A stretch of 36,274 nt of DNA from Mariniblastus sp. (GTDB taxonomy: Bacteria > Planctomycetota > Planctomycetia > Pirellulales > Pirellulaceae), in NCBI GenBank assembly GCA_023300235.1, contig JALZWN010000099.1, positions 1-36,274 on the forward strand. The letters run 5' to 3'. Below are positions 1-36,274 of the stretch, one piece after another. Within the stretch, counting starts at the first letter, position 1. Each line of letters opens with the position of its first letter. The translations under genes and the position numbers were made by a program. Below the pieces are notes generated by a model. It worked only from the letters and a program-made list of their open reading frames with translations, searched no databases and had not been told where the DNA came from.

Positions 1-1037
1 TCATCATCGTCGTCTAGATCAAACCCAAATTCAGTATCACTATCGGCTAACGAAAGCTGAGAATCTTGATCGTCAAATGCAACGAACTCGTCATCCTCTA
101 CCTCACCACCATTGCCGACCACGGACGCGTCGAGATCATCCTCTGTCTTAAACCTTTTGCTTGACCCGCTGGATTTGAAAGAGCCCGACGCTTCGCTCAT
201 TTCAGCGGCGTCTTCAAGGCTGAACACATCTGAGTCCGATCCTTCGCTAAGTTCGAAGTCAAAATCATCGTCGGCTGGCTGATCAATTGGCATGGTGTTG
301 GCTCGTCGTTCGTTTGTTGATTTAACTTTAGGTACATCTGGCTCTGCGGACACAAGTTCTTCAACCACACTCACTTCGGTTGGCATCATCATTGCGGCCG
401 GTTCGTTGTCGTCAGGAACCTCTTTATCTTTCGGTTTCATAAATCGCTCGGCCTTTTTGAATTGGCCTCGCGGGTTTTCGACGACGGGTTCGCCTCGCTT
501 CTTCGGTCGCTTTCGCGGAGGCGGTCGGAAGCTTGGATCGCGTGTTATAAAAACTTGAGAAAACGCCCAGCAGAGCAACGTCACCGCGACCAATAGGTAA
601 GGCCAATTAGCGGACAGGAAAGCCTCAATGCCTTCTGGCACCTCATCCTTCGAATCCCTTACCCCCGCGATTGTCGTTTGCGTCCCCGTCAGTTGGCCAG
701 TCGCACTGGGCGGTTTCGGCGTCAGGTTTTCAGGATCAGCACCTTCACCTGAAATCGTTTCGTTACCGGCTTCATCAACTTGATTGTAAATCGCCGGTTC
801 AACTTTTGAATCGTCGGTCGCCTCTGAAAACCCCGCTGCCTTGCCAACCACAGGCCCATTCGGTGTAGCAATGCCTCGCCCCAAAGCTCCCGTCCCCAAA
901 AGCGAGGGCAACTCTCTGGCTAACTCCTCAACCGACGGCGTAGCAAGCTGAAGAGGAGTCTCCTCAAATTTCAAATCACCGACAAACAGGGGGTCCTGAT
1001 GCGAAGGCACTGCAAATACCGACAATTTAGATTTCAT
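1..1037 (-). CDS. Single-pass membrane protein with acidic tail, paralogue A (C-terminus off left edge)
   Basis: The frame is open from an ATG at 1037 down to base 1 with no stop, about 345 codons. I do not recognise the family. What can be seen: an N-terminal low-complexity region of about 145 residues rich in P, E, T and G; one hydrophobic segment starting NWPYLLVAVTLL and ending WAFSQVFI; then a basic stretch rich in K, R and P; then a long acidic region with blocks such as DDDFDFELSEGSDSD. The next gene (1338-2198) has the same plan and alignable blocks (NWPYLL / WWPYLL, RDPSFR / RAPSFK, ADDDFDFE / TDDEFEFD), so the two are tandem paralogues. No signal peptide and no good Shine-Dalgarno site are visible. 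The topology (long Pro/Glu arms on both sides of one helix) would suit a scaffold or membrane tether, but that is a guess. The frame is certain, the function unknown. Confidence 0.75.
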   Translation of the reverse strand, partial: MKSKLSVFAVPSHQDPLFVGDLKFEETPLQLATPSVEELARELPSLLGTGALGRGIATPNGPVVGKAAGFSEATDDSKVEPAIYNQVDEAGNETISGEGADPENLTPKPPSATGQLTGTQTTIAGVRDSKDEVPEGIEAFLSANWPYLLVAVTLLCWAFSQVFITRDPSFRPPPRKRPKKRGEPVVENPRGQFKKAERFMKPKDKEVPDDNEPAAMMMPTEVSVVEELVSAEPDVPKVKSTNERRANTMPIDQPADDDFDFELSEGSDSDVFSLEDAAEMSEASGSFKSSGSSKRFKTEDDLDASVVGNGGEVEDDEFVAFDDQDSQLSLADSDTEFGFDLDDDD

Positions 1038-1337
1038 GGCAACCGATAAGTTTTTTCGGTCATTGGCTGCATTATTAGACGCGGGCAACCAGTTACCGAA
1101 AGACGACACAAATTTGATTCTCGATCTCACATTGTAACAAAAATATCCCTGCCGTTAACCGAACAGCTTCGACAAATTACATCCCACGTAGATGGCTGGC
1201 AAAACATGCGGATCAGAGCAATTAGTCAAGCTCGGTCACCCAAAAAGCCCCGCCTGCAGGAATCACACGGCCGGTGGAAAACACGAATTTCAATCGCAAG
1301 ACCTAAATTCCTCGGCACAAAAACCGATCGCAACCGA
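1038..1337. other. Intergenic spacer between the two paralogues
   Basis: This 300-base spacer lies between the stop of paralogue B and the start of paralogue A. I see no supported gene, hairpin or clear promoter. A modestly A/T-rich patch around 1125-1150 is the most likely place for a promoter of the downstream gene. Confidence 0.4.
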
Positions 1338-2198
1338 CTACTTGAATCGCGATTCTGCTCCAGCTGCTTTTCGTTTTTTCTGCGAAGCGATAATTTCTGC
1401 GGCTTCAAGGATCTTGCTCCTCTGTTCTTCACTGAGCAAGTCCGAATCTGAATCCCCGAAATCAGAAACAAAATCAAATTCAAATTCATCATCAGTCGGT
1501 CGATCCACACTCGCGCCGGCCTGCGTCTGAGTCTTGGCAGAATTGCTCGCTGTGGCTTCAGCGTTTGCCTTGGGGATTCCAAGCGACCCAGGCACTACAC
1601 TCGTCACTAAGTTTTGCTCTACCTTGCCTACCTCTTGGCCAGCTTCATTTTTCTGAAACCGAGTCGAGACCTTAAACTTGCCTTTAGTAGTCGACTGGAT
1701 TTCATCTGGAGTGCGTTCTGGAATGACGTGGTGTTTGAAGCTCGGTGCTCGCTTTAAACACAACTGAGCAACAACCCACCCCACCGATACCACACCGATC
1801 AACAGGTACGGCCACCAACCGGCCATCAACGAATCTGGCAACGTACCGCCAGCGTCTTGTTCAGATGCAAGGACAACCGCAGTCATGTCGGAACCATCAG
1901 AAACTTCTTCTCCATCTGTATTCAGCTCAGTGTTTTCTGTTGAAGCCTTCGCTGTCTCAGAATCGCCACTTTCAGATTCCTTTAACGCACTCCTGGTCGC
2001 TGATTTATCAACGACCGGGCTATGCAACCGGAAGTCGGGCGTCGGATCATCCGGGCCAAAGATTGGCGGTTGATTTCCCAACAGATTATCGACCGCAGGA
2101 ATCTCTGATTTCGGCGCAACAAAGAACTCCGTTTGCCCGTCGATCTGTTGATTCTTATTCGATAGAGGCAGCAACGTTGCAATCTTGGAAGGAGACAT
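1338..2198 (-). CDS. Single-pass membrane protein with acidic tail, paralogue B
   Basis: The gene encodes 286 residues from an ATG at 2198. Unrecognised family. An extramembrane N-terminal region of about 125 residues is rich in S, E, D and T. A single hydrophobic helix follows (WWPYLLIGVVSVGWVVAQLCL), then a basic juxtamembrane stretch (KRAPSFKHHVIPERTP) and an acidic block (TDDEFEFDFVSDFGDSDSD). The protein ends in a basic tail (SQKKRKAAGAESRFK). The same order and several identical blocks occur in the adjacent downstream gene (1-1037, same strand), which is longer. No signal sequence or catalytic motif is visible. A tandem duplication with divergence outside the helix and acidic block suggests those two parts carry the function. 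The 300-base spacer argues for separate promoters. Coding status is well supported, function unknown. Confidence 0.8.
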   Translation of the reverse strand: MSPSKIATLLPLSNKNQQIDGQTEFFVAPKSEIPAVDNLLGNQPPIFGPDDPTPDFRLHSPVVDKSATRSALKESESGDSETAKASTENTELNTDGEEVSDGSDMTAVVLASEQDAGGTLPDSLMAGWWPYLLIGVVSVGWVVAQLCLKRAPSFKHHVIPERTPDEIQSTTKGKFKVSTRFQKNEAGQEVGKVEQNLVTSVVPGSLGIPKANAEATASNSAKTQTQAGASVDRPTDDEFEFDFVSDFGDSDSDLLSEEQRSKILEAAEIIASQKKRKAAGAESRFK

Positions 2199-2540
2199 TG
2201 GATCAATCTATAAATCTGTCCGCAAGAGCTGGGTTGAACACCCAAAGCCAGCGTTTTAGAGGGTAGAAAAGCAGAATTACATTGTAGCTTGGCAGTCTTC
2301 GACTGGAAGTGTAACTGAGCAACAAGTTCGAACAAACTGATTCGACTTCGGGTGGTCGCACACCGAAGCTTGGTAAATTCTAAGGATTAAAACATTCTGC
2401 CCGATTCGCCTTCCAAAACAACTCCATTTCAGCGAACATAGGGGTCAGACGGTTTTCAGTTCCAGCGGGCTTTTTGATATTAAGGTGTTCCAATTAAGAC
2501 AGTATTTGTTCCATTTTCAGAATTTGATTGTGACAATGTC
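2199..2540. other. Divergent upstream region
   Basis: This is the spacer between paralogue B (leftward) and the FabZ-like gene (rightward). It should hold both promoters. The sequence is A/T-enriched at 2380-2400 and 2475-2530, but I cannot assign convincing -35/-10 boxes. No gene is supported here. Confidence 0.4.
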
Positions 2541-2966
2541 TTGGCTTCGCGCGACGAGATTTTAAAAGTCAATCCGCATCGCTTTGAGATGCAACTTCTC
2601 GATGCCGTTTTGTTAATGGATGACTCGCGGGCAGTTGGATACTTGGACGTTTCCGAGGAAATGTTCTGGATTCGTGGACACTTCCCTGAGCGACCGCTGA
2701 TGCCTGGCGTACTGATCTGCGAGAGCGCCGCTCAACTTTCATCATACTTCGCCATCAAAACAGGGCTAGTCAGCAATGGAGTTGTTGGACTCGGCGGCCT
2801 AGAAGAAATTCGATTCCGCGGCCCAGTCGTTCCCGGTGACCGCCTTGTCCTGATGCTCAAAAAAGGTCGCTTCCGACCCAACGCAATGTTCAAAGCCGAT
2901 TTCCAAGGCTATGTGAACGAAAAGCTTGTCGTCGACGGGACCATCAAAGGCGTTGCACTGGCATAG
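2541..2966 (+). CDS. FabZ-like 3-hydroxyacyl-ACP dehydratase (hotdog fold)
   Basis: A 141-residue single hotdog domain. FabZ/FabA-type enzymes dehydrate 3-hydroxyacyl-ACP to trans-2-enoyl-ACP in fatty acid elongation. The active-site signature GHFPERPLMPGVLICESAAQ is intact, with the catalytic His at residue 47 and the acid (Glu61) in the following helix. An NPHRF block at residues 11-15 corresponds to the N-terminal PHR/YPF motif of FabZ. The length is typical of FabZ. The start is a TTG at 2541. An ATG at 2536 is out of frame and stops at once, and no in-frame ATG lies upstream. The gene stands alone, away from any fab cluster, so it may be a second dehydratase for lipid A-type, polyunsaturated or hopanoid-associated acyl chains, not the housekeeping copy. 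That last point is inference. Confidence 0.85.
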   Translation: MASRDEILKVNPHRFEMQLLDAVLLMDDSRAVGYLDVSEEMFWIRGHFPERPLMPGVLICESAAQLSSYFAIKTGLVSNGVVGLGGLEEIRFRGPVVPGDRLVLMLKKGRFRPNAMFKADFQGYVNEKLVVDGTIKGVALA

Positions 2967-3112
2967 CAGCTGCTAGCAATGTCAAAGTTTTACAAATAAA
3001 TCAATGATTCCGATTAAACCTATCGTGCCAAACGTGCCGATCATACCTTCATCAAGCGGCGTATCGCTTGAGTTATGAAATCATTTTTGTAGAACATTTG
3101 AAGGTACAGAAC

Positions 3113-3331
3113 ATGCGTCGATTTATCACTGCGGCGTTGTTGGGATTAGCTCTGACAACTAGCGTTGGATGCTTCATACCGGCCTACGACGCTGACCCAG
3201 CAGTTCGCGCAAGACAATTGATCTATCAATCCGAAGACCTTCGCAACCTTCGCGAAGAGTGGCACCGGTTCTGGTTCTTGGATCAACCAAGTCACCTGAA
3301 CCCGGTTCGCACACACGGCGGAATCCTGTAG
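3113..3331 (+). CDS. Small lipoprotein with C-terminal HGGI motif
   Basis: A 72-residue protein. The start at the ATG at 3113 is chosen because it places MRRFITAALLGLALTTSVGC at the N-terminus, a textbook lipoprotein signal with lipobox SVGC. The longer frame from 3068 would bury this signal. An AAGGT lies just upstream as a weak ribosome site. The mature part, about 53 residues, ends in WHRFWFLDQPSHLNPVRTHGGIL. From memory, a tail of the form FLDxPSHLxPxRxHGGI recurs in small secreted proteins of planctomycetes, but I cannot check this here. It has no catalytic motif. It is probably anchored to the periplasmic face of a membrane, and its function is unknown. Confidence 0.75.
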   Translation: MRRFITAALLGLALTTSVGCFIPAYDADPAVRARQLIYQSEDLRNLREEWHRFWFLDQPSHLNPVRTHGGIL

Positions 3332-3553
3332 GCCAACCCTGTAGCCAAACTCTAATCTCTCTCTCGCCGGGTTCTTTGGAATCCGGCTTGATCATTGCGG
3401 CACGCAAGGTCGTTGCGTTGGCCAAGAACCCGTGGCGACCACACCAGCGAGTGGGCGAGTGCTTTGCCAGCGCCTCACAAGGCCTTGGCTTTTTCTTACC
3501 GGAAATACGCGTGGGATACAAAAAGGCTAAAAGCACTGTCGCTGCCTTTTTTC

Positions 3554-3587
3554 CAATCGAGCCGCTACACCAATCGAGCCGCTACAC
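3554..3587. repeat. 17-bp tandem duplication
   Basis: CAATCGAGCCGCTACAC occurs twice, head to tail and perfect (3554-3570 and 3571-3587). Each copy contains GAGCCGCT, which can pair with AGCGGCTC at 3600-3607 overlapping the truB stop, so two alternative stem-loops are possible in the truB transcript. Confidence 0.85.
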
Positions 3588-3605
3588 GACCGGCAGTCGA
3601 GCGGC

Positions 3606-4511
3606 TCAGTCGTTCCAATACTTCGCGAAGTTAATTTTCGGCGTGAAAATACAATCTTCTCGCTGAATCAAAATCGCCAACACTCGTCCTTGCCCGTCAA
3701 CACCCACCACCCGTTCAGAATCGGCGAAGCCCAGCAAACGAACTGGCTTTGCATCGACCAACCCCGCAGCCTGATCGTCGTCCAAAATCACTCGCTCAAC
3801 GCCCTGCAAACAATGATCCACCGGCAACAAATGCTGAACGATATTTTCGGCATTGAGATCGTCCACACGGACCGCTTGAGCCACCGAAAACTCCCCGATC
3901 GCCGTTCGCTCCAGAGCCGTCATGATCGCGGCAGATCCGACACTCGCACCAATGTCACGGCCCAGTGACCGCACGTAAGTCCCGGTGCCACATTCGATCT
4001 GCAACTGAAAGTTGGGATACTCAAACCCAGTCAACCGCAGCGAGTAAACCTGAATCTGCCGTGGCTTTAGTTTGACTTCCTTGCCCTGCCTTGCCAGATC
4101 GTAGGCTCGTTTTCCGTTGACTTTCAACGCACTGAACTTGGGCGGCATCTGCTCAATCTCGCCAACGAAATCCGGCAACACTGCTTCGATCTGAGCGGCC
4201 GTCACGACGGGAGCCTCAGCCAGCGGTTCTAACTGGCCTTCGATGTCTTCGGTATCTGACGAAACGCCCAGCCGAAAATCGCCGACGTAGGTCTTCGAGG
4301 TCTCTTGGACCAAATTCGTTAATCGAGTCGCTGGGCCGACACACACCACCAGCACGCCAGTAGCCAATGGATCAAGCGTCCCACAGTGCCCAATCTTTGC
4401 CGGACGCACCAATCGCTGTGCCGCGTTGACAGCATCCCGCGAAGTCTGCCCCGGTTGTTTATTCAAATTGATAAAGCCAATCAAAGCTCTAATCCTCGCG
4501 TGATTCGACAT
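3606..4511 (-). CDS. truB: tRNA pseudouridine-55 synthase TruB
   Basis: The 301-residue protein isomerises U55 in the T-loop of tRNAs to pseudouridine. The catalytic motif GHCGTLDPLATGVL is present, with the catalytic Asp at residue 47. The N-terminal FINLNKQPGQTSRDAV block, the KTYVGDFRLG strand and the GTYVRSLGRDIG motif are all as in TruB. The length suits a bacterial TruB with a short C-terminal domain. The start ATG at 4511 precedes the first core strand by about 12 residues. A 56-codon gene ends 46 bases upstream on the same strand and is probably cotranscribed. There is no rbfA, infB or rpsO beside it, unlike the usual truB neighbourhood. Downstream of the stop lies a short repeat that could form a hairpin. 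Confidence 0.95.
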   Translation of the reverse strand: MSNHARIRALIGFINLNKQPGQTSRDAVNAAQRLVRPAKIGHCGTLDPLATGVLVVCVGPATRLTNLVQETSKTYVGDFRLGVSSDTEDIEGQLEPLAEAPVVTAAQIEAVLPDFVGEIEQMPPKFSALKVNGKRAYDLARQGKEVKLKPRQIQVYSLRLTGFEYPNFQLQIECGTGTYVRSLGRDIGASVGSAAIMTALERTAIGEFSVAQAVRVDDLNAENIVQHLLPVDHCLQGVERVILDDDQAAGLVDAKPVRLLGFADSERVVGVDGQGRVLAILIQREDCIFTPKINFAKYWND

Positions 4512-4557
4512 CGCCGGCCAATAAAACCCAAACCGCTACCAAGCCCCAATGCCTTCA

Positions 4558-4728
4558 TCATCCGTTTTTGATTTTCTCGATTTCGGCTTTGATTTCAGCG
4601 ATCTGTCGCTCGATGCTCTCCACTTCACCCGGTTCGTCGGTCTGTTGCTTCGCCGCGGCCAACAGCTTTTCTTGCTTTTGATGCTTCTGACGCAACACTT
4701 CTAAACGCTTCTTGGCTTTTTTATCCAT
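4558..4728 (-). CDS. Small coiled-coil protein upstream of truB
   Basis: This 56-residue frame from the ATG at 4728 ends in two consecutive TGA stops (4558-4560 and 4555-4557). The composition is strongly helical and charged: MDKKAKKRLEVLRQKHQKQE at the N-terminus, then a short DEPGEVE break, then a second amphipathic helix IERQIAEIKAEIEKIKNG. This predicts a helical hairpin or coiled coil. AAAGG lies about 5-9 bases upstream of the start. The regular heptad-like pattern, clean start, tandem stop and tight spacing to truB support a real gene. The function is unknown. The basic N-terminal half could bind RNA or the ribosome, but that is speculation. Confidence 0.65.
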   Translation of the reverse strand: MDKKAKKRLEVLRQKHQKQEKLLAAAKQQTDEPGEVESIERQIAEIKAEIEKIKNG

Positions 4729-4916
4729 GGTTGCCTTTGGCGAAATGGGACGAGATAGAAATAAAAATGGGCCGACCCCAAACGGATCAGCCCACTATTG
4801 TTATCGGTTGTTGAAAATCGTCAACAACGCCTGCTCGGTGCTCGGGAGCTTTTTGACCGCCATTGGCCACTCAAATGACTGGGCCACTAAAATGCCTTGC
4901 CCCGTGTACCCTACCC

Positions 4917-5603
4917 TTACTGCGTCACTGCTGTGGTAACAGATTCCACGTCAGCAATCGTCGCAGGAGGCTTGTTCTCACCGTACGACTGGGTGACAAG
5001 CTGGCTTGAAGCAGCAGTAATCGTTGCTGGAACGCGATCCGAAAGACGCACATCAACGACTCCACGATGACTGTAGTAAGTGTTGATCGTGTGGCGGATA
5101 GCAGTAAGACGAGCCTGGTCAGTTGCTTGATCAGAACTGCGGCTAAGATAAACAGCTCGTTCGCTGGCCGGGTTGTTCAGAGCGATTCCCTTTACGCGGT
5201 CGATACCAACTCGGTTTAGCTCGTTGTCCTCAGTGAAGAAGCTTTGATCCATCACCGCTTGAACTTCGTTACCAACGGCAAGCATCGGGCGCCAAACGGC
5301 GTAATAGTCTCGCCTGTCCTGACAAGCAAACGGCTTTGGCCAAGCATCGTTTCGTGCGGCGATTTTTTCATTCAGGGCCGCTTGATGATCAAGCTGAGCT
5401 CTGAAATCTTGAACGTTCGCGCTGAGCCGCCCGTGGCCTTTTCCCAAACATCCACCGCCTCCACAAGAACCGGCGTCAACAGGATAAGAAAAACTGCCTG
5501 CCGAGTTGCAACTTGAGCAACTCTGAGCAGATGCGTTGCCCGACAGGCCAGCAAAGGTGACCACAGCGAATGCTGCGACGACAGTTGAGATGGTTTTGAT
5601 CAT
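4917..5603 (-). CDS. Secreted Cys/Gly-rich protein of unknown function
   Basis: The protein has 228 residues from the ATG at 5603, preceded by GGAG at a 7-base spacing. An in-frame TTG one codon upstream is less likely. The N-terminus is a Sec signal peptide (MIKTISTVVAAFAVVTFAGL, cleavage near ASA-QS). A short Cys/Gly segment follows (CSSCNSAG, then CGGGGC), then a helical region with RNDAWPKPFACQDRRDYYAVW, and a C-terminal half containing DRVKGIALNNPASERAVYLSR. The middle block looks to me like a motif of planctomycete secreted proteins, and the C-terminal half has a faint resemblance to OmpA-like peptidoglycan-binding domains, which I would not rely on. It is probably exported to the periplasm or cell surface. 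Function unknown. Confidence 0.7.
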   Translation of the reverse strand: MIKTISTVVAAFAVVTFAGLSGNASAQSCSSCNSAGSFSYPVDAGSCGGGGCLGKGHGRLSANVQDFRAQLDHQAALNEKIAARNDAWPKPFACQDRRDYYAVWRPMLAVGNEVQAVMDQSFFTEDNELNRVGIDRVKGIALNNPASERAVYLSRSSDQATDQARLTAIRHTINTYYSHRGVVDVRLSDRVPATITAASSQLVTQSYGENKPPATIADVESVTTAVTQ

Positions 5604-6017
5604 CAAAAAACTCCAACGATTTTGTCTTTAGAACGGCATAATGCCTTGCCGTGAATCGATTACAAACGGGGTCACGGATGTAGCGCTTTTGTATATTGCA
5701 CCAATGAAACCGATAAACGGCTTCACGTACGTTATCGGAACCGACACAGCGGATAACCGGTGCCAGCAGCTGTTTTCCAGAAAATAAAAACGCCGCTAGT
5801 GCTGAATCTGCGAACCCACGCCGGTCAACGAACGAGTACGGGATCCGTAAACTTTAGCGATTACGTAATTCAGGACTCGCTTTCGCAACCTTACCTTGGG
5901 GTACGAATAAGCATTTTTAAAGACAAACGAACGCGAGCGAGCCAAATGACGGCTCGCCGAACGGGAGACTACCAGAGGATAGATGGCTGAATCACACCAG
6001 CAGCCTTAAGCATCCCC
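5604..6017. other. Intergenic region upstream of the secreted Cys-rich gene
   Basis: This 414-base region holds the promoter side of the Cys-rich gene and the 3' side of the 6018-6719 gene. The only structure seen is a short hairpin, GCGAGCC / GGCTCGC with a 7-base loop, at about 5937-5957. It has no T-run in either direction, so it is not a clear terminator. A 76-codon plus-strand frame inside it has no supporting signals. Confidence 0.4.
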
Positions 6018-6029
6018 TTAAGCATCCCC
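6006..6029. repeat. 12-bp tandem duplication spanning a stop codon
   Basis: TTAAGCATCCCC is present twice (6006-6017 and 6018-6029). On the minus strand this reads GGGGATGCTTAA twice, that is the last codons Gly-Asp-Ala plus TAA followed by an in-frame second copy with its own TAA. Confidence 0.9.
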
Positions 6030-6719
6030 TTGTTCTTGCTCAAGTTCTTGCTCCGCAATCCGCGCGGCCCTTTCGGCGGCCAACTTGGCTTTCTCTTTGG
6101 CGATCTCCGTCTCCAATCGGCCGTTGACGATCAGCTTGGTATCGATGTTCTCCTCAACCCAAGCCATAATTTCGTCCGTCGCGACTCGTTCGTATTTCAA
6201 GTCATCGATCAAAAATTTGTTCTCAACGCCTTGGGCATCTTTGTAATACACCATCGTGATGCCTTTCTTGTCCCACTTGGCTTTATCGATTTTGGTGATT
6301 TGATCCAGCGTTAACTCCTGGCCTGCCGAATTTCGCAAACCGTTTTCGGTTGACTCGATCCACGTCCCCTTAGTCCTCAAACACCAAAACAAACAAGGCA
6401 ACGCAATCAGCCAACAAAACGCCCACAGCCCGTAGTTGAACCAAATGAAATCTCTGGCGTGCTTGACGGTGTACTCTTCCTTAGGCCGTTTCTTGCTCCA
6501 GTCATGCTTAGTCGCGATCTCAACCCACTCTTGATCTCGCTGCTCTTCAGATAGCGAAACATTCTTTAGAATCGGTTCCCAAGCCGCTGACACCTCCAGT
6601 TTATGGGGCCCTGTAATCAAGGCGTCGTAGCCGGCGTACGCTCCATAGCCCAACGTTCCCAAGCCGATTACGAGGAACTTCAACCAAAAAAACTTCTCTG
6701 TGTCAGCTCGCTTGTTCAT
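6018..6719 (-). CDS. Two-TM membrane protein with PH-like and coiled-coil C-terminus
   Basis: The gene encodes 233 residues from an ATG at 6719. The first TM helix is near residues 12-30 (FWLKFLVIGLGTLGYGAYAG). A polar loop of about 60 residues is rich in K, E and W. The second TM helix is near 93-112 (FNYGLWAFCWLIALPCLFWC). A beta-rich region follows (GTWIESTENGLRN, ITMVYYKDAQGVENKFLIDD) that reads like a bacterial PH-like or YcxB-type domain. The protein ends in an alanine/glutamate coiled coil (about 195-230). No family name can be given with confidence. It is probably an inner-membrane protein with the PH-like part and coiled coil in the cytoplasm. Its stop codon lies in a 12-bp tandem duplication. 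Confidence 0.7.
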   Translation of the reverse strand: MNKRADTEKFFWLKFLVIGLGTLGYGAYAGYDALITGPHKLEVSAAWEPILKNVSLSEEQRDQEWVEIATKHDWSKKRPKEEYTVKHARDFIWFNYGLWAFCWLIALPCLFWCLRTKGTWIESTENGLRNSAGQELTLDQITKIDKAKWDKKGITMVYYKDAQGVENKFLIDDLKYERVATDEIMAWVEENIDTKLIVNGRLETEIAKEKAKLAAERAARIAEQELEQEQGDA

Positions 6720-7036
6720 GTTGCTCTTATCAATCCTAAGAATTTGCTACGGGCGGCCGCGTAAAAAGTCAATCGAATCGGTGAAATACATTCGTGAGCT
6801 TGCACACAATGACTTTCACCGCCAATCTGAGACCACGCAGCAATCGTTAACCTATCCTATTGTAACACGCAACTCCTCTTCTAGCCTCACCGGAAAGTTG
6901 GGGGCCATTTGTAGTGATAAAAAACGGGATGGAATGTCCGGATTTTTCGTGATTCGGGTAATCAACCGATCGGGAAGACGTTATCATGTAGGCAAAAGCA
7001 AACGCACAAAAAATAAGTTACAGTGAAGGCAGACAG
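6720..7036. other. Divergent promoter region
   Basis: This is a 317-base spacer between a leftward gene (6018-6719) and a rightward gene (7037-7483). It should contain both promoters. Nothing else is recognised. The open frame at 6700-7026 on the plus strand overlaps the divergent gene start and has no domain content. Confidence 0.4.
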
Positions 7037-7483
7037 ATGGCAGTTGATATTACTCGGGAACAATGGGAGCTGGAGACGGAGCGTTTATGCCCGAGTGCAT
7101 TGGCGTTTAATGCTTACGCCGACCTAGAACGCTACATCGTTGAAAACACCGATCTTAACTGCACTTACCAAAGCGTTAATCGCGGTAAGTCAGACTACGC
7201 AACGTTTCTTGGACAAGCCGGAAACTGCAATGTGATCCAAGTTTACAAAGGTCAGTGCCAACTTAACTGGCGCTGGAAACTAAAGGTTCCCGGAACTACC
7301 GACGAAGAACGTGAGGAAATCAACGAGATCTTTGAAGAGTTCCGCGTGACGCTCAACGGCAAAGAAGACAAAGGCTGGGAAACCGTTAAAGTCCTTCGCT
7401 TAGGTGAAGAGAACGTTCAAGAGGCAGTTAAAGTGCTCGCCGACAAACTCATGGCCATCATCGGTGCCAAAGAAGAAAAGTAG
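7037..7483 (+). CDS. Cytosolic protein of unknown function
   Basis: The gene encodes 148 residues. The ATG at 7037 has AAGG about nine bases upstream (GTGAAGGCAGACAG before the ATG). No signal peptide or TM helix is present. The composition is acidic and helical, with a beta-rich middle (CTYQSVNRGKSDYATFLG, CNVIQVYKGQCQLNWRWKLK) and a C-terminal helix (NVQEAVKVLADKLMAII). The Cys and Trp residues in the middle do not form a known metal site. I do not recognise the family. It is monocistronic: a strong rho-independent terminator starts 50 bases after the stop, and its upstream neighbour is divergent. Confidence 0.75.
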   Translation: MAVDITREQWELETERLCPSALAFNAYADLERYIVENTDLNCTYQSVNRGKSDYATFLGQAGNCNVIQVYKGQCQLNWRWKLKVPGTTDEEREEINEIFEEFRVTLNGKEDKGWETVKVLRLGEENVQEAVKVLADKLMAIIGAKEEK

Positions 7484-7533
7484 AACCTCAAAACCTGTTG
7501 TAAATAACAGGTCCCACAAGTTGTACACGCTCT

Positions 7534-7565
7534 AAAGCCACTGATCTAAATCAGTGGCTTTTTTC
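7534..7565 (+). terminator. Rho-independent terminator
   Basis: The perfect stem AAAGCCACTGAT / ATCAGTGGCTTT with a four-base loop is followed by a T-run. It terminates the 7037-7483 transcript. Confidence 0.9.
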
Positions 7566-7827
7566 TATCTACCTAACAAGTCAACCATCAAGTCAACAAA
7601 CCCGCCAACGGCGCCTTGAATCGTAATTTTCGGCGACGGCCAAAGGCATAACCGTGGTAAATGCTTCAACAGATAGAGCTATTGCGGCTTACACCTAATT
7701 GTCGCACCAAACGATTTGCCACTACTAAATTCTTGACTTATTGTTACCGTAAACTAGTAAGCGAAGCAGCGACCAAACGATTACTAAACAACTTTTCCCC
7801 ACTCCAAAAAGAACGACGAGTCCGCCC
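7566..7827. other. Upstream region of ppa
   Basis: This spacer contains the ppa promoter. An A/T-rich stretch around 7715-7760 is the likely area. No gene or hairpin is supported. Confidence 0.35.
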
Positions 7828-8394
7828 ATGCGTGTTGATGCCATTCCAATCGGTGATAATCCTCCAGAAGACATCAATGTCATCATCGAAGTTCCAATCG
7901 GTGGCCAACCGATCAAGTACGAACTCGACAAAGACTCCGGCACGCTGTACGTCGACCGGTTCCTGTACACTTCGATGGTCTACCCCGGCAACTACGGTTT
8001 CGTACCGCATACACTCTCCGAAGACGGCGACCCGATCGACGTCTTGGTCGCCAACACACGAGCGATCGTACCCGGAGCGGTAATGAACTGCCGTCCAGTC
8101 GGCGTGCTGATTATGAAGGATGACAAAGGGCCAGACGAAAAAATCATCGCCGTCCCAACCGAGCGATTGACTCGTCGCTACGAAGGCGTCGAAAAATATT
8201 CAGACCTGCCTGAAATCACGATCCAGCAAATCGAACACTTCTTCACCCACTACAAGGACCTCGAGCCCAATAAGTGGGTGGAGATCGACAAAGTGGCCGA
8301 AGCGGAAGTCGCCAAAGACATGATCATCAAAGCCATCCAGCGCTCGCGAGACCAAATCGACCGCCGTAAAGGTAGCGATCGCCGCGAATCCTAA
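7828..8394 (+). CDS. ppa: Inorganic pyrophosphatase, family I
   Basis: The 188-residue enzyme hydrolyses PPi to two phosphates, pulling nucleotide and aminoacyl-tRNA synthesis forward. It is a soluble cytoplasmic Mg-dependent enzyme. The signature DGDPIDVLV carries the three metal-binding Asp residues (about 66, 68 and 71). YPGNYGFVP (51-60) with its conserved Tyr residues, the substrate-loop Lys in PIKYELDKD, and the H-F-F-x-H-Y-K-x-L segment near 144-151 are also as in bacterial family I enzymes. The length is about 10-15 residues over the norm because of a charged tail ([10 protein letters not shown]). The start at the ATG at 7828 fits the family. The gene is monocistronic with a strong terminator 30 bases downstream. 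Confidence 0.95.
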
Positions 8395-8424
8395 TCCAAC
8401 GGGACTAGCTAACAAAAAGACCAG

Positions 8425-8460
8425 GCCGGTAAGCAACGTGTTGCTTGCCGGCTTTTTTTT
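8425..8460 (+). terminator. Rho-independent terminator of ppa
   Basis: The 13-bp stem GCCGGTAAGCAAC / GTTGCTTGCCGGC (one G-T pair) with a 2-base gap is followed by eight T. It lies 30 bases after the ppa stop. Confidence 0.95.
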
Positions 8461-8558
8461 CGCCTGACATTAAAAACCAACCTGCCAAACGTTTTGCACA
8501 ATCGAAGTCTGCCACGCAATCGAAGAGTAAATCCGTTTTTGAATCTAGGTGCTCTGGC

Positions 8559-8890
8559 AGTCCGACGCGTGAGGGCCTGTTGATTTAGTCAACAAATCGG
8601 TCCACTAGAATGCCCCCTAGGATGCCTGCACGCATGACAGGCTGGAAGCCCATCACCACATTTCTAGGCTTCGCCGAAACCTGTTAAATCAACAAGTTTG
8701 TTGGCAAGGAACCGAGCGTCAGCGAGAGTGAGAGTGAATGGTAGCCCGACGCGTCAGCGAGGAACTGTGGTGATGGGCTTCTAGCCTGTCATTTGCATGG
8801 GCGTAGCGAGTAAGACAGGCTGGAAGCGCAGCTCCACATTTTTGGCTGCGCCAAAACACACTAAATCAACAAGCCCGTCAGCGAGGAACC
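8559..8890. repeat. Cluster of dispersed planctomycete-type repeats
   Basis: Several related modules occur here. GACAGGCTGGAAGC starts at 8636 and again at 8814. A GTAGCCCGACGCGTCAGCGAGG box lies at 8741-8762, and a degenerate copy (CCGACGCGTGAGG) near 8562. (T)AAATCAACAAG follows each core. GACAGGCTGGAAGCCCATCACCACA split as an inverted pair (8636-8660 against 8766-8790, 24 of 25 matching) would form a long stem around a loop of about 105 bases. The same modules in the same order occur at 25392-25564, so this is a dispersed element, not local noise. It encodes nothing. Confidence 0.85.
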
Positions 8891-8991
8891 AGCTAGAACA
8901 CTTCGAACTCTGCTCGAAATTTTGGGAGATGCGTGGCGACCGGCCCAAGGAATGGTCGGCCCAAGCAAAGGCCGGGCAACGACCAGCATTT

Positions 8992-9017
8992 GGTAACAAC
9001 CTCAGGTAACAACCTCA
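8992..9017. repeat. 13-bp tandem duplication
   Basis: GGTAACAACCTCA is repeated head to tail and perfect, about 70 bases beyond the helicase stop. Confidence 0.85.
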
Positions 9018-9088
9018 ATCACTAACCCCGTGCGCGACCGAAATCGGCCCGTGCACGAGTGCCAGTCGGCAATCACGACAGACACTCA

Positions 9089-11497
9089 CTAAGACTCGTC
9101 TACGCTCTGCAAGCTAACAAACGCCAATCGAAAACTCTTCTCTCCGCCGACCTCAAAATCGATCGTCGCCGTTCGCTTGGCTCCGTTGCCAGTCATGCCC
9201 ACGATCGTGCCCACACCATGAACGTCATGCAGCACCTTCATGCCAACCTGATGAGCCTCGGGATGCAACCGCGTGCGGCTTTTACTCTGCGCCGCGACCT
9301 CCGCTCCCGTCATGATCCCCGGAAACGCAATCGTCGCCGGAGACGGATCCCCCTTTTCCTCGCCACGCACCACCGAAAGCTTGTATGCAACATTCGCAAG
9401 CGTCGCCTCCTTCACCTTATCCGCAGAAGGCCCATCGTCGCTTGCCTTATAAACCTGCACCTCCGGAACCTCGTTAATATCGATGCTCGGCAAGTCATCC
9501 CCCCAAGGATCAACGTTACTAATCGAATCGTAATTCGCATGTCCAAAACTATCCGAACTGACCGGTTCGAAGATCTGCATTTCCTGCCGCGGCAACTCCA
9601 TCAAAAACCGACTCGGAATCGATGGCCAAAAACTACCTCGCCGAAAACGACTCTGGCAACGACTAATCTGCAAATGCTTTTCCGCTCGCGTGATGCCAAC
9701 GAAAAACAACCGTCGCTCCTCTTCTAACTCATCCTGATCGTTCGAGCTCCGTTCATGCGGCAAAACGCCGTCCTCCAACCCCACGATAAACACCGACGGA
9801 AACTCCAACCCCTTGGCCGCGTGCAACGTCATCAACGTCACAAAATTCGACTCGTTATCCCAAGCATCCGTCGCCGCCACCAAAGCCGACCGCTCGAGAT
9901 ACGCCTCCAGCGGCGAACCGTCTTCGTCAAACTCTTGATCAAACTCACTCGCGGCAACCAATAACTCATCCACGTTGCCCACGCGATCGACGTCGTCCTT
10001 GGTCTCATTGATTTCCAGCCACTCGCGATAGCCAGTTTCCTCAAGAATCTTTTGCAATAGCTCGCCGACGGTCTCAAACAAATGACCACCGAGCCGGTCC
10101 ATCATCTCCACAAACCGCGTCAACTTCGCGCTGGTGGCTTTTTTGATCGAATCGACCCGTTCGATCTGCCGAGCCGCTTCGAGCATCGGCAGGTTGTGAG
10201 TGGTTGCATATTCTTGCAGTCGCCCCAGCGTGACTTTACCGATCTTTCGCGGCGGCACATTCACGATCCGCTCAAACGCTACCGAATCGGCCGGGTTGTT
10301 CAGCAAATGCAAATAGCCCATCAAGTCTTTGACTTCTTTACGCTGGTAAAACTCGGTTCCGTTGACAATCTGATACGGCAAACCAACCGCCGTCATCGCT
10401 CGCTCCAACGCCCGCGACAAATAATTCGCCCGATACAAAATCGCAAAATCGCTCGGCTCACGCTTGCCCTGCGAAACCGCCAACGCGATCGTGTCGGCAA
10501 TGTCCGTGGCTTCGTCTTTTGGGTTCGGATAAGTCAAAAGACGAACCGGATCTCCTGGTTCCTGATGCGTGAACAACGCCTTTTTCTTACGACGAGAATT
10601 ATTTTGGATCAGCTGGTCGGCGACGTTTAGAATGTCCGGAGTACTGCGGTAGTTTTGCTCCAAACGAACCACTTGCGAGTTTTCAAAGTCGTTTTCAAAA
10701 CGCAAAATATTTTCGATGTTCGCCCCACGCCAACCATAAATCGATTGATCAGGATCGCCGGTGACCGCCAAATTTTTATGACGATGGTTGAGCAAACGTA
10801 TCAGCTGGTATTGAGCCAAGTTCGTGTCTTGGTATTCGTCGACCATCATGTACTCAAAACGATCGTCGAGTGCCTCACGAAGCTCGGGACTGTTTCGCAA
10901 CAAATCAACTGCGTACAACAACAGATCATCAAAGTCGACCGCGTTCGCCAACTTCAACCGCTTTTGGTACTCGGGGTAAATCTTCGCAACGATCTGGTCC
11001 AGCGGATGCCCGACTCGCGGACGGAAATGCTCCACCGTCACGCCAGTGTTCTTGGCTTTGCTGATTTGATTGGCCAGACTATCGGCCGTGTAGTGTTTGA
11101 GATTGACGCCCGCGCCTTGGATGGCTTGCTTCAAGATCCGTTTCGAATCGCTCATGTCGTAGATCGTGAAATTTTGCTGCAAACCAATCAGGTTGGCGTA
11201 CTGACGCAGCATTCGCGAGCAAAACCGGTGAAAGGTACTGGTCCAAACCCTCGCATCAGGGGCCAACACTAAAATCCGCTTCTTCATTTCTTCGGCGGCT
11301 TTGTTGGTGAACGTCAACGCGACGATTCGCCGAGCATCAATGCCGTGTGCGAGCATATTGGCGATGCGATGGGTGATCACACGCGTCTTGCCACTGCCGG
11401 GCCCGGCAAGAATCAACAGCGGCCCTTGCAGATGAGCCGCAGCGAGCCGCTGCTGTTCGTTAAGCGGCTCTAAGATTTGTTCAGGAGTTAAGTTCAT
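9089..11497 (-). CDS. pcrA: UvrD/PcrA-family superfamily 1 DNA helicase
   Basis: The 802-residue ATP-dependent 3'-5' helicase has the full SF1A motif set. Q motif: LNEQQRLAA (about 13-21). Walker A: AGPGSGKT (about 31-38). Ia: ALTFTNKAAEEM. Walker B: MMVDEYQDTN. III: VTGDPDQSIYGWRGA. IV: LEQNYRST. V: TLHAAKGLEFPSVFIVGLEDG. VI: RRLFFVGITRAE. The C-terminus (about 745-798, GMKVLHDVHGVGTIVGMTG and IDFEVGGEKSFRL) is the Tudor-like fold that in PcrA/UvrD contacts RNA polymerase. Such helicases act in nucleotide excision repair, replication restart and removal of Rec filaments. Length and C-terminus fit PcrA/UvrD better than Rep. It stands alone, ends in TAG TGA, and is divergent from the alpha-CTD gene. 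Confidence 0.95.
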   Translation of the reverse strand: MNLTPEQILEPLNEQQRLAAAHLQGPLLILAGPGSGKTRVITHRIANMLAHGIDARRIVALTFTNKAAEEMKKRILVLAPDARVWTSTFHRFCSRMLRQYANLIGLQQNFTIYDMSDSKRILKQAIQGAGVNLKHYTADSLANQISKAKNTGVTVEHFRPRVGHPLDQIVAKIYPEYQKRLKLANAVDFDDLLLYAVDLLRNSPELREALDDRFEYMMVDEYQDTNLAQYQLIRLLNHRHKNLAVTGDPDQSIYGWRGANIENILRFENDFENSQVVRLEQNYRSTPDILNVADQLIQNNSRRKKKALFTHQEPGDPVRLLTYPNPKDEATDIADTIALAVSQGKREPSDFAILYRANYLSRALERAMTAVGLPYQIVNGTEFYQRKEVKDLMGYLHLLNNPADSVAFERIVNVPPRKIGKVTLGRLQEYATTHNLPMLEAARQIERVDSIKKATSAKLTRFVEMMDRLGGHLFETVGELLQKILEETGYREWLEINETKDDVDRVGNVDELLVAASEFDQEFDEDGSPLEAYLERSALVAATDAWDNESNFVTLMTLHAAKGLEFPSVFIVGLEDGVLPHERSSNDQDELEEERRLFFVGITRAEKHLQISRCQSRFRRGSFWPSIPSRFLMELPRQEMQIFEPVSSDSFGHANYDSISNVDPWGDDLPSIDINEVPEVQVYKASDDGPSADKVKEATLANVAYKLSVVRGEEKGDPSPATIAFPGIMTGAEVAAQSKSRTRLHPEAHQVGMKVLHDVHGVGTIVGMTGNGAKRTATIDFEVGGEKSFRLAFVSLQSVDES

Positions 11498-11710
11498 CGT
11501 CCGACCAAGGTGCTAGCATCAGAGCAATAAAAACAGTTGCCACCGCTCGAAAAGCGTTCTGGCTATGTTATATTTTATCGCCATACAAACAACCGTGTTG
11601 CCGACAAGATCGGCGATTTTCACGGTGACCAACGGAGCAAACGGTTGGTTAATTTTGCAGTCCTTGCAAGAATCAAGGACACTGAAAAACTTTATGGGAA
11701 GGAACCCCCG

Positions 11711-11986
11711 ATGGCCAGAACTCGTATTCCTCTATCAGCCGCAGAAGAAGAAACAAGAACACTTCGCGAAAAGCTTGACCTAAGCACCGCCGAAATCGGG
11801 CTGACCGTCCGAACCACCAATTGCCTTGAAGAAAAAGGCATCTTTAGCGTCCGCGATCTGCTGAACACCACTCGCTCTGAGTTGCTCAGCATCAACAACT
11901 TTGGCGAAAAGACGCTCGAAGAAGTCTACAGCTCGCTCGAAAAAATCGGCTTCTGCCGAACACCTCGCGAAGTCAAACCTCGCTAG
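11711..11986 (+). CDS. Stand-alone RNA polymerase alpha C-terminal domain protein
   Basis: The protein has 91 residues from the ATG at 11711, which has an excellent ribosome site (GGGAAGGA) about 9 bases upstream. A longer in-frame extension to 11537 lacks such a site and has no domain content. Residues about 30-85 match the alpha-CTD of RpoA: LTVRTTNCLEEKGIFSVRDLL, then the helix-hairpin-helix LLSINNFGEKTLEEVYSSLE and IGF. The N-terminal assembly domains of RpoA are absent. In RpoA this domain binds UP elements and activators. A free copy could compete with or substitute for RNAP-tethered alpha-CTD, or act as a small DNA-binding protein. It is divergent from the helicase gene and convergent with the next gene, sharing a terminator. 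Confidence 0.88.
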   Translation: MARTRIPLSAAEEETRTLREKLDLSTAEIGLTVRTTNCLEEKGIFSVRDLLNTTRSELLSINNFGEKTLEEVYSSLEKIGFCRTPREVKPR

Positions 11987-12021
11987 TCCCAGACTTGCGA
12001 GACAGAGGTCAGACTAAAATT

Positions 12022-12054
12022 AAAAAAGGATGTGCATTTCGCACATCCTTTTTT
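12022..12054. terminator. Bidirectional rho-independent terminator
   Basis: The perfect 14-bp stem AAAAAAGGATGTGC / GCACATCCTTTTTT with a 5-base loop has A-runs and T-runs on opposite sides. It lies between convergent genes ending at 11986 (+) and 12108 (-), so it can serve both. Confidence 0.95.
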
Positions 12055-12079
12055 GGTTAAATCACCGTTCAGCCTGAAC

Positions 12080-12115
12080 TAAACCACTACTACCTCTTAA
12101 ACCACTACTACCTCT
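12080..12115. repeat. 18-bp tandem duplication spanning a stop codon
   Basis: TAAACCACTACTACCTCT occurs twice, perfect (12080-12097, 12098-12115). In the minus-strand gene ending here, the unit holds the last codon (AGG) and TAG TAG. The second copy repeats AGG TAG TAG in the same frame, giving four in-frame stops. Confidence 0.92.
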
Positions 12116-13187
12116 TCGCAGGCGTAGGCTTGTCGCGTTTTTTCGCAGGCGTAGGAGCGTTATTATTCTTCAAACGCTCACCAATGATCGCTTCAATGCT
12201 CTCCTTGGTTCGCATCAACTTGGCGAACTCGTACTGATTAATCAGCACATTGCCATCGGTATCAATCAACCAATACGAAGGCACGCCCTGAATACCGTAA
12301 TTGAACAACGACGGATTACCCGAGCCCAACGTGAAACCGTGGCTGCCCTTGAGCAGCTTATTCTGGCTCAGCAACTTCAACGCCTTCTTGCGATCCTTAT
12401 CGACATTGACTGACAGCACGCCGAACTCTTTTGGGCTCAACACCTTACCGCCTTCATCGACCACTTTATCAATCGTATTTTGCACAGCCTTTTGCTCTTT
12501 AGCCGCAATCGGACTTTCAGCGGACCAAAAGTTGATCAACAGCAGCTTGTTCTTAAACATCCCCAACTCCAAATTCCCTTTGTCGTTGTAGGTCGTAATC
12601 TTAAACGGCGGAGCGGGCGTACCTCGCGGGTACTGAGGCGTAATTTCGATGCGAATCGGATCCAAAGCGATTTCATCCACTTCCCTTCCAACTTTTAGCT
12701 TGCCAAAAATTTCGTAAGCGTAGTTCAGTTCGCCAATCTCTCGATCGTACCGACCTTGGATCGCGTACTCTCCAGGGGGAACATCGTAAATTACAAATGA
12801 ACCGTCTCGCTCAATTTTCAAATCAAACGAATTCGCGTCTTCCAGTATTTTCTGGTTTCGCTCAAGCACCTTCTTGCCGGTTTTGGTAGCAGCCAACTTG
12901 TCTTGCCACTTGGTTCGCTGCTGAGCGGTCCACTTTTCATGGCCGGCTGGATACTTTAGCGGTGGCAACTTCACGTACTCACGAAGTTTGGCCGAGATTT
13001 TGGCCATGTCGATCCTCAGGTTGTCACCGTTCCAAGACCTCAACTTCTGGCCTTTCAAAGTGACCTCGCCTTTAATCGTGGTGTATTGTTTTTTTTGCTT
13101 TCGCTGAGCCGAACACGGTTGTGATGTTGCCAGAACGGCAACCATTGCAGCAACAAACAGTAAAAGAATTCGCGGAAAGTTTGACAT
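12108..13187 (-). CDS. Secreted thioredoxin-fold (TlpA/AhpC-TSA-like) protein lacking the CxxC
   Basis: The protein has 359 residues from the ATG at 13187. A TTG five codons upstream is possible. A Sec signal peptide is present (MSNFPRILLLFVAAMVAVLA, cleavage after CSAQ). The N-terminal half is a lysine-rich carboxypeptidase-regulatory-like domain (FDLKIERDGSFVIYDVPPGEYAI). The C-terminal half is thioredoxin-like: LLLINFWSAESPIAAKEQ, then VLSVNVDKDR, then the cis-Pro region GIQGVPSYWLIDTDGNVL. The redox motif WCxxC is replaced by WSAESP, so disulfide chemistry is not expected and a binding or structural role is more likely. The tail repeats PTPAKK-RDK-PTPAKR. The gene is monocistronic, ends in a duplicated stop segment, and shares a bidirectional terminator with the alpha-CTD gene. 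Confidence 0.85.
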   Translation of the reverse strand: MSNFPRILLLFVAAMVAVLATSQPCSAQRKQKKQYTTIKGEVTLKGQKLRSWNGDNLRIDMAKISAKLREYVKLPPLKYPAGHEKWTAQQRTKWQDKLAATKTGKKVLERNQKILEDANSFDLKIERDGSFVIYDVPPGEYAIQGRYDREIGELNYAYEIFGKLKVGREVDEIALDPIRIEITPQYPRGTPAPPFKITTYNDKGNLELGMFKNKLLLINFWSAESPIAAKEQKAVQNTIDKVVDEGGKVLSPKEFGVLSVNVDKDRKKALKLLSQNKLLKGSHGFTLGSGNPSLFNYGIQGVPSYWLIDTDGNVLINQYEFAKLMRTKESIEAIIGERLKNNNAPTPAKKRDKPTPAKR

Positions 13188-13439
13188 CGTATTATTGGCC
13201 AAAATCTTTAAGGGGGGAAAGGAAAAGTCACACAGTTGACCTGCGTCATGTCGCGGGAATTGGAGGCTAAGACCAACGAATCATCTGGGCAAGCATGATA
13301 CCGATGTTTGGGTGACCGGCACAAGGTTCAAGGCTTCGAGTCGCCAAAGTTAGTGACTCGGTTCTTCATCACGTATCGTTCGAACTCGATCAAGCACGCC
13401 GCCAGTGGGCTCGGCAGCATAGTATACAGGCTCGGTTTT

Positions 13440-14105
13440 TTAAAACGTTTTCTTCTTTTGGGCACCTTTCGACGGGCTGATTATATGAGGCAATTTAAAG
13501 TTCTCCATCAGCCCAGTCAAAATCGTGTAAAACAACGACAAAACGCCAACACCAATCGCAACCGCACCTAGTCGATAGCATATTTGCAGCGTCTTTGCTC
13601 CCAACACCGGATTGCTTTCGCCGTAACCGACGGTCACGACGGGCGAGTTCTTAAAATCTAGGCTCTTGAGTTCCTTGGCAAGCTGGGCATGCAAGACCGA
13701 AGCTAACTCTTGGTCATTCACACGATAATTTGCTTTCAGCTCATTGGACGCCAATCGCTGCTTAAGCGTCTTCAAATCTGGTACATCTCGAAAACAAGCA
13801 ATCACTGCCCTGTAAGCGACTTTTGACTTGAAGCTTTCGCGACTAAACAGCGGCACCGCAATTTCGTCCCACGCGCCATCGCCATCGAAATCAACCGCCG
13901 CGACTTCGTCGACCAAAATAAAATCGCTGATCAAAACGCCCGTTGATACTTTCGGCCGCTTGTCAATCAAACTGCCGCAGTCCAAGTCGACGATCTCCGA
14001 CGACACCTGCTCCGCTTCCTCAATCGCACGCTTGCTCAACACACCTACGAAAACGCACAGCAGAACACAGCAAAGACAAAGCGGAACTAAAAGACGAGCA
14101 ACCAT
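13440..14105 (-). CDS. Two-TM protein with periplasmic domain, unknown function
   Basis: The gene encodes 221 residues from an ATG at 14105. A strongly hydrophobic N-terminal helix (LLVPLCLCCVLLCVFVGVL) acts as a signal anchor. An extracytoplasmic domain of about 150 residues follows, then a second helix near residues 177-197 (LGAVAIGVGVLSLFYTILTGL) and a short basic tail (PSKGAQKKKTF). The periplasmic part contains DFDGDGAWDEIAVPLFSR, a calcium-loop-like DxDGDGxxDE of the FG-GAP/dockerin type. I do not recognise the family. The N-out/C-out or hairpin topology is inferred from the helices only. It is divergent from the nucleoside transporter gene, 174 bases away. Confidence 0.7.
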   Translation of the reverse strand: MVARLLVPLCLCCVLLCVFVGVLSKRAIEEAEQVSSEIVDLDCGSLIDKRPKVSTGVLISDFILVDEVAAVDFDGDGAWDEIAVPLFSRESFKSKVAYRAVIACFRDVPDLKTLKQRLASNELKANYRVNDQELASVLHAQLAKELKSLDFKNSPVVTVGYGESNPVLGAKTLQICYRLGAVAIGVGVLSLFYTILTGLMENFKLPHIISPSKGAQKKKTF

Positions 14106-14279
14106 AACGAACTATTTCTAAGTCACTTCCGAATGAGAAATCAATTAGGACATGGAAATATACGCGCTCTCTAGTGCGGGGCGATTCTTTTGGCCCACGT
14201 TTTTTAAAAAACACCCACCCAATGGTTATACCTACACTGCCGAGTATTGGCCGAATTGCCCGAAGGTTGTTAAGCTTTT

Positions 14280-15920
14280 ATGAAGCCTCCTTGGGTGTTG
14301 CGGATTTTGTCGACGTCAAACGTTACCCCCGCCACCCAAGCGGAACTCACTCCGTACGCGTTACCATCGAGCCTCCCCGAAATGCCTCTTAATTTGATTA
14401 GTTTGATCGGTCTGTTTGTAATGATCCTACTGGCCTGGTCGGTCAGCAGCCATCGCTGGCGAGTCAACTGGCGGTTGGTAGTGATTGGTGTTCTTTGCCA
14501 AGCCGTCTTGGCGGCCGCACTGTTTAAATCACAAGCCTGGACGTTCGACCAGCAGTTTTCCAATACGCAATCGTTACTCGCTTCGTTCGAAAACAAAATC
14601 CTCTCGGCAAAACAAATCGATGCGTCGTTGGCCAAACGTGGCTTAAAAGAAATCTCTATCAAAACCATCCATGAGTCGCTCCTAGACGACTTTACCACAC
14701 TTGACTCCGACGCCGCCAAGTTCGCCCAATGGGACTCGCAACTATTTCCGCCGACTGCGATTGGTGCTCCTGAGGTCCTAGAGATTCCACGTTACGACAA
14801 CGGGATTTTATTTTCGGCGGTGAACGCAGTGTTCAACGCAATCGACTCGTACGTCAAAGAAGGCTCTTACTTTGTCTTTCGCGGCTACGACGAAGACACC
14901 ACACTCTTGAAAGCCTTTGCCTTCAACGTGCTGCCGACCGTGATTTTCTTCGCCTCCTTGATGGCCGTTTTGTATCACATCGGTTTCATGCAACCGCTGG
15001 TAGCCGCGATGGCTTGGGTCATGCAAAAAACGCTCGGAACCTCGGGCCCCGAAAGCATGGCAGCCGCGGCGAACGTGATGGTTGGGCACACCGAAGCACC
15101 ACTCATGATCCGGCCGTACATTAAAAACATGACTCGCAGCGAACTGAACGCGTTGATGGTAGGCGGTTTCGCGACCATCAGCGGAAGCCTGATCGCCGTT
15201 TTCGTAAGCCAAGGAATCAGCGCGGGGCACTTGGTCACCGCCAGCTTGATCTCGGCCCCTGCCGCACTCGTAATTGCGAAAATTATGCAGCCCGAAACCG
15301 AAACGCCCAGTACACGCCCCCAACCAGAAGTCACACCCGAAGAACGACCCACCAACGTAATCGAAGCTGCCGCAGTCGGCGCCAGTGAAGGCCTGAAACT
15401 AGCGTTGAACATCGCAGCAATGCTGATCGCATTCCTTGCGCTACTGGCGATGTGCAACGCCATCATCTACGGTTTGGGCGAAGGCGCCGAGCGATTATTG
15501 AATTCGCTGTTTGCGACGTCTTACGATTTTGAATGGACGCTCAACAAAATCTTCGGCAAAGTGTTTTACCCACTGGCTTGGGTCATGGGAATTCAAACCG
15601 ACAACTGCAACATCGCCGGCGAACTGCTCGGCAAAAAAATCGTCGTCAACGAATTTATTGCCTACAAAGACATGACCGCTTATTACGCCAACCCCAACGG
15701 CGAAGCACCGATGTCCGAACGAACCAAAGTCATCCTCACCTACGCACTCTGCGGTTTCTCCAACTTCGGTGCGATTGGAATTCAACTGGGCGGCATCGGA
15801 CCCATTGCTCCCGAACGCCGCAGCGATTTGGCTCAGCTAGGCCTGCGAGCCATGTTCGGCGGCATGTTGGCCGCATGCATGACCGCTTGCTTGGCAGGTA
15901 TCATGTATACTGGCCAGTAA
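14280..15920 (+). CDS. CNT-family concentrative nucleoside transporter (NupC-like)
   Basis: The frame has 546 residues. An ATG at 14382 immediately before the first TM (MPLNLISLIGLFVMILLAW) is an alternative start. Neither has a clear ribosome site. CNT proteins import nucleosides with Na+ or H+. Family hallmarks are seen: EGSYFVFRG, then FAFNVLPTVIFFASLMAVLY, GPESMAAAANVMVGHTEAPL (substrate-binding region), GGFATISGSLIAVFVSQG, and near the end ALCGFSNFGAIGIQLGGIG. Between the second TM and the conserved LFSAVN block there is an extra segment of roughly 90 residues (about 85-175), polar and helical, absent from the approximately 400-residue NupC. It convergently meets a XylR-type regulator gene. 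The two stops sit 20 bases apart within a tandem duplication. Confidence 0.92.
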   Translation: MKPPWVLRILSTSNVTPATQAELTPYALPSSLPEMPLNLISLIGLFVMILLAWSVSSHRWRVNWRLVVIGVLCQAVLAAALFKSQAWTFDQQFSNTQSLLASFENKILSAKQIDASLAKRGLKEISIKTIHESLLDDFTTLDSDAAKFAQWDSQLFPPTAIGAPEVLEIPRYDNGILFSAVNAVFNAIDSYVKEGSYFVFRGYDEDTTLLKAFAFNVLPTVIFFASLMAVLYHIGFMQPLVAAMAWVMQKTLGTSGPESMAAAANVMVGHTEAPLMIRPYIKNMTRSELNALMVGGFATISGSLIAVFVSQGISAGHLVTASLISAPAALVIAKIMQPETETPSTRPQPEVTPEERPTNVIEAAAVGASEGLKLALNIAAMLIAFLALLAMCNAIIYGLGEGAERLLNSLFATSYDFEWTLNKIFGKVFYPLAWVMGIQTDNCNIAGELLGKKIVVNEFIAYKDMTAYYANPNGEAPMSERTKVILTYALCGFSNFGAIGIQLGGIGPIAPERRSDLAQLGLRAMFGGMLAACMTACLAGIMYTGQ

Positions 15921-15951
15921 ACTACTTCCAGCCTGTAAACTACTTCCAGCT
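15917..15951. repeat. 18-bp tandem duplication holding the stops of two convergent genes
   Basis: GTAAACTACTTCCAGCCT (15917-15934) is followed by GTAAACTACTTCCAGCT (15935-15951). On the plus strand each copy has a TAA in frame with the transporter gene. On the minus strand each has AAG TAG in frame with the regulator gene. Both genes therefore have a duplicated stop in one repeat. Confidence 0.9.
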
Positions 15952-17154
15952 ATTATTCTGCCGGAACTGCCCGGGCGTGATACCGGTTAGCTTCTTAAAC
16001 AAAGAAGACATGTACTCGGTGTGATTGAAGCCCGTTAGCTTAGCCACCGCCGACAACTTCAACTCAGTCTCCATCAGCAATTGCTTGATCTTGGAAATCC
16101 GAACCCGATTGATCTCGCCATTGATCGAGCGATCCATCACCTTGCGGAAACGCCGCTCCAACGTCGCTCGTGAAACCGGCAACGCCCCAACCACATCCTT
16201 GACCTCGATGCCGTCACAGGCATGTTCGCGAATGTAAGACAAAGCTTGAGAGATCAACTTGTCCGCGATCGCTGTCGTGTCCGTCGAAACGCGAACCGAA
16301 ACACCCACCGGGCGGACCCACAAATACGGATTCTCCGGTTGCTTGCCATCGACCATACTCTGCAACAACTCCGCAGCACGATAACCGACCATCTTCGCGT
16401 TTCGATCGACACTGGACATCGGCGGATTCGAAAGCTTGCAAATCAATTCGTCGTTATCCACACCCACCACCGACACCTCTTCTGGCACATCGATCTGGTT
16501 GGTTCGCAACACGTTCAAAATCTGCCTACCGCGGATGTCATTACAAGCCATCAAACCAATTGGCTTGGGCAAGTCCACCAGCCACGTCAACAACTCTTCT
16601 TCAACCCTCATGCCAGTCGTTTCCACGGAAGAAGTGATCACGGGCCCCGCAATACCGATCGCAGACTCCGACGGATCAAACGAAGTTTTGGGCGTCGTCT
16701 CGTAAGAATAGAACTTAATATTCGCCGCCTCACAGCATTTCTTCAACAACCGCAAGCGACGGTTCGAAAAGTCAGCATCGGAGTAACCACAAAACGCAAC
16801 CTTGCGATGGCCGATCTCCATCAAGTGATCAAACGCAGCCTTGACTACCAATCGCTCATCCGATCCCACTGTCGGAACCATATCGTTAACCGGTCGATAG
16901 TTTCGCAAATCGACCCACGGCAACTTCAAAGTGCAAATGTAATTGTAAAGCTTTCGCGAGTCCGGCCGCACAATCAAACCGTCCAACTCCTCATCAGCCA
17001 ACCACGCCGGAATCCCTTGGCTCAACGTCCGTTCTTGATAGACGATCTCCCAGTTATCGTGCGATTGCGCGAAATTCGCAATTCCCTGTAAAAGATCACG
17101 GCCATATCCACGAGACGATTCGACAATCAATGCAATTTTCCTGCGTCGCTTCAT
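15940..17154 (-). CDS. XylR-type AraC-family transcriptional regulator
   Basis: The regulator has 404 residues. Residues about 1-285 are a LacI-type periplasmic-binding-like sensor domain: RRKIALIVESSRGYGRDLLQ at the start, GHRKVAFCGYSDADFSNRR, and PEEVSVVGVDNDELICKLSNPPMSSVD, the usual sugar-sensor signature. Residues about 298-400 are an AraC DNA-binding domain with two HTH units (VKDVVGALPVSRATLERRF and KLSAVAKLTGFNHTEYMSSLFKKLTG). Such proteins sense a sugar and activate catabolic genes. No sugar-catabolic gene lies beside it: upstream is a 144-base gap, downstream is the convergent nucleoside transporter. Its ligand and targets cannot be read from the window. A purine-rich GGGAAGCGGAA precedes the ATG at 17154. 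Confidence 0.92.
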   Translation of the reverse strand: MKRRRKIALIVESSRGYGRDLLQGIANFAQSHDNWEIVYQERTLSQGIPAWLADEELDGLIVRPDSRKLYNYICTLKLPWVDLRNYRPVNDMVPTVGSDERLVVKAAFDHLMEIGHRKVAFCGYSDADFSNRRLRLLKKCCEAANIKFYSYETTPKTSFDPSESAIGIAGPVITSSVETTGMRVEEELLTWLVDLPKPIGLMACNDIRGRQILNVLRTNQIDVPEEVSVVGVDNDELICKLSNPPMSSVDRNAKMVGYRAAELLQSMVDGKQPENPYLWVRPVGVSVRVSTDTTAIADKLISQALSYIREHACDGIEVKDVVGALPVSRATLERRFRKVMDRSINGEINRVRISKIKQLLMETELKLSAVAKLTGFNHTEYMSSLFKKLTGITPGQFRQNNSWK

Positions 17155-17298
17155 TTCCGCTTCCCATTCGTGCTAAATTGTACATTTGACGTGAAATCAT
17201 ACTACGGCTACAGGATCAATGCAAGCAATTTCCCGAACGATTCCTCACTCAAATGCGATCAAAAGCCTATTAACGTTGCCTACATCACCGCTTGAAGG

Positions 17299-18120
17299 TC
17301 ACTCGCACGATTGAATTAAAACACCGGCCTGCATTAACATTCCCCTCGACTTCATAAGGATTTCACAGGCATTGGGGCTGTCTCCATGGACGCATATAGA
17401 ATCTCCAATCACTCCGACCTCATGATTGGAAACTGTTGTCAACTTTTCTTGAAAAACAATTGCCACCGCTTGCGAGGCAGCCTCGTCCGGATCCTCGATA
17501 ACCCCTCCTATTTGACTGCGAGGCGATAGGTTTCCGGATTCCAGATAGCGCCGGTCGGCGAACGCTTCTCGGATGAACCGCACGTTCAACGAATCGCAAA
17601 CTCCCTGAAACTCCGTCCCCGCTTGCCCCATCATCGACAACGAACGACTAAACGAACTTCCAGACGAACGCCCAAACGACCGAGACACCTCGACGACCGT
17701 TTCCGCCGTTGCAGCGTCGATGTTACAACGATGATAAAGCGCGCCGTGAGGTTTCACGTATTTGATTTCCCCGCCGTGACGCAAAACGATCGCGTTCAAA
17801 AACTCCAATTGCTCTCGCAACGTGTCTCCCAATTGCTCTGCCGACAGATCCATTGCTTGCCGCCCAAAGTTCTCACGATCGGGGTAGCCAGGATGAGCCC
17901 CGATGGTGACGCCATGATGAATCGCAATTTTCACGGCGTTTGTAATATGCGTTTCATCGCCGGCATGAGCACCGCAAGCGATATTGGCCGAACTCACCAG
18001 CGGAATCAAAACAGCATCGTTGCCGACTATTTGCTGACCGGTGCTTTCACCGACATCACAATTCAAGTCGACGCTGCGAACCGGGTCGATGGATAAATTT
18101 TGGTCTGATTGATTTTCCAT
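17299..18120 (-). CDS. pxpA: 5-oxoprolinase subunit A (LamB/YcsF family, PxpA)
   Basis: The protein has 273 residues. PxpA works with PxpB and PxpC in ATP-dependent cleavage of 5-oxoproline to glutamate. LamB/YcsF hallmarks are present: VDLNCDVGES (about 17-26), SANIACGAHAGD, TIGAHPGYPDRENFGR, KYVKPHGALYH, and late ICVHGDSPNA. There is an apparent insertion rich in Ser/Phe/Arg (RSFGRSSGSSFSRSLSM, about 146-162) where the family usually has a short loop. The start ATG overlaps the upstream transporter stop in TAATG, so translation is coupled to it. No PxpB or PxpC (KipI/KipA) gene is found beside it, so partners must be elsewhere in the genome or the role differs. Confidence 0.9.
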   Translation of the reverse strand: MENQSDQNLSIDPVRSVDLNCDVGESTGQQIVGNDAVLIPLVSSANIACGAHAGDETHITNAVKIAIHHGVTIGAHPGYPDRENFGRQAMDLSAEQLGDTLREQLEFLNAIVLRHGGEIKYVKPHGALYHRCNIDAATAETVVEVSRSFGRSSGSSFSRSLSMMGQAGTEFQGVCDSLNVRFIREAFADRRYLESGNLSPRSQIGGVIEDPDEAASQAVAIVFQEKLTTVSNHEVGVIGDSICVHGDSPNACEILMKSRGMLMQAGVLIQSCE

Positions 18121-19481
18121 TATTCAAATACTTTGAAAGCTTTCAAAATCCCAACGACTCCAATTCCGACAGTCACCACTACTACGGCAGCACCCAAGAA
18201 ATTGGCTCGCCACGAGTTCTTATGACGCCCCAAAATCGCTTCACTGTTAGCCACCCAGATCAAAAACACCGCGGCGACCGGCAGCAAAATCCCGTTGGCG
18301 ACCTGAGCAAACACGATCAGCTGCTGAGGCGTCTTCACCCACAACGCAAAAACAACTCCAGTCACCAACACCCCAATCCAAATCGCTCGAAATCGCCAAT
18401 CGCCTAACTCGTTGGGCCAACCGAACAACTCGACCGCCACATAAGCCGCGGCCAGCGGAGCCGTGATGGCCGACGACAATCCGGCGACACAAAAACCAAA
18501 CGCCAGAAACCACGAAAACCATCCACCCAGCTTTACGGTTGATGCTTGGAATACGCGATCCAGTAGTTCGGCTGGCCCGCCGGACGCGATCGTTTGCTGG
18601 ACGCCATCCACATCTACAGGCGGGTCAATCGCATAGGGCGTCGCGACGATCAATATCGCAGCCGTGATCAGACCGCCACCGATGACCGAAATCGCGGTGT
18701 CCAATCGAGCGTTAACCAGATCATCGGCCGTCGACCAACGTTCTTTGACCGTCGATGCGTGCAGGAACAAGTTGTACGGCACGACCGTGGTGCCGATCAA
18801 ACCAACTAAAACCAGCCAGCCACCCTCGGGAACCTGAGGATGACAAAGCCCGCTGACGACCTGCGAGATGTCAGGCCGGATAAAAATAGCCGCCGTAAAA
18901 AAAACAATTCCGATCGACGCGACCAACACGATCAACGCTCGTTCAATGATTTTGTACTTGGCCGTCCAGAGCAGACCAAACGCGATGGCAGCCACCAGCA
19001 ACACGATCCCAGGCTTCCACACTCCGATCTCCGCTCGCCCTGAAGCCAAGCTCGCGCCGAGCACTCCGCCGGAAAGGTTTCCTGATTCATAAGCGGCATT
19101 GCCAATCAATACCGTTGCCAAAACAAGCCCGATGATCAACGGTTTGACCAGCGGCAGTTGGATGTTCTTACGGATCGATTCGCCGACGCCGCATTGAGCG
19201 ACCACGCCCAGTCGAGCTGACATTTCCTGCAAGGTCAAGCAAGCGAAGGTTGAAAACGCTACCGCCCACAGCAATGTATACCCAAATTGACCACCTGCTT
19301 TGGAAGCCGTCGCCAGCGTTCCGGGACCGATAAAAGCCGCCGCGACGACCGCGCCGGGGCCGATTGTTTTGAGTCTTTTAAATATCAACGGATCTTTTGA
19401 GGTTAGAGCAGGGCAGGGCAGGCGATGACTAGCTTTTGGCAGCCGCAGCCGTAAAGCAAAAGCGATGACGCTCGCGAACAT
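18120..19481 (-). CDS. Nramp-fold transporter with altered metal site (YcsG-like)
   Basis: The transporter has 453 residues from the ATG at 19481. A TTG four codons upstream is also open. The Nramp fold is clear: the TM1 block GPGAVVAAAFIGPGTLATAS and AGGQFGYTLLW, and the TM6 block GLIGTTVVPYNLFLHAST. Canonical Nramp metal transporters have DPGN in TM1 and AxxM with PHN in TM6. Here these read GPGT (residues about 52-55) and TTVV-PYN (about 231-237), so the Asp, Asn, Ala and Met ligands are all changed. About 11 hydrophobic segments are present. In Bacillus the pxpA homologue ycsF is next to the Nramp-like ycsG, the same pairing as here. This suggests import of 5-oxoproline or a related organic acid, not a metal. 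That substrate is inference. Confidence 0.85.
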   Translation of the reverse strand: MFASVIAFALRLRLPKASHRLPCPALTSKDPLIFKRLKTIGPGAVVAAAFIGPGTLATASKAGGQFGYTLLWAVAFSTFACLTLQEMSARLGVVAQCGVGESIRKNIQLPLVKPLIIGLVLATVLIGNAAYESGNLSGGVLGASLASGRAEIGVWKPGIVLLVAAIAFGLLWTAKYKIIERALIVLVASIGIVFFTAAIFIRPDISQVVSGLCHPQVPEGGWLVLVGLIGTTVVPYNLFLHASTVKERWSTADDLVNARLDTAISVIGGGLITAAILIVATPYAIDPPVDVDGVQQTIASGGPAELLDRVFQASTVKLGGWFSWFLAFGFCVAGLSSAITAPLAAAYVAVELFGWPNELGDWRFRAIWIGVLVTGVVFALWVKTPQQLIVFAQVANGILLPVAAVFLIWVANSEAILGRHKNSWRANFLGAAVVVVTVGIGVVGILKAFKVFE

Positions 19482-19603
19482 GGTTATCGACAAACCGCCA
19501 AATCCCTTCCCATTCTAGCAACTCGACCACTGGAACCGCTAGCACACCAAGCCACCACCGCTTCGGCTTATCCCGCTGTCCGAAAATCTGCTATTGATAA
19601 CGG

Positions 19604-20419
19604 ATGAACTTCCGCGAGCCCTGTCATTTCCACCTCACCCGCTTGCTGCTGGCTGCCGCTTGCGTTCTCACCGCCGGCTGCTCGCTCACAACCCAGCCTG
19701 CCGCGCCAGTGCTGCCCGAACAACACTTGCTCGAAGCCGGGCAACTCGAAATTCACTCCGACTTTAAACTGCCTCAGTCTCATCGTTTGGTGAGTGAACT
19801 GGTCGCTCAACGTCGCGACCTCGCCAACTTGCTGGGCGTCGAACCGTCGGACGAACCGATCCACGTTTTCTTGTTCGAAAAATCCGCCGACTATCGGCAG
19901 TACATGCAAAACAAACACCCCGACTTTCCGGCTCGTCGGGCCCTATTCGTAAAGACAGACACGCAGCTGAAAGTATACGCATCCTGGCATCCACGCGTCG
20001 GCGAAGACCTGCGGCACGAAGTAACCCACGGGTATTTGCATAGTGCGGTCAATGATATTCCGCTGTGGTTGGACGAGGGATTGGCTGAGTTCTTTGAAAC
20101 AGGCCGAGAAAAACAGGGCAGCCATGGAGCTCACATTCATTTGCTAAAAACTCGACTAAAACAAGGCAAATGGTCCCCAGACTTGCAACGACTCGAAACG
20201 CTTGACGAAGCCGAAGCGATGACACAAATGGACTACGCTGAGTCCTGGTTGTGGGTGCACTTTCTATTGTTCAATCCACAAGTCAGAGACCAGCATCTGA
20301 TCCAAGCCCATCTAATCCAACTGCGTAAACAAGGCAGTGCGTTCGGCATCGCCGCGGCGATCGACAAAGAATTTGACAGCATCGAGTCCGCATTGATTGA
20401 GCATTTGAAATCGCTGTAA
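19604..20419 (+). CDS. Lipoprotein with HExxH peptidase-like domain (DUF1570-like)
   Basis: The protein has 271 residues. The N-terminus is a lipoprotein signal: HLTRLLLAAACVLTAGC, with lipobox LTAGC and Cys26 as the lipidated residue. The mature domain has the gluzincin arrangement RHEVTHGYLH (His138, Glu139, His142) followed 16 residues later by WLDEGLAEFFE with Glu158 as the probable third zinc ligand. This is the pattern of the peptidase MA-like / DUF1570 group, common in planctomycetes. The rest (residues 50-130, ending VYASWHPR) fits the pre-catalytic beta region of that group. It is probably a zinc-dependent hydrolase anchored to a membrane on the periplasmic side. Whether it cleaves peptides is unproven. 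It is divergent from the Nramp-like gene, 122 bases away. Confidence 0.82.
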   Translation: MNFREPCHFHLTRLLLAAACVLTAGCSLTTQPAAPVLPEQHLLEAGQLEIHSDFKLPQSHRLVSELVAQRRDLANLLGVEPSDEPIHVFLFEKSADYRQYMQNKHPDFPARRALFVKTDTQLKVYASWHPRVGEDLRHEVTHGYLHSAVNDIPLWLDEGLAEFFETGREKQGSHGAHIHLLKTRLKQGKWSPDLQRLETLDEAEAMTQMDYAESWLWVHFLLFNPQVRDQHLIQAHLIQLRKQGSAFGIAAAIDKEFDSIESALIEHLKSL

Positions 20420-20609
20420 CGGCCATGCTCTTCTTGCGTACCCGCTTGGCAACCGCGGCCAATCTCCTTCTGACTAACGCCAATGTAAAACTAGGCAAAG
20501 TTGGTCGACTCTACTACGTCTAACGGTTCTTCTTATTGTAAGTTTCGTATCGACCGATCCACATTGCAGGTATTACAACCGCGCCTGGATTAGGTCTTTG
20601 GAGGCTCCT

Positions 20610-21611
20610 GTGAGCAAATTAGCTGTTTTTACATCCCTGTTCGCCTTGATTGTCATGACCGGCGCGTGCCCAAGCTGGTCTATGGCGCAATCGCCGTGGC
20701 AACAATCGACATTCAAGGAAAACAATTTGTCGGTGGAAGTGGGAGCCAAAATCTTTGATCGCCCGGGGGATGATTCAACCACGCCAGTTATTTCGGATTC
20801 GCTCACTAACACCACCCTTTTCGATCAAGAAGAAGCGACCGAATTTGGCACCAGCTTTGGTGTCGAAATCAAGGTAAATGCCGCAGGTCGTTACAATCGC
20901 ATTTTTGAGTTCCGTACGGTCTTGACCCAATGGGACGAGTCATCTGCGATATTTGGCAACAACTTGGAGTCTGTGTTTTCCCCAGCCCCACTGGACTTGT
21001 CAGTCTTTACTCCACCGCAATCAGTTTTCTACAACACGCAATCGGACTACTACAGCTTCGAGCTAATGAGCAAGCGAGCGGTATGCCAAGGGCTAACCCT
21101 TTCGGTAGGTCCTCGATTCATTTCGACCGACGATACAATCAACATTCAGAGCAACACGGCAACCAACGATCCGGTTCTAGGCCCCAACGCGGCCACTCAG
21201 CTCAATAGTTTTGACGCTAAGAACTCGTTGATTGGAGTACAAGTCGGCGTTGAAGTTAATCGACCCATTGCTCAATCGGTTTACTTTACTTTCTTTGGCC
21301 GAGCAGGCGGATATCATAACGGTACGCGACTTGATACCGCAGCTTCCATCACTGACACCTTGGGCCTCAACACCACTCCCGCCACCGCAACACGTCGCAC
21401 CCGATCGACCGAAGCGTTTGTTGGCGAACTTGGAGGTCGAGTAAACGTTGAACTTCTACAAAACTGCATTTCGACTTACCTAGGGTACGAAGCAACCGTC
21501 ATCGACGGCATCGCTTTGTCATCGCAGAATCTCACCAACCTTGGCCGGATCGACACCAACAATACACTCTTTTTTCAAGCAATCACCTTCGGTGTGAACC
21601 TGTCATACTAA
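20610..21611 (+). CDS. Predicted outer-membrane beta-barrel protein
   Basis: The protein has 333 residues from a GTG at 20610, preceded by GGAGG at a spacing of 6-7 bases. A TTG at 20598 overlaps that ribosome site and is rejected. Sec signal peptide: KLAVFTSLFALIVMTGACPS, with cleavage near SMAQ. The mature part is built of alternating polar/hydrophobic strands (LSVEVGAKIF, TSFGVEIKV, YYSFELMSKRAV, LTLSVGPRF, SLIGVQVGVEVNR, VYFTFFGRAGGY, AITFGVNLSY) and ends in an aromatic residue, as barrel proteins do. Planctomycete BBP7-type barrel proteins share this plan, though I cannot confirm the family. It is probably a porin or a structural protein of the outer membrane. A strong terminator follows. 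Confidence 0.75.
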   Translation: MSKLAVFTSLFALIVMTGACPSWSMAQSPWQQSTFKENNLSVEVGAKIFDRPGDDSTTPVISDSLTNTTLFDQEEATEFGTSFGVEIKVNAAGRYNRIFEFRTVLTQWDESSAIFGNNLESVFSPAPLDLSVFTPPQSVFYNTQSDYYSFELMSKRAVCQGLTLSVGPRFISTDDTINIQSNTATNDPVLGPNAATQLNSFDAKNSLIGVQVGVEVNRPIAQSVYFTFFGRAGGYHNGTRLDTAASITDTLGLNTTPATATRRTRSTEAFVGELGGRVNVELLQNCISTYLGYEATVIDGIALSSQNLTNLGRIDTNNTLFFQAITFGVNLSY

Positions 21612-21747
21612 CAGCTGCCCTCGGAACTTTTTGGTGCGAAGCATTTTTCTGTTTGGTCGCGAAGCATCGAGACAAACCCTAAAACCTGAAGGCGAACGGG
21701 ACAACAACCCCGTTCAATCGCAGCCAGCCCAGACAATCAAAAAACTT

Positions 21748-21793
21748 AACAGGCAGGATGTCGTCACAGCGACACCCCTGCCTGTTTTTGTTT
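21748..21793 (+). terminator. Rho-independent terminator
   Basis: AACAGGCAGG pairs with CCTGCCTGTT, with an inner TGTCG / CGACA stem, followed by TTTTTGTTTT. It terminates the outer-membrane protein transcript. Confidence 0.92.
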
Positions 21794-22070
21794 TCAAGAG
21801 TTGACTCGGTCCTCAACTGAACCAGCACTCGTCATTTGTTACAGTGCCGGCCGACTCTAAAAACGAGGAAATTTACACCCACAATTTTCGCCGCACAAAT
21901 CACAACCAAGAATGCGTTCATCACAGTTTGATCACGACCGCTTCAACGGCTCCGCGGCCGGATTTCTATCGGCCCAGTTCGGCCCAGTTTGGCCCAGCAC
22001 GCTCAACATCACGCCCCGGCCACAAGGATGGCATTCAAACCAATTCGAGTGTAAGATCTAACGATTAAAA
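21794..22070. other. Spacer upstream of tRNA-Arg, with a short direct repeat
   Basis: No gene is supported. At 21970-21996 a 10-bp unit CGGCCCAGTT is repeated twice perfectly, with a third partial copy (TGGCCCAG). The tRNA promoter should lie just before 22071 but cannot be assigned. Confidence 0.5.
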
Positions 22071-22143
22071 GCTCCCGTAGCTCAGGGGATAGAGCACAGC
22101 TTTCCTAAAGCTGGTGTCGGTGGTTCGAATCCACTCGGGAGCG
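22071..22143 (+). tRNA. tRNA-Arg (anticodon CCT)
   Basis: This is a complete cloverleaf of 73 nt without an encoded CCA. The acceptor GCTCCCG pairs with CGGGAGC and the discriminator base is G. The D arm is GCTCAGGGGATAGAGC. The anticodon stem CAGCT / AGCTG carries the loop TTCCTAA, giving anticodon CCT (reads AGG). The T arm is GGTGG-TTCGAAT-CCACT with a terminal G-U pair. No duplicated 3' end that would mark an integrated element is seen nearby. Confidence 0.96.
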
Positions 22144-22590
22144 CTTTATTTTCATGTGTTTTGTCTAGTTTGATCCCAATCTCTGACGAACCTGTTGGCT
22201 GCTTCTTACGCCCCGCCCACGGAATCCTTCGCAACAATCGCCCCCTTTTGCGGGGGTGGGCCATAGAGCCACACCAGCTTAACAAAGGTAAATCCCGACC
22301 GAACGTCGTTCCGCGACATGAACGCTGACAAGTCGGCGAACTGCGCGAAAATGCATCGCCTTAGCTTTCAAAACACCTGCCCGACAGTACAGGATTATTG
22401 ACACGGTTCTTAGTAATCCGAGCCAGTCAATTCGGACTATCTCGGACCACCAAGGCAGGTTGGTCACGCCAGTAAAACATGCTATTTTGCTTCGTTAGCG
22501 TGAGACTTCGAAAAAACGTTCTCATTTTGTAAGGACGCCAAACATTCCCTGTCTCCCACCGCATCAGCACAAACTCGATCGGATAAACTC
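22144..22590. other. Spacer downstream of tRNA-Arg
   Basis: This 447-base region shows no convincing gene. Minus-strand frames over the tRNA and at 22279-22467 have no domain content or ribosome site. No integrase, attachment site duplication or terminator was seen. Confidence 0.45.
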
Positions 22591-23271
22591 GTGAACCAAT
22601 TGAAAATCTCAGGAATCCTGGGACTTGTCGGCGCCCTCATCTGCGGGACGGGGGAATTCCTGCTGCACTTTGATCCACAAGCCAGATTCACCGGCTACGA
22701 ATTCATGGCGGATATCTCTGAAGCGAGATTGACCGCGGGGCACTTCTTCGCGGTCTTCGGAGTGCCACTCTATTTTGTCGGAGTGTGGCACATCGCCGAA
22801 ATGCTTCGACCAGCTGGCACAAAACTCTCCAGAGCTTTGATGATCATTGGCTGGTTTGGATTTCTTTACGGTGCGATGTGGATGAGTTCTCGGGCCATGA
22901 TTGGTTCCATCGCCCATCATCCAGAGTTAACCGAACAAACGTGTCTCGTCGAGCTTTATGAGCTGCGGTTGGAAACGCTGTTGCAAATCATCCGCATCAC
23001 TACGTTGATCATCTCCGGTATCTTTATCAAGATGGTCCTGACGGGAAAGTCTCGTTATCCTAAATGGATGGCAGCCACCAGCCCCATCGTTCTGCTGCTG
23101 ATGAACTTCGTCATTTACTTGACCATGCCGTCAGTCGGGAAGTACGTCATGCCGATCGCACTCAATGTTGGATTCTCAATCTTCTTTTTACTATCGTTGA
23201 CTTTCGGCGATACTCGATGCGAGAAGCAGCTGCACGCAAGCACGAGCGATTTGGCTCACGGTGGCAACTAG
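22591..23271 (+). CDS. Six-TM membrane protein, DUF6796-like
   Basis: The protein has 226 residues from a GTG at 22591. Hydrophobic helices are near residues 7-25, 48-68, 80-100, 128-148, 160-180 and 188-208. The first helix ends in GTGEFLLHFDPQARFTGYEF, and the second starts with GHFFAVFGVPLYFVGVWHI. The third includes the motif GFLYGAMWMSSRAMIG. These fit my recollection of the DUF6796 family, which is of unknown function. The conserved Glu, His and Asp residues near membrane faces would be the ones to test. The next gene starts 71 bases downstream on the same strand, so cotranscription is possible. Confidence 0.75.
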   Translation: MNQLKISGILGLVGALICGTGEFLLHFDPQARFTGYEFMADISEARLTAGHFFAVFGVPLYFVGVWHIAEMLRPAGTKLSRALMIIGWFGFLYGAMWMSSRAMIGSIAHHPELTEQTCLVELYELRLETLLQIIRITTLIISGIFIKMVLTGKSRYPKWMAATSPIVLLLMNFVIYLTMPSVGKYVMPIALNVGFSIFFLLSLTFGDTRCEKQLHASTSDLAHGGN

Positions 23272-23341
23272 GCACCATCTCGCCGAATTCGATTTTTATA
23301 TCAACCCAAACAAACAAATTCCATCAAAACTCATCACCTCA

Positions 23342-25054
23342 ATGGACTCAAAAATGAACAACTCATCTGCCCCACACGACCACGCGAGCAACCACGGACA
23401 GGATTCGCCAGCCAAAAAGAAGAAGTCAATCTTTTCATTTTTGAAGTATATCCCAGTCCTGCTATTGCTACTGGTCGCAGGCCTCGCGTTGTTCGTCGTC
23501 ATGCGATTCCTTAATGACGCAAAGATTCCGTACACCGTATCGACCGACGGAATCGTGATTCCGACCTACGACGAGATCGAACTGCCTTTCTCTCACAACT
23601 ATGTCAAGCCGAATCAAATTCAGGCAACCGGCGGCGCGGCATTCAATCTCGACGATGGTCCGGAAGAATTAATCCTTGCTGGCGGACAGGACCAGGATGA
23701 TGTGATTTACCGATTTGTCGATGGCAAGTTCGAAGACATCACTTCGGAAACTGGCTACACCAAAGAAAACAAGTCAGAAGCGACCATGAGTGTCACGTCA
23801 CTGGACGTTGATCGCGATGGCGATGACGATTTGATCGTGACTCGAAAATCAAGCATCTGGCTATACACCAACGGCGGCGGCAAGCTCACCGGACAAAAAC
23901 TGAACGTTCCGTTGGACGACAACACAACGCCGTTGTCAATTGCAGTCGCTGACTTGAATCGCGATGGTCATTTCGACATGTACGTTTGTGGTTACATCAA
24001 AAAGGAACTGATTGAAGGCTACAACATCTTCAATAAAGAAGGCTACGGCGGACGAAGTGCGTTGCTGATGAATAACGGCGACAACACGTTCACCGACAAA
24101 ACAAAAGAAGCCGGTTTGTACTACAAGCACAACACGTTCCAAGCCGTCTTCTACGACGTGGATGTCGATGGTGACGAAGACCTTGTCGTCGCTCACGACA
24201 CAGGGCAAGTTAGAACGTGGCGAAACAACGGAGACATGACGTTTGAAAACGTGAAGAACCCAAACTCTGACGTCTATAGCTACCCGATGGGAATCGCCGT
24301 CGGTGACTACGACAACGATGGACGAGTCGACTTCTTTTTCTCTAACACCGGAACGACGGCTCCTCCGTTCATGGCCAAAGGCGATCTTCGCGCCGACCAA
24401 ACGTATCACCCTGATTGGATTATGTTTCACAATGATGGCAATTTTGAGTTCACCGACACGGCTGACAAAACCAAAGTCGCTGACTATGAATTTTCATGGG
24501 GCTGCATTTTTGAAGACTTCAACCTCGACGGACGTCCTGACTTGGCCGTGTCCGAAAACTATGTTGACTTGCCTCCTCACAAGCTTGAATTCCTTCGCTT
24601 GCCAGGCCGGTTTTTGATTCAGAACGCGGACGGTGAATTCGCAGCAGTGGGAACTGAAGCGTGCGTTGTTAACAAAGGCTTTAGCCTGTCGACCATTTCT
24701 GCGGACTTCAACCAAGACGGTGCCCCGGACCTTGTGCACGTAAACCTCGCCGGAAAGTCTAAAGTGTTCCTAAGCAAAAACACCCAGCAAGGCTTTGTTA
24801 AAGTTCAATTGCCTAACGTCGTTGAGTCCGTCAGCGCGATGGTCAAAGCCGAACTCGCCGACGGCCGCACGATCTATGAACCATTCGTCAAAGGCGAAGG
24901 CCTCTGTTCTGACTCGTCTCCAATCGTAACCGTTGGCACTGGCGGCTCTGAAGTTAAATCGATTGAGGTGAAGTACCTCAATGGAATGTCACAGACATTC
25001 GACACACCAGCGTTAGGCTCAACCATCGGTTGCGAAATCCCCGCTGGCTCATAG
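23342..25054 (+). CDS. Membrane-anchored FG-GAP/VCBS repeat protein with ASPIC/UnbV domain
   Basis: The protein has 570 residues from the ATG at 23342. Another ATG four codons on is equally possible, and an upstream extension to 23261 overlaps the previous gene. A cytoplasmic basic stretch (SPAKKKKSIFSFLKY) leads into one TM helix (IPVLLLLLVAGLALFVVM). The exterior is a beta-propeller of FG-GAP-type repeats with calcium loops: DVDRDGDDDL, DLNRDGHFDM, DVDVDGDEDL, DYDNDGRVDF, DFNLDGRPDL, DFNQDGAPDL. The last part (about 475-565), VKAELADGRTIYEPFVKGEG and KSIEVKYLNGMSQTF, is an ASPIC/UnbV domain, as in CRTAC1-like proteins. It probably sits on the outer face of the inner membrane and binds Ca2+. 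A ligand or adhesion role is inferred. Confidence 0.88.
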   Translation: MDSKMNNSSAPHDHASNHGQDSPAKKKKSIFSFLKYIPVLLLLLVAGLALFVVMRFLNDAKIPYTVSTDGIVIPTYDEIELPFSHNYVKPNQIQATGGAAFNLDDGPEELILAGGQDQDDVIYRFVDGKFEDITSETGYTKENKSEATMSVTSLDVDRDGDDDLIVTRKSSIWLYTNGGGKLTGQKLNVPLDDNTTPLSIAVADLNRDGHFDMYVCGYIKKELIEGYNIFNKEGYGGRSALLMNNGDNTFTDKTKEAGLYYKHNTFQAVFYDVDVDGDEDLVVAHDTGQVRTWRNNGDMTFENVKNPNSDVYSYPMGIAVGDYDNDGRVDFFFSNTGTTAPPFMAKGDLRADQTYHPDWIMFHNDGNFEFTDTADKTKVADYEFSWGCIFEDFNLDGRPDLAVSENYVDLPPHKLEFLRLPGRFLIQNADGEFAAVGTEACVVNKGFSLSTISADFNQDGAPDLVHVNLAGKSKVFLSKNTQQGFVKVQLPNVVESVSAMVKAELADGRTIYEPFVKGEGLCSDSSPIVTVGTGGSEVKSIEVKYLNGMSQTFDTPALGSTIGCEIPAGS

Positions 25055-25263
25055 TTCAAGACGTCGTTTGAAATCTCTAAGTGACCATTGACTACTATGC
25101 GATTTCGATCGCGAAGTGAACGGTTGAGGAGCTCCTAGAGCCTCAGCGGAAAGACCTCGCATCTTAGGTGCTTTACCTCGCAAGCAGGTGCCATGCTTCA
25201 TGGCTTTGAGGGGAGGAGCATCTTCAGAGTGGTGGTACGCTCCCCCGACGCAAAGCATTAAAA

Positions 25264-25299
25264 AAAAGGCCCGTGAGCATGTTTGCTTGCGGGCCTTTT
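25264..25299. terminator. Hairpin terminator between convergent genes
   Basis: AAAAGGCCCG pairs with CGGGCCTTTT, with an inner AGCA / TGCT stem. It is flanked by an A-run on the left and a short T-run on the right, so it could work for either strand. It lies 210 bases after the FG-GAP gene. Confidence 0.8.
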
Positions 25300-25323
25300 A
25301 GCATGAGTCCATTTCTGATCGCG

Positions 25324-25351
25324 TAAGCTTGGCCCCATAAGCGTGGCCCCA
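25324..25351. repeat. 14-bp imperfect tandem duplication
   Basis: TAAGCTTGGCCCCA is followed directly by TAAGCGTGGCCCCA (one mismatch). Confidence 0.75.
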
Positions 25352-25391
25352 ACAGTGAATCCGTTTTACAAATCAGGCATGCCCTATAAAT

Positions 25392-25564
25392 GGTAGCCCG
25401 GCGCGTGAGCGAGGCCCCCTGGTAGCCCGCCTGTCTGCGCACATGACCGGTTGGAAGCGATGGAAACACCATCACCACATTTTTCACACTTCGCCAAAAC
25501 AGGCTAAACCAACAAGCCGGCAAACGAGGATTTCAACCGCTTCCTCACTAACGCACCGGGCTAC
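25392..25564. repeat. Dispersed repeat element with inverted terminal boxes
   Basis: The element begins with GTAGCCCGGCGCGTGAGCGAGG (25393-25414) and ends with its inverted copy (25543-25564, 19 of 22 matching). Between them are GACCGGTTGGAAGC, CCATCACCACATTTT, CTTCGCCAAAAC, then AGGCTAAACCAACAAG, the same modules in the same order as at 8.6 kb. A partial extra box (GGTAGCCCG) follows the first. At about 173 bp with terminal inverted boxes and no coding capacity it resembles a REP- or MITE-like unit. Confidence 0.82.
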
Positions 25565-25580
25565 TAGCACACCGCACCCG

Positions 25581-26882
25581 TTAGCTTAAAAGCTCAGGGA
25601 TATTACCGGTGCTGCTGCTAAATTTACTGACTGGCAAATCGGCTTGCTGCAACAGCGTAAGCCAATAGTTTGACAGTGGCGTATCTTGTTTGGGCAATAC
25701 GATATGACGTCCATGCTTGATATCTTTGGCCCCACCACCCGAAAGAATTGCAGGCAAGCTCCGTAACACGTGCCCAGATCGGAGATTGGTTCCGTAGCTG
25801 ACGATACAGTTGTCGTACAGCCGAGATCCGTCAACGTCTTTGGCTTCCTTCAGTCGATCCAGAAAATGAGAAAATTGTTGCATTAGTATTTCATCCCGTT
25901 TCTGAGATGCGATCGTGTTTTTCTTGAAGTTCCTGTAGTGACTCAAGGCATGGGGACTGGCGAGATTCAGTCCGGCAACCAAGGATCTAACTGGGAGGCG
26001 ATAGGACGCCACGCGTGTTGAATCGGTCTGCAGTGCGACAATAATCATGTCGTACATCATCCGGATTTCGGCTTCGCCATCGACGGGAACGTCCGGGGCA
26101 GGGTACAGGTCTCGGGGGAGTGGCTTGTTCGCCCATTCCGCCTGACGCTCAAGTCCCTTTTCGAGCTGGCGAACTCCAGTGAAGTATTCGTCCAGTTTCT
26201 GCTGGTCGTGAGTGCTGAGCGTGCGTTTAAGGCTGGAGGAATCGAGCTTAACGATGTCTAGGATGCTTTGCTTTTTCAACAGCCTTGCCTTGAGCTTATC
26301 CGGGGACTCACCGACACCGAACAGATGCCGGTAAAGCAACATTGGTTTGTCTAGGGCAGGCATCGGTTTCCCCGCTCGATTCCACGACAGCGAAAGACCG
26401 CCATCGTGGCCCAGCTGATTTCCTTTGCTTGATTCATTTCCCGCTAACACCAGCGAAGGGAATCGCGTCTCGGTGCCAAAATGCTCAGCTGCCACTTGGT
26501 CACACGAGATCGAGCTTCCGTTCGCGAAGCCAGTTTTGCTTTTGGTCTTCGCACAAGTCAAATAGTTGATGCTGCCGCCATGTGGGTTGTTGGCTCCATC
26601 ATTGGTCATGTTCGACACCATCGTGATGTCTTTCGCGTGGCGTTTCAGCGACTTCATGCCTTCGGTCATTCCCATCTTGGAAAACTGCCCAGCTTTTTTT
26701 GGGTAGAAGGAATGGTCGGTAAATCCAAAGCCTCCGCCCAAAAAGATCATTCGCTTTGCCGGTGCTGCTGAAGCAACCCCAGCGGCGGCGAGCGTCTCCA
26801 GAAACGGCACGGCAAGCAATGCCCCACCTGCGGATCGAAGAAAGGAACGCCGCGTCGTCGAGTCGGTTTTAAATTGATTCAT
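25581..26882 (-). CDS. DUF1552 protein with twin-arginine signal
   Basis: The protein has 433 residues. The N-terminus TTRRSFLRSAGGALLAVPFL is a twin-arginine export signal, followed by an Ala-rich cleavage region, so the folded protein is exported by Tat. The body has typical DUF1552 blocks: RMIFLGGGFGFTDHSFYPKK, GSINYLTC, FPSLVLAGNESSKG, DEIL-MQQFSHFLDRLKE and NCIVSYGTNLRSGHVL. The family is usually encoded next to DUF1592-type genes, as here. Function is unknown. A role in extracytoplasmic handling of a polysaccharide or small molecule together with its cytochrome-like partner is often assumed but unproven. The start ATG lies two bases after the upstream TAG, so the pair is translationally coupled. 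Confidence 0.92.
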   Translation of the reverse strand: MNQFKTDSTTRRSFLRSAGGALLAVPFLETLAAAGVASAAPAKRMIFLGGGFGFTDHSFYPKKAGQFSKMGMTEGMKSLKRHAKDITMVSNMTNDGANNPHGGSINYLTCAKTKSKTGFANGSSISCDQVAAEHFGTETRFPSLVLAGNESSKGNQLGHDGGLSLSWNRAGKPMPALDKPMLLYRHLFGVGESPDKLKARLLKKQSILDIVKLDSSSLKRTLSTHDQQKLDEYFTGVRQLEKGLERQAEWANKPLPRDLYPAPDVPVDGEAEIRMMYDMIIVALQTDSTRVASYRLPVRSLVAGLNLASPHALSHYRNFKKNTIASQKRDEILMQQFSHFLDRLKEAKDVDGSRLYDNCIVSYGTNLRSGHVLRSLPAILSGGGAKDIKHGRHIVLPKQDTPLSNYWLTLLQQADLPVSKFSSSTGNIPELLS

Positions 26883-26884
26883 TT

Positions 26885-29674
26885 CTAATTCCGTTTGAAC
26901 ATTTCGCTCGCAACGATTTCTTGGATCATCGATCGCATCGAATATTTGTTGGGTTCTAAATTTGCGTGAATTCGGTCGACTGCATCTCGATCTGAAAATT
27001 CAATCTGCCGACCGAGTCCGTAGCTAAGTAACGATTCTACCATTCCCTTAGCTAAGTGTTTCTCTTCTTGAAGCAACTGATGCTTCAAGCCATCAATATC
27101 CCGAAACTTTCGGCCGCCGGGCAGCTTGCCTCCGGGAGAGATCGGGACCATCTTCTTTCCAACCTGTTCCTTGGATCGCCATTTTCCAATCGCGTCATAA
27201 TTTTCAAGTCCAAACCCAATGACGTCCATTTTCTGGTGGCAGGACGCGCACTGAGGTTGCTTCTGGTGCAGTTCAACCATCATCCGATTCGTAAGCGGCA
27301 CTTTACTCGCTTCAGCAAGTTCTGGCACATTGGGAGGCGGCGATGCGGGTTTGTCATGCAAGAGTTTTTCCATGACCAAGGCACCTCGGATAACGGGGGA
27401 TGATTTCTCGCCCGTTGATCCCATCGTTAGGAAAGCGACTTGCCCCAGCAAACCACCACGCGGAGAATCGGACGGCAGTGGCACTTTTACCATCGTGTTG
27501 GAATCAACTCCTTCGATGTCGTAGTAATCGGCGAGCAAGGAGTTAACGACAAGAAAATCGGAGTCGATTAAATTGGAAACGGGAAGGTTTTCCCGAAACA
27601 ATGTTTTGAAAAAAGATATCACTTCGCGCTTGGCGGCCATCCGAATTCCGGAATTGAACAGGATGAAATCCGTTGTGTCGACCGAAACGGAATCGAACCT
27701 CTCTAACAGCGCCCATTGCTTGGCGAACCCTTCGAAGAACATGTCCGCTTTGGGGTCGTTGAGCAAGCGTTCGGCTTGCTCGACCAACACCTCCGGTTTC
27801 AAAATTGACCTGTTTTTAGCGCAGCGATAGAGCTCTTCGTCAGGCGGCGCGCTCCAGAGAAAATACGACAGTCGAATTGCCAGCTCGCGAGGCAGCAGTT
27901 CCCTCGTCCCTCCCGTGTCTCGCTCGTTGATAAACAGAAATCTCGGTGACGACAGGATCACAGCGAACACTTCGCCAAATGCTTCTTGGCTATTCTTTCC
28001 GACACGGCGATTAATTGAATATAAATCAACTAGGGCATCGAGGTATTTGGGGTCTGGCTTCACGCGGCGGAATGCCTCAAAGGCAAACGATGCGATCAGC
28101 TTGCGAGCGTCTTGGTCTTGCTGGCGTTGAGCAGCTTTATTTCTAGCGGTTGGTAATTCCACGGCGGCGGACGAATGGCCATCCAAAAAGGGGCCTTCTA
28201 TCTCGACCCAGTCAATCCAGATCGATGACGATTCGCCCCGCGGATCAACTTGCTTGATGTATTCATCTCGTTTGACGGCGGAGCGATTTTCCGAGATCGT
28301 TACTACGGAGGATTGCCCCATTTCCATTTGCAGGCGAGTTTCAATGATCTCCGGTTCGTTGGGGGTTCCTTCGACTCTCAGCACCGCAATGACGTCGGGG
28401 CCATTGGAAATGGAGACAAATCTCCTCTTTTCGGGAGGCGAGCCAACAACGCCAGCGCGGATTTTGACTTTGTAATAGGCACGCGGGTCAGTCGTTATAG
28501 CCCCCCGCTTGACCGAGATTTTATTGTCGAGCAAGTAGCTACCTGCATCAGCCTGTGGGCGTTGCAAATATTTCTCTGCGTTCTTGATGACATTAGATTT
28601 CAATTTCAGAAACTTCTCATAATCGCCCTTCTTTTTGAACCCGGCTCCCTTGGGCGACTTCCCTGCCTTCACCAATTTTTGTTTTTTGGCGATTGCAGTC
28701 TTAGCTGCCGCTGACGTAGCGCGGACTTCTTTATTCCTTGCCACTTCCGGTTGCAGACGCATCTTCTTGGTTGCCTGCTGAGGTTTTCCAGAAAACTTAA
28801 ACCCCAAGCTTGCGACTTTCCGTCCGACGTCCATGTATTTATCAAAGTGGGGTGCCGTGAAAAATTGATCATAGCCGATGGTGTCAAACTCGCCCGCACC
28901 AGCGTCCGCTGGCAGCAGGCCTGGGTTCACCGAAAATCCAAATAACGATTTAATGGTTTCGGAATATTCACGTCGATTAAGTCGCCGCATGGCAACTTCG
29001 CCCCCTTGATCGTTAAGACGCTGACGCGCTTTATCAAGAGTGCTGGTTAGCAAATCCAACACCCTGGTCAAGCTGTGTGCCGATGGCTGGCGTTCATCGG
29101 CGGGTGGCATTTCGGCGCCGTTTAATACGTCCAGCATGTCTTGCCAGTGCTGGGCTTCGACGTCATCCTTGATCTCCCAGTTATCCAGATCAAATCTCGC
29201 ACCGCCGCTTTGTTCGTCAGCGTTATGGCAACGGATACAATATTTCTTTAGGAATGGTTTCAGCGATCGCTCGAACTTGGCGCTGGTGGCGAGAAGATCT
29301 GAAGCCGAGCGTTCGGGATCCGAGGAGATGACGGTTTCAAGATAGCGACGGTCGGCATCACTCAGTTTAGCCAAGGGAAGAGTCGTTTCCTTGCCGTTCT
29401 GTTTTTTGAGTTTGACTTTGTCGCCGACAACTTCGACGAGTTCGGCCACAACAGAAAATTTTCCCGTGCTGTCTGTCCACTTACGAACCGATGCATCGTC
29501 TTGCTGAACCGCTGCTTGGGCAAGCTCGCCAGAGCCACCAAAAAAACAAAGAGCGGCCAAAACACACATCAAAACAAAACGTGGTTGAAACGACAACATT
29601 AACGGCCGCCAACGCTCTTGAGTTCGAGCGTTCGCAAACTGATTAGAGACTGCTTTGACTATTTGATTTCGCAC
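26885..29674 (-). CDS. DUF1592/1588/1587/1585 planctomycete cytochrome-like protein
   Basis: The protein has 929 residues from a GTG at 29674. An ATG at 29599 starting MLSFQPRFVLMCVLAALCFF gives a cleaner signal peptide and may be the real start. Domain order: SHD1-like segment (about 62-112, KWTDSTGKFSVVAELVEVVG); PSCyt-type segment with heme-binding CIRCH (about 146-150); DUF1587 (MRRLNRREYSETIKSLFGF); a carbohydrate-binding-like beta region; DUF1595 (about 525-585); DUF1592 (ELAIRLSYFLWSAPPDEEL); DUF1588 with a second CASCH (about 806); and C-terminal DUF1585 (YGLGRQIEFSDRDAVDRI). It is exported, and probably heme-binding through two CxxCH sites. It forms a two-gene unit with the DUF1552 gene. 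The reaction is not known for the family. Confidence 0.92.
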   Translation of the reverse strand: MRNQIVKAVSNQFANARTQERWRPLMLSFQPRFVLMCVLAALCFFGGSGELAQAAVQQDDASVRKWTDSTGKFSVVAELVEVVGDKVKLKKQNGKETTLPLAKLSDADRRYLETVISSDPERSASDLLATSAKFERSLKPFLKKYCIRCHNADEQSGGARFDLDNWEIKDDVEAQHWQDMLDVLNGAEMPPADERQPSAHSLTRVLDLLTSTLDKARQRLNDQGGEVAMRRLNRREYSETIKSLFGFSVNPGLLPADAGAGEFDTIGYDQFFTAPHFDKYMDVGRKVASLGFKFSGKPQQATKKMRLQPEVARNKEVRATSAAAKTAIAKKQKLVKAGKSPKGAGFKKKGDYEKFLKLKSNVIKNAEKYLQRPQADAGSYLLDNKISVKRGAITTDPRAYYKVKIRAGVVGSPPEKRRFVSISNGPDVIAVLRVEGTPNEPEIIETRLQMEMGQSSVVTISENRSAVKRDEYIKQVDPRGESSSIWIDWVEIEGPFLDGHSSAAVELPTARNKAAQRQQDQDARKLIASFAFEAFRRVKPDPKYLDALVDLYSINRRVGKNSQEAFGEVFAVILSSPRFLFINERDTGGTRELLPRELAIRLSYFLWSAPPDEELYRCAKNRSILKPEVLVEQAERLLNDPKADMFFEGFAKQWALLERFDSVSVDTTDFILFNSGIRMAAKREVISFFKTLFRENLPVSNLIDSDFLVVNSLLADYYDIEGVDSNTMVKVPLPSDSPRGGLLGQVAFLTMGSTGEKSSPVIRGALVMEKLLHDKPASPPPNVPELAEASKVPLTNRMMVELHQKQPQCASCHQKMDVIGFGLENYDAIGKWRSKEQVGKKMVPISPGGKLPGGRKFRDIDGLKHQLLQEEKHLAKGMVESLLSYGLGRQIEFSDRDAVDRIHANLEPNKYSMRSMIQEIVASEMFKRN

Positions 29675-30164
29675 TCTTTTTATCCGTATGCCAGCTAATT
29701 ATTTCTAAAAGCCCTGTCGCAGCCACACACTGCCCTCTTTTCAGCAAAGCGCGCAGCCTACCGGTCGTAGATTAGATTATATAATTTACGTCACTGGCGA
29801 GGGCTTGCACCACTTTTCTTGGGATTCGCATGAAATATAGAAGACGTTGATCTCAATCATCAGCAAAACAAGAATATAACGACAATCGAAGCAATGAATT
29901 GGGAGGGGGACCCCGCTTCTAATCTTGGTTGACGCCTAGGCTGCCGTCTGCAAAATTGTAACATCGCCACTAAATCCAACCAGTTTCGATTAACGAAATA
30001 TTCTGGAACGGAGCGGAAATTGACCTCTGAACCTCAAACCTGCAAAGCCGCTTGAAATTTTGACCATCGTGAAAAGCGAATAACCATTAGGAACCACGTA
30101 AGCAAAAAAGCGATTTGGCGACGAACAGCTGAAGTCTTTACCTTTAACATTGCTAGAGTTTTAC
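29675..30164. other. Divergent upstream region of the DUF1592 and coq4-like genes
   Basis: This long spacer of 490 bases has no supported gene. It contains an A/T-rich stretch with TATAAT at 29779-29784 but without a matching -35 box. A TTGACG at 29929-29934 is followed 17 bases later by AAAATT, a weak candidate promoter for the rightward gene. The length suggests regulatory or untranslated RNA sequence that I cannot identify. Confidence 0.4.
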
Positions 30165-31007
30165 ATGCTCAAAACATTATTAAATTTCCATCGGAACCAC
30201 CACACCCACCCGTCCTACTTGGGATTCCTTAAAGGCAGCATCGGGATGATGCTCAATCCGGAAGGGACTCAATCCGTTTTCGAGATGGAAGATGGATTGC
30301 TCAAATCAAAAAGCACTCAAGAACTGCTTCGCTTTACCTCCAAAGACCCTGCCGTCGACGCAATGATTAAAGAGCGGTACCTGCAGCCAGTTCCAGATAC
30401 GCCAGCCCTTGGCAAGCTTCCCAAAAACACACTTGGCTACAAGTACTTTTATCATCTCGATTCGATGGGCTTCGACCCCGACTACTACCGGAAGATCGAC
30501 GTCCAGAATGACACGGACTACGTGATGATGCGAATTCGTCAGACGCATGACATTTGGCATGTGGTGACGGGGTTCGACACGCACCCTTTGGGAGAGATTG
30601 CAATCAAAGCGGTCGAGCTTTCTCAGACGCATCGCCCGATGGCGGCAGCGATTTGTGCCGGCGGCGTGTTTCGCTATATGCTGAAAGAACCCGATTTGTT
30701 TGGCGATTGCCTTGAGTCGATCGTTGCCGGGTACCACATGGGACTTCAGTCAAGGGCCCTGCTTTCCATGAAATGGGAGGAACTGTGGGATCGCGACCTA
30801 GACGATTTGCGGGAACGACTGGGCGTCGTCCCAGTTGGTCCGCACGGCGGAAAACTGAATGTCGACTTCTCCCCCAGATCATCTGCTGTTGCGGACAAGG
30901 AAGCCAGAGCCGCGATCGCTGAAGCGATGAAGAAATTCACTCAGAACAATCCCGACGCTGTCGGCAATGACGAAGGATTAAACGACCATCACGACATTGG
31001 GCATTAA
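30165..31007 (+). CDS. Coq4-family protein
   Basis: The protein has 280 residues from the ATG at 30165. A TTG five codons upstream is possible. The Coq4 metal motif HDxxHx11E is intact: HDIWHVVTGFDTHPLGE, with His128, Asp129, His132 and Glu144. Flanking blocks LGYKYFYHLDSMGFDPDYY and DTDYVMMRIRQ also match Coq4. Coq4 acts late in ubiquinone synthesis and has been assigned a role in removing the ring C1 carboxylate. Planctomycetes are generally menaquinone users and no ubi gene is nearby, so the substrate here may be another quinone or an aromatic compound. The C-terminus beyond residue 230 is extended and polar. The gene is separated by 308 bases from the radical SAM gene on the same strand. 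Confidence 0.85.
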   Translation: MLKTLLNFHRNHHTHPSYLGFLKGSIGMMLNPEGTQSVFEMEDGLLKSKSTQELLRFTSKDPAVDAMIKERYLQPVPDTPALGKLPKNTLGYKYFYHLDSMGFDPDYYRKIDVQNDTDYVMMRIRQTHDIWHVVTGFDTHPLGEIAIKAVELSQTHRPMAAAICAGGVFRYMLKEPDLFGDCLESIVAGYHMGLQSRALLSMKWEELWDRDLDDLRERLGVVPVGPHGGKLNVDFSPRSSAVADKEARAAIAEAMKKFTQNNPDAVGNDEGLNDHHDIGH

Positions 31008-31315
31008 GGACACGAGAAATGCAATGCCGTCTTTCGCACCAACAATCTCGCATTTCTCTCGGCGAAAGTAGCGTCCTCTCGCGGAGAGGCTGTGATCTTT
31101 TGCAGCGAGCGACCTAGCCTGAACGAGTTGGAGAAATTCCTGTTAAATTCGACACGACCAACAAGCGAAACATGTGCCAAAAAAATCACAGCCTAGCAGC
31201 GAAAGACAACAACCACCGTTCCGCTTGTCTTCGCAGTCCTAAACGCCTTACAATGGACGCCTTACAATGGAACACGACGTAATGCGATTTCAACACTTAC
31301 TAACCGAGAGATAAC
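31008..31315. other. Spacer upstream of the radical SAM gene
   Basis: This 308-base region contains the promoter side of the radical SAM operon. A 14-bp tandem duplication lies at 31243-31270. A 5'-CTCTCGGCGAAAGTAGCGTC...CTCTCGCGGAGAG patch near 31055-31090 could fold weakly but matches no known regulatory RNA. No gene is supported. Confidence 0.4.
31243..31270. repeat. 14-bp tandem duplication
   Basis: ACGCCTTACAATGG is repeated twice, perfect, about 45 bases upstream of the radical SAM start. Confidence 0.88.
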
Positions 31316-32749
31316 TTGAACAATCCACGAGAACTCGTAAACCTCACGTCGCCAGACCGAAAGTTCTCGCGATCTGATTTTACTTTTGATCGCGTTATTA
31401 AAACAACGACTTCCATTTGCCCCGAATGCCTAGAAAAAATTCCGGCAGAAGTCGTCGAAAAAGATAACCGCGTTTACATGCTTAAAACTTGCGAGCAGCA
31501 CGGAGATTTCTCCGCCTTGTTAGCCTCCGATGTGCGGCACTACTACGTGGCCGATCCAGCGGTCGAACAAGTCGCCTGTTGCTGCGGCCCGAGCCAGCAC
31601 TGTGGCGATCAAGTCGAAAACCACAGTTGCAATATGCTGATCGAGATCACGCAGAGCTGCAATTTGACTTGCCCGACCTGCTACGCAGGATCGTCGCCAC
31701 AAAACAAATCGTTTATGTCGATCGAAAAGTTCGAAGAGACGCTCGACGGTTTGCTCGAAATGGGTAAAGGCGAAGCCGATTTGATTCAGCTCTCCGGCGG
31801 TGAACCAACGATTCATCCCGACTTTTTTGCGATGCTGCAAATGGCAATCGACAAAGGAATCAAACAGGTTTACATCAACACGAACGGGCTGTTGCTGGCA
31901 AAGTCAGATTTCGCCGACAAGATTGCCAAACATGGCCCCAAGGTTTCTATCTACCTACAGTTCGACGGTTTCAAGTCGGGGACTTACGAATTACTGCGTG
32001 GCCGCGATCTAACTCAAACAAAACAAAAGGCGATTGACAATTGCGAACGCCTGGGGATCAACACGGTTCCGATCATGACGTTGACTCGTGGGATTAACCA
32101 CGATGAAGTCGGCGAGTTCATTCGCTTCGCCACGTCGAAGACTCGCAGCATTAGAAAAGTCATGATCCAGCCGGCGATGTACTCCGGCCGCTACGACAAC
32201 CCGATGCTGGACGATCGCTTGACTTTGGCCGACGTTGCGAAATTGATTGTCGAACAAACCGATGGCGTTTTCTGTGAAGATGACTTCACGCCGATTCCAT
32301 GCTCCGACCCGAACTGCTTCAGCATGGCGGCTGCCGTTCGCACCAAAGAGGGACTGACGCCGCTTTCGCGTTACTTGCCAAGATACAACGAGTGGGCCGA
32401 AGACGGAATCAGCCAACTGATCGCTACCGTTTCCGACACGTTTGACAGTGCTGGAAGCCTTGGTGACTTGCTGCAAAAAGTCATGGGCTCATCGGCTGTT
32501 GCCAACATGGAAGAAGAAGCCGTCGATCGCTTGTTGGGCTTGGTCGCTTCGTTGCCATCGGATCTGGGCACGCATGATTCGGAAGACTGGAATTCACTCT
32601 TCGCGATCGGGATCAAGCCATTCATGGACGCCTACACTTACGATCAAGACCGAATCGACAAGTGCTGTGTTCACATCATCTCGGCCGAAGGAAAGCCCAT
32701 TTCTTTCTGCGAATACAACGCCATCAATCGACCAACAGGAAACCTATAA
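31316..32749 (+). CDS. Radical SAM enzyme of the MJ0619/Tes-like family
   Basis: The enzyme has 477 residues from a TTG at 31316. A GAGAG lies just upstream and no usable ATG is near. The radical SAM motif is CNLTCPTC (Cys115, 119, 122), followed by SGGEPT (160-165). An N-terminal rubredoxin-like set, Cys35-x2-Cys38 and Cys59-x2-His62, and further cysteines (CCCG at 88-91, Cys96, Cys105) precede it. The C-terminus carries CCVHIISAEGKPISFCEYN (Cys450, 451, 465). This layout is that of the MJ0619-type family. That family includes archaeal tetraether lipid synthase Tes and was earlier annotated as a pterin methylase. It is not the ArsS type. The stop overlaps the next start in TAATG, so it is coupled to the ArsM-like methyltransferase. 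Substrate unknown. Confidence 0.88.
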   Translation: MNNPRELVNLTSPDRKFSRSDFTFDRVIKTTTSICPECLEKIPAEVVEKDNRVYMLKTCEQHGDFSALLASDVRHYYVADPAVEQVACCCGPSQHCGDQVENHSCNMLIEITQSCNLTCPTCYAGSSPQNKSFMSIEKFEETLDGLLEMGKGEADLIQLSGGEPTIHPDFFAMLQMAIDKGIKQVYINTNGLLLAKSDFADKIAKHGPKVSIYLQFDGFKSGTYELLRGRDLTQTKQKAIDNCERLGINTVPIMTLTRGINHDEVGEFIRFATSKTRSIRKVMIQPAMYSGRYDNPMLDDRLTLADVAKLIVEQTDGVFCEDDFTPIPCSDPNCFSMAAAVRTKEGLTPLSRYLPRYNEWAEDGISQLIATVSDTFDSAGSLGDLLQKVMGSSAVANMEEEAVDRLLGLVASLPSDLGTHDSEDWNSLFAIGIKPFMDAYTYDQDRIDKCCVHIISAEGKPISFCEYNAINRPTGNL

Positions 32750-33627
32750 TGTCTACTAACTCAAACGAAACCGCCGCCTGTTGTGCTCAGTTTTACGAAC
32801 AAGACTGGGTCCAAACGATTTTGGGCGACAGCTTCCACCCCGGTGGAATCGAACTGACCCAGCGTTTGATCAACAGCCTTAATATTTGCAAAGGCGATCG
32901 TGTTCTTGATGTCGCGTGCGGGATGGGGACCACTTCGCTGTTGGTGGATCAGCAATTTGACTCTTCCGTTACAGGGGTCGATTTCAGCGAACATAACGTC
33001 CAACGCGCAACGGAGATTGCGTCAAACAAAGGGGCTGCGGTCGAATTCAAAATCGGCGACGCGATGAACCTGCCAATCGAAGATGCTTCGGTTGACAATT
33101 TAATCTGCGAATGTGCGGTTAGCACGTTCGCTGATCAACCGGCGGCGCTCAACGATTTCTATCGAGTGCTCAAGTCCGGTGGCAGTTTGGCGATTTCCGA
33201 CATGGTTCTCAATGGGAAGCTTTCACCCAAAATGGAAACACTGATCGCACCGTGGACTTGCCTTGCGTCGGCCAAAACAGCGGCCGGTTACCAGCGTTTA
33301 CTACTTGACGCGGGTTTCGTCGTCACCAGTTACTCCGACGAAAGCCAAGCGTTGTTGGACTTGGTGCTGGACCTGAAGAAGAAACTGCTGGTTGCAGGAC
33401 TGGGCAAAACGCTGGCCACCGCCGACGGCGTGCCGGATGTTTTGGCTTCCCTTGATATCGCAGAACTGAAATCGCTCATGGACGAAGCCAAACAGTTGGT
33501 CAACGACGGAGTCGTGCAGTACTGCCGCATGACCTTTGCCAAGGATCAACCGCGCACACCTGAGAAACCAAAGCTTACCGTGGTTGCCGGCGGCGAAGTG
33601 GATTGCGGGCCGGGATGTAATTGTTAG
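32749..33627 (+). CDS. ArsM-like class I SAM methyltransferase with Cys-rich tail
   Basis: The enzyme has 292 residues from the ATG at 32749, which overlaps the radical SAM stop by one base. SAM motif I is VLDVACGMGTTS (52-63), then GVDFSEHNVQRA and GDAMNLPIEDASVDNLI. The region LICECAVSTF (Cys120, 122), FYRVLKSGGSLAISDMVL and PWTCLASA (Cys171) is very close to arsenite methyltransferase ArsM. There, two of the conserved arsenic-binding cysteines sit about 50 residues apart, as do Cys122 and Cys171 here. A vicinal pair at Cys11-12 could act as the N-terminal ligand. The protein ends in VDCGPGCNC. An activity on As, Se or another thiophilic substrate is a hypothesis. A UbiE-like function on a small molecule is the alternative. 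Confidence 0.85.
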   Translation: MSTNSNETAACCAQFYEQDWVQTILGDSFHPGGIELTQRLINSLNICKGDRVLDVACGMGTTSLLVDQQFDSSVTGVDFSEHNVQRATEIASNKGAAVEFKIGDAMNLPIEDASVDNLICECAVSTFADQPAALNDFYRVLKSGGSLAISDMVLNGKLSPKMETLIAPWTCLASAKTAAGYQRLLLDAGFVVTSYSDESQALLDLVLDLKKKLLVAGLGKTLATADGVPDVLASLDIAELKSLMDEAKQLVNDGVVQYCRMTFAKDQPRTPEKPKLTVVAGGEVDCGPGCNC

Positions 33628-33694
33628 TCAATGGAATGTTCGTAGCACCGCCTTCAAGCGGAATTCAGCCCAAAGCCCGACACTGCTAAATTCA

Positions 33695-33763
33695 GTGAGC
33701 GGCAGGGCGTTAGCCGCCGGTACGTCGAGCCAACGAACCGGCCGCCAGCGCCAGGCCGCTCAC
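33695..33763. repeat. Imperfect inverted repeat of a GTGAGCGGC-type dispersed element
   Basis: GTGAGCGGCAGGGCGTTAGC and following bases (33695-33721) pair imperfectly with 33737-33763, which ends GCCAGGCCGCTCAC. The arms are 27 nt with a 15-base loop. The core looks like a repeat common in planctomycete genomes (from memory). It sits between the methyltransferase and the cNMP/AlbA_2 gene and could act as an RNA stem or attenuator. Confidence 0.78.
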
Positions 33764-33808
33764 AACTTCAGAATTTTGAGTATCGCTTGAGCGTATTGGC
33801 TAAAGCGG

Positions 33809-34747
33809 ATGCAACAAACTTTGCAACAGATAATTGTCATGAATCAGTTTCCCCCGATGTCAGCAAAGGAGATGCTTGCTGCGGTTGCAACGCACGAGGT
33901 ATTCAACGGCCTTGATAGCGCTGCATCAGAAAAACTTGAAGAGGCTTTGTCCTATCAAGTTGTCGCGAAGAACAGTCAGATATTCGAGGTAGGCGACCAG
34001 CCCAATAAGATCTTTTACTTATTGGAGGGGGCGTTAACGCTAAAATTCCCCGACAACTCTTCGATTCAACTGCAAACCGGAGAGCTGATCGGGGAAATTG
34101 GTGTACTCAATGGTGATTTTCGACTGGGGACTTTGACCGCCAATGAAGACAGCGCAGTGATTGCCATCGGTACTACGTGTCTGTTTGACCCAAGTTGCGT
34201 ACCACCAGAAACGAGTCTTGCGATCGTTCGCAGATTAAGCAAACGGGTGACCGACTATTTAAGATCCGTCCAACAGACCTCGACGCAAGATTTGATCTCG
34301 CAGGGAGAAGGGGAATACGTCGAATTCAAATCGACGCTTCGATGGAATCTCAAAGCGGAGAAAAAAGACAAAAACATTACGCACGCCATCACCAAAACCA
34401 TTGCTGCATTCCTCAACACCGATGGTGGGACCTTACTAGTGGGAGTCAGCGACGATGGGCAAGTGCTGGGGCTTGAGGCCGATCGCTTCGAGAACGACGA
34501 CAAAATGCTGTTGTTTCTGACTGACTCGATTAAAACGCAATTGGGAACGCTTCATTTAGAGAACATTGATTTCCATACTGAAAACATCGCCGGCAGCGAA
34601 GTGTTGCGAATCGACGTCCGTGCCGGTCGCACCCCGTGCTATTTAGCCAAAGAGAAACTGGACCATTTTTATATCAGAACCGGTCCATCCACGACGGACT
34701 TGCGACTATCAAAACTGTTTGACTACTTGAGCAAACGATTTGAGTAG
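33809..34747 (+). CDS. cNMP-binding domain fused to AlbA_2 (Schlafen-type) domain
   Basis: The protein has 312 residues from the ATG at 33809. Alternative starts at 33839 and 33857 are plausible and none has a clear ribosome site. Residues about 25-155 are a cyclic-nucleotide-binding-like beta roll (GDQPNKIFYLLEGALTLKF, then GELIGEIGVLNGDFRLGTLT, with the phosphate-binding-cassette Glu and Arg). Residues about 170-310 are AlbA_2: GEYVEFKSTLRWN, AFLNTDGGTLLVGVSDDG and HFYIRTGPSTTDL. AlbA_2 domains bind nucleic acid and occur in transcription regulators and Schlafen proteins. The CRP-type HTH is absent, so this is a sensor with a non-classical effector. It follows the radical SAM/methyltransferase pair by about 180 bases and could regulate it or the next gene. 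Confidence 0.85.
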   Translation: MQQTLQQIIVMNQFPPMSAKEMLAAVATHEVFNGLDSAASEKLEEALSYQVVAKNSQIFEVGDQPNKIFYLLEGALTLKFPDNSSIQLQTGELIGEIGVLNGDFRLGTLTANEDSAVIAIGTTCLFDPSCVPPETSLAIVRRLSKRVTDYLRSVQQTSTQDLISQGEGEYVEFKSTLRWNLKAEKKDKNITHAITKTIAAFLNTDGGTLLVGVSDDGQVLGLEADRFENDDKMLLFLTDSIKTQLGTLHLENIDFHTENIAGSEVLRIDVRAGRTPCYLAKEKLDHFYIRTGPSTTDLRLSKLFDYLSKRFE

Positions 34748-34847
34748 CCCAAGTGCCCCTCGACAATCCACTCCAAAATCCGAAACCAATTCCATTCCCC
34801 TTGAATTAATCATTCGCAAATAGGCACCCACAAACGAGAGAAACCAA

Positions 34848-36274
34848 ATGACTACCAACGAACAAGACCCCAACGTCCTTCCTCCCGGCGACGTACACAA
34901 TCAAAAGCTTCGCGACAACGTGCATCCACAAAACTGGCCGACCCAACCGATCGACGGCGTCTACGACATGATCGCGATCGGAGCGGGAACGGCCGGCCTC
35001 GTTTCGTCTGGCGGTGCGGCGATGCTGGGTGCCAAATCCGGGCTGATCGAACGGCACATGATGGGTGGCGACTGTTTGGTCACCGGATGCGTTCCCTCGA
35101 AAACGCTGATCAAATCAGCTCACGTTGCGCATCAGGCAAGAAAGGCTCAAGAGTTTGGCGTCAACGTGGGAGAGGTTAAAGTCGACTTCACGAAAGTCAT
35201 GGAACGCCTGCGCCGCGTCCGCGCCGACATGGCTCACCACGATGGTGCGAAAAAACTAGATGACATGGGCGTTGATGTGCTGTTCGGGAACGCCAAGTTC
35301 ACCGGCCCTAACACGCTGGACTTGGACGGGAAAGAGATCAAGTTCCGTCGAGCGATGATTTGCGCGGGAGGGCGGCCGTTCGTTCCCGATATTCCCGGTC
35401 TTCGTGACAATTGTTTGACCAGTGAATCGTTCTTCGAACTGACTGAACTTCCCGAACACTTCATGGTCATCGGCGGCGGCCCGATCGGTTGCGAACTGGC
35501 TCATTCGATGCGACGGATGGGCTCGGAGGTCACCATCCTCCAACGCGGGCAGAAGATCATGGACAAGGATGATCCGGATGCGGGGGCCATCATCTTGGAC
35601 GTATTCAAAGAAGAAGGCATCGACGTACGCTTCGGTTCCGAGCTTCAAAAAGTCGAACCACGCGACGGTCGACTGCACTGCACGATCAAGCACGGCGACC
35701 ACGAACATGAATTGATCGTTGACAAAATCATGGTGGCCACCGGTCGAGTGCCGAATGTCGAAAGCCTGAATCTAGAGGCGGCCGGCGTCGAGTATCATCG
35801 GCGTGGAATCACCGTCGACAAGCATCACCGGACATCCAACAAACGCATTTTCGCGGCAGGCGATATTTGCTCTCCTTTTCAATTTACCCACGCCGCATAC
35901 GCCCAAGCCGAATACGCAACGCTCAACGCATTGATGCCGTGGCCCTATCGTTTGAACGCCAAAGATCGCGTGATGAGCTGGGTGACTTACACCGATCCAG
36001 AAGTAGCACATGCCGGCCCCGCGTATTCGGAAATCGAGAAACAAAAAGCGAATCTCGACACTTACGAACTGCCCATGAAAGACAACGATCGTGCTCAAAC
36101 GGAAAGCGAGCATCGCGGGTTCTGTCGGATCCACTGCAAAAAGGGAACGGACAAGATCGTGGCGGCTACGATCGTTGGTGAAAACGCTGGCGAGATGATT
36201 GCAGAGATGAGCCTTGCAATCACCCAAGGCATGAAATTGCGACACATTCAGGAATCGGTACACGCTTACCCAAC
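34848..36274 (+). CDS. Mercuric-reductase-like FAD/NAD(P) disulfide oxidoreductase (C-terminus off right edge)
   Basis: The frame is open for 475 codons from the ATG at 34848 (GAGAG upstream) to the window end, with no stop. FAD site: MIAIGAGTAGLVSSGG (41-56). Redox-active disulfide: GGDCLVTGCVPSKTLIKSA (Cys76, Cys81, CxxxxC intact). NAD(P) site: VIGGGPIGCELA. Second FAD motif: IFAAGDI. At the very end HAYPT replaces the HxHPT motif of glutathione reductase, so the usual catalytic His is Tyr, as in many MerA-like proteins. There is no N-terminal NmerA metal-binding domain, but about 35 extra residues (up to PTQPIDGVYD) precede the FAD site. A C-terminal metal-binding CC of true MerA cannot be checked. 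It starts 100 bases after the cNMP/AlbA_2 gene. Confidence 0.9.
   Translation, partial: MTTNEQDPNVLPPGDVHNQKLRDNVHPQNWPTQPIDGVYDMIAIGAGTAGLVSSGGAAMLGAKSGLIERHMMGGDCLVTGCVPSKTLIKSAHVAHQARKAQEFGVNVGEVKVDFTKVMERLRRVRADMAHHDGAKKLDDMGVDVLFGNAKFTGPNTLDLDGKEIKFRRAMICAGGRPFVPDIPGLRDNCLTSESFFELTELPEHFMVIGGGPIGCELAHSMRRMGSEVTILQRGQKIMDKDDPDAGAIILDVFKEEGIDVRFGSELQKVEPRDGRLHCTIKHGDHEHELIVDKIMVATGRVPNVESLNLEAAGVEYHRRGITVDKHHRTSNKRIFAAGDICSPFQFTHAAYAQAEYATLNALMPWPYRLNAKDRVMSWVTYTDPEVAHAGPAYSEIEKQKANLDTYELPMKDNDRAQTESEHRGFCRIHCKKGTDKIVAATIVGENAGEMIAEMSLAITQGMKLRHIQESVHAYP

Follow-up and report, generated by a model that had tools for sequence, protein, structure and literature searches.

A candidate organoarsenical gene cassette in Mariniblastus sp. 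pairs a Tes-family radical SAM enzyme with an ArsM-like methyltransferase

In two published accounts of carbon–arsenic bond formation, the radical SAM enzymes named are ArsS, of the arsenosugar pathway, and ArsL, of the arsinothricin pathway (PMC8552651, PMC12159101). As described there, the C–As bonds of the latter pathway are formed by ArsM and ArsL, that is, by an ArsM-type methyltransferase and a radical SAM enzyme, and a single cluster is predicted for ArsL. The cysteines of ArsM are given as Cys72, Cys174, and Cys224 in the CmArsM numbering (PMC5552862). Tes (GDGT-MAS, MJ0619) belongs to a family of radical SAM enzymes acting on lipid tails, and is described with a rubredoxin-type motif, CX2C-X20-CX2H (PMC9433317). 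In the Tes paper, Met439 and Tyr459 are reported to be invariant across 1000 archaeal Tes homologues, and the M439A variant is reported to remain active.

The window, that is, the whole stretch of 36,274 nucleotides analyzed here, is a contig of Mariniblastus sp. taken from its base 1. An earlier note, made from the letters alone, had placed genes for a radical SAM enzyme, a methyltransferase, a cNMP/AlbA_2 protein, and a reductase at positions 31316–36274; all four were confirmed on the + strand (Table 1). The TAATG overlap that it described was also found: the TAA stop codon of the radical SAM gene (32747–32749) overlaps the ATG of the methyltransferase gene (32749). The methyltransferase and cNMP genes are separated by 181 nt, and the cNMP and reductase genes by 100 nt; therefore, coupling is confined to the radical SAM and methyltransferase genes. 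The reductase locus (L305), taken with 1500-base flanks, ends 2 bases past the reductase gene, which means that this gene runs off the contig. Pfam scans of 18 window proteins showed no known ars resistance gene.

Table 1. Features of the cassette and of the genes around it (positions are those of the window)
Feature	Position	Strand	Basis
Tes-family radical SAM gene, 477 aa	31316..32749	+	Pfam PF23545 (Zn_ribbon_HMPTM) and PF04055 (Radical_SAM)
CX3CX2C radical SAM cluster motif codons	31658..31681	+	Translation; invariant in 15/15 rows
ArsM-like, DVU_1556-like class I methyltransferase gene, 292 aa	32749..33627	+	Profile scores, alignment, tree
Vicinal Cys11-Cys12 codons of the methyltransferase	32779..32784	+	Column 11 Cys in 14/16, column 12 Cys in 16/16
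Cys122 codon of the methyltransferase, aligned with CmArsM 174	33112..33114	+	16/16 cassette-type, 8/8 over-cut-off ArsM
Cys171 codon of the methyltransferase, aligned with CmArsM 224	33259..33261	+	16/16 cassette-type, 8/8 over-cut-off ArsM
Cys-rich C-terminal tail CGPGCNC of the methyltransferase	33604..33624	+	Translation
cNMP_binding + SLFN_AlbA_2 gene, between the cassette parts	33809..34747	+	Pfam
FAD disulfide reductase gene, NF004991 (PRK06370-type) branch, 3' end missing	34848..36272	+	Pyr_redox, CxxxxC

The best PDB match of the radical SAM protein was Tes (7tol; E 7.8e-67), and its predicted model matched Tes over the full length (TM 0.73). The score against the ArsS model TIGR04167 was 37.6, below the cut-off of 300, in agreement with the earlier assignment to the Tes/MJ0619 type and not to ArsS. 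The protein was also below the cut-offs of the Tes model NF045702 (250.6; cut-off 450) and of the TrsS model NF045646 (301.2; cut-off 490), which was the highest-scoring NCBIfam radical SAM model and gave 254.2–277.5, all below 490, with five clade relatives. In the tree, where the earlier note had asked for its place, it falls in a supported clade of its own (100/99), which spans five phyla and is apart from the Tes branch.

The residues of the window protein comprise the rubredoxin-type C35-C38-C59-H62, the RS motif C115xxxC119xxC122, C329/C334, Lys434, C450/C451, and C465. The domain order, the rubredoxin-type site, the RS motif, and the C-terminal CC...FC cysteines are shared with Tes; C35, C38, and C59 are kept in 15/15 cassette rows and H62 in 14/15. 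In contrast, the [Fe4S4]N motif CX3CX2CX2H is absent from all 15 cassette rows, whereas 54 of the 60 other rows, including Tes, carry it. Met439 and Tyr459 of Tes, mapped through the alignment of the window protein with 7tol, are replaced by Lys434 and by Ile/Val454, respectively, in all 15 rows. The cassette enzyme differs from Tes also in being paired with a methyltransferase.

The methyltransferase gene adjoins the clade radical SAM gene in 17 of 18 clade loci. This count is composed of 13 of 14 loci from the scan together with L039, the window, L319, and L320, where L320 nearly duplicates L124, and L319 and L320 were assigned to the clade by score and not by the tree. None of the 66 next-best radical SAM loci has the methyltransferase next to the radical SAM gene (13/14 scan clade loci against 0/66; Fisher p 4e-14). 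Linkage is thus conserved in related genomes; its absence there had been named beforehand as a refuter of the proposal. In L319, which was added after the idea had been formed, the radical SAM, methyltransferase, and reductase genes stand in a row; the more distant L321 is without this arrangement. In L125, the clade radical SAM gene is accompanied by a G3E gene, and the methyltransferase was not found. Among 39 further Tes-like loci of planctomycetes, the same type of methyltransferase occurs in 2, and L053 and L066 combine it with DUF547 and a separate Tes-like radical SAM branch. The radical SAM and methyltransferase genes, with the reductase gene in 8 of 18 loci, make up a conserved unit with a scattered distribution in five phyla; the pair or trio is rare in bacteria, yet conserved.

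The best NCBIfam match of the methyltransferase was the DVU_1556 model NF045667, with 138.1 against a cut-off of 155. The methyltransferases of four clade relatives and of L053 gave 140.5–151.6, and this cut-off was exceeded in none of 294 planctomycete genomes. By model score, TrsS and the DVU_1556 methyltransferase are the closest families, but the window proteins and the scanned relatives are below both cut-offs. The scores for ArsM (NF008823; 104.7, cut-off 263) and MenG/UbiE (TIGR01934; 66.6, cut-off 158.35) were also below the thresholds, and the protein lies outside the ArsM clade in the tree. It does not group with MenG/UbiE, a grouping that the earlier note had listed among its refuters: the genome's own MenG (L292), which is over the cut-off on another contig (C195, 258 bits), lacks the Cys122/Cys171 pair and is a weakly placed long branch in the tree.

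The ArsM-like cysteines noted earlier (Cys11-Cys12, Cys122, Cys171, and the CGPGCNC tail) are all present in the translation. Both arsenic-binding positions of ArsM, 174 and 224, are filled by cysteine in the 16 cassette-type methyltransferases aligned. The third ArsM cysteine, in LGCGNP, which we take to be Cys72 of CmArsM, is found in none of these 16 and in 7 of 8 ArsM sequences. Cys-rich tails (e.g., CCDPSGGCC) occur in 5 of the 16, that of the window included. The best PDB matches of the predicted model were O- and N-methyltransferases, including small-molecule and phosphoethanolamine methyltransferases. No ArsM chain was among the best 50 PDB matches to the model, and by sequence ArsM chains matched at about 1e-6 only.

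The reductase, with its 3' end missing, scored best with NF004991 (579.4; cut-off 620). With this model, the copies of L116, L120, L124, and L115 gave 619.6, 564.7, 448.1, and 819.7, respectively. The protein shares the fold family and CxxxxC with MerA and the NF004991 oxidoreductases. However, the description "Mer-like" is not supported in the sense of a mercury reductase: the MerA model TIGR02053 (cut-off 454.45) gave 356.6 with the incomplete window protein and 367 and 383.7 with the full-length proteins of L116 and L120. A C-terminal vicinal cysteine pair is a feature of MerA, and it is absent from 6/6 relatives' copies (L115, L116, L120, L123, L124, and L319), this end of the window gene being missing. 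The reductase gene lies directly 3' of the methyltransferase gene in six loci (L116, L120, L123, L124, L319, and L320), and weaker relatives occur in 3 of 66 Bacteroidota-type loci. The cNMP/AlbA_2 gene is a member of no recurring family among the clade loci; this, together with the six direct junctions, means that the conserved cassette does not include it. Accordingly, of the four-gene linkage put forward earlier, the radical SAM–methyltransferase pair stands and the reductase joins it less often, whereas the sensor fusion drops out.

In L115, from Gemmataceae, the radical SAM, methyltransferase, and VTT/DUF547 genes, a TIGR04282 gene (160 bits; cut-off 134), and an ArsS gene on the opposite strand (452; cut-off 300) are all within 21 kb. 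In L227, the reductase, VTT, DUF547, an ArsM-like gene, ArsS, and TIGR04282/04283 are found together. DUF547 occurs in 8 of the 17 loci formed by 15 clade loci, L053, and L066, in 5 of 20 fetched ArsS loci, and in none of 103 other Tes-like loci; the reductase occurs in 1 of the 20 ArsS loci. MMPL or VTT membrane protein genes accompany some cassette copies. On another contig of this genome (C39), close homologues of the DUF547 (64%) and MMPL (61%) cassette partners of L113 are beside an ArsM-like gene, which, like the ArsM-like genes of L115 and L227 beside ArsS, is below the ArsM cut-off. The DUF547, VTT, MMPL, and reductase accessory genes are thus also found in some arsenosugar or ArsM-like loci. 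Neither these links to arsenosugar genes nor the departures from Tes were part of the earlier note. It should be mentioned that, of the 18 genomes that have either the cassette or a pair of the L053/L066 type, 9 carry over-cut-off ArsS, a share not significantly different from 65 of 199 planctomycetes (p 0.19). All nine are among the 16 genomes with a clade radical SAM gene, this genome (414.7; elsewhere in it) being one.

Like the ArsM–ArsS and ArsM–ArsL pathways, the cassette combines a radical SAM enzyme with a methyltransferase, here an ArsM-like one, carrying the arsenic-binding cysteine pair. Unlike ArsS, its radical SAM enzyme is of another family, and it has Tes-type auxiliary sites that set it apart from ArsL, compared here by its published description. 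A radical SAM protein related to a lipid enzyme, a methyltransferase that looks able to grip arsenic, and helpers found beside arsenosugar genes suggest that the cassette probably makes a so far unrecognized arsenic-containing compound, perhaps a lipid. We favor, with moderate confidence, an undescribed organoarsenical pathway of an ArsM-like methyltransferase and a lipid-type radical SAM enzyme; the metalloid pathway suggested earlier seems likely from the cysteine pair and the arsenosugar links. As(III) would be held by Cys122 and Cys171, aided by Cys11-Cys12 and the Cys-rich tail, and methylated. The methyl-arsenical would be kept trivalent by the reductase and thiols, and a carbon radical made by the radical SAM enzyme might then attack the trivalent arsenic to form a further C–As bond, as with other radicals in ArsS and ArsL. 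More speculatively, the arsenic might be joined to a lipid chain in this step, since the enzyme is from a lipid-tail family and MMPL/VTT genes are near some copies. In a more specific version, a tentative and rather doubtful proposal, a lipid alkyl chain would lose a hydrogen to the enzyme and be linked to the trivalent methyl-arsenical from the neighboring methyltransferase. Arsenic fatty acids or hydrocarbons would then be made enzymatically and directly, and these arsenolipids would be moved by MMPL or VTT membrane proteins.

The same genes might serve lipid modification only, with the Tes-like enzyme joining or altering lipid tails (membrane-spanning, brGDGT-like), the methyltransferase acting on lipid, and the cysteines serving otherwise. 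The full-length likeness to Tes, the nearest solved relative, the MMPL and VTT neighbors, and the fold of the methyltransferase model are in line with this, and bacterial homologues have been proposed for brGDGT (PMC8941075). The exchange of Met439 and Tyr459 and the loss of the [Fe4S4]N motif stand against it, yet the activity of M439A Tes tempers the former; it would not account for the metalloid-type cysteines or for the ArsS/ArsM-like links, and we consider this reading unlikely. It is distinctly unlikely that the radical SAM enzyme stands in for ArsS, adding 5'-deoxyadenosyl to dimethylarsinous acid, so that ordinary arsenosugar precursors arise through an unrelated enzyme. Nine of the 18 genomes, many of them incomplete MAGs, have no over-cut-off ArsS, and helper genes are common to both kinds of loci; however, the other nine have ArsS as well, L115 holds both in one locus, the TIGR04167 score is low, and an arsenosugar glycosyltransferase is near the cassette only in L115 among the neighbors scanned.

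Cys-rich tails are capable of binding many soft elements, and the top-scoring radical SAM model is that of the (seleno)protein TrsS, so that the two enzymes might build an organo-compound of Se, Sb, Te, or Hg. The element-linked neighbors identified are arsenosugar or ArsM-like genes, though, and the window radical SAM frame has no in-frame stop; arsenic is the likely element, and another one seems highly improbable. That unrelated genes merely lie side by side in this MAG is practically negligible. The cNMP/AlbA_2 and Coq4 genes indeed do not recur with the cassette, but recurrence in 17/18 clade loci across five phyla rules out chance adjacency of the radical SAM and methyltransferase genes.

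If the organoarsenical reading is true, the cassette would represent a further type of C–As chemistry, in which an enzyme of the lipid-tail (Tes) family is the partner of an ArsM-like methyltransferase, and a concrete candidate for the joining of arsenic to carbon chains in bacteria. In addition, one branch of the bacterial Tes homologues, whose reactions are left open in the Tes paper, would gain a possible function.

The genes for the Tes-family radical SAM enzyme and the ArsM-like methyltransferase form a conserved unit; the reductase gene is frequently found with it, and its helper genes are common to some arsenosugar or ArsM-like loci. The own genome (G000; 4.73 Mb) consists of 311 contigs, and the window covers bases 1–36274 of contig C99, which stops where the window stops. 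All three enzymes scored under the cut-offs of their best NCBIfam models: the radical SAM enzyme reached 301.2 of 490 bits with TrsS and 250.6 of 450 with Tes, the methyltransferase 138.1 of 155 with DVU_1556 and 104.7 of 263 with ArsM, and the reductase 579.4 of 620 with NF004991, followed by 356.6 of 454 with MerA. The likeness to TrsS and DVU_1556 is one of HMM scores. In the accessible part of its source, TrsS is named just as a selenoprotein family (PMC13188914). In the gap that separates the methyltransferase gene from the cNMP gene, a GC-rich inverted repeat is visible by eye at 33700–33790; the window contains a single copy of its 14-base core, GGGCGTTAGCCGCC.

Genes of the window locus, and a second pairing of a Tes-like radical SAM enzyme with a methyltransferase
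Feature	Position	Strand	Remark
Coq4 family gene	30150-31007	+	upstream of the cassette
Radical SAM gene	31316-32749	+	HMPTM-type zinc-ribbon and Radical_SAM domains
Methyltransferase gene	32749-33627	+	start within the radical SAM stop codon (TAATG)
cNMP-binding/AlbA_2 gene	33809-34747	+	
FAD disulfide reductase gene	34848-36272	+	3' end lost off the contig
Radical SAM-DUF547-methyltransferase	L053:3698-6896		second Tes-like pairing
Radical SAM-DUF547-methyltransferase	L066:689-3854		second Tes-like pairing

Relatives of the radical SAM enzyme (E ≤ 1e-40) were found in 40 of 294 planctomycete genomes, the own genome counted, and the sole near one was in G052 (48%). A scan of species genomes with two short peptide patterns, which is no census, gave at least 14 loci at 42–68% identity, and then a drop to 37% or less. 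When the enzyme was placed in a tree with Tes, as the earlier note had proposed, the window enzyme, that of L039 and those of 13 scan loci formed one clade of their own (77 rows; support 100/99), and Tes (7tol) was on a different branch. The clade spans Planctomycetota, Verrucomicrobiota, Myxococcota, Pseudomonadota, and Gemmatimonadota. It should be mentioned that this tree omits the partial L126 and preceded the finding of L319 and L320, that L053 and L066 were entered twice, which inflated its "changes" figure, and that it marks L125 as methyltransferase-linked, yet no methyltransferase was found there. Ten plasmid records, retrieved in a search for named relatives, showed 27–33% identity, and none belonged to the clade.

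The methyltransferase gene adjoins the radical SAM gene at 13 of the 14 scan loci listed, L125 being the exception, as well as at L039 and in the window. Screening 329 genomes from the phylum to which G305 belongs added one further close member, L319 (746 bits), as well as L320 (683 bits), a near-copy of L124 from the same genome; the next matches scored 350 bits or less. The methyltransferase is present at L319 and at L320 and is missing from L321, which is more distant, so that it adjoins at 17 of the 18 clade loci listed. A cassette-type methyltransferase was found at none of the 66 next-best loci listed (five of which are shorter than 10 kb) and at two of 39 other planctomycete Tes-like loci. 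These two, L053 and L066, represent a separate pairing on another radical SAM branch, with a DUF547 gene between the two genes; the radical SAM frame of L066 holds one stop. The methyltransferase of a third, L074, scored 68 bits (24% identity by BLAST) versus 320–398 for the cassette type, and was counted as a different methyltransferase. The methyltransferase and DUF547 HMMs were trained on the same sequences that count as positives; the window protein, used by itself, had been the first to show the adjacency.

A linkage of four genes had been proposed in the earlier note. The pair at its core was retained, and the reductase gene occurs at 8 of the 18 clade loci (the window, L115, L116, L120, L123, L124, L319, and L320), directly 3' of the methyltransferase gene in six of them; the cNMP/AlbA_2 gene did not recur at the other clade loci and drops out of the set. 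The six include L116 and L120, the latter from the record of Puniceicoccaceae bacterium K14. Since several clade loci are short, with 43 bases past the methyltransferase gene in L117 and 1344 in L126, the reductase is to be counted at 8 or more of the 18. Elsewhere, the reductase was found at one of 20 ArsS loci, at three of the 66 next-best loci with about half the score or less, and nowhere among the other 39 Tes-like loci from planctomycetes.

Several variants were observed. The two cassette copies in G305 (L124 and L320) are about 90% identical, representing a duplication or a strain mixture. In L039, L123, L124, and L320, one open frame encodes a CobW/COG0523-type GTPase together with the methyltransferase (the Pfam check of this call covered L039 and L125); such a GTPase is also present in L125 without a methyltransferase, and a CxCC motif is visible in the L039 and L320 proteins. 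The stretch for the N-terminal auxiliary cluster is missing from the radical SAM enzymes of L039, L123, L124, and L125. Each of the planctomycete loci L073, L071, and L065 has a group of two or three radical SAM genes of the Tes family, arranged in tandem or near one another, and the methyltransferase is absent. The next-best loci (L127–L192) represent a Tes-like family of about 36% identity, mainly from Bacteroidota, in which no cassette-type methyltransferase is linked.

The single close PDB sequence for the radical SAM enzyme is Tes (E 7.8e-67; next, 1e-8). Its AlphaFold2 model (mean pLDDT 76) matched Tes over the full length with a query TM score of 0.73, against 0.38 or less for the next matches listed. 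As described in the accessible part of its report (PMC9433317), Tes has a rubredoxin-type site (C9X2C12X20C33X2H36), the RS cluster, an [Fe4S4]N cluster held by C73, C77, C80 and a His, and a C-terminal cluster with the labile Met439, the attachment site for the carbon of the substrate in the intermediate; Tyr459 is a further feature. Tyr459 and Met439 are both reported to be conserved in full across 1000 archaeal homologues, yet M439A is active. The rubredoxin site is kept in the cassette clade (C35, C38, and C59 in 15/15, H62 in 14/15), as are the RS motif and C450 (14/15), C451, and C465 (both 15/15). In contrast, the [Fe4S4]N motif, present in 54 of 60 other rows with Tes counted, is lost from all 15 cassette enzymes, in every one of which Met439 is replaced by Lys and Tyr459 by Ile or Val. 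This means that the cassette enzyme has a frame like that of Tes, but is not Tes. For bacterial Tes homologues, a role in brGDGT formation is proposed in the accessible part of another report (PMC8941075).

The arsenic-binding cysteines of CmArsM are numbered 174 and 224 in the part of the source available (PMC5552862). Cys122 and Cys171 of the methyltransferase align with them, and the pair is present in all 16 cassette-type rows (14 from the clade, with L053 and L066) and in all eight ArsM over the NF008823 cut-off; L114, L280, and L108 are omitted from this alignment and its tree. The N-terminal CC pair is conserved in 14/16 and 16/16 at its two positions, and a Cys-rich tail (CGPGCNC, CCDPSGGCC, or similar) is found in 5/16; those of L113, L126, and L114 have a Cys-rich insert. 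The third ArsM cysteine (LGCGNP) is present in none of the 16. Huang (2018), to judge from the title, reportedly describes an ArsM in which just two conserved cysteines are needed, and a one-cysteine ArsM is reported in the accessible part of PMC8649762. The best PDB folds for the methyltransferase model were AtmM, RebM, and phosphoethanolamine methyltransferases, and ArsM was absent from the best 50 rows; these matches of a predicted structure count against the ArsM-type reading. The tree places the cassette proteins apart from the ArsM clade (support for the exact cassette split, 52/46) and far from MenG, whose end is a long branch. The own MenG does not have the aligned Cys pair, and the grouping of the methyltransferase with UbiE-like enzymes that the earlier note had named as refuting its reading did not appear. 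A quinone reading, suggested by the upstream Coq4 gene and a UbiE-like methyltransferase, was dropped because Coq4 had no match near the cassette at the other clade loci and the methyltransferase is not MenG. Pterin methylation was also rejected: the Pfam name HMPTM is historic, and attempts to corroborate the annotation as a pterin enzyme failed, according to the part of the Tes report available (PMC9433317).

In L115 (Gemmataceae), the radical SAM and methyltransferase genes are accompanied by a VTT-DUF547 fusion, and about 2–4 kb on, the opposite strand encodes an arsenosugar glycosyltransferase (TIGR04282; 160 of 134 bits) as well as ArsS (452 of 300). An ArsM-like gene under cut-off is beyond ArsS, and the reductase is about 8 kb upstream. 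A small Cys-rich protein and two further genes are also near this cassette (L115:5406-7742), one of them with homologues at L123:2838-3815 and L124:6135-6983; we take these genes to resemble an operon for a DUF692-type metal-binding peptide (bufferin-like). The ArsS locus of another planctomycete, L227, brings together the reductase (783 of 620 bits; 43% to that of the window), VTT, DUF547, an ArsM-like gene under cut-offs, ArsS, and TIGR04282/04283. DUF547 is found at 5 of 20 ArsS loci (regions picked for long contigs from 65 genomes with a match), at 6 of 15 cassette-clade loci, and at both L053 and L066, and is missing from all 103 remaining Tes-like loci (p = 3e-8 and 7e-5, Fisher test). 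The gene order in the Pirellulaceae loci L113 and L114 is DUF547-radical SAM-methyltransferase-MMPL, where Pfam called MMPL in L113 and the L126 piece, and the L114 protein was assigned by its 49% identity to that of L113. On contig C39 of the own genome (9427–14514), DUF547, MMPL, and an ArsM-like gene are in a row on the same strand; the former two are 64% and 61% identical to the L113 genes flanking the pair, and the last (102 of 263 bits) groups in the tree with ArsM-like genes beside ArsS of relatives. The own genome also has a second reductase with VTT on contig C134, and ArsS on contig C282. Of the 18 genomes that carry the cassette or an L053/L066-type pair, nine have ArsS over cut-off, a share that does not differ significantly from 65 of 199 planctomycetes (E ≤ 1e-60); for genomes with a clade radical SAM enzyme, the count is 9 of 16. 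On these counts, many genomes being incomplete, the cassette neither requires nor excludes ArsS.

Among the matches listed in the open-access literature, none described this cassette; subscription papers were mostly outside the scope. Formation of a C–As bond is described for the radical SAM enzymes of arsenosugar and arsinothricin biosynthesis in the accessible parts of two reports (PMC12159101, PMC8552651). In the cassette, a metalloid, most likely arsenic, might be methylated on the Cys pair of the methyltransferase and reduced by the flavoprotein reductase, and the radical SAM enzyme would then form the C–As bond. VTT and MMPL proteins move lipids. Because of the Tes frame and these membrane proteins, it is tempting to speculate that the carbon partner may be a lipid.
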